A DNA stretch of 64,000 nucleotides from Polychytrium aggregatum. Taxonomy: Eukaryota; Chytridiomycota; Chytridiomycetes; Polychytriales. The position numbers and the translations under genes were made by a program. The notes beneath the pieces are model-generated. The model ran no database searches and was not told the DNA's origin. It saw only the letters and a program-made list of their open reading frames with translations. How positions within the stretch are numbered: the stretch's first letter is position 1; each line of letters opens with the position of its first letter. Location: assembly GCF_025602895.1 (NCBI RefSeq), contig NW_026516291.1, forward strand, positions 1 to 64,000, in the 5' to 3' direction. Below, piece after piece: positions 1 through 64,000 of this stretch.

Positions 1-1409
1 CGCTGTGTGCCGCTGATGCGATTGTGCAGCATGGCGAGCGGTGGTCGTCCGCATGAGGAACGCATTGTAACCCATGCCGCCAGAGGGAGCCGGCCCGGCG
101 CAGGGCCCAGAGATCGGATGAGCATGGAGATGAAGCGACAGAGGACGACCCAGAGGCGACGCGGGGGCGGCTCGGGCTTCTGGCGGCGGGTGGGAAATCA
201 GACAAACCGCAATCCGTGCGGCGACCCGATCAGCGTCTTGCGCTTTCCTCCTGCCTCGCATGGTGTCCGTGCAGCGCACGATGCCCCTCAGGCGGTATTC
301 GAGAATTGCGCTGAGAACTGGGATTTGAGGTGACGACGCAACGCTGTGGCAAGAGCACAGCCGCTCGCTTGTCTCGCATGGGCAACACTGCGCAGAGTAC
401 TTGACGAGGCCTCTCGTCGCTGCCGGCAGTATTGCCCCGCCGCAAACGATCAAGAGGCAGCCGATGCGTCGCCTGGATGTTCAAATGGGACTGTTCCAAC
501 AAGACTTCCGCAGGGGATTCCACCAGGGGATTCCAGCAGGGACGACGAAAGAACAGGCTGTTGTCGAAACCTTGTCGGGCGTCCCCATCCAATCGGTGAT
601 TGAGCCAGCGAAGACTGTCAATGCAAGTCCATCGATTGCCAGTCATGCCGACGGGCTTCCACAATTATTGCATAGCGGCTGCCGTTGGCCATTGGACCAG
701 CTTTGGTGGAAAGATCGGCGACGAAACCTTAACTGGATGGAACGGTCGAAAAATGGTGGAGTGTCGATGGTGGTTTCGCCTGGACCAGAAGAGCCGGATA
801 TAAAGGCTGTGAGCCGGCAGTTCCTCCCATCTCTGCATCCAGCGCAGCTACAGGGTCTGGCCTCTTTGCTGACATTGGCTTTCGTCTTCCTTGTTCCGAT
901 TCCAAGAGCTCTCCATCGGTTATCGTCTTTGGTCACAACCGTTAAACCACCACCCCACACCTGTGCAAACATCCTCGACTGTGTTCATAATGAAACTTAC
1001 CTGTCCAATGATGTCAATCTGGGCCGCCATCGCGGTGATCATGGCACGTTCTGTCGACACAGGTATGGCAACCCTCGAGCGGCATTGCTGGCGGGCAATT
1101 AAGTATGGTGCTTGTACCATTCACCATCCCCCATCCACCATCCAACCATCCACCATCCACCATCCCCCATCGCCACATATCCAGCGCAAGCCAGACCGGT
1201 GCCGCCCAGCCTCCCCAATACGTCGTAACGGGCATTGGGTTCTACACCGATCGGCTGCCCGACCGCGGGCCTCTTTTCGTGAGCAGTGGGCCGGAAACCA
1301 ACTCTAATCCACCTATTACATCGTTCCTAAATGAAATGGGACACCCCCGTTTTGAGCATGACAGTGCTTTTTTCTGGAACCTGAATATACCCACCCACTC
1401 ATCGCATTT
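1..1409. other. Left flank, no confident gene
   Basis: No exon chain or recognisable domain is seen on either strand. The longest open frame (about 401-1102, plus) is compositionally ordinary and matches nothing I know. A TATA-like string sits near 797. A CCATCCA-type simple repeat occupies about 1121-1175. The stretch from about 1340 leads into the Fanzor relic and may be part of that element. Confidence 0.4.
1121..1175. repeat. CCATCCA/CCATCCC simple repeat
   Basis: Imperfect tandem 7-10 bp units of CCATCCACCAT type are read directly from the sequence. The repeat lies upstream of the first Fanzor relic and no coding role is evident. Confidence 0.8.
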
Positions 1410-1411
1410 GT

Positions 1412-1850
1412 GGTCAAGCAAGTATGTCCAAGGAATACCGAAGTGGTGATTGCCTTTGGAAATGCCTCGTGGAAACAGGGGAAGGGATATGCATCCAGTC
1501 CCAGGAGACTCAGGTTCGCTCGGTATTTTGAGCAGTTCATTCATGTGTGCTCGGTGAACGAGTTCAACACATCCCAGGTGTGCTCGGTGAACGAGTTCAA
1601 CACATCCCAGGTATGCTCACATGCCGGGAAACCAAGGGACTCGATAAGGTCGAGTATCTTGATATCGAGAAACCATGAAACTGTCCAGAGAGTGGAGTGG
1701 ATGCACTTCACAGAGAGATTGCCAACCAGGACGAGAGACCGTCGCATGGCTTGCTCACTGGAGCATATGGAAGTTCAATAGGCGTCAGGCCTCTGAAGCC
1801 AGGAAGCGACTGTCCCGTTTCTTTCTGGATTGACTGTGGAAGTAATAATA
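1412..1850 (+). pseudogene. Fanzor (eukaryotic TnpB-like) relic, copy 1
   Basis: This plus-strand segment translates to the same peptides as the larger minus-strand Fanzor copy at 2300-3238. Shared pieces include EVVIAFGNASW, KQGKGYASSPRRLRF, HVCSVNEFNTSQVC and the closing DCPV-FWI block. It is clearly broken: a unit of about 33 bp coding CSVNEFNTSQV is tandemly duplicated (about 1543-1608), a His/Arg-rich spacer present in copy 2 is missing, and the second zinc-ribbon Cys pair and the WDRDINA motif are gone. Homology with copy 2 stops near 1845, about ten bases past the position of copy 2's stop codon. Fanzors are RNA-guided nucleases related to TnpB and are usually mobile-element cargo. This copy cannot encode a full RuvC fold. 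Confidence 0.85.
1543..1608 (+). repeat. 33-bp tandem duplication inside Fanzor copy 1
   Basis: Two adjacent near-identical copies of a 33-base unit beginning GTGTGCTCGGTGAACGAG are read directly. The unit length is a multiple of three, so the frame is kept across the duplication. Only one copy is present at the corresponding place in Fanzor copy 2. Confidence 0.85.
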
Positions 1851-2139
1851 CAGCAAGCAAACCATGGGACGCCATCTCTTTCGGGCACGCGGACCATATC
1901 GTCTAATCGGTCGAGCATGTGTGTGGGAGGAGGAGGAGGAGGAGGACACAGGGCAAGGGGAAAGGTCGCCTGGTGCTGACCACAGGTCCGACTGTTCGAT
2001 CGATATTGACACTATGAAAAATTTCTTGTTAATAAAATGAGCGAGAACGAAAAAACGCGCTCTCGGAGCCACCTCGGTCAGCGAGAAGAGCAGTCTCTGG
2101 CGAGAGACCCCCGAGGGAAGGCGAGAAGCCTCTCGCCGT

Positions 2140-2164
2140 CACACACACACACACACACACACAC
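2140..2164. repeat. (CA)n microsatellite
   Basis: An uninterrupted run of about twelve CA dinucleotides lies in the spacer between the two inverted Fanzor copies. Confidence 0.95.
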
Positions 2165-2299
2165 TTTGCACAAGGGAGTCAAACACCTCCCATCGACCAT
2201 CCCAAGAGGGATGGCAACCCCGAAGTGGACTGCCCAGAATATGGGCGACCCGGCATCCACTGTAGAAATACTCAATGAACAGTGCGAGATACTTACAGT

Positions 2300-3238
2300 C
2301 TATCCAGAAATAAACGGGACAGTCACTTTCTGGCTTCTGAAGCCCGCTGACTGACTTGTAGGCCCAGCGGGTAGGCCATGGCATTGCACTCCTGTCTTCG
2401 TTGGCAATCGAGTGGTTTTGGTTGGTTTGGGAAGCATGGTCTTGAATACACCCGGTCGATCTCCTGTGGCGATGATCGACTGGCATACCGAGATCATGTT
2501 CCTGGTTGCATTGATGTCTCGATCCCACAGCGTATGGCAGCTTGCACAGCTCCGGACAAAGTGTGGTTTCTCGATATCAAGATACTCGGGTGACTCGAGT
2601 CGCTTGAATTCCCGACAATGTGAGCACACCTGGGATGTGTTGAACTCGTTCACCGAGCACACATGGATCTTGGAGACGGATCGGTCTGGTGGGCGTCTCT
2701 GGTGATGGTGGAACTGCTTGAAATACTTGGCAAACCTGAGTCTCCTGGGACTGGAGGCATATCCCTTCCCCTGTTTCCAGGATGCATTCCCAAAGGCAAT
2801 CACCACTTCGGTCTCCTTCGGTGCCTGGTCGATGACTTGCTTGCACATCTCGTGGACGGTGCGCTGTCGCTTGCTGTGGAGATCGAGTCGCTTGAATCGC
2901 CGTCGCCGGGTCAGGCTGAAGTGCAGCTGTTTCTCCAGCATGTCTCCATCGAACACATGGCGAATGTATCGCAGGAAGGGATCCAACCCAGGGATCTTGG
3001 GACTTGGTGTGGTGCTCATCCATTCCTGCAGACCAAGGGCCTTGTGGGTGCTCTGGATCCACTTCATCACCTGGGTGGTGACTTTAGCTTGGGAGCCATC
3101 TGGCGAGAAAATAGCGACGATGGCTGGTTCTGCCCTTGGGGAAGAAAAATTCTCTTCAAAACCAGCGCATTTTGGGCTGGCAGAGATACTGCGCAGTAGC
3201 GTCCTTGATCCAGATCCAGAAACGCATCGCTCGCTCAA
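2300..3238 (-). CDS. Fanzor/TnpB-like RuvC nuclease, C-terminal part (copy 2, probably decayed)
   Basis: This single open frame of 312 codons is the longest Fanzor piece here. The C-terminal half carries the diagnostic arrangement: FGNASW at about residues 149-154, a zinc ribbon with C205/C208 and C231/C234, and the RuvC-III motif WDRDINATRNM with the catalytic Asp near 241. I do not see a convincing RuvC-I motif. Known Fanzor1 proteins are about twice as long. A TGA stop lies directly upstream of the first codon, which is TTG, not ATG. In another frame just upstream (about 3140-3265) a coding-like stretch ends in QPKMRWF then stop, which suggests a frameshift, or an intron I cannot place. 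The frame ends in FISG at 2300, opposite copy 1, so the copies sit tail to tail. This is most likely a recently inactivated element; a spliced, active gene is less likely. Confidence 0.8.
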   Translation of the reverse strand: MSERCVSGSGSRTLLRSISASPKCAGFEENFSSPRAEPAIVAIFSPDGSQAKVTTQVMKWIQSTHKALGLQEWMSTTPSPKIPGLDPFLRYIRHVFDGDMLEKQLHFSLTRRRRFKRLDLHSKRQRTVHEMCKQVIDQAPKETEVVIAFGNASWKQGKGYASSPRRLRFAKYFKQFHHHQRRPPDRSVSKIHVCSVNEFNTSQVCSHCREFKRLESPEYLDIEKPHFVRSCASCHTLWDRDINATRNMISVCQSIIATGDRPGVFKTMLPKPTKTTRLPTKTGVQCHGLPAGPTSQSAGFRSQKVTVPFISG

Positions 3239-3239
3239 T

Positions 3240-4141
3240 CAGTCGTGGGAAGACATCTTGTCAAGGTGAGTCTTGCCTGATAGCCAAACGATCATGTCAT
3301 CTCGCTGACACACAGCCGCGCTTGACTAGGTTTCCAACCAGAGAGATTCAGATGGTGGTGGTTCTTGTCCGCAATCGGAGTGGAGCTTCCAACAATGATA
3401 CAATTGGTCATTCCTCCACACCAATTGCCCACCACCACCGTCAATCGGCTCAAGGCGATACCAAATGCCATCAACCGACCATGGCCGGATTCCAACTTTT
3501 GCTGCGCCACAGCCAACGTGACTTTCAGGTGACCGAGATGAGCAGCCGCGAGGGGCCGGAAAAAATTGATAGTGTGATTCATGGACGCTGGGGCCGCCAA
3601 GCCACCGCGCCGGTTGGCACGCAGCCTGCGCACACGTGTGCGGCCATCTAATGGGGTGCCTGTCTCGCGTGTGGCTGTGTGACGCACGTGTCGCTGGCGC
3701 GGCGCGCCCCACACACTGGAGCTGGCTGCATCCAGCCCCGCAGCACACTGGTTCACAGGAGGTGCTGGCTGCAACCGCCTGTGTTCCGGCGGCGGCGAGC
3801 GCGTTGTCTGCGTCACCGCCGCGACGACGAGGCTTGCTGCCAAGGCGGGCCCTTCTCGCCCACTGCTCTCGCTGCACCGAGAGGGTGGCGAGAGCGGACG
3901 AGAGCCCCTCCGGCGCCTCTCGCCTGCCGTCCCAAAAACCGCCCTCCTCGCCCCGTTCGCACCCTCGTTCACCATCCGTTCGTCTGCTCCACACCCACGC
4001 ACCAAAGCGAGTCCTGCTCGAGCTCGCCTTTCCAGCCGCCCTGCTCCTGGTCGGCCTGTTCGCTCCTCGATCGCCGTCTGCCTGTCCGTCGGTCTTGCTT
4101 CTGGTTCAGCTGCCTCGACCCTCTCGCCTCCCGTCGCCACC
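3240..4141. other. Region between Fanzor copy 2 and the glycosyltransferase gene
   Basis: About 900 bp. The proximal 30-130 bp contains coding-like minus-strand sequence that may be the eroded N-terminal part of the Fanzor. The remainder is GC-rich with long chance open frames in several phases and contains the 5' flank and leader of the downstream gene, whose ATG is at 4142. No TATA box or other clear element was identified. Confidence 0.4.
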
Positions 4142-6010
4142 ATGTTGATTGACGAAGATTCCACCCGTGCCAACGAGGGTGCCTCCAAGTATGTCCGTTG
4201 CTTGTGTGTCTGGCTTTGGCTTGCAGCCAAAGACGAGCTTGGACGTTGGCCAGGTCTATTCTCCGATCGTCTGGATTGACAGCGTACTGCCGTCTGGCCG
4301 GTCCGCCGCTCTCGATTAGCCCTGTGTCAATCGACATGTTTGCTGTGCAATCGAGGGGTCGTGTGATGGATGGTGTGAGATGCAGATGCAATCCCCACCG
4401 GTGGGCCGACGATCGCACCATCGAGCCTGAAGAGCGGGGTGGTCCCTCGCCAGTTGACCATGTCATGGAGTCTTCGATACTGACGCAAGTTGTGGCTGCT
4501 CCTCCCGCTCGTGCCCACGTCCATCGCAATCGCAATCGCAATCGCAATCGCAGGCCCCTGCGTATCTTGATGGCAACCGAGTATTTGCCCCCTCACATCT
4601 CGGGCATTGCAAATCGATGCAAAAACCTGATCAAAGGCTACCGAGATAACGGCCACCATGTCACTGTCGTTTCTGTGGCTGGCACCGACTGCGATATTGT
4701 CGCCCCTTCGGTCCCCAACCCTTTTTATACGGCACAGAGGTGAGCCACGACCCCGTATCGGGCGATTCTGCGGGCGATTCTGCTGCTCCATACGCCTGAT
4801 TTGCGTTTCACCTGGGCAGCCGACTCTGTTTCGGGAAGGCACATATCGTCCATATGCTTCTCCGTTGACTAACCGCTTCTGGCCCTTTGTTCCTCCCAGG
4901 ATGTTCATTGCCGTCCCGTTGCTGCTGCTCTGGCAGCTCCTGGACTTTACCACCCCTGTCCCCTATGACATCATCCACGCCGTCGGACCTCTTTGCTTCC
5001 CCTTCATCTTCGCAATGCCTCTCTTCAAGCTCCGTGGCGTCAAGGTGTACATTTCGTACCACGTCTATCTCCAGTACTACAAGCGCCACTACTTTGGTGA
5101 CAATCTCATCCTGGGCATGATTGTCGAGGGCCTCTATCTGCTGTTCTATTTTATGCCCCTGGTCTGCTTTGCGGACGTGGTAGGAATCCCCTCCCGAACG
5201 GCCGACTGGTGCGTCTTTGCCTATTCCAAGAGAATCCACGTCATGAAATCTGGCCTCGACACAACCCTGTTTGCTCCCCGCGAGGACGAAGCTGTGTCCG
5301 TTGCCGAAACGCTGGCGACCCCGACCTCCCAGCTGACCCAGCGAGTCGTTCCCGACCAATCGAGCCGCGCCGGCCCCATCCTCGTCTACGTTGGTCGTCT
5401 GGCCGCCGAAAAGAACGTTGATTTCCTGATCGCGAGCATGAAACACCCGAAGCTCGCCAAGACCACGCTGGTTATTGTTGGAGACGGGCCGGAGCGCCAG
5501 CGCCTTGAAGGCCTTGCCGAGGAAATCGTGGGCGCGGATCGCGTCTACTCGTACTCGGGCTCTCAGCCTGGTGACATTGGCCTCCTGAAACAAAGCTCCT
5601 CGAAGCGAGTCATCTTTGCGGGAATGATCACGGATGAAAGAGAAACGGCTCGGTTCTATGCGCACGCCGATCTGTTCGTCTCGGCCTCGGCTTCGGAGAC
5701 CTTTGGCTTCACGGTCGCCGAGTCGCTGTCATGCGCCACCCCGGCTGTTGTTGTTCGTTCGGGCGCCTTTGCCACCATCTACCGCATGATCGACGAGTGG
5801 ATGTTCGAGGAGGGAAACGTCGAAGACTATGCCGACAAGATCACTCGGACGTTCAAGGACCGCGTGGTGGCTCGGAAGGTCTCGCGGAGAATCGCCGTGA
5901 ACCAGTTCAGTGTCGAAGCCGCCATCCGTAACCTGCTCAAGACATACGAATGCATCGTCGACGAGCGTGAACATGAACTCGAGTCCCTGGACGCCGTCAA
6001 GGAGAAGTAA
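4142..6010 (+). CDS. GT4-family glycosyltransferase, SQD2-like
   Basis: Three exons (4142-4188, 4554-4739, 4900-6010) join in frame to about 447 residues. The N-terminal Rossmann half has the acceptor-side ISGIANRCKNLIKGY block and YDIIHAVGP. The C-terminal half has the GT4 donor-site signatures VYVGRLAAEKN, VIVGDGPERQRLE and the E-x7-E region SASASETFGFTVAESLS. Hydrophobic segments near the middle suggest membrane association. The order of motifs resembles plant and cyanobacterial sulfoquinovosyltransferase SQD2 and related lipid glycosyltransferases; the acceptor lipid cannot be read from sequence. A substrate other than diacylglycerol is possible. Intron 1 ends in a CAATCG hexamer repeat that forms part of its acceptor. 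Codon phases across both introns are consistent. Confidence 0.85.
4526..4553 (+). repeat. CAATCG hexanucleotide repeat at an intron acceptor
   Basis: Four to five CAATCG units run directly into the CAG acceptor of glycosyltransferase intron 1. Confidence 0.9.
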
Positions 6011-6743
6011 GGGGAACCATGGCTCGGATGCTGGCCGGCGACAGAGGACATCTCTGCAGCCCCGGTGCTTGTCCCAGACGGACGAGGTTATGAGACTTTT
6101 TCTCTGCGCTTGAAACCTCGTCCCGAGGTCCCGAATCGGCTTACCGTTGTGTAGCCGACGCTCTGTATATTCCACGATTTCTATTGCCTGTCGAATACCT
6201 TATTTCCCTCTCCATTCCGCGTCTCTGTATAGTCCCGCCCTGTGCTTGTCCTTGCGCTGTTGCTTCTGATGCGATCCCCGCAGCCGCGTGTGCTTGTCGG
6301 CTGAGCGTCGGGTGGTGTCGTTTGTGCAGCACGCTTGTCACGAACTATGCAATGTCCATCTGAATACAATCTTCATGGCGAAACGGCTGAGGACGACCCG
6401 GCGAGCCGCCGACTGGCTTTCGGAACCATGGACACGCAGTGCCATCAGCGCAGCTTGGTGTCATTCAACCCGGCCAGGCCCCGTGCCCAACCCAGCCACA
6501 CCCCGCCGCTTCTGTGTGCCGAGCGTTTTTCGTTTTCGCCGACGCTGCCACAGAACCAGCCGGCTCGATCCGGCCGGCTCGATCGAGCCCCTCTCGCCAG
6601 GCCCTCGCTGTGCTCCTCGCCGCCGCTCTCGCTGTTTGCCTCAATCTTGCTTTGTTGCCCTTGGACCTGCCTGTTTCTGTTCTTTCCCTCGGTTCCGCCA
6701 GAGACCCTTCCGCCGTCGATCTCCTCCCTGTATTCTCGGAACG
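6011..6743. other. Intergenic, glycosyltransferase 3' end to IGO1 5' flank
   Basis: About 730 bp between two plus-strand genes. It holds the 3' UTR of the first and the pyrimidine-rich promoter and leader of the second. Open frames here are chance frames in CT-rich sequence. No further element was identified. Confidence 0.5.
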
Positions 6744-8530
6744 ACCATGTCCTCGGCCCCTATTGATGTATCGGTATGTATTCCGCTGTTCCCGAGGATG
6801 GCCCTATTGCTGGAAACAGGAGGGGGGGAGGAGGTTTTTCTCTTTTATTTTCTATTCAGAGTCGCTCGAGCCAAGTCATTCTTGGCGCTCCGCTGAGGGC
6901 GGGAGGGACCGATAATAGCCAGCGGACGGTGTTTCTTGGGTCCTCTCGAGGCAAGAAGTTATCTGGCGACAACCATGGTTTTTTTGTTTCCAGTCTATCG
7001 CTTCCAAAGGCTTGGCCGCTTGGCTGTCCCCGCTTGGTGGTGCATACCATTCGCAAGAACGCAGCCGACCTTTACCGATTGCGGCCGCCCCCCCATCCGT
7101 CCATCCCATCCTTGTTGTAACTTCCTTTCGAGATATAGCTGTATCCTTCCGTTATTTTTCTCTCCCTCCATCTCTCGTTCGCGTATTGGATGGGGCTTTA
7201 CGACCTCTCAATGGCAAGCCATGCTCATCGCGTCGATCGCTCAACAACACCCGTTGTGTTGCGCGATGGATCGCTCCGTGGAGATGTTGACGGCTGCCGC
7301 TGCTGCTGCCGTCTCCGCTCGACGAGGGCATCTCGTCTTGGAGGCAGTACAACGCAGACGGGATGTGCGCCCGCTGAAACTGGACAAATCAGTCTCGGAT
7401 ACAGGCCAGCCGTCGCGTGCTGGCCTCTATGACCATCGCACCAACAGAGAAACCCACAAGTCAACCAGCTCGTAGGGATTGCGGGCGGGACAACTGCCAA
7501 GCACCATCGCGAACAGATAGCACCCCATCACTCGAGGCAAGATCGCCAAGGACAGCATCTCCATTCGATCTGGACACACGGACTCGATATCATCCTCGGG
7601 CTCGCTGGGATGCCTGGAGGCCTTTGGCTGCTTTCAATGCGAACGTGGGTCAAGACACACCCATCAAGATCGATCCGCTGAGGCTTGTTGAGTCGGTGGA
7701 AGGACTGTAGAGGAGCCATCCCCCCTGGGGAGGTATCCTCACACTTAGCATCGACTCTGAAATTGGTGTCTCGGGATTCCCACCGGCACTGGATCGCCTT
7801 TTACAATCGCCGTTCACGTTCACTTTTTTTACTATCTTGCCGATGCATCTTCTGGATCGATGGTCGTCTATTGCTCCTTCCAAGGGGCACCGGGCGTATT
7901 GGCCCTGCGGATTTGGCTGATCAATATTTGTTGAATGGGAAGAGGCGGGGGAGGAAGGCTAATCGACGAGATTGGCTCGACTGTGTTCCGACTCGTTCTT
8001 TTTTCGCCATGCCATTGACCTGCTCGCATGTCTCCGATTGAATCACGCCCCGCAGAAACTCACTCCCGAGGAGAAGAGCTTCTACGACAAGTATGGACGC
8101 TTGCCTCCTGCCAAGAAGAACGTGATTGGCCACCAGATGAAGGCAGGTTGTCCATGATCCAAAGTGGATGAGCAGGCTCGCCGAAGTGGGACCTCGTTCA
8201 CCTCATCCGGCGAAGAATTTGCTTCTCGGCAAGGGCAGTCGCATGGCATTCATCTCGATCGATGCTGATTGGCACAACTGCCCTCCCTTCCCCTCTTCAC
8301 GACCTCATAATATCCTTCTGCAGGATCGCAAGTACTTTGACTCGGGCGATTACGCCCTCTCCAAGGCCGGCAAGTCTAACCCCAAGGAAGTCGGCTCCCA
8401 ACATCCCTCGCCTGAGCGCATACCTCATTCGATTCCTCAGAGCTTGAAGAAAAATGACGGCGTCGCCACCAACAGCCCAGTAAAAGAGTCGGGTCTGGTC
8501 CACCAGTCCGACGCTACCGCCGACCCATAA
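6744..8530 (+). CDS. IGO1: Endosulfine (Igo1/ENSA/ARPP-19 family) PP2A inhibitor
   Basis: Three exons (6744-6770, 8056-8142, 8324-8530) give about 106 residues. The family core is intact: LTPEEKSFYDKYGRLPPAKK followed by KYFDSGDYALSKAG. The serine of FDSGDY is the site that Greatwall/Rim15 kinase phosphorylates in studied homologues, turning the protein into a PP2A-B55 inhibitor that controls mitotic entry and quiescence. Joining exon 2 to exon 3 in frame (QMK/DRKYFDSGDY) requires a GC donor at 8143 (AAG then GCAGGT). The nearby GT at about 8147 would shift the frame. Intron 1 is unusually long for this window at about 1.29 kb; nothing else was recognised inside it. Length and termini fit fungal Igo proteins. 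Confidence 0.93.
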
Positions 8531-9913
8531 TCGATATCCCATTCACCATGCCCTCTTCGCCATGCCTCTTCGCCATACATCCTTTGACTGATCTTGCCCC
8601 ACCCGCCGCTTTGTCTCCTCACCCTCCTCTTTTCCTCATCATTGTTTGTGGCTCTCTTCGCCGTTGCTGCTTGAGGCTACTTTCGCTCCTTGTGTGTTGC
8701 GAAGGCAGCAGTCATTGACAATACATCTCTTTTTGAGGAAAACAGCCATGCAGCTGCGACTTGCCGAGGACGATACCGACAAATGCACGGCACAGGGGCG
8801 GGCACGCGCCATCTCCCATCCTTCCTCGCTCCTCCAATTTTACCAGATCCAAATCTATGCCGGTTCTGGAGGGCTGGCGTCACTGACTGGCTCGTGAATG
8901 TAATCCAGTTTCACCCAAGGATATGGCGGTGCTCAGGCCCTGTCTCGTTGCGTGGCGCCTCTGGTCGCCTTTTCCCGGCCTCTGCCCCGAGTTCACCGTG
9001 CTGTGGAGGGGGGAGAGCCGAGTGAAGGACCCGAGTGTTGTGCTTCAGAGCTGCTTCGTGATGGCGGCTGAATCAATTCTTTACGGCTTCTTGGGTTTGG
9101 CACGGGCTTCGATCAGGTCCTGGGAAACCAGATACGGAGTAACCCCCTCCCTGGGCGTGTGAATGGTTGGGTGGAGTACTTGCGAGGATGGGCTCGTGGG
9201 AAAGGCGGAAGGATGGCAACGGAACAACGGAGAGCAGCAGGCAAATGCCTGCTGCTGTTTGCAAATGCGGGCGACTGGATCAGCTTGGCGGGTTGCACTT
9301 GGGCGCAACGGATGCGAGAACGGATACGATGCCAGCTGAAGCTATTGGTCAACGACGTGCCTCGCAACCACGGCCCTGGCATTGATCTCGAACAAGTGAG
9401 ATATTGTCGGATCCAGGGGGGCTCGGGAAGTAGAGTATCGATATGTATTGTCGAAAGGAGAGCGGGAAGGCTTGCGAAGCAAACGAGCAAAACAAAACGT
9501 GGTGAAACAAGAGAAAAAATACAGTGGCTTGCAAAAAAAGAAAATAGAATAGGCTAATAAGGAAGGAGGGAGGGAGCGAGGGAAAGGCGAAGGGGATAGG
9601 TCGAGGAGGAGGATGGAGCAAGCAGTGTGGAAGGGAGCGTCATGCAGCCGTATTGCGTGTCTGAAGAGTGTGCAGGAAGACGGAGGGTTGCTGATTCGTG
9701 AATCGGAACGGGACTACCTTATCTTCTGTCCTGTTGGAGACGGAGACGAAACGAGCCCATGCGTTAGCGACAAAAGACTATCGGCGTCGCTATGAGCAGA
9801 ATCTGGGGGCGGAACGTACAGGGAATGGGCACGCACGTCAGAGCATCGCAGCCAGAGTGCCAGACAGAACCGAGATACGAACCCAAGCTGGACATTCACA
9901 AGGCCGCTCGAGT
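8531..9913. other. Convergent intergenic region, IGO1 to RHO1
   Basis: About 1.4 kb between two genes that end toward each other. It contains both 3' UTRs. Open frames up to about 130 codons occur on both strands but show no recognisable domain or exon chain. An AAATAGAATAGGCTAATAA AT-rich patch near 9540 may lie within one 3' end. Confidence 0.5.
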
Positions 9914-11745
9914 TTACAAAAGTTCGCACTTGTTCTCCTGCTTCCTTTTGTTACCGCTGTTGGGGTTGCCGCCGGTCTTGCCGCCACCGCCCAGAGCAGC
10001 GCGGGTGGCGTGCAGGAAGACATCCTTAACACCCTCCTGTGTCAAGGCACTGCACTCCAGGTACTTGTAGGCGTTGATCTTTCTGGCAACCTCAGCACCC
10101 TGAAGAGTATCGATTCAAGGGCACAAATGCCGGTGCAGCAGATACAGCATAGGATTAGCACATACTGAACGGGGGGACACATTTGTTGGAGGCTGTGACT
10201 CGCAGTCGCGGTTTCCCATTCTGTAGGAAAGCAACAAAAGACGATCGCGAACAGGCGCAGACACGCGTATGGCATAGACAAACGAGGCGGCGGCTTTCCG
10301 ACCGGATGTGCTTTTGCATGTGCAGCACCACGCTGATTTGCTTGCCAGCCTCGCCGACGAAACAACGACCGGACAGCAGCAACGCACTCGAGACTCAATC
10401 ACAGATGCTGCCAAGAAGCAGCGATCTAACGCACCTTCTCGTAGGGGATGGGGGCCTGGTTGGACTTTCGGAGCTCCTCGATGACCTTGGGGTTGTTGCG
10501 GACGTCCTTCTTGCAGCCGACCAGGATGATGGGCAAACCAGGACAGAAATGGATAACTTCGGAGATCCACTGTAAAGGAGAGCGGGAACGTAGGGGAGGG
10601 GTCAGCCAAGCACGCAACCGCATCGGCAGCGGGTTGCCGATCTCCTCCTGGCAACGAGTGTTCCAGAGCTAACGTGACTCGCACAAACAGCAGCCAAAGA
10701 CCGGGTAGTGAAATGATGGAGCGATGCAAGCAAAGCACATAGCCCCCGACAGCTCGGGCCAGTATCATGTTTGCTTGCTCTTCGCGTTCGAAACCCGCTC
10801 TGTTCACGAAACGCCGGGGTTTCAGCAAACGGGTGTGTGTGCAAGTACCTTCTCGGTGACGTTATCGAGCGAGTCGGGCGAGTCGATGGAGAAGCAGATC
10901 AGGATGACGTGCGAGTCGGGGTACGACAGGGGGCGGAGACGGTCGTAGTCCTCCTGGCCGGCGGTATCCCAGAGAGCGAGCTCGACTCTCTTGCCGTCGA
11001 CTTCAACATCGGCAACGTAGTTTTCGAAGACGGTGGGGACGTAGACCTGGCCGAGTCGAAGGACCACATCAAGAATGTGGAGAAAGTTGAGAGAGCGAGA
11101 GGGCACGAGAGAGGCTTGGCGTTAGCGAGCATGCTCTCATTTTGGGAGAGGGGGGGGGCTTTGCTCAAGGGCGAGAGGACGTTCTTGGCGAAAACGACGA
11201 GACCCCCGCTGCCGTTGCCTCGGCCAGGGGAGAAAACTGGCTTGCTGGGCCAGCAGCAACAGCCGCCAGGAAGAACGCAGCAAGAAATGCAGGGCGCTGA
11301 CGGAGAGGATGAATGCACGTGGACCCAACGCAAGAACTGATAGATGCAATGAGAGCAGAAGGGAAGGCGATAGAAGCCCCAAAAGCACGGCCAGCCGACG
11401 ATCGTCGCTGCCTTTGGAAAACCATGAGAGACACCAGGGCGAGGAAGCAGATGGAAGGTTCACGAGATACTCAAGCGAATGGGGATGGGTAACTGCATGT
11501 GGATAAAGGAACGCATCGACAGAGAGCAAGATGGCTTCTTGGTCGGGCTTCCGGCGGCATGATGCCAGGAGAGCGACACCAAGGAGGCAAAAGGCAGCCA
11601 AAAGAGCCAAGCCTGAAAGCACAGCACCAGGGGGGGGATGGAAGCGTACCTCAGGGAAAACGTTTCTCGAATAGACAATCAGGAGGCAGGTCTTGCCACA
11701 GGCACCATCACCAACGATAACGAGTTTGCGGCGGATATCGGCCAT
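9914..11745 (-). CDS. RHO1: Rho1/RhoA-type small GTPase
   Basis: Four exons on the minus strand (11745-11650, 11046-10849, 10569-10435, 10099-9914), all phase 0, give 204 residues. The P-loop GDGACGKTC, switch [13 protein letters not shown], switch [24 protein letters not shown] (NKxD equivalent) and ECSAL guanine-specificity motifs are all present. The insert helix [20 protein letters not shown] and the RHO-type effector region match fungal Rho1 better than Cdc42 or Rac. The C-terminus has a Lys/Arg-rich stretch and ends CELL, a CaaX box whose terminal Leu predicts geranylgeranylation. Rho1 activates glucan synthase, Pkc1 and formins at sites of polar growth. Introns 1 and 3 are long; a 7-bp minisatellite lies in the upstream flank. 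Confidence 0.95.
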
Positions 11746-11947
11746 GGCGAAGAAGAGTCAGCAGATGCGGGGAAGAGGGGACGGGGGAGAGGAGGACGGA
11801 GCGACGGCGAAAAAAGGTGAAAACCGAAGGAGGGGCAAAGCCAGCCGGCGAAGACGGCGAGGGGCGAGGGGCGTGTGTGTGTGCGGGTGTGTGTGTGTGC
11901 GGGGGCGGCGCACAACGTCTGTGGGCATTGTTTGTTTGCGCGTGCAA

Positions 11948-12040
11948 GCTGTGGACTGTGGACTGTGGACTGTGGACTGTGGACTGTGGACTGTGGACTG
12001 TGGACTGTGGACTGTCGACTGTGGACTGTGGACTGTGGAT
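11948..12040. repeat. 7-bp minisatellite (TGTGGAC)n
   Basis: About thirteen near-perfect tandem copies of a 7-base unit TGTGGAC, with one variant unit (TGTCGAC), lie 200-300 bp upstream of the RHO1 start codon. Confidence 0.95.
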
Positions 12041-12761
12041 TGCCTCAGCGAGTGTGCTGTGTGTCGCACTGTGTCCGTCGCGTCGGAGCTGTGCCCTCTG
12101 TGCCCCGTCGTGCGTCTGCCGGGGCTGCGGTGATTGCAACTGCCGCTGTGTCGCTGCGGTTGTGTCTGTGGTGGCGGCGCTGCTGTATCCGCAAGCCGCG
12201 TTGCGCCGGTGGCAGCACACGGTCGCGCTGCGCCCGTTTCGGCAATGGCGGCGCTGCGATCAGGTGCAATGACCCAGGGTGCTTTGCTCGCCGTTGTTGT
12301 TAACGCGGACGTTGATGCGGATATTAAGGCGGATGTCAACGCAAACGGGACACGGGTGACTTGTGTGGGCTGTGAATCAGACGACTTTGATCGGCACGAA
12401 CCACGTCTTGCAGCGATACCCCTCTTTGCCCTGTGTCTTACTCCCCCATTCCAGGCATGTCTTCTGCTCTGACTTGCAGCGAATGCGCCGTGTTGTCCGA
12501 ATGAGACGATGTGCTCAATTGTTACTTCAACACGGTTGTTTACTTGTCCGCACCTATTCGCCAACTCGCCCATCTGCTTCGGTCACTCACTTGCTTCGAT
12601 CACCTATCCCTCGCCGAATCGAATCAGCCTGCCGTTTGAGAGCAGCTGCCGGCCAGGCACCGATCATCGTCTGCAGCACCACTTGCGTCCGAGAGTGGTA
12701 TCCAGCAGCAACAGCAACAATTATTCCATCCAAATCGCATCTCTGCCACATTCGCATCCAT

Positions 12762-12832
12762 CTCTTCTGCATCCATCTCTTCTGCATCTATCTCTTCTGC
12801 ATCCATCTCGTATCCATCTCGTATCCATCAAG
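12762..12832. repeat. 15-bp tandem repeat in promoter region
   Basis: Tandem units of CATCTCTTCTGCATC type, decaying to CATCTCGTATC at the 3' side, lie in the CT-rich divergent region. Confidence 0.85.
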
Positions 12833-13454
12833 GCCGCACCGCCGCCCATTCGCTCCTCCCTCCCTCCCACAAAGAGCCTGCCGTTGTGCTGCCTCGCACA
12901 GCGTGCCAGCCCCTGTTCACCTGCCTCGACTGCTCTGTCGATTGCTTTGCTCTGTGCTGTCGATTGCGCTGTCGCTGTGGACCGTTGTGCCAGCGCTCCC
13001 CGCCGCGCTCTGCTGTCTCGATCGCCCCGCAGCCCACATCGGTGTCGGCTTCAGTCTCTCTGCCTCGCCTCGCTTGCCCTTCGTCAGACTCGTCAACACC
13101 CGGCTCTCGGTGGTCCGTCTGTTCCCATCCTTTTTCTTTTCTCGCTTGCGCATTCCGTCTTCGCTGCTCCTCTTGCTCGCTGCTCCCCGAGCCCCGTGCG
13201 TCCCTTGGCTCCTGCCTGCCGTCTCCCTCTCGTTCTCCCAGACTACCGCCGTCTGGCGTTGATGAAGCCTGTGTCCTCCCACACGAGCTCGGTCAATCCC
13301 ACACCCACCACCGCATCCACCATCACCATCACCGCCATCACCATCGTCGCCCATCCCGCTCTACCCCGGGCTTGAGTCGCATCTGTAATTTATTGGCACC
13401 TTCGTCGCTTTCATTGTTGTTGGTGGTCTCGGGTTACTGCCTCTGCATCCTCCA

Positions 13455-13520
13455 CCCACACCCACACCCACACCCACCGCACACATCCACACCCACCGCA
13501 CACATCCACCCCACACATCC
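13455..13520. repeat. ACACCC/CACATCC simple repeat
   Basis: Short tandem CCACAC and CACACATCCA units lie about 200 bp before the PP2C start. Confidence 0.85.
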
Positions 13521-13713
13521 ACCTTGCCCCAGACTCCCACCAACACAGCGTCCATCTCACACTCGATCGTCCCGATTCTTCCTCTCTCTCCAATTCACCC
13601 CCCAATCCCTTCCCTCGCCCTGTCGTGCTGTTCTTTCGTGGCCCTCGCCCCGCCCGATTCACCATTTCTCTATCCACTTCTGCACACCTTGATCCTGCGC
13701 TCCCTCTCGATTC

Positions 13714-16404
13714 ATGCCACTGACAATCTCCTACTCGGCTTCCATGATTGATCCGCTTCAAGACTCATCGCTGCATCCTTCTGTCACCGCCAACTGCATC
13801 GGACCGCACTGTGCCAACATGAATCCCGATCAATCCTTTGTCGGCTCCCCGTCCAAGCAGCCCTCGGAATCGCTCAAGATCCATCGCTCGCTCATCCGCT
13901 TCGAGTCCATCCTTGACCTGAAAGAGGCTTCAAGCCTTCGCACGGCCAACACTCTGGAGGAGGAGCTTTCACCTGCTACAGCCGACGACTTTGCGTTCTT
14001 CACCACAGGTGGGTATGAGACCATGCCGGGTTGGCCCCATAATCATCGCTGGCTGCTGCATCGGTTTGTCTTTTCTCTGGGCCGTTTTGCGGCTGGTCCC
14101 CGTGCTCGCAGCTGTGTGATGTAAGCCGCTCTTGGATCTGTCAGGGACCCGCCCCAGATTCGTCCGGTGGCATCTGCATTTCCTCCTTTGGAATCCGCCT
14201 GGGGATCCGCCTGGGGATCCGCCTGGGTTTCTTCCTTGGGCTCGGCAAGCCGGACACTCTGCGCTGTGATTCCCCCGTGCGAGCCCGATTGAAGCGCTGC
14301 ACATTCCCTCCGATGTCTCTCCATCGCCGCCTCACCCCATCCACCTTCCCATGTTGACTACCATCACCGTCTCAATTGCGCTTTATATAACTAGCATTTG
14401 CATCGCATTAATCTCACACCTCCCCTGCCTTCTCCTTCTCCATCGCCATCCAATCCGCTCGTCGCACACTTCTCCACTCTGCCCTGTGCAGATATTCCGC
14501 TTCCTGCAAGTGCCAAGACCCCACCACTCGATCCGCTCCAGGCATTCTTTCCCTATGAGACCGAGCTGATAGACGTCTCGCAGCTTGGGTCCACAGCCAT
14601 CACCAGCCCGCATCTCTCGGCCCAACCCGCAAAGCCTATTCCCCAAGCACATGCCGTGAGCTGGTCGGTTGCTACTGAGCAGGGCTATCGAAACATCGGC
14701 ATCTACAACAGCTCTGTTTCGCCTCAACGCCAGCCCATCCATTCCGTCATGGAAGACATTCACTGGCCCACCTCGAACGAACACCCTACCATCTCTGTCG
14801 CCAACCCACTGCCCCAACCCAGCTTGACCTTTGACCCGCTCTTCCAGCCAGCGGGCTCGCAACCGTCCGCATCGAGCCGCACTCCGTCGCACTCTGGCTT
14901 GCCGCCGATGCCTCCCCTGCCTCAGTGTCCGTTTCCCTCGCGCACGTCTTCTCGGCAGTCCGTCGGGTTCTCGTCCTCGTCCTCGTCGTCTTCGTCGTCG
15001 GCCGCCTCTTCGTTCCGAGAACACTTCCAGGCTCAGCTCGCACCGCAAACCTCGCTATTTATCTTGGCTGACGGCCATGGCGGTGTCGATGCCGCTCGCT
15101 TCTTTGTATCCCGCGCTCGCGAGCTGGTGACCCAGCTGCTCCAGTCACAGCCCTGGAACTTTGAGCTGGCGTCGGACCGGACCTACTTCGAGTCTTGTGT
15201 CGGCACCATCTTCCAGTCTATGGACACCGAATTCTGCAAGACCAAGATCGAGGAGTATCGCAAGTGGATCGAACTGTACTCACCCGAACTCCCCAAGGAA
15301 ACCCGACCCATCGACGACGGATGCACCCTCGTTGTCAACGTCATCCACGGCGGTTGGCTGGTCAACTGCAACGTTGGCGACTCGCGGACCATCGTTATTA
15401 CTTCCTCACCGCAGAAGTCTGCCCGCACCGAGCCGTCGTTCCTGATGCCCAGCTTTCCCCAGCGCTTGCCGTCGCCGTCTCCCACCAACGCCTCGGGCTG
15501 GTCTCCGATCTTTGCCAGCGACGACCACAACATGACTCACCCAGAAAAGCTCTTCCACATCTACAAGAACGGCGGCGAGTTTGTGACCTCCGCGGGTGTC
15601 CTTCGCCAAGTTGAAATCATAGACCCTACGTCTGTATCGGCAACGGGCCAGCCCCAGCGCAGAATCTACACCGAGCTCAACGGCAGCCGCATCTACCGCC
15701 GACTAACACCCGAGATCCAGCGCGTCGGCGTCTCCAATCGCCGTACCCTCAACCTCACCGCCACCATGGGCGATTTGGTCTTTAAGGTCGAGCCCGCTGT
15801 GCTTTCCGTTCAGCCGGACGTCGACTTTGTCCGCCTCCAAAGCGACCAAGACTACGTCGTCATTGTTGCCACCGATGGCGTCTGGGACCACATGCGTGTC
15901 CAGGGCGAAGGCGGCAACCATGCCATTGCCGAGTACATTGGCTCCCGCATCAACTCCTGGAACGAGCTCAAGCAAAGGCACGCCGCGCAGTCAAGCATCG
16001 ACATCTCCCGCTTGCGCATGCGCTCGGGTGATGCACTTTCCCGTCCACCGGCCATCTCATCGGCCATCCCCAGCGTTATTCAGACGACGCTGTCCTCGCT
16101 CATCAATCCCCTGACGCCGACGCCGTCTCCCTCGCCGCCACCTTCGCCTTCACAGGGCCAAAGCGCAGATAACGTGCCCTCCAACCCCTCGTCCGTCAAG
16201 ACGTGGTGCAAGGTCGAGTCGCCCCTGCAAGAGCCAGAAGAACCCCTGCCTCCGCTGCCGCCGCTCCAGGAGCTTCTCTCTGAGCTGGCCCAGTCGCTGG
16301 TTTCGCGCGAGTCGGCCACCCACAACACCGGACTATTTATTTTGAGGCAGATCCGCTACGATGATGCGACCTCGTTCCTCATCCATTTGGGAGCCAACAA
16401 GTGA
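13714..16404 (+). CDS. PP2C-family (PPM) protein phosphatase
   Basis: Two exons (13714-14008, 14492-16404) join in phase to about 735 residues. The PPM metal-binding signatures are present in order: MED (in HSVMEDIHWP), ADGHGG, DGCTLVVNV, NVGDSR, ATDGVWDHM and a terminal RYDD, so all the acidic ligands I can identify are kept and the enzyme is probably active. Compared with standard PP2Cs (about 300-400 residues) it has a long Ser/Pro-rich N-terminal extension, a Ser run of about ten residues before the DGHGG motif, and a Pro/Ser-rich insert before the last motif. Likely a Mn/Mg-dependent Ser/Thr phosphatase; targets unknown. The ATG at 13714 is the first in frame after stops; in-frame ATGs 33 and 105 bases later could also be used. 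Intron 1 contains three GGGGATCCGCCT units near 14195-14230. Confidence 0.88.
14192..14228 (+). repeat. 12-bp tandem repeat in PP2C intron
   Basis: Three tandem copies of a GGATCCGCCTGG-type 12-mer lie inside the single PP2C intron. Confidence 0.9.
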
Positions 16405-17436
16405 TCCAGCAGCTTTGGCAGGCATGTCCAGGCTTGGTTCTGTGTTGATGACCGGGCATCCATGGACGCTCGAGCGATGATGATGGGACGCCATTCTATT
16501 GGTACTGGCCGGGTCAGCTCAATCCGACGAACGCGATTCTCGGCTCTGTCGGTTCTGACGGTTCTTTGCCGTTCATCCCTTTACTCCATCTCACTTGATT
16601 CCCGTTCCTCCCTCTATCTGTCTATTTGCACCCTTCCATCTTTCCGCTTGCTCCCGCGCTCGTCACTGTGTTTGCGTCTTCGCTTCATGTTGCTTCGAGT
16701 GCCGATTCCGCCGCCGCCAGCAGTACCACCTTTGATTGCCATAGCAATCCGGTGAATTGTGCCACCCCCTCCCTTGTCGGTTCATAAGCCGTGGTTTCAG
16801 AGTCACTCTCCAGCGCAAATCCTATCCCTGTTCTCCTTGCATTTACCATTCAATAACCCGCTTACCCGTCTGGTTCGCGCATGCTTCCCCTCGTCCAAGT
16901 CTAATGTATGTGCACGATACACTCGATTGCAATGATCCATTGTTGCCCCCCCCCCAACCATCTCCCCCTGGACTGCAGCACCAAGTGCTCTGGGGCTGTG
17001 GTGCGTGGAGGAGTACACCACCAGCGATGACTCCTCCAACTTGTCGATGGTTCTGTCGGAAATACACCGATACTGCGGCTCGTGCAAAGTGGAGGCTGCT
17101 GCTGGCGGCTTGACTTGATGCTCCCTGACGGGCAGCAACGAGTGTCTATCCTCTCGAGTCTGCCACCAAGCTGATGGGCATAGATGCGCACCGACTGCCC
17201 AGTTGCCGCCAAGACCCAATAATGATACTCTGGGGATAGGCCACCGTACGTGTCATTCTCAATGGCGGCCGTTTACAATATCCACTCAGCGAAGCAGGGG
17301 AGAATGGAGGCGCTTCGTTTCGAGGCGGATGGCCAATGTATTTTCTGGACACTGATGGCACCGCAGTGGCATGATCGGAACCCAGGGGTGCAATGCACCC
17401 AACCGATTGATAGTACCGCCCCCCCCCTCGGGATGC
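16405..17436. other. Convergent intergenic region, PP2C to TEX9
   Basis: About 1 kb with the 3' UTRs of both neighbours. C-run tracts (about 16946 and 17420) are present. No gene, RNA or repeat of note was recognised. Confidence 0.5.
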
Positions 17437-20053
17437 CTACTCATTCTCGAAGCTCATGGCTTTCATGAACTCGTCTTCAGTAAACTGCAGCATCCGAGCA
17501 GCTTCGATGTGGATCTAGCCGTGCGGACAAGTGGCAGCCGATGTGACAGGAGAGAACACACACCCACCCACCCATTCAATCCAGTGTCAGATAAGAACGA
17601 ATCCAGGTCTTGGGACCGGCAATGCCGGCCACGATCATGGTCATGAAAGTGAGGCAAAGAAACAACACAAGCAAGCACGGCACTTCATCGCTTGCTCATT
17701 CATGCGCCAGAATCCCACTCCCTCATCTCCCGATTGTACCTTTTGCTTTTTGAGCACATCGATCAGCCGCATCTGCTTCTTGAACGCCATCAAAATCTCG
17801 GCTTTTTGCTTCTCAAGCCGCTTGTTATCCACCAGTAGTCTGTCCGCCGTTTTCTTGGAGGCCTCGGCTTTGTCCTGGGCGCAACAATCGAATGGTTGGT
17901 CATAGTCAAGCCGGCGCATGGGGGAACGAGCACTAAAAGATCGTCTTTCCCTGTCTTATTTTCTCGCTTCGGAAAAGTCCACATGCCGGCATCGTACCTT
18001 GGAGTCCATGGTGGCTTTGGCTACGGTCTGCTTGAGCTTCTCAATGTCCTCCAGCGCGCGATTGAGTCTGTCGTTTCCCACGAAGCACCGCCCTGCACTG
18101 ATCAGGAACCTGCACTTCCGCTCCCAATCTCATCTCCTCAGCAGTACCATCGTCGGATTTGGCATTGAATCTGACACTGGGCTAAGCTTGAGCATCAGCT
18201 CTCACCGCCACTCCCACTCTCATCGCCACCCTCACTCGCTTCGGTTGTTTGGCCTCGTGTCTCACTGACCTCAAATCCTTGGCATTGACTTCGAGCTCTC
18301 GTTCCTTCTCTCTCTTGACCGCATTTTCGATTTCCTTGCGCGTCGTCGAGAGTTCCATCTCCAAGCTGTCGCAGTGTTTCTTTTGGGCGTCCCCGGCTTT
18401 CTTGAGCTTCTCGAGTTGCCCGGTCAGGCTGGAGATGCCCTTTTGATGCCTCACGTTCTCGCCGCTGAGGGCTGTGATCTCGGTTTGTTGGCTGGATATC
18501 GTCGAGTCCTGGCAGACGGCACATAGAGAAACAAGGAGGAATGAAAACAAAGATAATCAACGCCATTATCATACTTACGGACCTGCCCTGTGAAAATGAC
18601 ACCAACAGCACCAACAGCACCAACAGCACCAACAGCACCAACAGCACCAACAGCACCAACAGCACCAACAGCACCAACAGCACCAACAGCACCAACAGCA
18701 TCAACAGCACACTTGCCCTCACCTTCTCCGCATTTTCTTGAATGAGCTTGTTGATTTCCTGCTGCATCAGGCTGATTTTGGACTTGAGGATCCGCACAGA
18801 CGCAGATGTGATCCCATCGTTCTCGTCATCAATGTCCTCGGGTATTGTCGGCACCTCCAGGCGTGCTCTGGTACTGTTCCCCACCCGCCGGTAACGGTCA
18901 TCAGCAGTAGCAGCGCAGCACCGGAAGCAAGGTGTGCTCTGGTTCGAGGTAGCTACCAGCGCTGCTGTCCCACGATAGGTTGGTGGGCGAGAATGCACTC
19001 AAGGACTCTTGACCAAGCATCGCCACAGCATACTACATCACTTTGCATCGCGTGGACTTGCACCCCGCGCTCGCTTACGTCTTGGCCTTTGTCTTCAAAA
19101 GGCTCTGCTTTGATCCGACGCTCGGTCTGGACGCACCGGCCGTGGCTGGCGGTGAGTGTTTTTCCTGGCGTTGCTGGTGAGAGCCCGCCCATCAGTCGAG
19201 AATCTGCTGCAACTCCTCGGTTGCCTGACAAACCGCAATCGCGAGATGCACTCACGATAGGGGGCTCGGGCGCATCGACATCCCACATAGATGTGCTGAC
19301 CGGTCTGTGGGTTGCATCGGTGGATTGCTTTTGTCAGTGCTGTAAGTAAATTGGCACTCATTCGCTCGTTCACACCAGATCAAGCCCTCATCAACTTGGC
19401 CAGGGCAGCACGACATCGCTCTGTATGTCTGTCTGTATGTTTGTATGACTGGACACTGACCCAGTCGAGTCCTCGGCGGCCTTGCTGAGCATGGGTGTTC
19501 CTGCGGTCAAGGGTGCTTCGAGAATCTCTCGGCCCTCCCTCTGCCCGAGACGATGGATTGCGCAAGTAGAGGTGATTAGTGTTTCCCACCAAGCCTCATG
19601 AGCCGACACAGGAGCGCCTCCTCCCAGCGCAGCGTTGGTGTGTCGCTTTCTCGCTACGAGAGTCTCCGGGTGGATGTTGCTTCGCTCCTGGCTGTGGCTC
19701 CTTCGCCATTTGACGTCTATGACCCGCTTGCATCGGATCCCAGCAACGCAAGACCCCCACCACAACGGCTTCGGCATTCTTGACGACTTTGTGGGTCTCC
19801 ATCTGGATCTTCTTGTTGCGTTCACTGGATCCGACCATGATTCCCAACCCAACCCCCACACACAGACAAACCAGATGACCAGGCCGGGGGAAAGCGGGAA
19901 CGAAAGCGGTGAGTCCGATCCAAGGAATATGCATACGCGCTCCCATTAATGGAAAGCAGCATGAGGGAGGGAACCGAGCGTCAAGTGGCAATTCGTCCGC
20001 CAGACGTACAGGTACTTGCGCTCTCGCTCGAGGAGCTCCTTGCTGATTGCCAT
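17437..20053 (-). CDS. TEX9: TEX9-like coiled-coil protein (flagellum/centriole associated)
   Basis: The 3' exons are well supported: 18867-18723, 18508-18270, 18109-17998, 17874-17740 and 17514-17437. They encode a long coiled coil ending in RLNRALEDIEKLK, NKRLEKQKAE, FKKQMRLIDVLKKQK and IEAARMLQFTEDEFMKAM, which matches the conserved C-terminus of TEX9. Likely 5' exons are 20053-20010 (starts MAISKELLERERKY), 19824-19761, 19540-19461 and one ending at 19079; the boundaries of the last are uncertain. TEX9 is found in flagellated eukaryotes and is linked to centriolar satellites and cilia, so it supports a zoosporic organism. The intron before 18508 is filled by a 9-bp minisatellite. The TEX9 identity is confident; the exact N-terminal structure is not. 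Confidence 0.82.
18600..18712. repeat. 9-bp minisatellite (CACCAACAG)n in TEX9 intron
   Basis: About twelve tandem units of CACCAACAG lie entirely within an intron. The unit length is divisible by three, so it reads as an open Asn-Ser-Thr frame on the plus strand, but the splice phases show that it is removed. Confidence 0.95.
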
Positions 20054-20757
20054 GGGTTCGACTGGATAACCGCCCGGATGCCCCATGAAAACGGGTCAGT
20101 CGGAACTGAAGAAAGCATCGCGTCGGTCTGGCTCTGTCTCGGCGGGAGTAAATCGATCGATCATGCTACCTTCATCGTGCTCCTCGGGTTTGTCAGAGTT
20201 GTGGGCGCGGTTCGCAAACGTGTCGATTCCGTCTGCTGGATCAATGTCGGACGTATGCGTCTCCATTCTTGTCGGGGATGTGGGGCGCAGCGTGGGTTCG
20301 TCAAGTCAGATCCCGGTGGTAGAACATCGTGGCTGGTCCTTGCTGGAATGGCCCTGAACCCACGAGCCCATGCGACTTTGGCGCGCTGAGTCGCCTGTGC
20401 ATTTCCCGCCTCGCCTCTTGGCGGCCGGTGGTCTTCCTCTCGTCTCCCCGAGAATGGCGCAAGTCAACCCGTACCCATTCAAAGTATGTTCAAACAGGCC
20501 TAGGACAGCTCTGGTTCGTTCGGCGCGACTCATGCTCCTCCTCGAACTCCACCTCTCGCCCGCTGACTGTGGACGCCGTGTGAATTGGTTCGGGTTGTAT
20601 TGCGTCCATTGGAGCACGCTCTGCGCTTTTGACTTTGCCTGGGCAGCTCAAGTGGCTCCTGCTTCCACCGATGCAATCATCATTCCAGATGAAGGAGCAA
20701 GACTCACAAAGGCATCTAGCTGTCCGAGTCTGGCTGTCCGAGTCTAGCTGTCCGAGT
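20054..20757. other. Intergenic, TEX9 5' flank to SSRP1 3' end
   Basis: About 700 bp containing the TEX9 promoter and the SSRP1 3' UTR. Overlapping chance frames of up to about 125 codons were rejected. No other element was recognised apart from the short repeat at the SSRP1 stop codon. Confidence 0.5.
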
Positions 20758-20775
20758 CTAGCTGTCCGAGTCGCT
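20712..20775. repeat. 14-bp repeat spanning the SSRP1 stop codon
   Basis: Three to four units of TAGCTGTCCGAGTC run from the last SDSDS codons of SSRP1 through the stop and into the 3' UTR. The unit is not a multiple of three, so copies past the stop are out of frame. Confidence 0.85.
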
Positions 20776-23700
20776 GTCGATGTATTCGGTGCTCAGTCCC
20801 GCACTGGACGATGCCTTCTCCGTCTTTACCGGTGTCGACGACGGCTTGCTCTTGCTTTTGCTCTTGGGCTTGCTGCCCACATCCGTTTCCTTCTTGATGT
20901 TGTATTCGGCCATGGCCTTCTGGTATCTCTCCTTCTCGATGGCAGACAGGTCCTCGTATTTCTGGCCACGATCACACAGGATCAGTCCCCTGTGTGTCTA
21001 CATATGCACATGTGCATCCTCGATGCATGCAAGCTCTCGGTCGTCCCTCCGTCTTTGCTCGCTTGCCAGGCTCGGGAGACTTGCAGCCTACCTTCTTCTC
21101 CTCGGGCGTCACCTGCTTCCACATCTCGCCCAGCTTCTTGGCCGTTTCGGGGACAGACAGGCCGGGGAAGTCGATCTTGAGCTGAGCACGCTTGTCGTTT
21201 CCAAAGAGGATAAACGCCGACATGGCCTTCTTGGGGGCGTCCGCATCCTTCTTTGCACGCTTGGCCGGCTTTTCCTCGGATTTTTCGCTCGATTTTTCCT
21301 TCTTGCGTGGCTTTTCCTTCTTTGGTGGGCTATCGGAATCTGGTCTCTCCACCTTTGGCGCCTTCTCAGGCTGTTTTGTCTTGGGAGCCTTTGTTGGAGC
21401 TGTTGGAGAAGGGGGGGGGAGAGTTGTCGGACGACACCACGCGTTATACTCGATACACTGACTGAATATCGCTGATGTTGCTGACACTGCTGTGCCTTCA
21501 GACTATCGGTGCTGTTGGCAGCATGCTGGCCAAGTCTCGGCTGTCGCATTGCTGTCGGAGTGTATATCGACACCCACCTGGTTCTTCGGCATTTTCGTCG
21601 CCCGAGCCAGCCTCGTCACCGCTCGAGCCGTAATCGGAGGCAAACTCTTCTCCAACCTCGCTTTCACTGGAGGCGACAAAGTCCTCGTCCTCTGCCAGGT
21701 TGCGAAGCAAGAACGGAATTCGGGGAGTTGACTGTCAGTGATCTGTTTCTGGGTGCAACGGGACGGTGAGAGGCTCGGCATATTGCTCGCGCACAAAAAC
21801 CCACCGCTTTCATCTTCGTCATCGTTGTCGCCCTGGCCAACAGCCACTGCGACCTGGGGCTCCCGCTTTCTCTTCGCTCCCGAATCGGAGCCGGAGCCAT
21901 CGTCGTCGCCATCGCTTTCGTTGTACTTGGACTGGACCTCCATCTCGCTTGTGACCGGGATCTTCTTTTGGTGGCAGAAGTACTCCATGTTCTGGTACTC
22001 TTCTCTGTGGGTGTGGTTCCGCGGACAGAATGCAGGCAAGGTCAATATCGGTTTGAACCTATGATTCCACTACACGAACCCACTGCACGAGCTCAGTGCA
22101 CGATCCCACTCCACGATTCCACTGCACGAGCTCAGTGCATTGTCCCGCGATGATTGATTGCGTTGTTTGCGAGTGCACTGACAGTGCCTTGCGTGCATCC
22201 GCCTCATCCACACAAACGAACCTGCCGACGCTGCTGAACTGATAGTCGATGCCCGTGGTCAGATTGAACTTGACTTCGATCGTCTTGGTGGTGGCACCGC
22301 CGCCAGCGCTGACACGCGAAAAAGTCACGCGGGCAATCTCGGGGTGTGGAATCAGAACCGGAGCCTTCATCACCGCAAGGAAGTACTTGTCCAGAGGGAA
22401 GAGCCAGCACTCGTTGGCTTTGTGTGAGCACTTGACGCCTGCTCCACCCAGGGAACTAGGATGGGTGCAGCAGCAAGACAGATGGCCAAGGACATCAGCG
22501 GCTGTGCTCAGCAAGAACAAAGTATGTAGCTCTCATAGCATCCTAAGAGATGCACTGGTGACATGTGGTTTGCAGTATCTATAGATGCCTTGGCATCCGC
22601 AGATCCCATGAGATACATGTCATCGATGCCTGGAGCGTACCTTTTGAAAGTTGGAGAGGGTCCAATGATCTTTTTGGACGTGAGACCCTTGAAGATGTCC
22701 GAAACAACCTCGTACATTGGTCCGTCATAGCTCTTCAGCAGCCGCCCCTCGTATTCGGTCTGGATAACCTCGCTGGATGGAGAGGAGAGTGTCAGTCCGT
22801 ATCAGCATCGGCATCAACATCGGCATCGGCATCAGAGAGCGGACACCATTGCCGAGCTCCCCATTACCGTTCTTTGGATCGCCAAGCTCTGCCCACCACG
22901 GCGCTGCTACCGAGTGCAACGAGCGTGTCAGTGCCATTGCAACTTACTCCTCAAGCTGGAGATCCACCTCGACTTCATCCTCACGCTCGAACTGGAACAC
23001 AAGGAAAGGGTACGAGGTCTGGCCCTGACGCAGCGGGGGATTGAGTTGCACCAAAAACAGCCAGTGCGACTCGGAGGGCTTCTGGAACAGAAAGAGGCGG
23101 AGGATTGATTTGTACTGTATCTTGTAGTCGTGCGACTTGCCGCGCAATCGCAAAAAGTCGCTGAACATGTCGACTTCGAACCGGCCACTGTGGACGAACA
23201 GCGATGGTCAGGGAGATGCGGATGAGATGAGGGGCCGGGCGTCGCAGGCGATTGTGGCGCAAGGCCAGAAAGTCAGCGCACCATCTGGCCAGCACCGGCA
23301 TACATACCGAGGGGTCGAACAGAACAGGGCCTTGAAGGTGCAAATGGCCTCGCCCTGCAACGTGCTGATGTCGGCCTTGTTTTTGATGGTCTCGTAAAAC
23401 ATGGCCGCTGCCGAGATGGCCTCTCCGTCGTCTCCAAGGACAAGCTCCTCTGACTCGGCTGTGATCTCGCCCTCCTCGTGGCCGTCCGGCAGGATGCGGG
23501 CGTTGTCGTCCTCGACGTCCTTGAGCTGGCGCCGGCCCTCGTCGTCGTCGCCGATTTGGCTCTGCGTGACCATGCCCGGGATGAAGAAGCGGATGTCGAC
23601 CAGAGTATCTTCCTTGGACTTTTTGGCCTTGGGATCACCAGAGGCGTCCTCTGCCTGGGAAAACTCGATCGAGACCTCGTTCTTGGATACCAGGGTGGTG

Positions 23701-24516
23701 TTGGCGACGCTGGTCAGGGCGATCTCGAATGCCGGGTTCTTGCCGACGACAAAGGACATGTTGGGCCCGGAAAACTCGGCGTGGCCCCAGTTCCAGCCCT
23801 TCAGGGAAATGTCCCTGGCCTCGAGGTTTGTCTGGAACCAGTTTCTGGACAACGAGGCCAGCGAGTCGTATGCCTGGCCAAACAGGGCCGGTAAGCGAGT
23901 GACGAGCATCCAGGTCAGCGAGACGGGCTCCGTTTGATGCAATGGCATGGTAGAGATTGCCGATGACGGGCTTGCGAGCCGGCCTCGAATTGGTTGGCGC
24001 TTGGTCTGCTGTTTCCTCGCTCTCTCTCCCCACCCCGTCCGTCCGGATGCAGTGCTGAAGACTCACATCTCTTGGGAATCCATCGAACTTGTGAGTCACG
24101 CCGTTGCTCAGGATCACTCGGTACTGGAACTCCTTGGCCACACGAACCCAGACCAGCTTGCGGATATCGGCGGCCGAAATGGTGACCTTCTGCGATCGAT
24201 CGGCGGCATTCCGCCAGCCCACGCCGACCTCGGCAATCTTGAACTTGCCGAGGATCTATCGTATTTCGCCGATCAGCAGCGCCAGGGTCAGCGACGTAGG
24301 ATTTGATTCCCGTTCGGGGGAGCCCCAGGGAACATGCCGGGCGATACATGGAGGCCATCGTTAGAAAGGCTGCGAAGTAGCTGGACCGGATGCTCTGGCC
24401 AATGCTCTGGCAAATGATCCGGGCGATCACTCCGAGCGACGGATAAGCCAGCATGCACCACAATATACCTTGCCGTCATAGAATATGTTTTCGTATTCGC
24501 TGATGCTGTCGCTCAT
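20758..24516 (-). CDS. SSRP1: FACT complex subunit SSRP1/Pob3 with HMG box
   Basis: Ten minus-strand exons (24516-24469, 24255-24067, 23873-23308, 23187-22948, 22772-22641, 22455-22183, 22004-21805, 21691-21578, 21399-21092, 20961-20758) sum to 2274 nt in one frame, 757 residues. In order: N-terminal PH-like domain (KFDGFPRD, ISLKGWNWG), SSRP1 middle domain (FCSTPRGRFEVDM, LRLFLFQKP), Rtt106-like PH domain (LKSYDGPMYEVVSDIFKGL, CSHKANECWLFPLDK), an acidic region (DEDFVASSESEVGEEF), a Lys-rich linker and an HMG box (PKKAMSAFILFGNDKRAQ). It then ends in a short Ser/Asp tail. It partners Spt16 to move H2A/H2B during transcription and replication. Budding-yeast Pob3 lacks the HMG box, which Nhp6 supplies; here the fused, animal/plant-like layout is kept. 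Confidence 0.95.
22060..22150. repeat. Duplicated imperfect palindrome in SSRP1 intron
   Basis: Two copies of CACTGCACGAGCTCAGTGCA, each nearly self-complementary around GAGCTC, are separated by about 25 bases within the intron between the exons ending 22183 and starting 22004. They could form a small hairpin. No function is evident. Confidence 0.75.
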
Positions 24517-25313
24517 GGCGGGCGTCTGCTGCTGGCTGCGACGGCGGGATAGATCGGATGACAGGCCAGCGACAGACCGATGCGCCCGACACCACCGCAG
24601 CAGCAATTTGCGCAAATCGGGACGCCGGGACAGTCACGTGGGAGTGCGTGCTGCTGGCCAATGGCGGAGCGGCGCTTGCGAGGCGAGACAATGTCTGGCG
24701 GGGCTGCCTGCGCGACGATGCCCCGGATGCGGTGCGGCGAGCGATCTGCATAGGGAATATCGCCATTGCGCAGAGGGAGAGCAAAAGGGGAGCAAAAGGA
24801 GAGCAAAGGGCGATGGCCGCGACGATGCCGAGGCGATTGTGCGGACAGCCCGAGAGCTTGGGCAGAAATGCATCAATGCCGGGCAGACTCTCCGACCAAT
24901 GCAATTCAATCCGTGCAATGCAATCCGTGCAATGTATTCATCCATAGGCGCAATCGATGTAATCGATGCAATCGATGCAGTCCACGCAGCGACTGCAAGC
25001 AAATCAACCGCAGCCGCAGCACGACGGCGGCCTGTCTCGGCCAGCGGTTTGCCTGTGGGATGGGGACGCCTCCGATGCGATGATGCGACTGCCGCCCCCC
25101 TGGAATTCTATTTATTCCGTCGCTTCGTCCGAGCCCACCCGCCTCCACCGCCGCTGCCTCTGCTGTTGGCTCTGGCAAAGTCACGCTCTGCCCATCCGGT
25201 CATCTCATCCGGCCATCTCATCCGGCCATCTCATCTGGTCCCTCATCTGGCCATCCCTGTCCAGCGGCTTGAATCCTCGGTGCTTTCGCCTGAACCGCAT
25301 CTGGCCCGGATCG
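24517..25313. other. Divergent intergenic region SSRP1/ATM1
   Basis: About 800 bp upstream of both genes. It contains short direct repeats (CAATCCGTGCAATG near 24908-24935, ATCGATGCA units near 24950-24985) and a CATCTCATCCGGC repeat at about 25195-25245. The ATM1 frame is open back to an ATG at 24966, but the extra sequence is not presequence-like, so it is treated as leader. Confidence 0.5.
25195..25250. repeat. CATCTCATCCGGC tandem repeat
   Basis: Three to four tandem 14-15 bp units lie about 70 bp before the chosen ATM1 start codon. Confidence 0.85.
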
Positions 25314-27797
25314 ATGGTGCTGCCGGCACGTTTGTCCCTGCTGACCCGCTGCGGGTCTCTGTTCTGCTCTCGGGGAACCCGGGCTCCCAGAGCAGCGTCC
25401 GTCGCAAGCTCTATCCCAACCCCAAGCAGCATCTGGCCCGTCCGCACCTACGCAACGACGAGGGTCCACTTGCAACCGACCCGCCTCTTGTGTGGAGCTG
25501 CGCTGGCATCGCCGGCCAGAGCAATGCTGGGTTTGTACAGCCCCGGCAAGACCGCCGGTTCTCTGCTGCAGATGACGACAGCCAGGCATTACACTCCCGA
25601 CAGGGCGGGCGATCCAGCCCAGGCGACCAAGGCGATCAAGACGACCACGGCAGGCAAGCCCACTCCCGCCCTCGGCAACCTGTCTCTTTCGTCACAGGGC
25701 ACCCACGCCTCCCAGCACGATCTCCAGATCATCCGCGAACTCACAAAGTACCTGTGGCCCAAAAACAACATCGCCATCCGGGCCAGAGTCGTCCTGGCCC
25801 TCAGTCTGCTCCTCGCCGGCAAGCTCTTTACGATCTACGTCCCTATTAGCTTCAAGCACATCGTCGATGCCCTCAACATCACCCCCGATCCCTCCATGAC
25901 GGTGATGACCCTGGCCGGCACCATGCTCCTCGCCTACGGCACATTCCGCTTTGCCGGCTCGCTCTTTGGCGAGCTCCGCAACGCTGTCTTTGGACATGTC
26001 GCCCAGAGAGCCATCCGCTCCGCCGCCAAGGACATCTTTTACCATATCCACAACTTGGACCTCTCCTTCCATCTGTCGCGCCAGACCGGCGGGCTCACCC
26101 GCTCGATCGACCGCGGTACTAAGGGCATCAACCAGATCCTGTCGTCGATGGTTTTCCACGTCGTGCCGACCCTCTTTGAAATCTCGCTGGTCTGTGGCAT
26201 CATGGCGTACAACTTTGGACCCGGATACGCCGGCGTGGCGCTGACAACCATGTTTGCCTATTCAGCCTTCACCTTCCTCACGACCTCTTGGCGCACCAAG
26301 TTCCGCCAGCAGATGAACAAAGCCGATAACGAAGCCGCAACCAAGGCCACGGACTCGCTGCTCAACTTTGAGGCCGTCAAATACTTCAACAACGAGCGAT
26401 TCGAGATGAAGCAGTATGACAGCTCCCTGAAAAAATACGAGGCTGCGGCCCTCAAGACCACAACATCGCTGGCCTTCCTGAATGCCGGCCAGAACTTTGT
26501 CTTCTCGGTTGCCCTGACGATCATCATGTGGATGTCGGCACACGGGGTCATCCAGGGAGCACTGACCGTCGGCGACTTGGTGATGCTCAACGGCCTCCTG
26601 TTCCAGCTCTCGATGCCTCTTAACTTTTTGGGAACCGTCTACCGCGAGACCCGCCAGTCGCTGATCGATATGGACACCATGTTCCGGCTGCACCACATCA
26701 AAACAAATGTGCCCGAGCGCGCCAACCCCAAGGAGCTCCAGATCGTGCCGGGCACCTCGACCTCGTTCATCGACTTTGACAACGTGTCGTTCGGCTACAG
26801 CCACGATCGCCGCGTTCTGGACCAGATCAGCCTGAAGATCCCGCTTGGTGCCAGGGTTGCCTTTGTGGGCCCCAGTGGCTGCGGCAAGTCGACGATCCTG
26901 CGACTCTTGTTCCGGTTCTACGATCCCAGCCACGGCACAATCCGGATCAACGGCACTGACCTGCGTGACTACTCGCTGTCGTCGCTGCGCCAGGCAATGG
27001 GTGTTGTGCCGCAGGACACGATCCTGTTCAACAACACTCTTCGGTACAACATTGCATACGGCAAGATTGGCAGCACGGACGAGGAAGTAATTGCCGCTGC
27101 TCAGATGGCCCAGCTCCACGACGTGGTCCAGACCTTCAAGGACGGATACGACTCTCGGGTTGGCGAGCGCGGCTTGATGGTCAGCGGAGGCGAAAAGCAG
27201 CGCGTGCAACTTGCGCGAGTGTTTTTGAAGGTAAGCACTCTGGGTCGAGTCTGCTGAGCAGCCGAAACAAAATGCAATGGCGGCCAGTGGATGCGGGAGG
27301 GAGATTGGCCGACACGGCGAGGAAGTGGATGGTGTGTTTTCAGGAGCTCAGAGCAGGCGGATGGCATTCCAAGAACGTTGCTAACCCATCCACCGACTCT
27401 GTTGTCACCACCGCCTCTGTTGTCACTACTGCCTCTGTTGTCACTACTGCCTCTGTTGTCACCACCGACTCCCCAGGATCCCCCGATTCTCATGTTTGAC
27501 GAGGCCACCTCGGCCCTGGATCTGACCACCGAAAAGTCGATCATGGAGGCCGTCCACACCTTCATCGGCTCCGAGGCAGACTCGTCCAGCAAGAAGACGG
27601 CCATTTTTATCGCCCACCGCCTCTCGACCATCATGGACTGCGATGTGATATTCGTGCTCAAGGCCGGGCGAGTCGTTGAGCAAGGCACGCACGACGAGCT
27701 TCTCCAGATTGAGGGAGGTGTCTATGCGGCCATGTGGAACGCCCAGTCGATCAGCGGCGGTAGTCTCGAGGACCCCGAGGAGGTCTTGACCCTGTAA
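25314..27797 (+). CDS. ATM1: Mitochondrial ABC transporter Atm1 (ABCB7 type)
   Basis: Two exons (25314-27230, 27477-27797) join in phase 0 to about 745 residues. The start chosen gives MVLPARLSLLTRCGSLFCSR, an Arg-rich, acid-free presequence typical of matrix import. A six-helix transmembrane region follows (from about LYVPIS-like FTIYVPISFKHIVDAL through the NFLGTVYRE segment). The nucleotide-binding domain then has Walker A GPSGCGKST, Q-loop VVPQDTILF, signature VSGGEKQRV, Walker B ILMFDEATSALD and H-loop AHRLST. NERFEMKQYDSSLKKYE matches the glutathione-site region of Atm1. It exports a glutathione-linked sulfur/iron compound from mitochondria for cytosolic Fe-S assembly. The intron splits the NBD between the signature and Walker B and carries an 18-bp tandem repeat. 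Confidence 0.95.
27395..27472. repeat. 18-bp tandem repeat in ATM1 intron
   Basis: Four units of CTCTGTTGTCACTACTGC type lie directly before the exon 2 acceptor. Confidence 0.9.
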
Positions 27798-28460
27798 TGC
27801 GTTTGCTGGAAGCGACGACAGGGAAGGGAGAGCGGCTGAACGTCCGCTCTGTGTGCTCTCTGAGCCAGAACACGATTTACTTGACTTGATATTACCATCG
27901 CCGAGAGTACCCCCGGCCCAGGATTCGAATGAGCTTGTGCAGACCGAGACGGCTTGGTCGATGGCAGCCTTCTCCCGAATTGATCCCGCCCCAGCCCATG
28001 CCACCGAGTCCGGGCTATCGGGCAGATGTTGGCACATGTCTGGCAGCCACGCTTCTCTCGATGATCCTTCGCTGTTGCACGCCCCTTGTCGAGAGCCGAA
28101 CCCCAAAAAATTGGTCAGGATATTCTTCTCGGGGATTTTCTTCTCAGCTGCCGAGCATCTTTCCGGCCTTCGTCAACGTCGTCCCTCGGGTCTGTGTCCT
28201 CTGGCCAACCTCTATTGCCCACCCGGAATCCCAACCAGCCGGCTCTCTGTACAGGTCAGCGTCCATACCCAATCCTGCCGGTTTCGCTGCCCAGTGACCG
28301 CTGATTTTTCCGCACCATCCGTCAGCGAGCCAACTCGGTCGTGCTCTGACCAATTTGCATTTGTTCCTCGTTCTGTCGACTGCTTTCCTATCCAGCCAGC
28401 CAGTCAGCCAGTCATCCTCTACCTGCCGCCCCACATCGTCCTTGACGCCTGCCCGCGACA
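27798..28460. other. Intergenic, ATM1 3' end to TLC gene 5' flank
   Basis: About 660 bp between two plus-strand genes. A 203-codon open frame (27853-28464) is present but has no domain, no splice logic and overlaps the next start codon, so it was not called. CAGCCAGCCAGTCAGCC short repeats lie near 28390. Confidence 0.5.
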
Positions 28461-29892
28461 ATGACCAGCCAGTCCCTGGGTCTTCTTTACGATCCTGTCC
28501 CCTCTGCGGCGACCATTGCTCTGCGCTCCGCGTTCGCAGCCGTTTTCTACTCGGTGCTCCATATCGTCGCCAAGACGATTGCCGCCCAGAGCATCCATCC
28601 CAAGATTTGGAATGCATTTTCGAACCGAGACAAGAGCATTTTGGCGGAAAAGTAGGTGAATTGGTCTCCCCCCCCCACCTTCCCAACAATTCCTGGGGAC
28701 TAGTGTGCTATGGTCCGATTGAGAGGGAGGTTCCGGATCGGACTCAGGCTCGCCGTTTGGACTGGAGGACCATCCGGTCGACAACATTCTGCCACTTTGA
28801 CGGATTCATTGCCGAGCACGTATTTTCCGACTTTCTCGACACCCCAAGCAAGCGAGCTGTTGCTTTCTGGACCGACTGTAGTGGAATCATCTCAGATGGC
28901 TGACGGTCTGCCCCATTCCCTCTTCGACAGAGTTTGCTCGACGGTCAATTCGCTCTTCATCGGCGGTGCCGGCCTCTACTTTGTCCTGGTCAGCGATGCG
29001 TTCGCCAATGCCGACCTGTTCGCAACCTATCCACCCGAGCTTGACTGGGTGTTCCCTCAGCTGGTTGGATATACCATCTACGACACCGCAACCATGTATC
29101 TCCAGGGCGACTGGCCGATGGCCATGTGGATTCACCACTACATGGCAAGTATCGAGGGAATGTGGGGGTCTGTGGATCTCCATGTGAAGCAACTTCCCGA
29201 CACTGTTGGTGCCTGATTTGGTGCATGCCTTCCGATGTGTGGGCGAGTGCAATGGTTGCCAGATATCGTCCGACAGCCGGGTTTCTAATGCAATCGTCTC
29301 TACAACGACTACGACTACGACTACGACTACGACTACGACTACGACTACGACTACGACTACGACTACGACTACGACTACTCTCGCCACCCCAATCGAAACA
29401 ACCACAATCCGCCGAGAACAGACCCTCTATGCCACCTTCGGTATGCCCATCTACCGACGCCTCGCGGTCCTGGTGGTCTACTTTTTCATCACGGAGCTGA
29501 CGGCCTCGATCCAGAATGTCATTTGGTTCCATCAAAACGTCGATCCGTCGGCCCTACTCTCGCCCGAGACTGAGGCTGTGGAGCTGCTCAAACTCAAGGC
29601 CAAGCGATCTCGGACGTATGCCCAGCTGCTGTTTGTGCGGGTGTGCGGCTTCCTCTTCTTCCGCACCTGGGTGGTCCCGTATTTGCTCTACTTGATCCCG
29701 GTGCTCTCGGGCGGCTGGATTCCGTTTGTGCAGACCCTGCGCAACGAGCCCTTGGGACTGTCGATTCCGGCTGTGCTCATGTTCTCCATGTTTGGGTACA
29801 TCAACGCCGACTGGACCATCATGGCAGTGCGAGCATGGCAGCGCAAGACTCGGGGCACGGCCAAGGATGCCAAAGATGCCAAGGAACAATAG
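28461..29892 (+). CDS. TLC-domain multi-pass membrane protein
   Basis: Three exons (28461-28651, 28931-29144, 29422-29892) give about 291 residues. The protein has roughly six hydrophobic segments (for example ALRSAFAAVFYSVLHIVA, FIGGAGLYFVLVSDAF, RRLAVLVVYFFITEL, LLYLIPVLSGGWIPF). It has the paired-His motif MWIHHYM and the following FITEL element typical of TRAM-LAG1-CLN8 (TLC) proteins, closest in layout to the TLCD/TMEM56 group; the Lag1 ceramide synthase motif is not seen. It ends in a basic Lys-rich tail (KDAKDAKEQ). Intron 2 best begins with a GC donor (ATG then GCAAGT at 29145). A GT donor four bases downstream with a GAG acceptor is a weaker alternative. Intron 2 is filled by a hexanucleotide repeat. 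Substrate or partner lipid unknown. Confidence 0.82.
29305..29383. repeat. Hexanucleotide (CGACTA)n microsatellite in intron
   Basis: About thirteen tandem CGACTA units occupy intron 2 of the TLC gene. Read as protein they give poly-Thr or Tyr-Asp runs and hold an open frame through the intron. Confidence 0.95.
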
Positions 29893-32539
<2,647 letters not shown>

Positions 32540-32944
32540 GGTTAAATAGCAAGATACGGCCGGGACGATAGGACAGGGGGAACGCGGAACGCGTGTTTGG
32601 ATTGCTGCGCTCGCGGGAACGGCTGCCTGCGGACGGGTGGCGCCACTGAGAGTGTGGTGCGCAGCGCGGCGTGGCTGCGCATGCGCCCGCGCCACAGACG
32701 CGATCTGTGCGGGCGGGCTTTGTTTGGACCCGTGTTGGAGGGGCATGTGACGGATGACCAATGCGCGCGTCGGCATTTTCTGTCCGTGTGGCTTGCGTGG
32801 CTTGCGTGGCTTGGGCCGCCCTCGAGCCGCCCTCGAGCCGCACTCGAGCCAGGCGCCTGTCTATTTCCGTCCGCCCCGCGCGTCTGTGTCACGCTGGCTC
32901 ACGTGTTCCTCCTCCCACCGCGAGCGATCCCCGTTTTCGTTGTC

Positions 32945-32985
<41 letters not shown>

Positions 32986-33140
32986 TCCTGTTCGGATCCG
33001 TTCCGTTGCCGTCCACCGCAGCCGCCGCACTCGCCGTCCAGCCGGCCCCGTCGACTGCTCCAGCCGCATCGGCTCCGATCCTCGGCCGTCCCTCCTGATT
33101 TCCGCAGCCACGAGCGAATATCCTCCAGCACAGTCCAGCG
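32540..33140. other. Divergent intergenic region THI4/SRA1-domain gene
   Basis: About 600 bp of shared promoter. It contains CTCGAGCCGCC repeats (about 32818-32850) and CATCGTCGC 9-mer units (about 32948-32985). The THI4 side was checked for a TPP riboswitch and none was found. Confidence 0.5.
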
Positions 33141-34419
33141 ATGTGGTCAAACAGCCGTCCCCTGTTCACCCCCAAGCCCGTGTTTGCAACGGCCGCCGAT
33201 AGCGGCGCCTCAACACCAGCATCCACGCAGGCATCGACGCCAGCATCCACCCAGCCCGATCAGCCCCAGCTTTCCTATGCACAGGACCCGCTCCCGCAGC
33301 AGCCCATTCGCCCTACCACCTCAAGTCGATACCCGACCTATCCCGCGGCAGCGCCGGCAGCCACGGGAATTGCCCCATCGCAGACCACCGGCTTGCCGCC
33401 TTATGCCCCTGTCACTCCTCCCTCTTTTGCGGCCCCTCCGGTCGGCCCTGGAACCCTAGGCTCGACTTTTTACGGCCAGCAGCCTCCGCTCGGCCCTCCT
33501 CCGTCAGCCACGCCTCTTCCAGGATCCGCAAGTACCTCGTCGTCATCCATCTCCTACCAGGGCAAGGTTGTCGGCCTTGGAGGCTGGAACGATACGCCGG
33601 CCCATATGACCTCCAAAGTAGCCGCCGTCCCCGTTGCAGAGCTGCAGGGCATCCAAGATCCCAAGGGCTTGATTGTCTCCAAGACCACCAATATGCTCGC
33701 CGTGGTATCGTCCGCTTACGAACAAGATGTACGTGTGGCCAAGCGCTCTGGGCGATCTGGATGACTACAGGCTTGAGCAAAGGCAGCGAACAGACGATAC
33801 TCGCCTCCGGGCGCCAGCTCAGCTCCAGCGACATCGTTGACTAACACGGCTTTCTTGGCGTCCCGCTACAGCCGGCTCAAAGACGTGTGATTGCCGATAC
33901 GAGCAAGCGGATCGACGAGCTCTTTGCCAAGCTGGGCGATGGTGTCGTCTCAGACGCTGTCGTGGCTTATTTGGTTGGCTCCATTCAAGGTAGGATCGTT
34001 GCCAGGCGATCCGTTGCATCAGACGACCAGTGAGGCGCCGTGCATACGCGATTATTCTCGCCTCGCTCTATCGATCCGTTATCACGGCTTCTCAGGAGCT
34101 GCTCAGCTTTCACTGACCCATCTGACCTGAATTGACACCCCTCGACCTGCCTGACGCTCATTCATCTGTTGTCGACGACGTTAATCGCATTATCCGCTGC
34201 TCCGACTTCGACGAACACCATGACACACACACAACCCGCCATCGCCAACTTGCAAATTGAAATGCCCGCCGATTACATGTGGGAGTAGCCCTTGATGCTC
34301 GCGACTCTGTCACCGCATCTTCCTACGTTGCCAAGCTCATGTCCGGCCACTTTGATCAAGACGGTCGCTGGATCGTGGGCTATAAGCGGCTGGTTGAGTT
34401 GTACCAGAAGCTTCTGTAA
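33141..34419 (+). CDS. SRA1-domain protein with Pro/Ser-rich N-terminus (Sec31 C-terminus-like)
   Basis: Three exons (33141-33728, 33872-33989, 34289-34419) give about 278 residues. The first two thirds is Pro/Ser/Thr/Gln-rich and probably disordered. The C-terminal about 100 residues form a helical bundle (RRVIADTSKRIDELFAKLG, DAVVAYLVGSIQALDARD, SYVAKLMSGHFDQDGRWIVG-KRLVELYQKL). This matches the SRA1/SRAP fold, which also forms the C-terminal domain of the COPII coat protein Sec31. It could be a stand-alone SRA1-like protein; a detached Sec31 tail is the alternative, but no WD40 sequence lies upstream. The role is unknown. It shares a short promoter with THI4. Confidence 0.75.
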
Positions 34420-34539
34420 CTTTTGCGAGTTTTCTGTTCCAGCTTCCCTGCTCCACTTTGCAGATGCTACTAGAGTCGTCCCTGCACAAGATTCGCGGAG
34501 CGATTTGGTCTATGGTAAACCTATTGATGATGCGTTCAC

Positions 34540-34765
34540 AGATGGTCCAAGAAGAGGAATGGATACAAACGAGACACTCTGAAGTATCCGGAATCATGGT
34601 CGTGGTCGCCGAGCCGTTCGTTGGTGGTCCGTTGAGTCGCCATTGCTGTTTCCACAACCAGTTGTCGATAGTATGTCTTGGGCAGCACGGCCCTGAATAC
34701 ACGAGGTTGGTCTCCCAAGGTGACAGCCGGCCTGCTCGCTGCGACATGTTGCCGAGCCGGATCGC
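34540..34765 (-). pseudogene. Fanzor relic, copy 3 (C-terminal fragment)
   Basis: The minus-strand translation contains GDQPRVFRAVLPK, which aligns with GDRPGVFKTMLPK near residue 260 of copy 2, and the nucleotide sequence is similarly matched there. The zinc-ribbon and RuvC-III parts that should precede it are absent or too diverged to recognise. At 34851-34866 on the opposite strand a short string (GTTTATTCTGGATA) nearly matches the very end of copies 1 and 2, hinting at a second, inverted remnant or a rearrangement. Only a fragment is claimed, and the boundaries are approximate. Confidence 0.6.
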
Positions 34766-34999
34766 CTTCATGTTGCCAAGCCGGATTGTCATGCACCGCT
34801 CACTTGCCACCCCGGATGCGCCACTCTTCCCGATGCAAGATCGATTCTGTTTATTCTGGATACATATCCAGCGGCATGTACATCAAGTCTGGCTGTCTGG
34901 CCAGTGTCGGTGAGAAGGAGGCTGCATGAAGGTGTTCTGTCAAGATGACAGTGTAATGCGATGCAGAACATTGGAGACAAACTGGAATGATCGCATCTG

Positions 35000-35066
35000 G
35001 GCCGAAATGATCGCATCCGAAGCCGAAATGATCGCATCCGAATCCGAAATGATCGCATCTGGAACG
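35000..35066. repeat. 21-bp tandem repeat
   Basis: Three units of GCCGAAATGATCGCATCCGAA, the last diverged, follow the Fanzor remnant. They read as AEMIASE heptads but belong to no gene I can support. Confidence 0.85.
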
Positions 35067-35193
35067 GACTCAGTCAGACAATCATGTCCCAAACCAGCCC
35101 ACGCGAAATTGCCAGTCGGGCGGACGGCCGGGCCATCGTCAGCGACCGCGGCATTGTCGAATTGCTGAGTCTCAGCGGACCGCTGGGTGCTCC

Positions 35194-36061
35194 TCAGCGG
35201 ATCGGGATCGGGCGGCTGACGGCCTCGGCCCGCTTCTGGATGGCAATCTTGAGCACTCCGGCCTCGTCCAGGCTGGCGACGGCCGTCTCAAAGTTGGCGT
35301 CTTGGTTGAACCGCAGCTTGAGCTGGAACTTGCCAAAGGATCGCTTTGAGATCAGGAACACAGACTTGCGCTCGGCGGGCTGTGTGGCTCTGGATGTGCT
35401 GGCACCGGTGGCATCGGTGGCATGGATGGTATCGGTGGCATCGGCGGGATCGTCGTGGACATGCACAAACTCCTCGTGTGCGGCACTGGCGGTTGAAGTG
35501 GCTGCCGGCTCGCCCGAGTTGGTGTCGGTCGAGGGGGTTGTTGGCACGGCCGACTCGGTTGGAATGCGGGTCCGCTCGCCTTGGAGAACAAGGAGGTCCT
35601 TCTCGGTGCTCAGGGAGATGCTTCCCTATGCCATGCAAATCGATCGAGACAGTGGCCGTGGTGGGAGTGGTGGGAGTGGTATGAGTGGTGGGAGTGGTGT
35701 GAGTGGTGGAATGGTGGAATGGTGGAATGGTGGAATGGTATGAGTGGTGTGAGTGGTGGAATGGTGTGAGTGGGAGCGACATGGAAGGCTGACAGCAGAA
35801 GCGACATTGGCAGAGGCAGCACAGGGGTGGCTCCTGAGAACAGGCCCTGAGAACAGACCCTGAGAACAGACCCTGAGAACAGGCCCCGGGTGGTTCCTGG
35901 GAGCAGACTCTTACCTTCTTGACACCAGGGAGATCAACAAAGATCTCGTACGAGTCCGGCCGCTCGACGACATCGTATGCGGGACGGTAGTCGTACTCCT
36001 TGTGTGCGGTGTTGGTGCCGTCGACGGTGTAGTAGTAGAAGATCGGGACTCTGGTGCACAT
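35194..36061 (-). CDS. Small heat-shock protein (Hsp20/alpha-crystallin)
   Basis: Two minus-strand exons (36061-35915, 35625-35194) join in phase 0 to 192 residues. Exon 1 gives YRPAYDVVERPDSYEIFVDLPGVKK, the start of the alpha-crystallin domain; exon 2 continues SLSTEKDLLVLQGER. The beta-strands then resume with FGKFQLKLRFNQDANFETAVASLDEAGVL, and the protein ends in a C-terminal I-x-I type motif (RPIPIR) that docks onto neighbouring subunits. The odd point is an insertion of about 60 Thr/Ala/Asp-rich residues between QGER and the KSVFLISKRSFGKF strand, inside the domain. An ATP-independent holdase chaperone is expected. A TATA-like box lies upstream at about 36183-36189, and the leader contains a GGATGGTGGTGTCTCT repeat. 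The intron is packed with simple repeats. Confidence 0.9.
35655..35775. repeat. GGAGTGGT/GGAATGGT tandem repeat in sHSP intron
   Basis: Alternating 8-9 bp units (GTGGGAGTG, GTGGAATG) fill much of the sHSP intron. Confidence 0.9.
35836..35892. repeat. 14-bp repeat CCTGAGAACAG(A/G)CC in sHSP intron
   Basis: Four tandem copies lie next to the intron's 5' end on the minus strand. Confidence 0.85.
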
Positions 36062-36080
36062 GGCTGGGGTGGATTGCTGG

Positions 36081-36172
36081 TGTCTGGATGGTGGTGTCTG
36101 GATAGTGTCTCTGGATGGTGGTGTCTCTGGATGGTGGTGTCTCTGGATGGTGGTGTCTCTGGGTGCTCCCAG
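36081..36172. repeat. GGATGGTGGTGTCTCT repeat in sHSP leader
   Basis: Four to five tandem units of about 16-20 bp lie between the TATA-like box and the start codon of the small heat-shock gene. Confidence 0.85.
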
Positions 36173-36180
36173 CAGCCGTG

Positions 36181-36191
36181 CTTTTATATCA
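36181..36191 (-). promoter_or_regulatory. TATA-like box of the sHSP gene
   Basis: The minus strand reads GATATAAAAG about 125 bp upstream of the small heat-shock start codon, the only clear TATA box found at a called gene here. I did not find a convincing array of inverted GAA heat-shock elements above it. Confidence 0.55.
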
Positions 36192-36736
36192 TCCTGCAGC
36201 GACCCTGGTCGACTCGCACTCGGCCGGCCTGCACCCCTCGCCCCTGCGATTTCTCATCCGCCCCCCTGGTCTCTTGGCGCTGCCGAAGACGAGCGAATGC
36301 ATCCGAACGCATCCGAATGCATCCGAATGCACCAGCACCACCGCGACCGCGCCGAAACCGGGGCGACTGACAAATGCATTGTGTGTAACATTGGGTTCCA
36401 GACAGCTCGCTCTGCCAACATCACCCCGTCCACCGCCGATCCCGATCGCTGCGTCGTCTGGGGCCACCGGGGCCGCTTTGCCTCCATGTCGATGGCGGCA
36501 CACCAGCGCTGCTCGACTGCCGTGGCTGATGCATCGGCATCCAGGGCCGCCGTGTGCCAAGGCGACAGAGAATGTGGGTGTGAGTGTGTAGGCCGTGTCC
36601 TCGCTGCCGCTCTCGCTCTCCGAGATGGGTCTCCGAGAACAGCTTTCCTGCCCCTGTTTGCATGGTGTTCGTTGGATTGCGCATTTCGCTCGATCGCTCC
36701 CACAGCCAGCCAATCTGCAGCCTCGAGAGCACCGCC
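36192..36736. other. Rest of divergent intergenic region sHSP/TraB
   Basis: Contains direct CATCCGAATG/CATCCGAACG decamer repeats at about 36299-36330. Otherwise it is leader and promoter sequence for the TraB-family gene. No gene was seen. Confidence 0.5.
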
Positions 36737-37705
36737 ATGTTCCGAGCCATCCTCAGGCGGTCCTACTCGACCGGCCAGCCTATCCTGCCCACCACCCGAT
36801 TCGCCAACGCCGTCGCCCAGGCCAACTACCAATGGCTCAATCAGGCCCTTGAGCTGCCGCTCGTTCACAAACCCACCAACACCAAGGTGCACATTCTAGG
36901 AGTTTCCAGCCTCAACTTCAATGCCAAACCCCATTCGCAGGCAGTCATCTCCCAGCTGCAGCCGCGCGCCATAGCCATCGACGAAGACCCCAGGAGCAAA
37001 GAGCGATACCAGACCTATGACTCGCTCTTCTCCGAGCTGTACAAAGGTCTCGGCAGCGACACAGCCGAACCAGATCTCGATCAGATCGCCAGCTTTGTAG
37101 AGCAGCATCGCGATCGCTTTGAGAACAAGATCCCGGACAATTACATCCGGGCGATCGAGCTGACGGGGATTCGACCCTTCTGGGACCATACCGTGGCTTG
37201 CCTACATGCCATCGAGCACCAGCTGCCTTTGGAGTGGATCCAGATCCCCAGCTCGGTCCTGGAGCGATCCATGACGGCCCTGGCACCAGCCAATGTCGAC
37301 GAAGTCGAGAGCAAGCTTTCGGAGGACGATCGCGCCAAGATCGGTGCCGGCATGTCGACCGAGCTCGAAGCCCTCTTTGGCACAGTCAACGTCCACAAGA
37401 AGGACCTGAGCGCCGTCCGCACCGGCAACCCCATGGTCGACAACAAGATCCAAAACCTTGTTCTGACCCCGGAGGCCATGATGCGCTACAAGGCTGTCCT
37501 ATCTTCATGGCTCAATCGCATCGATGGCTGGGACAAGTTTGAGATCTCGTGTGCCCTGCGCGAGGTCCACTACGCCGAGCAGCTGAAGGACTTTTGTCTC
37601 GAGCTTGCCAAGCAAAGCCCCGAGCAGCCCGAGCGCCCGGTCCTTGCAATCGTCGATCGCATCTACGTCCCTGGTCTGAGGAAGGAGTGGGAGACCGACA
37701 ATTAG
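36737..37705 (+). CDS. TraB-family protein, probably mitochondrial
   Basis: A single-exon frame of 322 codons. The N-terminus MFRAILRRSYSTGQP is Arg/Ser-rich and acid-free, suggesting mitochondrial import. The body opens with a TraB-like strand-loop, KVHILGVSSLNFNAK, then QLQPRAIAIDEDPRSKERYQ (compare the family's 'VKPDVVAVELDERRY' pattern), and ends with RPVLAIVDRIYVPGLRKEW, matching the family's closing 'vvGagHvpGi' motif, although the usual GxGH appears as VDRIYV. TraB/PrgY proteins are found from bacteria to humans; animal TRABD members act at the mitochondrial outer membrane. The His expected in the terminal motif is not seen, so function may differ. Confidence 0.72.
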   Translation: MFRAILRRSYSTGQPILPTTRFANAVAQANYQWLNQALELPLVHKPTNTKVHILGVSSLNFNAKPHSQAVISQLQPRAIAIDEDPRSKERYQTYDSLFSELYKGLGSDTAEPDLDQIASFVEQHRDRFENKIPDNYIRAIELTGIRPFWDHTVACLHAIEHQLPLEWIQIPSSVLERSMTALAPANVDEVESKLSEDDRAKIGAGMSTELEALFGTVNVHKKDLSAVRTGNPMVDNKIQNLVLTPEAMMRYKAVLSSWLNRIDGWDKFEISCALREVHYAEQLKDFCLELAKQSPEQPERPVLAIVDRIYVPGLRKEWETDN

Positions 37706-38079
37706 GGTCGATGTAGAATAGACTACCATGGCCAACTTTGTGGAGAGCATCATTGCCTAGGGCAGGTGCAGAGACCAACGTTCCTGAGCGAAATAATGTC
37801 TTGGATGCGAGCAGGCCGCATGGGATTTGAGACGGCAGCAATCTGTGGGTTCCAGGGTCGCATGGTTGTCAGCGATGGTCGAGTCGGCACGCAATGCCCC
37901 ATCACCCGGTATCGAGACAGCAAAGAATGCCAGAGTCGTGATTGGAGCGACAGGGCCATGGACGCTCGATGCCAACAGCACATGCCTCGACCGACGCCCG
38001 GCTTCGCCCTCCAGCCTGTTGCCCAGACCACACCCCGGAATCTCTGGGTCGCATCATCCACTATATTCCCGGGGCAGCC
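37706..38079. other. Intergenic, TraB-family gene to receptor gene
   Basis: About 370 bp. It may hide a short first exon for the receptor carrying its sign of secretion, since the receptor's apparent N-terminus lacks a signal peptide. I could not define one. Confidence 0.4.
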
Positions 38080-41000
38080 ATGGTAGTCAACAACAAATCT
38101 GCAAATGTCCTCAAAATCGGCGTCGTGTATCCGGCAGACTCGGTTTCGCAGCTGGTCTATGGCATCCAGATGGCAATCAACGAGATCAATGCCAACACAT
38201 CCCTGCTTCCAGGTATGTTGGCGCGAGCATGCACTGTGCCGTTCCAGGATCGTTCCAGATCGCTCCAGGCTCCGTCAGGGACGCCTGGATGATGCTTCGC
38301 GGGATATGTGGCCCACCGTAAGCACCATATTCACGAGAATGAGCTTTGTAGCCGCTTGACACTTGCTTCTCCGTCTCATCTCTCGGTTGCAGATGCCACA
38401 CTCCAGTTTGTGACACGAGACTCGGCCGGCAGCATCCTGACCGGAACGTTAGTAGTGCCTCTGCCCAACTCGCCACCGCCCATCGGGCTGATGGGTTGCA
38501 GATGACTGTCTCGTGGCAGTAGTCGGAGCAGCGAGTGGAATCTGTGAGCAGAGCTTTTGCTGGGCCTTGGGCCTGCTGACACCATGGATTCGCGACCAAC
38601 CGAACCAAAGCGGACAAACCATCAGCTCCATCTGGAATGACGGGGTCGTCGCCATCATTGGTGATGGCACCAGCGACGTTACCGAATACGAAGCCGTCAT
38701 TTCGGGCATTTACAACGTTCGTACTCCCGGAATCTCTGCTCGTGAATTGGCCAGGTGTTACGCGTGGGAAGACTTACCATCCGGTGGACACGCCTTCCCC
38801 CGCAGAAACCGCATTGCGGCCTCAGCACCGCCGCGATTGAGCTCGGGTCGGCAACGCTCTATCCAGTAAGTACCTGAGCATATCATTTAGTGTCGCTCTG
38901 CATGTGCTCGGTCTCTCACAAGAAATGCGTCTCCCATAGACCTTCTTTCGGATGATGCAAGGCGCCGACAAGCAGACGCAGCTCTTTGTCCAATTCATCA
39001 AGTCTCGCGGCTGGAAACGGGTACTGCATGCCCAGCCAGGGCGACCGCAATTTCGCACAGCGTGCAGCACTTGAGCGGCATTATGTTTACTCTGTTTTCT
39101 GTGGCTGCGTCAACATGCGTGTTTGGGGAGAATAGTTTGCGATTATGTATACCAGCGACACCTTTGGAAGTGGAGGTAAGCTATCGTCCAGTGTAGGAGG
39201 CAATCAACCGCCGCTGCATCGGCCACTCCGTTGGGGCGTGCGGGCGCTTGTGACTCACGGACACTTCCTTTCGTCCGAACCCCTTTCAGCCGCTGATGCC
39301 GCCGAGACAGCTGCATCTCAGCTAGGCATCACCGTGGTGCTGAAGCAGGCCTTCTATCAAGATCATCTGAAGCAACTGGCGCGCGACAAGACTAGTTTGA
39401 TTGAGCCACTCAATAATCTCAAGCAAAGCTATGCCCGGATCATATTGGTCCTAGCCACGGAGCCGTACACGGTTGACCTGTATTTCAGTGCCATGAACTC
39501 GACCTGGAATATGGTCGGCCCGGATTATGTTTGGATGGTAGCGTACGACTCACCCCCAGCCGGATGAGCAGTTCGATATGCGGGTTGATGGTGGCGGCAT
39601 CTCACCCTCCAATAGCACGGTTGTTGCACTGTGGGCGCCGAAAGCAGGATCGCAGCGCTACGTCATCTATATGCAACCTCATTTGCCACCCCCGCCTTCC
39701 CCGCGCAACAAATAGGGCCTCAACTTCCCTGGCAATACCGTCGATGAAATCCAAGCCATCCGCCCTGATGCCGTCCGGATGACTCAGGGCTTTATAACCA
39801 GTGAGTGCGACACCTAATCGGCTCGGATGCCAGCGGGGCTAGGTTGCTCAATCTGACTCTGAGGGATGACTGGTACTGCTATCTTTCCGTCGCAGACTAT
39901 GGCGCAACCAACGCCTGGACTCCTAGTGCCCTGGCCTGGAATCAGCGCTACAGAGCGCTCTATGGCAACAACATAAATGCCTTCGACACTGGAACACTGT
40001 ACGAAGTCAACACAACCGAGTTTGACACATTCTTCAACACAAGGTGAGACGACAATCGGATCGAGCGAGCTGCTTCGGCGAGTACCAACGAGTATTATGC
40101 TCCATCGAGCATTGCTGACGATTTCATCGCAACCCTCGTCACAGGGCTGCGTACGATGTGATCTATCTCTTTGCAATAGGATGGGTATGCCTCATTGCTT
40201 GGCTTCACCTGTTTGCATCGGCTTACACTTGCCTCTGCGATTAGATGTGGGACTTTGACGGAGAGAGCGGTAGTCGAGCCTCGATTCTTTGGATTGCTCC
40301 TTATGCTGAACTGTTCCGGGACGGTACCTCTATCCAGACCCGTCTACTGGCCACCAATGCATCCTGGTCGTCCGGCAACATCGTCAATGGCACAGTTCCT
40401 TACTCGCCTCCAAGCGTTTACCAAAGCTTCAGCTACGCTGGCGCCACAGGACAAATTATCTGGGACGGAAATGGAGTCGTGGTAGGATTTTTACTCGATT
40501 GTCTTTGCTCGTCCACTGTCTTCGCTGTGCTCAAGTGATGATGGATGCGTTGACAAAGCTGTGCCGTCGGAGTGAATATGTCTGTCTGCCACGGGCACAT
40601 CAGGATGCAGCACCATGGACAAGTGCACTAAGCGTCCCACCACCTCTCCTTGGATCTATGCCCAGACTACATACAATCTGATTGCCGGAAACGGGACGAA
40701 CTTCTTTGACTCGAGCGAGCTCGTTGGTGTCGGAACGTCGCTGGGCGTCAACGTCAACTGCAGCGGCTGTGGATTCTGGGATTTCGACTATCAACAAAGG
40801 GTGAGTGCCATGGCAGGAAGGACTGTGCATGGGATATACTGCCGGTGCCGCTGTCGGTCATATACTCAGGGACATCAATCACCCCTGCTTCAAAGCTTCG
40901 TGGGACCATGCACCCGTTTCATTTGCCTGCACAAGATGCGCAACAGTTCATTTCTACAGCCATACGCCAGCATCCTTGTTTAATAATCACATGGGCCTCG

Positions 41001-43859
41001 CGAACCAAAATAGGTTCCTCCAGACTCACCAACTACTCTGGGTAGGCGACACGCAAGCAGCTTATGCCACATAATCCACATCCGCTGACATCGTGCTTTT
41101 GTTCCACAGACTGCGATCCAGGTTGGGAGCAAATCACGTTTAATGGCCAGCTCATCTGCGCTGTCTGTCCCAATGGTGAGGGCCGTCGTATCCAAGAGCG
41201 CCCGTCTGACTCGTCCATGTGAATTCTACCCGAGAACGAAATGTGTCCCGCCGGCCGCCGTTATTCATTCCCGCGCCAATGCCGATCGATAGGATGGTAC
41301 AACTTCAATCGCTCCTCCACTTGTCTGAATTGTCCGATCGGTGCAGTCTGCAACGGGAACAACGTCCATGTCAGCGTCGGATACTGGCAGGACCCCAGTG
41401 CAAACATGTACAACCGCATCGCATTCAGCAAGAGCTTTTACTTTTGCGGACCGTCGAGCGGATGTAAGAGCCGGTGCCTCGGTCGACGGGCCATTGCCGG
41501 GAAAATGGGCCACATCATCGAACTCATTCGTGCTGGCCATACGCCGCGCGCCGTGCAGAACCGGATGTATACTGACCTAGCACACCTCCAGGTTGCTCTC
41601 GTGATCCGTACATGGACATACCATGCACTGTCGGGAACCAGTGCCAGGCCAATTTTAGCGGAATGTATGGTGGTTGCTGTGCAGCACAGTAGAACGGGTC
41701 AATGGACTGGACTCAAGGCGCAGTCTATTCACCTCTGATAACGCAAACCTTCACACACCCCAAACCTAACGTTCTCGCAATAATGTTGACAACGGGCTGT
41801 CTGCAACTCCTCCCCCAGACTGTGCAGCGCCTGTGATCCAGGGCTCTACGAATGGAATGGAAAATGCGTCGACTGCACAAACAACACATTTGGCAGCTTT
41901 CTGCTCGCCATCTACATGCTCGGCTACTTTCTCATTGTGGTCATCATCTACATCTTCCCGAAGGAGGCCGAGAGCTTCCTCGACGATTTGGTAAGGCTCC
42001 ATGAGTCACCGCAAAGTCTACTACATGCCGTGTGTCGCCAAGGGCATCCTGCGACAAAAGCACGCTTTCTGCGCCAGCAAACTGAGCAAGGCCATCCCCC
42101 CAGATTTTGATAGTTCAGATCTCGTCGACGCTGCTGGCTGCAGATGGTGGGCCAAGCATTATGTCGTCTATCCTCAAGTTCTGCGCGCTGCAGATGAACA
42201 TGCCATTTGTCCAGAATGTCTGCCTTGCGCCGATCGGGCCATTCCTCAAGATGCTCTCAGGGTTCATCATACCCTTCTTGATCATGTTCTCGCTACTGTT
42301 TCTGCTCCTTGTTACGTACATCATCAAGGCAATCGGCAAGGGCGGGCAGGTCTTGAGCACGCGGCTCCTGAGGCATCTCAAGGGAAATGTCAGAAACAAT
42401 ATCTACTCGACGACCTTTGCGCTGGCACTGTTCTGCTTCATCCCAACTCTCGAAACAGGTGAGACTGTCTTGGAATCGCCTGGGATTCCTGTGGCTCCAT
42501 ATGAGAGCCCGACGCTGCTGTGGCTGTAGGATGTCGATGGCGGCTCGTGTTGATGCCATCCTCAAGAGTATCTGCATGCTGCGATCAAGTGTTGGCCCAA
42601 TATCAATGAGACCGGGTGACGTTGTGCATATCGGCGATGCTCGAAGCCTCACTGCGACGCACTTTCCCTTGTAGCCATGGAAATTCTCTCCTGCCAGTCC
42701 GTCGGGTCCGTGTCGGTCGTGCGCTTGTATCCAGCTGTAACGGTGGGTTGTCTCCTGTTTACGTCGCTTCTGGGATATGTTGCTTCCTGCTCGGTGCCAA
42801 GTGCAGCTCTCCGCACAAACGGCTCTCACGAGCCAAACCACAAGCCAAGGCGCACACGGCCGAGCCAAGCCGAGTACTTTCTGATGGCCTACAGCTGACC
42901 ATCTCGGCGCTCTTGGACCAGTGCTGGAGCCCCGAGCACACAGGCGCCGCAGCCGTGTCGATCAACATCATCGTAATCTCTGGGCTCGTGATCCCGGTCG
43001 TCGCGCTCATGGCTCTGCGACGAATATCGCCAGCAGCCCTACCAGGCAGCACCCTCACCCTCGACCACACCGCTCCATACTACTTCCTATACGGGGCGTA
43101 CAAACTCGAGTACCACTGGTGGCTTCCAGTGGATCTGATCGAGCGCACCACTATCGTGGCTATTTCTGTGCTTCTTGGGGCTGACGGTACGAAGTCTCGC
43201 CGCACACGGTCGCAGCAGGCATTAGTGTCGTTAGTGCAGCTAACGCGATTCCAACTTCCCACTCCCATGCGCATGGATATCAAACACCAGACTTTCATCG
43301 GGCGCTCTTCTTGGTCTTCATCGTCTGGTTCTGGCTGCTTGTGAGGTATGATGCTTTCATGATTTGGACTGCCAGCACGGTTTGGGCTGCTGCCAAGCCC
43401 ATGTCCAAGACTCATCTGCGATGATCCTTACCTCGTACTCGCTCTAGGATCTTTTTCATGCCGGCCAAGACCATTGTCGATAACTCGGTCAAGATTATTG
43501 GGTATATCAGCATCATAATCCTGGGTGGATTCAAACTGGAGGCGATTGCCATGAACACTGGCGGGCTGCAGGCTGTTGACTGCAGCACATACAGCCTGGC
43601 CTTCTTCATCCTGCCCATCTGCATTTTGCTGCCCATGAGAATATTCTTGATGCTTCCGAAGCGGATCAAATTTTATGTTATCAAAAAGTGCGGACTCGCT
43701 CCAAAGGTCGATCGCTATGCCACAACCGATGATGGCACCATCAAGAGGAGCGACCGCGACCAGAAGGAGAGAGGAGCGACAAAACAACAGGACGATGTAC
43801 TGCCGGGCCGCGCAAACAGTATTTTTGACGAGCTCCGTCTGAGCCACGAAAACCTCTGA
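38080..43859 (+). CDS. Class-C-GPCR-like receptor: PBP ectodomain, Cys-rich linker, multi-pass membrane region
   Basis: About 21 exons. Ectodomain: 38080-38212, 38393-38447, 38502-38716, 38806-38865, 38940-39020, 39136-39175, 39290-39537, 39716-39800, 39896-40043, 40145-40184, 40245-40481 and one ending 40800. It begins VLKIGVVYPADSVSQLVYGIQMAINEIN and includes VAVVGAASG, FAIMYTSDTFGSG and YDVIYLFAI, the receptor-family ligand-binding (type I periplasmic-binding) fold. Cys-rich part: 41110-41175, one ending 41463, and 41592-41688. Membrane part: 41819-41990, 42104-42458, 42675-42742, 42922-43186, 43291-43345, 43448-43859, with about seven to eight hydrophobic helices and a charged cytoplasmic tail. 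The ligand is unknown; a nutrient or chemotaxis receptor is plausible. Phases match at nearly every junction except exon 2 to 3 (needs one extra base) and around 40800-41250, so either small exons were missed or the copy is damaged. No signal peptide was found. Confidence 0.78.
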
Positions 43860-44124
43860 CTGGCTTGTGCAGGGTCCAATTGGGATGGAATCAAGCATAC
43901 CATGCTCTGCTTGGCAATGCACTCTGCCCTCCGCTTGATGGAGCTCGACCGACCCAATGCGACGATCACCATTTGGCCATAGACAGCCGGTACGCTCAGT
44001 CGTAGTCCGGTACAAAATGCGGTCTTCTGGAATCAACGTTCTTGCTTTATTTGAAAGTCAGCGAGTCGATTGGACAGCAAATAAATCATTGCATCGATGG
44101 AGTCTACCGCGACTCAGATGGAGT
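43860..44124. other. Convergent intergenic region, receptor to PGDH-like gene
   Basis: About 260 bp with both 3' ends. A 21-bp direct duplication (ATGGAGTCTACCGCGACTCAG type) at about 44096-44138 spans the stop codon of the minus-strand gene; both copies carry the same potential stop. Confidence 0.6.
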
Positions 44125-45613
44125 CTACCGCGACTCAGGCACCATATACGCCAGAGCGCCGTTACAACTTGGATCGGCCTTTGATGCCGTAGAGATCGAT
44201 GCCGAACTGCGGGGTGACGCGGACACACGAGCCTGCGAGGGAGTTTGATGAGTGCACATGCAGTAGTTGGAATCTGGGTTACCGATGATCTGAGGCAAGA
44301 GCTCAGCGGTGCGTCCGCCACAGAACCCGACTTTGGTCGTCCCTGCCATGTTTTGTACGAAGCGCATACCTCCTTTCACCTTGTCGTTCTCGATGATGAC
44401 AATGAAGGCATCGATGACCAGTTCAATGGGAACCAGGCCCTCGGGCTTCAGCTGGCTTTCTCTTCCATCGGGACCAACTTGGCTCAGGAGCGGTGTTGGT
44501 GAAAATGAGGGACACAGGGCCACAACGCGAATGCCTTCGTCGTTATATGGAGCCAATGAACGAGTGAAGCGAACGACACCTCCCTTGGCGGCGGCGTAGA
44601 CTGGCTGGAAGAACTGAGGATACAGGCCCGCAAGCGAGGCGACGTTGATGATAATACCCGGCTGCTGGCGATCCAGCAGGTGCATGAGTGCAAGCTTGGT
44701 TCCGAGGACCACGGCTGACAAGTCGACATCAATGACTTGCTTCCATCTGCCTGGAGCCGGGAAACGACAGAGCGACGTTACGACGGTGGGTATGCGTTGG
44801 CGCTGCCGGAGAAGGCGCTGTACAAGTCGGTCGACGAGAGCTTACTTACTTGCTTCATCGGGCTTGGTGAACGGCAAAGTCTCGGCAATGCCTGCACGAC
44901 ACTTGCAGTCTCAGCATCGTGGGAAGGTTTGCAAGCCCAGTTGACTCGAGCGCTTCGACTTACCGGCGTTGTTCACTACAATCTACAGCCATCCATCACG
45001 AGACGCAAGAATCTGGATCAGTCCCGCAGTAATAGCCAGCGAGGGATTCTTCGAGATGCTGGAGAGCCGTAAGATCCAGAGGGCACGTTCGCAGACAGAC
45101 ACCTACATCAATGCGGCCAAACTCGCTCAGGGCGCGCTGGAAGGCGTGACGCATCTCGTCGGCATTGCATACGTTGGCTCGGACAGAAACAAATCTGTTG
45201 CTCCCGGCTGAGATCATGTCTCCGGGCTCGAACTGCACCGGTGAGATGTCTGTCAGGAGCAAGTTGGCGCTGCGGACAAGTCAGCCGAGCGTGGATCCAG
45301 GGCAACATAGTGAGTTCCAGAGCGCGGCTCGGTTGGCGGTGTGGATGAAGCGGCTCAAACGAGCGACCAGATCATAATTCGACAAAGGGATATGCCGATG
45401 CGTTGCTCTGTGGACGTGGCCCCAGGCTCGGTAGACCGGACGGACATGGGCAGACCAAGCAGACATTGCGGATGCGGTTGTCAACCGCCAGAAACGCGGA
45501 TGGAGATCATGGCCGGGCGACACTCACCCTTTCTTGAAGAGTCGCTGGGCGAGCGCCTTTCCAAAGCCCGAGGCGGCTCCGGTGATGATGACCGTGGCTC
45601 CGGCGACTTGCAT
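44125..45613 (-). CDS. Short-chain dehydrogenase, 15-hydroxyprostaglandin dehydrogenase-like
   Basis: Five minus-strand exons (45613-45528, 45269-45103, 44975-44964, 44891-44846, 44746-44125) give 310 residues. Features in order: nucleotide-binding TGAASGFG near residue 11, the NNAG strand motif, INVASLAGL with the catalytic Ser region, the YAAAK active-site Tyr-x3-Lys and ALCPSFSPT. The NNAG motif is produced only if a 12-nt microexon (44975-44964) is included; it is flanked by a normal TAG acceptor and GTAAGT donor and restores the phase. The layout follows the 15-PGDH branch of classical SDRs (NAD-dependent oxidation of a secondary alcohol); the real substrate is unknown. The C-terminal about 45 residues are Ser/Ala-rich and unlike the family. 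It is divergently arranged with the FET-like gene, 278 bp apart. Confidence 0.88.
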
Positions 45614-45891
45614 ACCGGGGTGCTGGGCGATCGAGGGGAGAGATGGCCGGCCGGGGGGGGGCAGTGGGCTCGTCCTGCTTTTGGGCCAGCGGATGATTGG
45701 GGCGGCATGTGAACCCAGCCATGTGCGTGTGTGTGTGTGTGTGGTCATGTGCCGTGGCCTCGTGCACTCTCGGTGCACTCTCGGTGCGCTCTCGCCGGCC
45801 GCGCTTCTCGCCGTGGCCAGGGCCGCCGTTGCTGTTCGGCCGTCTTCGAAACCATCCTCGCCAGCGATCTATCCCATCGCGAGCCGCCAGC
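45614..45891. promoter_or_regulatory. Short bidirectional promoter PGDH-like/FET-like
   Basis: Only 278 bp separate two divergent start codons. The interval has a G-run at about 45652, a (GT)n tract at about 45725-45742 and repeated CTCGGTGCACT units near 45768-45790. No TATA box is evident. Confidence 0.5.
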
Positions 45892-48402
45892 ATGTCCTCC
45901 GAGGGCCACCCGAAGGCGGATGCCCCCGCAGATGCCCCTGCGCCAGTCAATCCGGACGATCCCTACGCCGGGATGACCCCCGAACAACAACAAGTCGCCT
46001 GTGAGTAGACGATCGGCGTCCGGCTCGGCCACGGGAGGCTCGCTGCAGTGGCAGCAGATGCGCCCTTGGCCAAGGGCCGCAGCCTCTTCCGCCAGCTCGA
46101 CGGTGTCGCTGCCTGCACCAGGGCCTTTCCGTTTCCACCGCCCGTCCGAGACGACTCTGTGGCCATCCTCGATCCGATGCCCCCCCCCAGCCTTCTCTGC
46201 GTGTCTCATGCACCGCCAAGCGATCTTTGTGACGGACGATCGGATCGCTCTGTTTCGCCTAGGCCAGCGGCGACGTTCCCCTGGCGAATGGAAGCTGGCC
46301 CTGCCTCGTGGAGTGTTTGGCGTGTGGGAGGATTGGCGAGACCCACCCCTCGTCCGCTGCAACGTGCCGGGCTGGTGTCGGATCTGACTTGGTGAGGGCA
46401 TGCGTTTCGGCTTGCACATCCCACCCTGTGCCTGCTCGATCGCACCGGCCAAGTGCTGACCTTTTGGACGCTTATCCTAATCGCCCCCCATACAGACGAA
46501 GCATGGTGTGCCCAGTACTATGCGCAGTACGGCTACGATCAGTCTCAGCAGCAGCAAGGCGCGGCAGCAGCAAATACCCAGGCCCCGGGTGCTCCAAGGG
46601 ATGCCCAATCCGGGTTAAATGATTATGGTTCCTACGCTAATGAGGCCGGACCTCGAGACGCTGGCAGTTGGCAGAAGAATGAGAGACCCAGCTACGATCG
46701 CCGAGGCGACTATGGCGGCGGGCCAGGCAGCAGAGGCGACCGGGGCGGAAACGACCGAGGCTATGGAGGAGACCGCTATGGCAACAACGATTCTGGAGGC
46801 CGATTTCCCGATAGCGGCCCCGGCGGACGTGGTGGACGGTTCGACGGCGGCAGCGACCGGTACGGCAGCGGAAACGATCGATACGGCACCGGAAGTAATC
46901 GCTATGACGACGGCCCATCCCGCGGCTTTGGCGACAGCCGACCAAGAGGTACATCGTCTGCACATCCGGGAGTGCGCTGGCCATCTGATCGCGACGGCCT
47001 GGATGTCGGTGTTTCCGAGCTTGTATCCCTATAGCTCGCTTGAGCTGGGGGTAGCTACAGACTCTGCTACCGACTCGCCGATCCGACGGTTGGCGGTGTC
47101 CCTAAATCTCACTACGAACACACGGGCACCCGTGCCATCCACAGACGAGCCCGAGGACGACACCAAGAGCAAGGACACAATCTATGTCTCGGGACTGCCC
47201 GAGACCGTGACGGCCAAGCGTCTGGGAGAATTCTTTGGAGTCCTTGGTATCATCAAGGTAGATCGGCCAATGAGCTCCGGCCCGGCAAGATAGCTGCCAA
47301 ATGCGATCGACAGCATGCTTGCCGAATCCCCCCCCCACACCAGGCTGGACTCCAAGTCGACTGTGACATGAACCGAATCGTGGAGTGCTGTGCTCTCGGC
47401 TCACCAGTACCTGCCTTTCCTCGTTGTAGATCGACAAAAAGACCAGGGAGCCTAAGATCTGGGTGTACCGAGATAAAGTCTCGGGTGTTGCCAAGGGCGA
47501 TGCAACGATCACATTTGACGATCCCCCGACCTCCGGAGCTGCCATCCAGTGGTTCAACGGTATTGATCAGTTTGTCTTGCTGCCTATTCCGTGGCTCAAA
47601 AGAACGCGCACCTCGCCAGTGCAATCGTCTGGATCAAGTGCCAGTATAGACTGCTGACGGCCTTTTTATCGTCACAGGCAAGGAGTTTGACGGAAATGTC
47701 ATCAAGGTTGAACGTGCTTCCCAGAAAGCACCTCCTCCCGGAGGCTACAGCCGCGGAGGTCGTGGACGTGGCGGCGGCGGTCGTGGTGGAGGCGGTCCGG
47801 GAGGCCGTCCTGGCAGCGAGCCCGGCGATTGGGTCTGTTCTAGGTACGTATTGAACGCCGCTTGCTCCAGTCAGAGTCGTATTAGGCGATGGAGTTTGAT
47901 GCTCGTAATGGCGCACCCTGGGGCAGCTCTATTTGTCGAGACTGTGCTGGTGCTGCAGTAGGTGGCTACTGGCGGACTGCAATCCGTTTTTGCGAAACGG
48001 ATGTACACGCTTGATGGCCCTGGATGTATCAGTGCCGCGAACTGAGCATACTATCGATCCCTGGCAGTCGATCGGAGCCACGGGCTATGTGTTATGTGTC
48101 TGGTGCTTACATTCTCTTTCGTCTACTTTCCCACTGCTTCATTTACCCGTGTCCCTCGGCGACGACGTTCACGTTGCGTCCATAGCTGCAGCAACAACAA
48201 CTTTGCTCGGCGCAGCGAATGCTTCCGCTGCCGTGCTCCGAAACCTGACGGCGCATTTGGCGGCGCGGACGCTGGCTATGGAGGCCGAGGCTTCGGCGGC
48301 GGTGGTGGCGGCGGCGACCGAGGCTTCGGAGGACGCGGCGGAAGTGATATCCGAGACCGGCGCCAGGAGGATCGACGATCGCACCGAGACAGACCTTACT
48401 GA
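45892..48402 (+). CDS. FET (FUS/EWS/TAF15)-like RNA-binding protein
   Basis: Six exons (45892-46000, 46496-46948, 47145-47257, 47430-47559, 47678-47843, 48186-48402) sum to 1188 nt, 395 residues, in one frame. In order: a short acidic N-terminus; a Tyr/Gln/Gly-rich stretch (YYAQYGYDQSQQQQ); a Gly/Arg/Asp/Tyr-rich prion-like region; an RRM (DTIYVSGLPETVTAKRLGEFF as RNP2 side, KIWVYRDKVSGVAKGDATITF as RNP1 side); an RGG box; a RanBP2-type zinc finger (GDWVCSSC, N-NNF, CFRCRAPKP); and a final RGG tail. The RRM has the Lys-rich loop (IDKKTREPK) seen in FET proteins. This is the exact domain order of FUS and TAF15. A nuclear RNA-binding, condensate-forming protein is expected. The zinc finger is completed only by splicing at 47843/48186. 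Confidence 0.9.
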
Positions 48403-49113
48403 ACGAGCAAATGAAGACCTGCACGGAGCCTGTGCAGTTTCAGCCTGTGCTGTTTCAGCCAACGCGAGGTCTTCTCGACCCAAGAATGTGATCTCCGTCG
48501 CGGCTTGTTGCTGAGAGCGGATGCGACAAGTGCTCGCAAGTACATGGTACACCATGGTCGCCAAGATTGCGACCAAGTACGATGCGGTGGCGCTCCCCGA
48601 ACAACAGGCGCGGCTGCGAATGATGCATGGCGAGGGTCGAGCGCGAGTCCATCCCAGCAGCGGTGCCGTTGCTGGCATCTCGGAATACACAACCAGGTAG
48701 TCTGCCGATAGTTTGTCGGCCGATGCGACTACATCGTGCATATCACACATCCCATATCACACATCCCATACCTCACACATCCCATATCACACATCCCATA
48801 TCACACATCCCATATCACACATCCCATATCGCACATCCCATATCGTGCACACCCCCACACACAACACACCCGCAGGCGCACCGCACCGCACCGCCCGGCT
48901 GGGTCGCTGGTCACTCTGCATCGGCCGCTGTCCAAAAATGGCCAAATGGAAGTGCTGTCCTTTGCCAAAGGGCGCGTCCGCACAAAGCGTCGTCGCCCGG
49001 CGCTGTTGGGCTCTTGCTCACTCCTATTCTGCCCCCGCTCTGGACAACTCCCTCCTTTTCCTCGCCAGAGCCTCACACGCCCCCCGACCCTGCGTCTCCT
49101 CGGGCCCGCCCTC
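48403..49113. other. Intergenic, FET-like gene to unrecognised acidic-protein gene
   Basis: About 710 bp between two plus-strand genes, with a 14-15 bp minisatellite at 48740-48850. Open frames through the repeat were rejected as repeat translation. Confidence 0.5.
48738..48852. repeat. ATCACACATCCCAT minisatellite
   Basis: Seven to eight tandem 14-15 bp units of CCCATATCACACAT type lie about 270 bp upstream of the next start codon. Confidence 0.95.
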
Positions 49114-51383
49114 ATGCTCTCGACCGCACCCACCAAGAAGGCTGCCCCGATCTCCAAGCATGATCAGATCGTCATCTGCGCCGGCAACGTAGAAAACTGG
49201 AACTATACCATCTCCTACTGTCATTCCCTGACCTCTACCAACCCGAAGCTTGTGGCTTCCCGGGTGCTGCCGTTTGTGCTGGGCGCAAGACTCTGTATAG
49301 ATGAGGAAGATACCGTAACAGACTTCAAAGTCTTTGATCGCATCTGGGGCTGGCCAGGCGGCCATTCCTTCCTTGGGGCCGAGTAAGTCTGCCCTTGGTT
49401 GCTCTGCCCTTGGCCGCTATCATCCGTCGGCTGCTTGATGTATATTGGCCCCGCTCTCTGCTTCTCCCGCTGTCTGCTGTCCTGCTTCCATATGCAGCAT
49501 CGTTTCTGCGTCTCTCCCATTTCGCATCTACCGTGTTCCGTCTCTCTCCTTGATCCCGGTCCGCCACCCCTTTCCCGTGGTTTGCTGGACAGGACTCGTC
49601 CTGGTGCATTTCTGCACCGCTCCCAGAACCCGGTCCATCTCTTGCGGATCCTTTTGCTGCCAGAGAACGAGCGCTTCGCATCACCGGATCAGTCTCGAGC
49701 GAGTGGTCATGCCGCGATGATGGACGACGGCCGCACTGCAGAGCAAGGCGGCTGTCGGCGTGTCCGGGTTGCTCTTCGCCGGTGCTGACGTCCTGCCTTT
49801 CTGTCGACCCCAGCACAACACCCATCGACAGGGCTTACCGGTGGTATAAGAGCGAGATTGGGAATAACAAATGGCTCATGTCGCTCGACGAATTCGAGCA
49901 TCACGTCGAGAACTGCTGCACCTCAAAGTTGGTAAGCGCCCCCCCCCCAACAGATCTGCTGCATCGCCGACGGTGCCGAGTCCCCCGGCCGGTTCGGCAA
50001 CCCGCAGCATCCTGTTTTCGTCTGCTCGAACTGGCCCTCGCTTGACCGCAGTGCAGACCCTCATCTGCCCGTTCTTGCTCTCGCAGGACAACGAGCCGCT
50101 AAACTGTGACTATGACACCACAATGGAGAGCGAAGCCAACGTAAAGCTGGTAGAGTGGAAGGTGTGGAAGCATGAGATTGGCGAGGACGGCATCAACGGC
50201 GCACATGTCCTCATAAAAAAGAAGCTCTATGCAGAGTAAGTCTCGTCGGGCCCTCCGTCGCACGTCCCTCGGGCTGTCTCCGCCCTGTTCTGTCAAAACG
50301 CAGAAGCGAACCGGATGGATGGTGTCGTCGCTTGGTCTCGCGCCAACGCAGCTTCCTTTTCTCTCGCGCCCTCGCCTCGCCCCCCCCCCTCTCCCGCCGA
50401 ACCCACAGCCACGACCACCCCTTCATCAGCAGATCCCTCGCCGACTCGTTCATCGCCTCTCTGGTAGCCGGTGAGAACTCGGACAACGAGGAATTCCTGA
50501 CCGAGTGGGAGGTGATCGATTCGGACGAAGAAGACGCCGACATCGACATCGACAACGACATCGACGACGACGATGACGAGCTTCCAGGCTGCGGTTTGCT
50601 GGACCACAGCAAGATTGTCCTCGAACCCGTCGATATCGACAAGGATTCCGCCAACCTGCTCTCCCAGGACTCTACCGTGCGGCAACTCGCGAAGCTGGTG
50701 ACTTCTGAAGCCAACGGGGCCGGCCCGCTCAGCGCTGGTAGCTCGGTAAACGAAAACGGACTCTTGCCAAACGGAACCAACCCAACCAAGCACGCGAGCC
50801 CAGATGATACCGAATCGATTGCGAGCCTGCCTCGGACTCTCGCAAAGAACACAGCCTATCCCACGCCTATTTATTCCACGAGGAAGCGCTCCAGTATTGG
50901 TGAGATTCCGTTCATTTCGTCGTTCTATCTGTGGCACCAACTCCTGCTGTCGGTGGGGACGAATGCACAAGCACGGCTTGCTGTGCTCCCTCCTATTTGG
51001 CCCGATCTCGACTCTTGGCTGGACTTGTGTCAACTCTGAGGTGGCTGCTGCTGCTCTGCCTCCTGCTTTGAGGACCTGTAACTTAACTGCGCCAATGTCG
51101 TTTCCGTTGGTCATATGCGATAGGTTCGCGCACGCCTATTAGAAAATCGCCACACACATTCAAGCGTCGTCGCTCGTCAGGTTGTCACATTGCTGATCTG
51201 CTTCCTCCTCCTCCCCGAGTGTATGTTGTCCTTTTCCTGCACCAGTGGAGCCAGCGATTACTGACTGTCGCCGATCGTTGTCTTTGTCTCTGTGCAGGAA
51301 TCAACGGCGTCCCGACGCCAAAGTCATCATGCCGGTTAGTCCCTCAGGAAGATCCGGATCCGCGGAACCCATTCAACTGCTGA
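49114..51383 (+). CDS. Unrecognised protein with conserved-looking N-terminal half and acidic C-terminal half
   Basis: Five exons (49114-49382, 49814-49931, 50087-50235, 50409-50899, 51298-51383) join in phase to 370 residues. I do not recognise the family. The first about 190 residues look like a folded domain with many aromatics (WNYTISYCHSLTS, FDRIWGWPGGHSFLG, YRWYKSEIGNNKWLMSL, VEWKVWKHEIGEDG). The rest begins FISRSLADSFIASL and carries a very acidic run (about 20 Asp/Glu/Ile-Asp repeats around EEDADIDIDND), then Ser/Thr-rich low complexity. No signal peptide or membrane helix is seen. The start is the ATG nearest the domain; an in-frame upstream ATG at about 48946 would add a Pro/Arg-rich leader. 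All four introns have good GT-AG ends, so the gene model is solid though the function is unknown. Confidence 0.72.
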
Positions 51384-51891
51384 CGAGCCTGCTGAGCTCT
51401 GTCTGCAGAGTCGCCCAATGGCCTCATCTGTGCTTTTGGCCCCCACCCCTTCCCTCCATCTCTCCGCTGCCGATTGAATACACGGTCCTTTCGAGAAACA
51501 CATCACATCCCGATAGAATCACGCACGAGCCGTCCGTTCTCTTGCAGATCCAAAAACGCATCTGTGGGCCAATCGATGGCGACGGCTTGTAATTACAACC
51601 GACGGCTTGCAGTTATAGCCGGTGGCGACCATACCAAAACATCGCATGGCTCGGCTTTCCCAGAAAGTCTCTCTGGACCGCTATCACTACCATCATCTTC
51701 GTTGCCATCGCTGGTTGCTCATCGTATGCGCGTAGCCCCCCAAAAGACATTGCCCAGCTTCGAGTCATGTATTCGGGAAAGGAGGAGATGGGAAATACAC
51801 ATCCTTCGGCCCCGGGAGATGGTCTGCGCTTGGATTCTCGTGTCACACTTTACGGAGCCATCGACACCCGCTCACTGCAAACGAGGAGCCC
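51384..51891. other. Convergent intergenic region, acidic-protein gene to UFD2
   Basis: About 510 bp with both 3' ends. A near-repeat CGACGGCTTG(C/T)A(A/G)TTA occurs twice at 51582-51615. No gene was seen. Confidence 0.5.
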
Positions 51892-54800
51892 TCAGAACTC
51901 CATGGGATCATCCTTGGCCGCCCGCTTTGAGCGTTTCCATTCATAGATCTGCTGCTTGAGCTCGTCATCTAAAGTAACCAGTCAGTCAGTTGCTTGGTTG
52001 GTCAAAATCGTCCCTCGAGTTGGTTGCCTCACCGCCTCTGCATTGGCGCTGCTTCTGACATCGGTCCGAACCTCATTCGCGCATCTCGACGCGACCCAAC
52101 AAAACCAGGGCGCTCCCTCGCCATCCCAAGTCTCCATCTCTATATAATTCACCACTCTTTGTCCAGCAGCATGAATGGTCGGACCGACACAGAAAGCAAA
52201 CACTCACTTGGAACGACCATGTCGATTGTCAGGGGCATACGGTTGACTGTGGTTCGAGGAGAGGGAATGTGAGTGGGGCACCAGTTATCACCAAATGATC
52301 CGCCAGTGGTATCGGGCCGGTCGACACCATCCGCTCGTGGCTGAGCTGCCTCGGACTCGAACTCGGACTCGGACTCAAACAAAACTCACATGGATCATGC
52401 TGATCAGAAAGAAGGTGGCTCTTGATCGTGGACCGATCCACGGTGACGTGGCTCGTGGGCAAGATGACCGGGTCTTCCATCAGCGTAAACATCAACGGAT
52501 CTGGACAGGAAGCACATCATTTCAGTCAGCACATGCGAAATGCCATCGGTTTCACGGCAAGATCCGATGCCAAAGCTGATGCATTTTGAGATGGCGACAA
52601 CGCTCAGTCGCGCACGGTCCATACCCAAGAACTCGTCTGGAGCCTCTCCGTATTCCTGTTCGGCATCGGCTTCGGCTTTGATAAGGGCCTCGACGGTGTC
52701 GACAAAGTCTCGGAGGGCACTAAGCTCCCCCTGTGATCAAGATTCCAAAGGATGTTGTCCATGCCGACTACTGTCAGTCTGGAGGCCAGCGCACCAGCGT
52801 CCCGGGGTTCACAGTGCAAACTCTGCGCCGCCCCGTGACCGTCGCCGATGCAGAAGGCGAAATCGGTGCCACCATTCAGCCGCAACTTGCCTCGTTCCGT
52901 AGACTGCTCTTGACCAGAATGTCGGCGGCGCGATGGAAATGCTCCTTCTTGTACGAGCGGCCGTCCTTGGAGATGGCAACCTGGAACTCTTTTCTGCGGG
53001 CCAGATTCAGGTAGATGCCAATCAGGTCGTTCAGCAGCGACTTTGGCCTGAAGCTGTATTTCTCGGGATTCCTGACCTGGCGGCGGGGAGGGCAGGAGTC
53101 AGCAGATGCGTTCTGCCCATTGCCAAGGCAATCATGGATGGGGTAGAACGCAGGAAGACAACCCGCTGTCCAGTGCCCACGATTTACCATCCAACCCATC
53201 ACCCTCACCCAGCACCAGGCCAGCGCAGAATCAGACATATGTCTGGGACATGTCAGCCCCCCATCCATCATCCACCCACCCATTCATCCATCCATCCACC
53301 CACCCATCCATCCATTGCTATCCCACCACTGCGTTATGGTCAGCATCATCTGTCATCCAGGTACCCACCTTGAGCTCGGTGCAGCGCGGGCCCACCAACG
53401 CAGCCAGGTTGTAGTCCAGCATAGCAGCCAGACGCTCGACAATCTCTGGCTGCATGAAGGGGATGCAGATGCGGTCGTTGGTGGTCATGTAGTTGAGCAT
53501 ATGCACAGTCTCGTTGCCCAGGGACATGTAACTGTATGCTTGTCGCTCGGCCATGCGGAAAGTGGCCTCCCGTTCTTGACGATGCTGCTGCGTGGCATTC
53601 ATCCAGGTGCTGGCATCGGCCATTTCGTTCTCAATAGTGCGGATTTCGGTCATTTTGTCGAGGCCTTCATCGAGCAAATATCGCGTATCGTTCATCAGGA
53701 GATTGGCAAACTTGACGAACGATTCCAAACGCCTGGGCAGTCAAGGCAAGCAACAATGGTAAGCGCTCCACTCCTGGAAGTCGGGCAGCGTGTGTTGTCA
53801 ATTGCAGCTGTCTTTTCGCGGCGCTTCTGGGCTGCCCATACGAGCTGGTTGTTTAGTGGTCGTACATGCTCTCCTTGATCACGTTGGTTCGATGAGTAGG
53901 ATCGTTCCAGACACATTTGAGGATATGTGATATGTTGTAGCGAATGTTGAACTTGTCATAAAACTGCGATGCCATGCCCGTTTGCTCCACATCTGCGAGT
54001 AATGAGAGGTTCTTGTAAGCACGGCTTCTGCGTTGCTGCCAGAGCGACAGCTCCAATCCACCGCGCCACGTACCAATGTAGAAGGACATGACGGCTTGAA
54101 CAAGGTGCTCACGCATCAGAGGATGCGTGCCAAAGACATCATCCAGACGCTTGACAACCTCCCCGGCGGCATTACGGTACAGTGGAACTGTAAAGAAGAA
54201 CATGATCTGGAGCCGACACACAGCAGCGCGTCAAATCGGTGCAAATACAACAGCACTTCTGGCGAGCCGCCATTGACAGCCCAAGCGCGGTAGAGCACCC
54301 GCACCAACTGAGCCCAGCACCCACCTCCACCAATTTGCTCTTCAGATAGGGGTTCTTGATGTATCCAGAGTTCTGCAAAATGAGCATGGCAAAGGCACAG
54401 ATTCCGTCGCGTGGGAACGTCTCCAAGACGATCAGGTTGTTTCTGGAAACGCGATGGCATCAAAGTCAGCTGTGGCTCGATGCTGTTCTCGGAACACCGC
54501 ATTGATATCGCAGAGCACTCCAACTCACGATGATCGCTCACTGCAGAGGGGGAAGCATTCGTACGTGCCACGACACATACCTGCACACAAAGAGGTAGTA
54601 GTCGCAAATGTCCTCGATAATCCACTCCGGGAGGGTCGTGAAGAGCTTTGGTGCCTCGGCAGGCAGTGGGAAAAGCGGAAGGCCTTGAAGATCGCCACGG
54701 ATGACGCGGTCCCATTGGATGCTGTCAGGCTTGGAGCCGTTGGCGTGAATGGCCCCGATACCCACGACGATGATCCGAATGAGCCAGATGATGACCAAGT

Positions 54801-57800
54801 TGAAGAATCGGAGCGAGTGCTCGATTTCGATGGGGTCCAGCAACGCCACATCCATGGCAAGTTTGTAGCCAATGTACGTATCCAACTGAACCTATGATTT
54901 CAGCCGGTCGTCAGAACGAGTAGCGGATCTAAACGCCAAGGAGCAGCGTTCTGGTAGCGACAGGCTGGGATCGGAGACCAGGAACAGCAGCAGCAGCAGC
55001 CCTCATGATCACACTGCTGCCATAACGGCTAGAATGCCCATGGCACTTTGAGACACAAAAGCTGATGCATACCAGGTATCGCTTGAAGAGCTCTTCGTTC
55101 ATAGGAGTCCACTGGGCCCCAAGGCGTTCTTTCTCTGCTCTCATGCGATCAATCTGCTTGCGCATCTCCTCAACCTCCTTCAAAAAGCTGCCGTACGTCC
55201 GGATGATGCTCAGGGATCCGTAGTGGTGGAATGCGAGGGCAAGGTAAAACACCTCGCTGACAAAGTTTGCTGCAGCTGGAGTGGGATTTTCAGCCCGCCA
55301 TTCCTGGAAGTAAGCATCAGCCGAGATCTTGTCCGAGTTGATTCGCGTCTGCTCGTCCACAACACAGGCAAGCCGCTGCGAGTGCTTGAAGTAGTGCGGA
55401 TCGATGAGATGAACCTTGGAGAACTTGGGATCCATGATGGGATCGGCCAGCTGCAGGAAGACGCTCCGAAGATTGTGCATAAAGCCGTTCGTTGAGACGG
55501 TACGTGGATCGACCTGGTCCATATCGACGAGAAGAGGCAAGTGCGCGTTGCTGAGCGATTGAGGATCGGCCATGCATCAAGTGCGGAGAAGCCATGAAAG
55601 CGACGGAGCCTCGATAGCCTCAAGACCTCAGCGTCTGAGAGGGTCCCGAGGGCCACCACAGTTGCAAGAAGCATAATGACCCACCTGAAGCTTCCCTCTT
55701 GCAATGTTCTTGGACACAGCGTCTGCCGAAAACTGCAGGATGGCCTCCTTGGCCTCGGCACTAGACCGAATGATCGTGAGGAAGACCCCGCCCAAGGAGC
55801 TCTGGTGGACCGCAGACGACACAAAAGCACCATAAACCGATCCGTCATTGTGGGTTCAGCGAGGGTGAGGTGACTACATGCGAGTTGGGTCGTGCTATGC
55901 GAATGGATACGGCTCGGCATGGCACAGAGCAGCACAACACAACGCAGACAAGCATGGAACTGACCTTGGTGCGGGCGCTGATACCTCTCAGGCTGCCCAT
56001 GGTGCTTTGGAGGTCACCGTAGTTGCGCATGCCAACGTCGAACCCAATATAGTTGGTACCAGGCTCCATGCCATATGCCAAAGGATTCGAACTTGAAAAG
56101 TATTTGGTCACGATGGACTGGTCCGAGTCTGGGAAGGTGGTGAGCCGAGAGAGAAACGGGCCGAGGGTCGTCGCAACTTCGACCAAACGCGGAGGCGTAT
56201 CTTGAGGATTGAACTGCGGGAGCTGAGTAACCTGCTCGGCGAATACAATTGATGGTGAGATATGTGTACAGCCACCTGTAAGCACTGAGAGATTCTGTGC
56301 AGTGCTGCGCCGGCAGATCTGCCAGCAATACGAATATGAAGACTGTGGCGACAGTCGCGGTTATGGATCAAAAGACCTACCGCTGCGGCCACAGACTTGA
56401 ACGAAAGCAGTCGAATAAGCGCCTAAAGTAACAACAGTCAGTCAGCCAGTCAGCCCGTCAGCCCGTCAGTCAGTCAGCCATCTCTCGATGCACTGTTGGA
56501 GATCCTGGAACGCAGCTACCGCATCGTACATTCATCGGCAAGGCCATCGTTTGTGCAAGCAGAATCGAGAGGCGACACCAAACACACATCCGCACCTGCA
56601 AAGGAATCTGCTCGTGTTGCTCGATCGAGCCCTTGAGCATCTTGGCAGAGACCGACGAAAAGATCGGCCCCAGGATCTGCCATAGATCATGTAGAGTCAG
56701 CGTCACACTCGACACAGTAATCCGACTCGACAGTTGCCTCCGGCTTATGCGCTCTCTGATGGCGATATCGACAGACCTCCAAGAACTCGTCATTCTCATA
56801 GCGGGCAACAAAGTCCTCGAGGAACTCGGGAGGGAGCTGGCTTTCGCTCTCGTCAGGGTTGGGCAGCAAAAGCTTCTCGGCAAGCAGTCCGGATGCCACC
56901 TCAGCGACTCTAGATCAAGCATAGCGTCGTCAGCCACGGGGTGTCGAGGTGTCGAGGTGTCGGCCTCCAAGTATCAGCAACCTGAGGTGCATCGCCCAGG
57001 CCCGTGCGGCAACGTCCCGACCAAGTCGCCTTACATATGCAAACATACCTTGCGGGCTGGGCAAAGCTATCGGCCATGCCAGGCATCATGACGAGCCAGC
57101 TGTAGTTCATGATCAGAGCCTTGGCAGCGGTCACATAGCCGACACGTCGGGCGGCGACCTCCTGGACCTGCTTGCGGGTCTCGCCGTTGGCTCGATCAAC
57201 AACGATGGTGGCGCGGCGCTTGACCTCTGCGATTCTCTTCCAGCAGCCGATGATGTAGTCGATCAAGGGTGCATCATCCGCCGCAGGAGTCAGCAAGCGT
57301 GCATAGAGCACTCGCTCGACAAGATCGTGCGTAAACACCAACGGAATCGACTCGGACTGCAGTTCCTCGATAAGCGACGGGATGTACATGTAGGACTTGC
57401 GCAGAGCAACATCCACCTGCAGCAAACATTACATCCAGTACAAGGATCAGCACCCAGCGTCGTAGAGCGCCAAGCAACGACGACAACCCAGCGCACACCG
57501 AGTATGTTCCATGGGCCGTAGCCCCGGGCAATCACAGGAGCCAGGGCTGCAGCCGAGCCTGCAATAACTCTGACCAAAGGACTCTTACGTTGAAGCTGAC
57601 TTGGAAGATAAACTCAAATGTCTGGCCCTCCCAATCTGAGTCTGCGAACGACAGGAACTGGCTGACGAGTCGATCCGTGCCAGAAGGGGTCGTTGCGGTC
57701 GTCGGCGTTGCGGTGGCCGATGGAGTAGGGGAGGCGGTCGACTGGAGCTTCAAGGCATTCGGGGTGCTTGGGCCACTCTCCTTTGCCACTGCGGCCTGAT

Positions 57801-58261
57801 AGATCGATCGTACAGTTGGTCAGAGAAGGTTGTGTGCAGATGATACGACTCGCCAACGGCAAGAGCCGTCTGTTAGGGCCGTGCTGACTCTGCTCCGATG
57901 GTATCAAGGCCAAGGCGGACTGAACTTGTGAGCTCACCTTCTTCACGGACGGTCCGGCCGAGAGGACAGTGGTCGGCTCCGCTTGTGCCGATGACGAAGC
58001 TGCAGGACTGGTGCTGGCCGCAGCCAACTTGGCGAGTCGCTTCTGACGGAGCTGAACAGAGAACACACAGTCCCGGCTTGATCAGTTCAACGAACACCCG
58101 AATTGCGACGGAAACCAGGCCAACGCCTCAATATGGGAGTATTCCGAGCACAGCGCATTGGCGCCGAATGCAGCATCGCAACGTCGCAGCGGCCATGCAT
58201 CGGGAGGACCGGACGAACGTACCGATTCGGGAGTTTCGTTGTTCGGACTGGACGGATCCAT
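51892..58261 (-). CDS. UFD2: U-box ubiquitin chain-elongation factor E4, Ufd2/UBE4 type
   Basis: Twenty minus-strand exons sum to 3381 nt in one frame, 1126 residues. They are 58261-58223, 58051-57938, 57795-57589, 57416-57049, 56909-56777, 56676-56596, 56422-56381, 56231-55965, 55801-55685, 55513-55073, 54891-54581, 54442-54325, 54206-54074, 53992-53866, 53732-53369, 53076-52891, 52730-52625, 52500-52390, 52246-52208 and 51968-51892. The start [13 protein letters not shown] then [12 protein letters not shown] matches the family N-terminus. The armadillo-like core includes [22 protein letters not shown]. The C-terminal U-box reads [42 protein letters not shown]. Ufd2 extends ubiquitin chains on Cdc48-bound substrates. 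The intron after exon 16 needs a GC donor (GAG then GCAAGT at 52890). Exon acceptors for exons 8 and 9 were chosen by phase. Confidence 0.95.
53255..53322. repeat. CCATCCATCCACCCA simple repeat in UFD2 intron
   Basis: Tandem CCATCCA/CCACCCA units fill the intron before the exon starting at 53076. Confidence 0.9.
56434..56481. repeat. CAGTCAGCC/CCGTCAG repeat in UFD2 intron
   Basis: Short tandem CAGTCAGC and CCGTCAG units lie immediately upstream (gene sense) of the exon at 56422-56381. Confidence 0.8.
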
Positions 58262-58839
58262 GGCTGGAAAAGCGAGCAGGCGATGCAGCAGCCAACGTTC
58301 GAGAGATGACTGCGAGAGGGTGCAGAGATGGAGTCGCCGAGGGTGTGGGGGCGATTGGGAGTGTCAAGCACGGCCGGAGGGGGCAGGTTGGCAGCGATCG
58401 GGAGATCAGGGACGAAGGTCGAGATGACCAGGGTCGCCAGCGAAGCGCCAGGATCAAGCGAGGCGAGGCGCTCTGCTGGATTCTGGACATGCCGGCACCC
58501 ATCGCCAGCACCCATCGCCAGCACCCATCGCCAGCACCCATCGCCAGCACCCATCGCCGACAACGGCTGCCCACCACATTCTCGACTACATGGCACGGAG
58601 CAATCATTCGCTACAAACTCCTCCGATGATTTACGTACAAACTGTGGTCGTGCTCCAATGCTGCAGGCTCACATAGCACAGTGCTCTTGGGGCGCTCACG
58701 ATACACGGATGTATTCAGGATACAGAAAGAAAATAGTCCAACATGCTCAAATAACAGAATGCCCCGCTTCATTGTGGACACCATGGCCTGTGATGCTTGA
58801 CCGGCAACGTTGCCGCTCGCCAGCCACTGGAGCATGGTA
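58262..58839. other. Intergenic, UFD2 5' flank to SH3 scaffold 3' end
   Basis: About 580 bp between two minus-strand genes. A 13-bp repeat (CAGCACCCATCGC, about six copies, 58497-58562) lies 240-300 bp upstream of the UFD2 start codon. Confidence 0.55.
58497..58562. repeat. 13-bp minisatellite (CAGCACCCATCGC)n upstream of UFD2
   Basis: Five to six near-perfect tandem units are read directly. Confidence 0.95.
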
Positions 58840-61800
58840 TTATGCACTCGAGAATCGCGTGACATATGAGGCAGGAATCCAGCCGGCGACCGGGCGGGTG
58901 GTCGGGTTTGTCAGGGGCACATTCTTGGCCTGTCGCTCGTCCGTGAAGAGCGAGCTAACGAGCTTGGGCTCTCCAGCACCGGTTGGACTGGCGAGTGAAC
59001 TCTTGGAGCTCGTGCGCTCGGGTGGGATCTGCGGCTTCAGTAGCTCGGGCGGCACTTTTGTTCCATAGATCCAGGTGCCGTGTCGTTTGCGCACCGAGAC
59101 AACATCGCCCTGGAGAACGGCCCTACGTTAGCGAACTGGCCGAGTCGCTGGTAGCATGCCAACGACCTCTCCCAGGAAGAAACCCCACCGCGCACAACCA
59201 CAGGCAGCAAAGCAGACTTACCTTGGCGATGGTCATTTCGCGGTCGCTGCGAGCAATGTGGTTGTGGATGACCCAAACAAGCTCCTTGCGTGCTCCGATC
59301 TGGCTTGACGACGGGCGAATGCCAAGGGCGCTGGTTGTAGCCAGACTCGGCTCGTAGGAGACATCCTCATCCACAACGGTTCCCTTCATGCTTTCGACAT
59401 CGGCCTCGACCGGGAACACGACGTTGGGCCGTCGAGAAACGTTGCCAACTGTCAAAGTGACCGCCTCCTTATCTTGTCGTTCGGGCCCTTCCAGTGGCTC
59501 AGCGGGTTGCTTGATCTGGTCCTGGAGAGCCGGTGCATCGGGGCGCAGGTCGCCATTCGAAGCACCACGCTCTTGTGCCACACCCGAGCCCAAGCCCGAG
59601 CCCGAGGCAGCCCGAGCAGCCATTTCAGGAGCCGGTATGTCTGGTACTTCAGGAGCACCCTCGGCTTGATCCAGGGCCGCCTCGTTGAGCTCGGAGCGCA
59701 CATGTTGCGGAAGCTTATCCATCACGGCCTCGTGCAGGTTCTGAGGAATGGCGATAAAGTCCTCCTCATCCAGCGGAGCGCTCTCGGTATCGGAGTCGAG
59801 GTGCTGCACCATCGGCGAGCTGGCAAAGTGGACTCGACGGCCAGTCTTGGCTCCAGGCTTTACGGGCTCTTGCGACTCGCTTTCACCGGCAGTATCGCTT
59901 GTGTCTGTCAGAGACTCGTCGCTGGCCTTGGACGGCGCCACGGATGTGCTCCGTACACTGAAGGATGGAGAGTTCTCCATGATTGGAATGTGGACTTGGG
60001 TGGGAGCCTGAGGCTTCAATCCCATGATTTTCTTGAACCGGTTGCCAAATCCGGCCAGCTGAAGCTTGAACTGGCTCGGCGTCGGCGATGAGGTCAGCGA
60101 CAGGTCGTCGCGCGTCTGCAGCTTCACCATCGGCGGTCGAGGGGAGGCACCCACGCGTGGCAGCGACCGATATATCCTTGGCGTCTCATCCACGCCCAAG
60201 GTCGGATCGGCGTTGGGGTCAACCAGAATCCAGTCGCGGCGCTCGACCTTTTCTTTGAAGGTGCTCATGGACTTGCGCAGGTCCTCCTGCCTCTTCGAGG
60301 AACCCAAATCGCGCGACGACCCAGGCTGAGGTCGCAGCGACTCGGTGGCCGGCAGAATGACCTTGGGAGTGCCTGTCGTGCGTTCGCCACGAGGCTCGTA
60401 TGGCTTGTATTCGTCGGTGTGATACGACGTTGACGGCTCTGAATGCTGTGCCGGGACGTTGAGCTGTGCAGGAACATTGAGTTGAACGGTTTGTTGCAAG
60501 CCTTGGACTACGCGAGCCTCGGGATCCTGCATGGCGAGACTTGCCAGGTACTGCGGCATATCCTTCGGTGAGTTTGGCAGGTCCGCACTTGGGGCGGGCT
60601 GTGGGTGGGCACTCTCTGCCAGCGGCTCTGCGTGGCTTTCGAGACCAGGAAGCTGTGTCCGCAGTTGCACATGCTTGGCCAGCTGACTGACGACATTGGC
60701 GTGGGGAGGGAACTGGCTAATGCCGAGGCTGGGCATCAAGCTGTCGCCACGCGAAGGCGGCACAAGCTTGGGAGGGTTGGCGTTGGAGTTGGAGCCGTGC
60801 GAAGAAGGCGACCTGTCGATGGGAGTCACCGTCACGGACATGCCGACGGCTTCCGCAGGAATGCCAGGCAAAGGCTTCCGCTCAGGGGCGGGGGACTGCA
60901 TCGGGTCGATATAGGGCGACTCCTCGAAGCCACTCATGTAGTCGTCCACCGAGGCCATTTCCTGGACCGAATTCGAGACGGGGATATAGACATCGTGGTT
61001 GGGGACGTCTGAGAACTCAAAGTACTCATCTGGCGATACCACATTGACCATTCCCTGCGGAACCAGCTGCGGAGCCGGTTGCGGCGTCAGCATGTCGTCG
61101 AGGATCCTTGGCGAGCTGCTCGACTGGCGCTCGGCCCCGACGGAGCTGTTCATCTCTCGGGGTGGGCCGGGCTCGGGGACATCCAACAGTTCCGCTGAAG
61201 TCGGGGGCAGCTCGGTCGCGCTGAGGCCCTGGCCTGACGCCGATACAGCTGTAATCGGTGTGGCCAGATGCGATTCATTTCGAGCGAGATCGTCATCCGA
61301 CTGACCGCCAAACTTCCTCATCATCACACGGTCGAATTCGAGGAAGGCCTCCCGCTCCTTGGAAGCGACACTGAGGAGGTGCGCGTAGATCTGGGAGACA
61401 AACTTGGACTCTTCCTTCAAGGTCGCGAGGATACCGAGGTTCTTGATGCGAACCCATTCGTCCGTCAGGGCCTTGATGGTCATGACATCCTGGACGGCCC
61501 TGTCGGCCTCGGAGGCTCGATGTCGCTGCTTGTTGATTTCGGTTTCGGCCTTCTGGATCTTCTTATCCTGTTCCTCATTCTGGCGAGCAACGACTCGGTC
61601 GTGGTACTGTGCAGTAGAAACAGTCGCGGTCGAGTAAGAAGGTATGCACGAACGAGCAAGGGCGGATGGGAGCGTTGGCGCAAGCGACGGCAGCCCACGG
61701 CCGACCCGCAGCCCTTGATGTAACGAAGAATGCCCCGGTCCGGCTGTCGGATGTCCAATCAGCCCAGACTCGAATGATCGTCGCCAGCGTGTTGTATCCT

Positions 61801-62721
61801 GCTGTAGCTTGTGCTGGGCGGGGGAGGATAGGGAAGGTACCCGACTCTTGGAGGCTGTCGGCCAGCCCCGAACACTATCTCACTCCCGCATGCTGCAGCT
61901 GCTCATCAGCCCAAGTTCGTACCTGGACACTGATGTTGTGGGTCGCCACTGTTGTCGGGATGCTCTGCTCGATGGACCTGTACAAACAGTCGCCCTGGAC
62001 ATGGATGGCAACATGGATGGCAACATGCAGTGTGAGTACACCGCCCCCATCGCTCTTCCCTTGACTGCGAGCGCTGCATCTGTCTATGCCTTGGGCTGAG
62101 CCACAGCCGAGCGAGGCGGAAGCAGCGAGATAAACCTACGAGTCCCCGGATGTGGCGAGCAAGCTGGAGGTGGGCATTGGCATAGGTGTCGAGACCTGCA
62201 GGCGGCAGGAGGCAAGCAGTGGTCAGTAGCCTAACCGAACGGATCCTTCGAGCTTGGCTCGCTCGCCCGGGTAGATCATGCATGATCGTCGACAAAATCA
62301 AAGAGAAATATCGGCTGGGGTCCTTGCCGAAGTGGGACCCCACCGACAGGAAGCAGCGCCTATTTGGCTGTCCATAACCGTTCCGGAGGACCGACATGAG
62401 CAAGATGGCACAAGCAAGCTGGCATGAGCGAGCTGGCATCAACAAGCCGCCATGCAAGCCAGCAGCCAACCGACCTTTGGGCGAGCCTAGCAACTCGACC
62501 GTTCGGACCGACTTGGTCGAGGCCAGCTCCTTGACGCTGATGCCATAGTCGTAGTAGGCGGTGGCAACAGCCGACAGCGTCTTCCGGAGCTTCTCAGAAG
62601 CCTTGATGATGTTCTTGGCCTTGGCGACGCCGTCCTTGATGTCCTGTGGGCTGATCTTCCACTTCTCGGCCTCGTCCACCGAGGTCGGCAGAACAAACTG
62701 CGGCGTAGGTATGGGCTCCAT
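58840..62721 (-). CDS. BAR/IMD-like plus SH3 adaptor protein
   Basis: Five minus-strand exons (62721-62475, 62195-62140, 61994-61923, 61606-59222, 59109-58840) give 1009 residues. The first about 260 residues are a long, highly charged helical region (KAKNIIKASEKLRKTLSAVATAYYDYG, YHDRVVARQNEEQDKKIQKAETEINKQR, FVSQIYAHLLSVASKEREAF) that resembles a BAR/IMD-type membrane-bending bundle. A long Pro/Ser-rich disordered middle follows. The C-terminus has SH3 sequence: KELVWVIHNHIARSDREMTIAKGDVVSV and, after WIYGTK, the closing GWIPASYV. About 55 residues are inserted between those two parts, where a normal SH3 has only a few. Such proteins link membrane curvature to cortical actin and endocytosis. 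The BAR/IMD call is by pattern only; the SH3 is more certain. The ATG at 62721 follows an in-frame open stretch, so a 5' exon cannot be excluded. Confidence 0.75.
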
Positions 62722-63497
62722 GCAATCGAGACGAGCAACCTGAATCAGAGAGTGTGTTGTGGGGGAAACGGGCTGTTTCGTGTGAGGACGGAGGAGAGAC
62801 GAGGTTGGATGGTGATCCTGGGCTGTTCGACAGCCGAGCAGGAGATGCTTTGCCAGCAAAGTCCAGAGTCGACCGACCAACCAACCAACGGCCCGCAGCC
62901 AGAACAGCAGCATCCGCCAGGAAGATGCTGTTGTGGAGATGCATGCGACCAAAACCCCATTCCCCCCTCCAAAGCACCGAGCCCATTCCCGAATGCAGCA
63001 GGCCATGCGTTGGTTATGGGAGACAGTAAGCCGGCGATGCTGTTCTGGACTATGCCATCGACAGACAGAGGCGTGCTGCAGGAGACGTACGGTTGGAGGG
63101 GGGGCTCCTCAGAAGCAGGCAGCAGATGGATCGCTCGGCAGGAAGAGAAAGACACAGCCGACCGCCCCTCGCTGACGACTGGGTCTTGAGGCCCTGTCCT
63201 CCAGGAAGGACCAGCTTGCTGGCCGCCCTGGCGCCGCCTGTGGCCTGCGCTGGACCGTGCCACCAAGAGCCAACAAGCGCACCAACAAACACTGGCCGCG
63301 ATTGGTGTCGTGCTGGGAGTGCCCAGAGACAGGGCGGCGTGCGACAAAGAGGCGACCGAGACGCAGAGCCGGGCGAAGCGGCCATGGGTGCGGGGCAGCA
63401 ACGGGCTTTGGGTCTGGAACATGGCGCACGAGACCTCGATGGCAGGGACCATCAGCAGGGATGTTCAACGGCGATATAGTGTATAGACGACGCGGCA
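62722..63497. other. Intergenic, scaffold gene 5' flank to partial gene 3' end
   Basis: About 775 bp between two minus-strand genes. Overlapping open frames up to 366 codons on the minus strand are continuous with neighbouring exons by chance and show no domain. No repeat was recognised. Confidence 0.45.
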
Positions 63498-64000
63498 TCA
63501 AGCCAACTCCCCTCCCGCGGCGGTGCTTTTGACATAGATCTGCAGCACGTTCTTGAGCTCCTCGATCTTGCCCGAGTCGCGGTCGAGGACCTGGATGGTC
63601 TCGAGGGTGTGGAAGTTGCCCTTTGTGGCAATAAAATGCAGGTAGACGGACTGGCAAGTGTTGGGCCGGAGTGGTCTGAGCGACCACACCACGCCAGCGC
63701 ACAGCCGAGCGGAGCAATGTCAGGGCCACGATAGCAATGATGCTGCTGGACTCGGGTTGTTGGGCCACGCGCTGGCGATGCCAGCCGAGGCGATACGTAC
63801 CCGAGTTTCACTTCGCTCTCGAGGCAGACGAGCGAGGCATCGGTCTTGCAGTCCTCGGTGTAGCTCTCCACCATCTCTGTTCCGTCCCAAAACATGACCA
63901 GTCAGCGTATCAGCAAGCACCAACAGCACGCTCCAAACAGCACGCACCAGACCCACTCACCCTCGTAGCTCACAGAGAGCTTGGATTCAAACGAGCTGCC
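63498..64000 (-). CDS. Unrecognised gene, 3' part only (runs off the window)
   Basis: Minus-strand exon pieces at 64000-63961 (GSSFESKLSVSYE), 63876 to about 63801 (EMVESYTEDCKTDASLVCLESEVKL) and about 63650-63498 (SVYLHFIATKGNFHTLETIQVL, then SGKIEELKNVLQIYVKSTAAGG and stop). The first junction is in phase with good GT-AG ends. The second is uncertain: the obvious GTACGT donor is out of phase with the coding frame of the last exon, while a weaker GTGAAA donor eight bases upstream would fit. I do not recognise the family. The upstream part lies beyond 64000. Confidence 0.55.

Follow-up and report, generated by a model that had tools for sequence, protein, structure and literature searches.

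Two Fanzor relics of different transposon types in Polychytrium aggregatum, and the probable capture of a Tc1/mariner Fanzor by a CACTA-like element

The two Fanzor stretches that lie tail to tail at the start of a contig of the chytrid Polychytrium aggregatum are very probably dead derivatives of Fanzor transposons, the minus-strand one (copy 2) being a deletion form of a CACTA-like element that captured its Fanzor from a Tc1/mariner element. The plus-strand one (copy 1) is an older deletion relic of Tc1/mariner type, and neither of the two looks capable of making a nuclease. The window, i.e., the whole stretch of 64,000 nucleotides analyzed here, is a contig start in a genome assembly of 64.7 Mb and 418 contigs, and was treated as eukaryotic. 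It also contains a plus-strand frame for a group 1 glycosyltransferase (4631-6007), ca. 1.1 kb beyond copy 2, and genes for a PP2C phosphatase (14395-16401) and an ABC transporter (24963-27254). When the genome was searched with the protein of the 312-codon frame of copy 2, 127 places were scored among 1,742 first-look candidates, with open frames of up to 1,011 codons, so the finding in the window belongs to a large repeat family, full-length members of which exist. It should be noted that the haplotypes were assembled separately, and thus copy counts exceed the true number of loci. The comparison set consisted of 50 loci, 30 from the protein search and 20 picked for their long open frames. 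The genome-wide alignment of copies that a preliminary description of the window had proposed recovered full-length members, terminal repeats and target-site duplications. That description had not recognized copy 2 as a derivative with an internal deletion and no RuvC-I, or the two copies as coming from two transposon types.

The identification of the protein as a Fanzor, a kind of eukaryotic protein related to CRISPR enzymes, was borne out. The motif given for Fanzors in PMC3627910, D-X(125,275)-[TS][TS]-X-X-C4 zinc finger-X(5,50)-RD, is found in a full-length family member (L032) as D554, 197 residues, T752-S753, cysteines 756/759/782/785, five residues and R791-D792; copy 2 has it only from the zinc ribbon onward. 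Full-length relatives have ca. 860 codons, and Pfam detected PF07282 in them. The same domain scores 38 bits in copy 2 and 22.5 bits in copy 1, the latter below the cut-off of 26.3. Aligned to the window by tblastn, a full-length relative matched copy 2 at 3136-2303 (87.8%, E 8e-160) and copy 1 at 1392-1829 (40%, E 2e-24). The minus-strand frame of 312 codons (2300-3238), the WDRDINATRNM motif and the four zinc-ribbon cysteines reported earlier for copy 2 are all there, and so is the RuvC-III/zinc-ribbon profile, on which the preliminary description had staked its identification. Values of dN/dS were 0.30 for 14 long copies of what we call family A (the CACTA-like carrier), 0.31 for the four copies of family B (the Tc1/mariner donor) and, over the C-terminal part alone, 0.27 for 24 short copies; these figures are biased by the choice of copies for open frames or protein similarity and blurred by conversion between copies. 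The AlphaFold model of the full-length protein had a mean pLDDT of 36, too low for a fold search. Matches in sequence searches of the PDB were weak, with E values no better than 0.06; they were to Cas12m, TranC and the TnpB-like protein L79, which we take to be a mimivirus Fanzor. A scan of viral contigs produced 21 pattern matches, among which no relative was confirmed.

Family B is a Tc1/mariner element with a Fanzor, as indicated by its inverted repeats, TA flanks and DDE transposase, and comprises four of the 20 long loci (L044, L046, L048 and L050). Its left end is TACAGYCAATCCAATAAAAAACGGGACACC and its right end, homologous to window position 2294, is GTCCCGTTTCTTTCTGGTTTGACTGTA. In L046 and L050 the Fanzor stop precedes this right end by 29 bp; in L044 and L048 an earlier stop precedes it by 116 bp. 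A 325-codon transposase frame lies in the first kilobase, open in three of the four and split in L046, and the DDE_3 domain in L050 scores 86 bits. Across the genome, the left-end pattern has 426 matches (up to three mismatches; control, 0) and DDE_3 has 150 scored matches. Ten of these, identified by comparing the two lists by eye, sit ca. 500 bp inward from a left end that is on their strand (C2:38416, C24:76329, C46:84152, C52:94792, C58:79189, C63:30802, C63:45903, C79:721630, C157:641921 and C174:14449), and four of the ten (C24, both on C63, and C157) have a Fanzor match downstream on the same strand. For two of the four family B loci, joined-flank searches turned up no empty site, and hence no sign of recent activity.

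Copy 1 (1317-1838, plus strand, 522 bp) combines the right end of family B with a left end common to three other loci (L008 and the alleles L018 and L035), each starting TACAGCGTTT. Both of its inverted repeats can be located, a degenerate, Tc1/mariner-like one on the left (1317-1347) and another on the right (1808-1838), where TG stands in place of the expected TA. Between them, the element is internally deleted, with a degenerate remnant of the Fanzor C-terminal coding sequence (1392-1829). In matching blocks copy 1 is ca. 75 to 90% identical to other copies, and it contains a 33-bp internal duplication; compared with family B, its reading frame has shifted at least once.

Copy 2, in turn, is a non-autonomous Fanzor element of 1,565 bp on the minus strand (2010-3574), delimited as a repeat unit from 3574 to 2010 by comparing the window with the 50 loci. 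Its left terminal inverted repeat is CACTATCAATTTTTTCC (3558-3574), the right one ends in TTTCATAGTG (2010-2026), and both are bordered by a target-site duplication, TGA (2007-2009 and 3575-3577). Allowing up to two mismatches, the left-end pattern has 143 genomic matches and the family form of the right-end pattern 244, with 0 for the reversed-pattern controls. The CA/TG microsatellite (2140-2164), which varies in length among family A copies, had been taken for part of a spacer between the two copies and is actually within the 3' part of this element. All this bears on the initial reading, by which a single Fanzor element would be present twice, tail to tail, with both copies ending some ten bases after the stop at a guide scaffold and element end. 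The two stretches do form inverted homologous blocks (1428-1837, plus; 2295-2821, minus), and they share a 3' boundary, at ca. 1838 in copy 1 and ca. 2294 in copy 2, the latter 6 bp past the stop of the 312-codon frame. That boundary is an element end in family B, where a scaffold-like fold is also predicted, and as a relic in copy 1, but copy 2's element runs on for 284 bp to 2010 with repeats and a duplication of its own. The two copies bear different ends, and a single element present twice is highly unlikely. Across the copies the 3' flanks do have boundaries in common, as the preliminary description required, but of two kinds, Tc1-type at 2294 in family B and CACTAT at 2010 in family A. 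The 3-bp duplications beside the CACTAT repeats rule out position 2294 as the end of copy 2.

Transposons of the CACTA/EnSpm superfamily have CACTA ends and generate 3-bp duplications. Family A shows this pattern, with CACTAT inverted repeats and an exact 3-bp duplication in 21 of the 26 loci with both ends recognized, the window's own included (4-bp duplication, none). When the pairing was shuffled, such matches averaged 3.1 and never exceeded 9 in 2000 trials; 12 of the 50 loci that lacked one end, 8 allelic duplicates and the 4 family B loci were left out of this count. The carrier might instead belong to another superfamily that makes 3-bp duplications, e.g., a Harbinger-like one, and the CACTA label does rest on the ends and duplications, as the sequence between family A ends yielded no transposase. 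However, the genome has 29 matches to PF02992, the CACTA-type transposase, and 14 control genomes have none; together with the CACTA start and the exact duplications, this makes another superfamily possible but unlikely, and the rest of the account would not change with it. None of these 29 (e.g., C201:122238, 128891 and 138008) lies within ca. 10 kb of a family A end among the end matches listed. A total of 21 of the 29 score between 37.2 and 38 bits, and such near-equal scores suggest a separate multicopy family.

Among the matches listed (111 left and 110 right positions), 76 family A elements could be paired, of which 34 measure 1,550 to 1,639 bp, 21 measure 3,343 to 3,462 bp, 14 measure 3,699 to 3,876 bp and 7 have other sizes. 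Two of these seven (L051 and L052; 278 and 295 bp) have the same flanks and are thus alleles of one insertion. One form of 665 bp (L054) has lost most of the Fanzor and kept the buried Tc1 end described below. We also observed a rearranged family A element of 1.07 kb with two left-type ends in inverted orientation (L053, C51:45733-46844). Certain full-length forms, L031 (2868-3233) and other copies of 3.7 kb, carry an extra segment of ca. 367 bp in the 5' untranslated region that other full-length forms lack, and this insert has no match to the family B loci L050 and L046.

What connects the two families is that family A retains three pieces of Tc1/mariner origin: the tail of a transposase gene, all or the 3' part of the Fanzor gene, and a Tc1 right end. 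In copy 2, a remnant of the transposase C-terminus, residues 289-309, is found at 3216-3284 on the minus strand (tblastn 74%, E 2e-4), and its DNA shares 95% identity with family B locus L050 across 43 bp. The right inverted repeat with its TA, the 3' part of a putative guide-RNA scaffold and now a relic, is buried at 2294-2324 (minus strand). This Tc1 right end is present in 36 of the 36 family A sequences compared, a set from which L012, which breaks off just past the Tc1 end, and the allelic duplicates had been dropped; the 284 bp beyond it are absent from the four family B loci. Since neither the leftover of a transposase nor a foreign end without its partner is likely to be ancestral, the Fanzor appears to have moved from the Tc1/mariner element to the CACTA-like one. 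We infer this direction from the captured pieces. The two families do have the Fanzor gene in common, so that family B could be thought to derive from family A by acquiring Tc1 ends. Yet family A has only the tail of a transposase gene that is whole in family B, and a single Tc1 right end without its partner, which makes such a derivation extremely improbable. No empty carrier site for the Tc1-type piece was found. The family A 3' block has 150 matches versus 301 for the buried-end pattern, which catches true Tc1 ends too; this comparison of counts, a blunt test for Fanzor-free carriers, gave no hint of extras.

Under the capture scenario, the source would have been a family B element with inverted repeats, TA flanks, a DDE transposase (the 325-codon frame) and a Fanzor of ca. 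860 amino acids, whose right end probably doubled as the 3' terminus of the Fanzor guide RNA, the guide being taken from flanking DNA. A CACTA-like element would then have captured the tail of the transposase, the whole Fanzor gene and the right end, giving rise to family A, which spread to the ca. 150 copies assembled (haplotypes counted separately). As no transposase was detected in it, family A is probably mobilized in trans. The Fanzor might have favored retention of the element by cutting vacated or empty sites, as proposed for TnpB. Finally, a deletion of ca. 1.8 kb at a short repeat would have produced the 1.57-kb form to which copy 2 belongs, and this form should make no nuclease.

The deletion itself is one and the same in all short loci (30 of 30, alleles counted), joining the start region of the Fanzor gene to about codon 605 of an 863-codon reference at a repeat of ca. 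8 bp, CACCACCC, which in copy 2 is located at 3073-3080 (minus strand). With ca. 1.8 kb lost relative to full-length copies, the RuvC-I motif IGIDPG of the full-length relatives is gone, and what remains at 2303-3072 (minus strand) is the C-terminal part with RuvC-III and the zinc ribbon. The deletion has joined its two sides out of frame, and the 312-codon frame is open only because out-of-frame upstream sequence runs into this C-terminal part. It is therefore a chance fusion rather than the Fanzor gene for which it had been taken, its first ca. 53 codons being upstream sequence in the wrong frame. One could still imagine that the short forms encode a small functional protein, RuvC-III plus zinc ribbon, that binds the guide RNA or inhibits the full-length Fanzor, as no stop interrupts the C-terminal frame in any of the 24 short copies and its dN/dS is as low as that given above. 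However, these copies came from a protein search, which favors open frames, and conversion from intact copies could carry the dN/dS signal. Moreover, RuvC-I is absent and the canonical ATG, missing in 4 of the 24 unique short copies, is followed by a stop after 27 or 28 codons in 19 of the other 20 and after 10 in the window copy. We consider a functional small protein very improbable, and regard the short forms as dead deletion derivatives.

Allelic pairs suggest conversion between copies or, alternatively, errors of assembly. Nine family A sites were found on two contigs with matching flanks, 98.4 to 100% identical where aligned, and inside the element the alleles are 94.8 to 99.9% identical. 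At one of these sites (L018/L035) a short and a long form are allelic. Four pairs (L039/L049, L041/L043, L010/L013 and L018/L035) have ca. 3 to 5% internal difference at one insertion site. The allelic differences are clustered, and some tracts are identical to other copies; conversion between copies is suggested as the natural reading, with assembly error as the alternative. Exchange between families A and B is weak: in 36 of 630 windows the nearest sequence to a family A copy came from family B rather than from within family A, two of them with strong contrast. Two carrier-derived blocks (3334-3215 and 2254-2195 in copy 2) have a nucleotide diversity (pi) within family A of 0.006 to 0.010 versus 0.037 to 0.116 in the Fanzor part. 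The synonymous sites of the Fanzor (pS, 0.12 to 0.16) are more than tenfold above the pi of these two blocks, but carrier sequence is not uniformly so constant, as the outermost 120 bp on the left side of family A (0.075 to 0.114) are as variable as the Fanzor.

The Tc1-type right end has features of a guide-RNA scaffold. In family B, the 69 nucleotides that end there are predicted to fold into three stems closing on the inverted repeat plus TA (z, -3.67; from L044 and L050, identical over the 69 nucleotides). For 43 segments of 76 nucleotides at this position the mean z was -2.08 (median, -1.44), with 42% below -2, versus means of -0.80, -0.58 and -0.87 and 2 to 7% for three neighboring controls. 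In family B, four of five segments scored below -2; in family A, 14 of 36 did so and the other 22 were above -2. In the window, the 76-nucleotide segments of copy 1 and copy 2 gave z scores of -0.76 and 0.06 and shorter ones -0.82 and -1.35 (67 nucleotides), respectively. Copy 2 has lost the nuclease and kept its element ends, and its buried end folds weakly or no better than chance. RNAalifold found little covariation. By the modeled folds, the Tc1-type right end resembles a three-stem guide-RNA scaffold in family B and in those 14 of 36 family A segments, the case of copy 2 being unclear. With the old guide-RNA end buried, any guide would be taken from a fixed stretch of the carrier and not from each new insertion site. 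What follows the buried end in family A is a single stretch passed down with the family, in which copies differ by substitutions and small deletions, and so any family A guide would not be the local flank; in copy 2 the sequence at the guide position (a "frozen guide," 2270-2293, minus strand) was likewise inherited with family A. That full-length family A Fanzors are armed with this one inherited guide and cut a constant sequence, instead of proofreading insertion sites, is a doubtful idea for now. If true, the frozen guide would target, e.g., Fanzor-free carrier copies, or drive conversion between copies.

Fanzor transposons and their defective derivatives are a known kind of element, and the carrier switch is an unusual and well-documented case among them. 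Fanzor1 in Tc/mariner elements (Bao and Jurka 2013, PMC3627910) is accompanied by a Mariner-like transposase, inverted repeats and TA duplications, and Fanzor-only derivatives bearing those Tc/mariner ends have also been described there; as far as these descriptions go, family B resembles them and family A, with its CACTAT ends and 3-bp duplications, does not. The abstract of PMC3627910 names Helitron, Mariner, IS4-like, Sola and MuDr carriers, and CACTA or EnSpm do not occur in its main text. We found no publication on a CACTA-like Fanzor carrier with a buried old end, in a search that covered few subscription journals. Ghost elements of SpuFz1 in Spizellomyces punctatus, as described in PMC10432273, have kept their ends and lost the Fanzor gene, with no transposase found between the ends. 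The short family A copies are similarly short, with ends kept and no transposase found, but, unlike the ghosts of that description, they retain ca. 250 Fanzor codons and have the guide-like end buried and, in many copies, weakly folding. The fold predicted for family B is like the Fanzor1 guide RNA of PMC10711439, a three-stem structure that includes the inverted repeat and the duplication, whereas the scaffold of family A, here predicted from sequence, is internal to the element. Why Fanzors are found in many transposon families and TnpB in two was posed as a future question in PMC10711439. With a donor, the two-gene Tc1/mariner-Fanzor element, and a recipient, the CACTA-like element, in one genome, P. 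aggregatum offers a traceable carrier switch, and the switch raises the question of where the guide RNA now ends.
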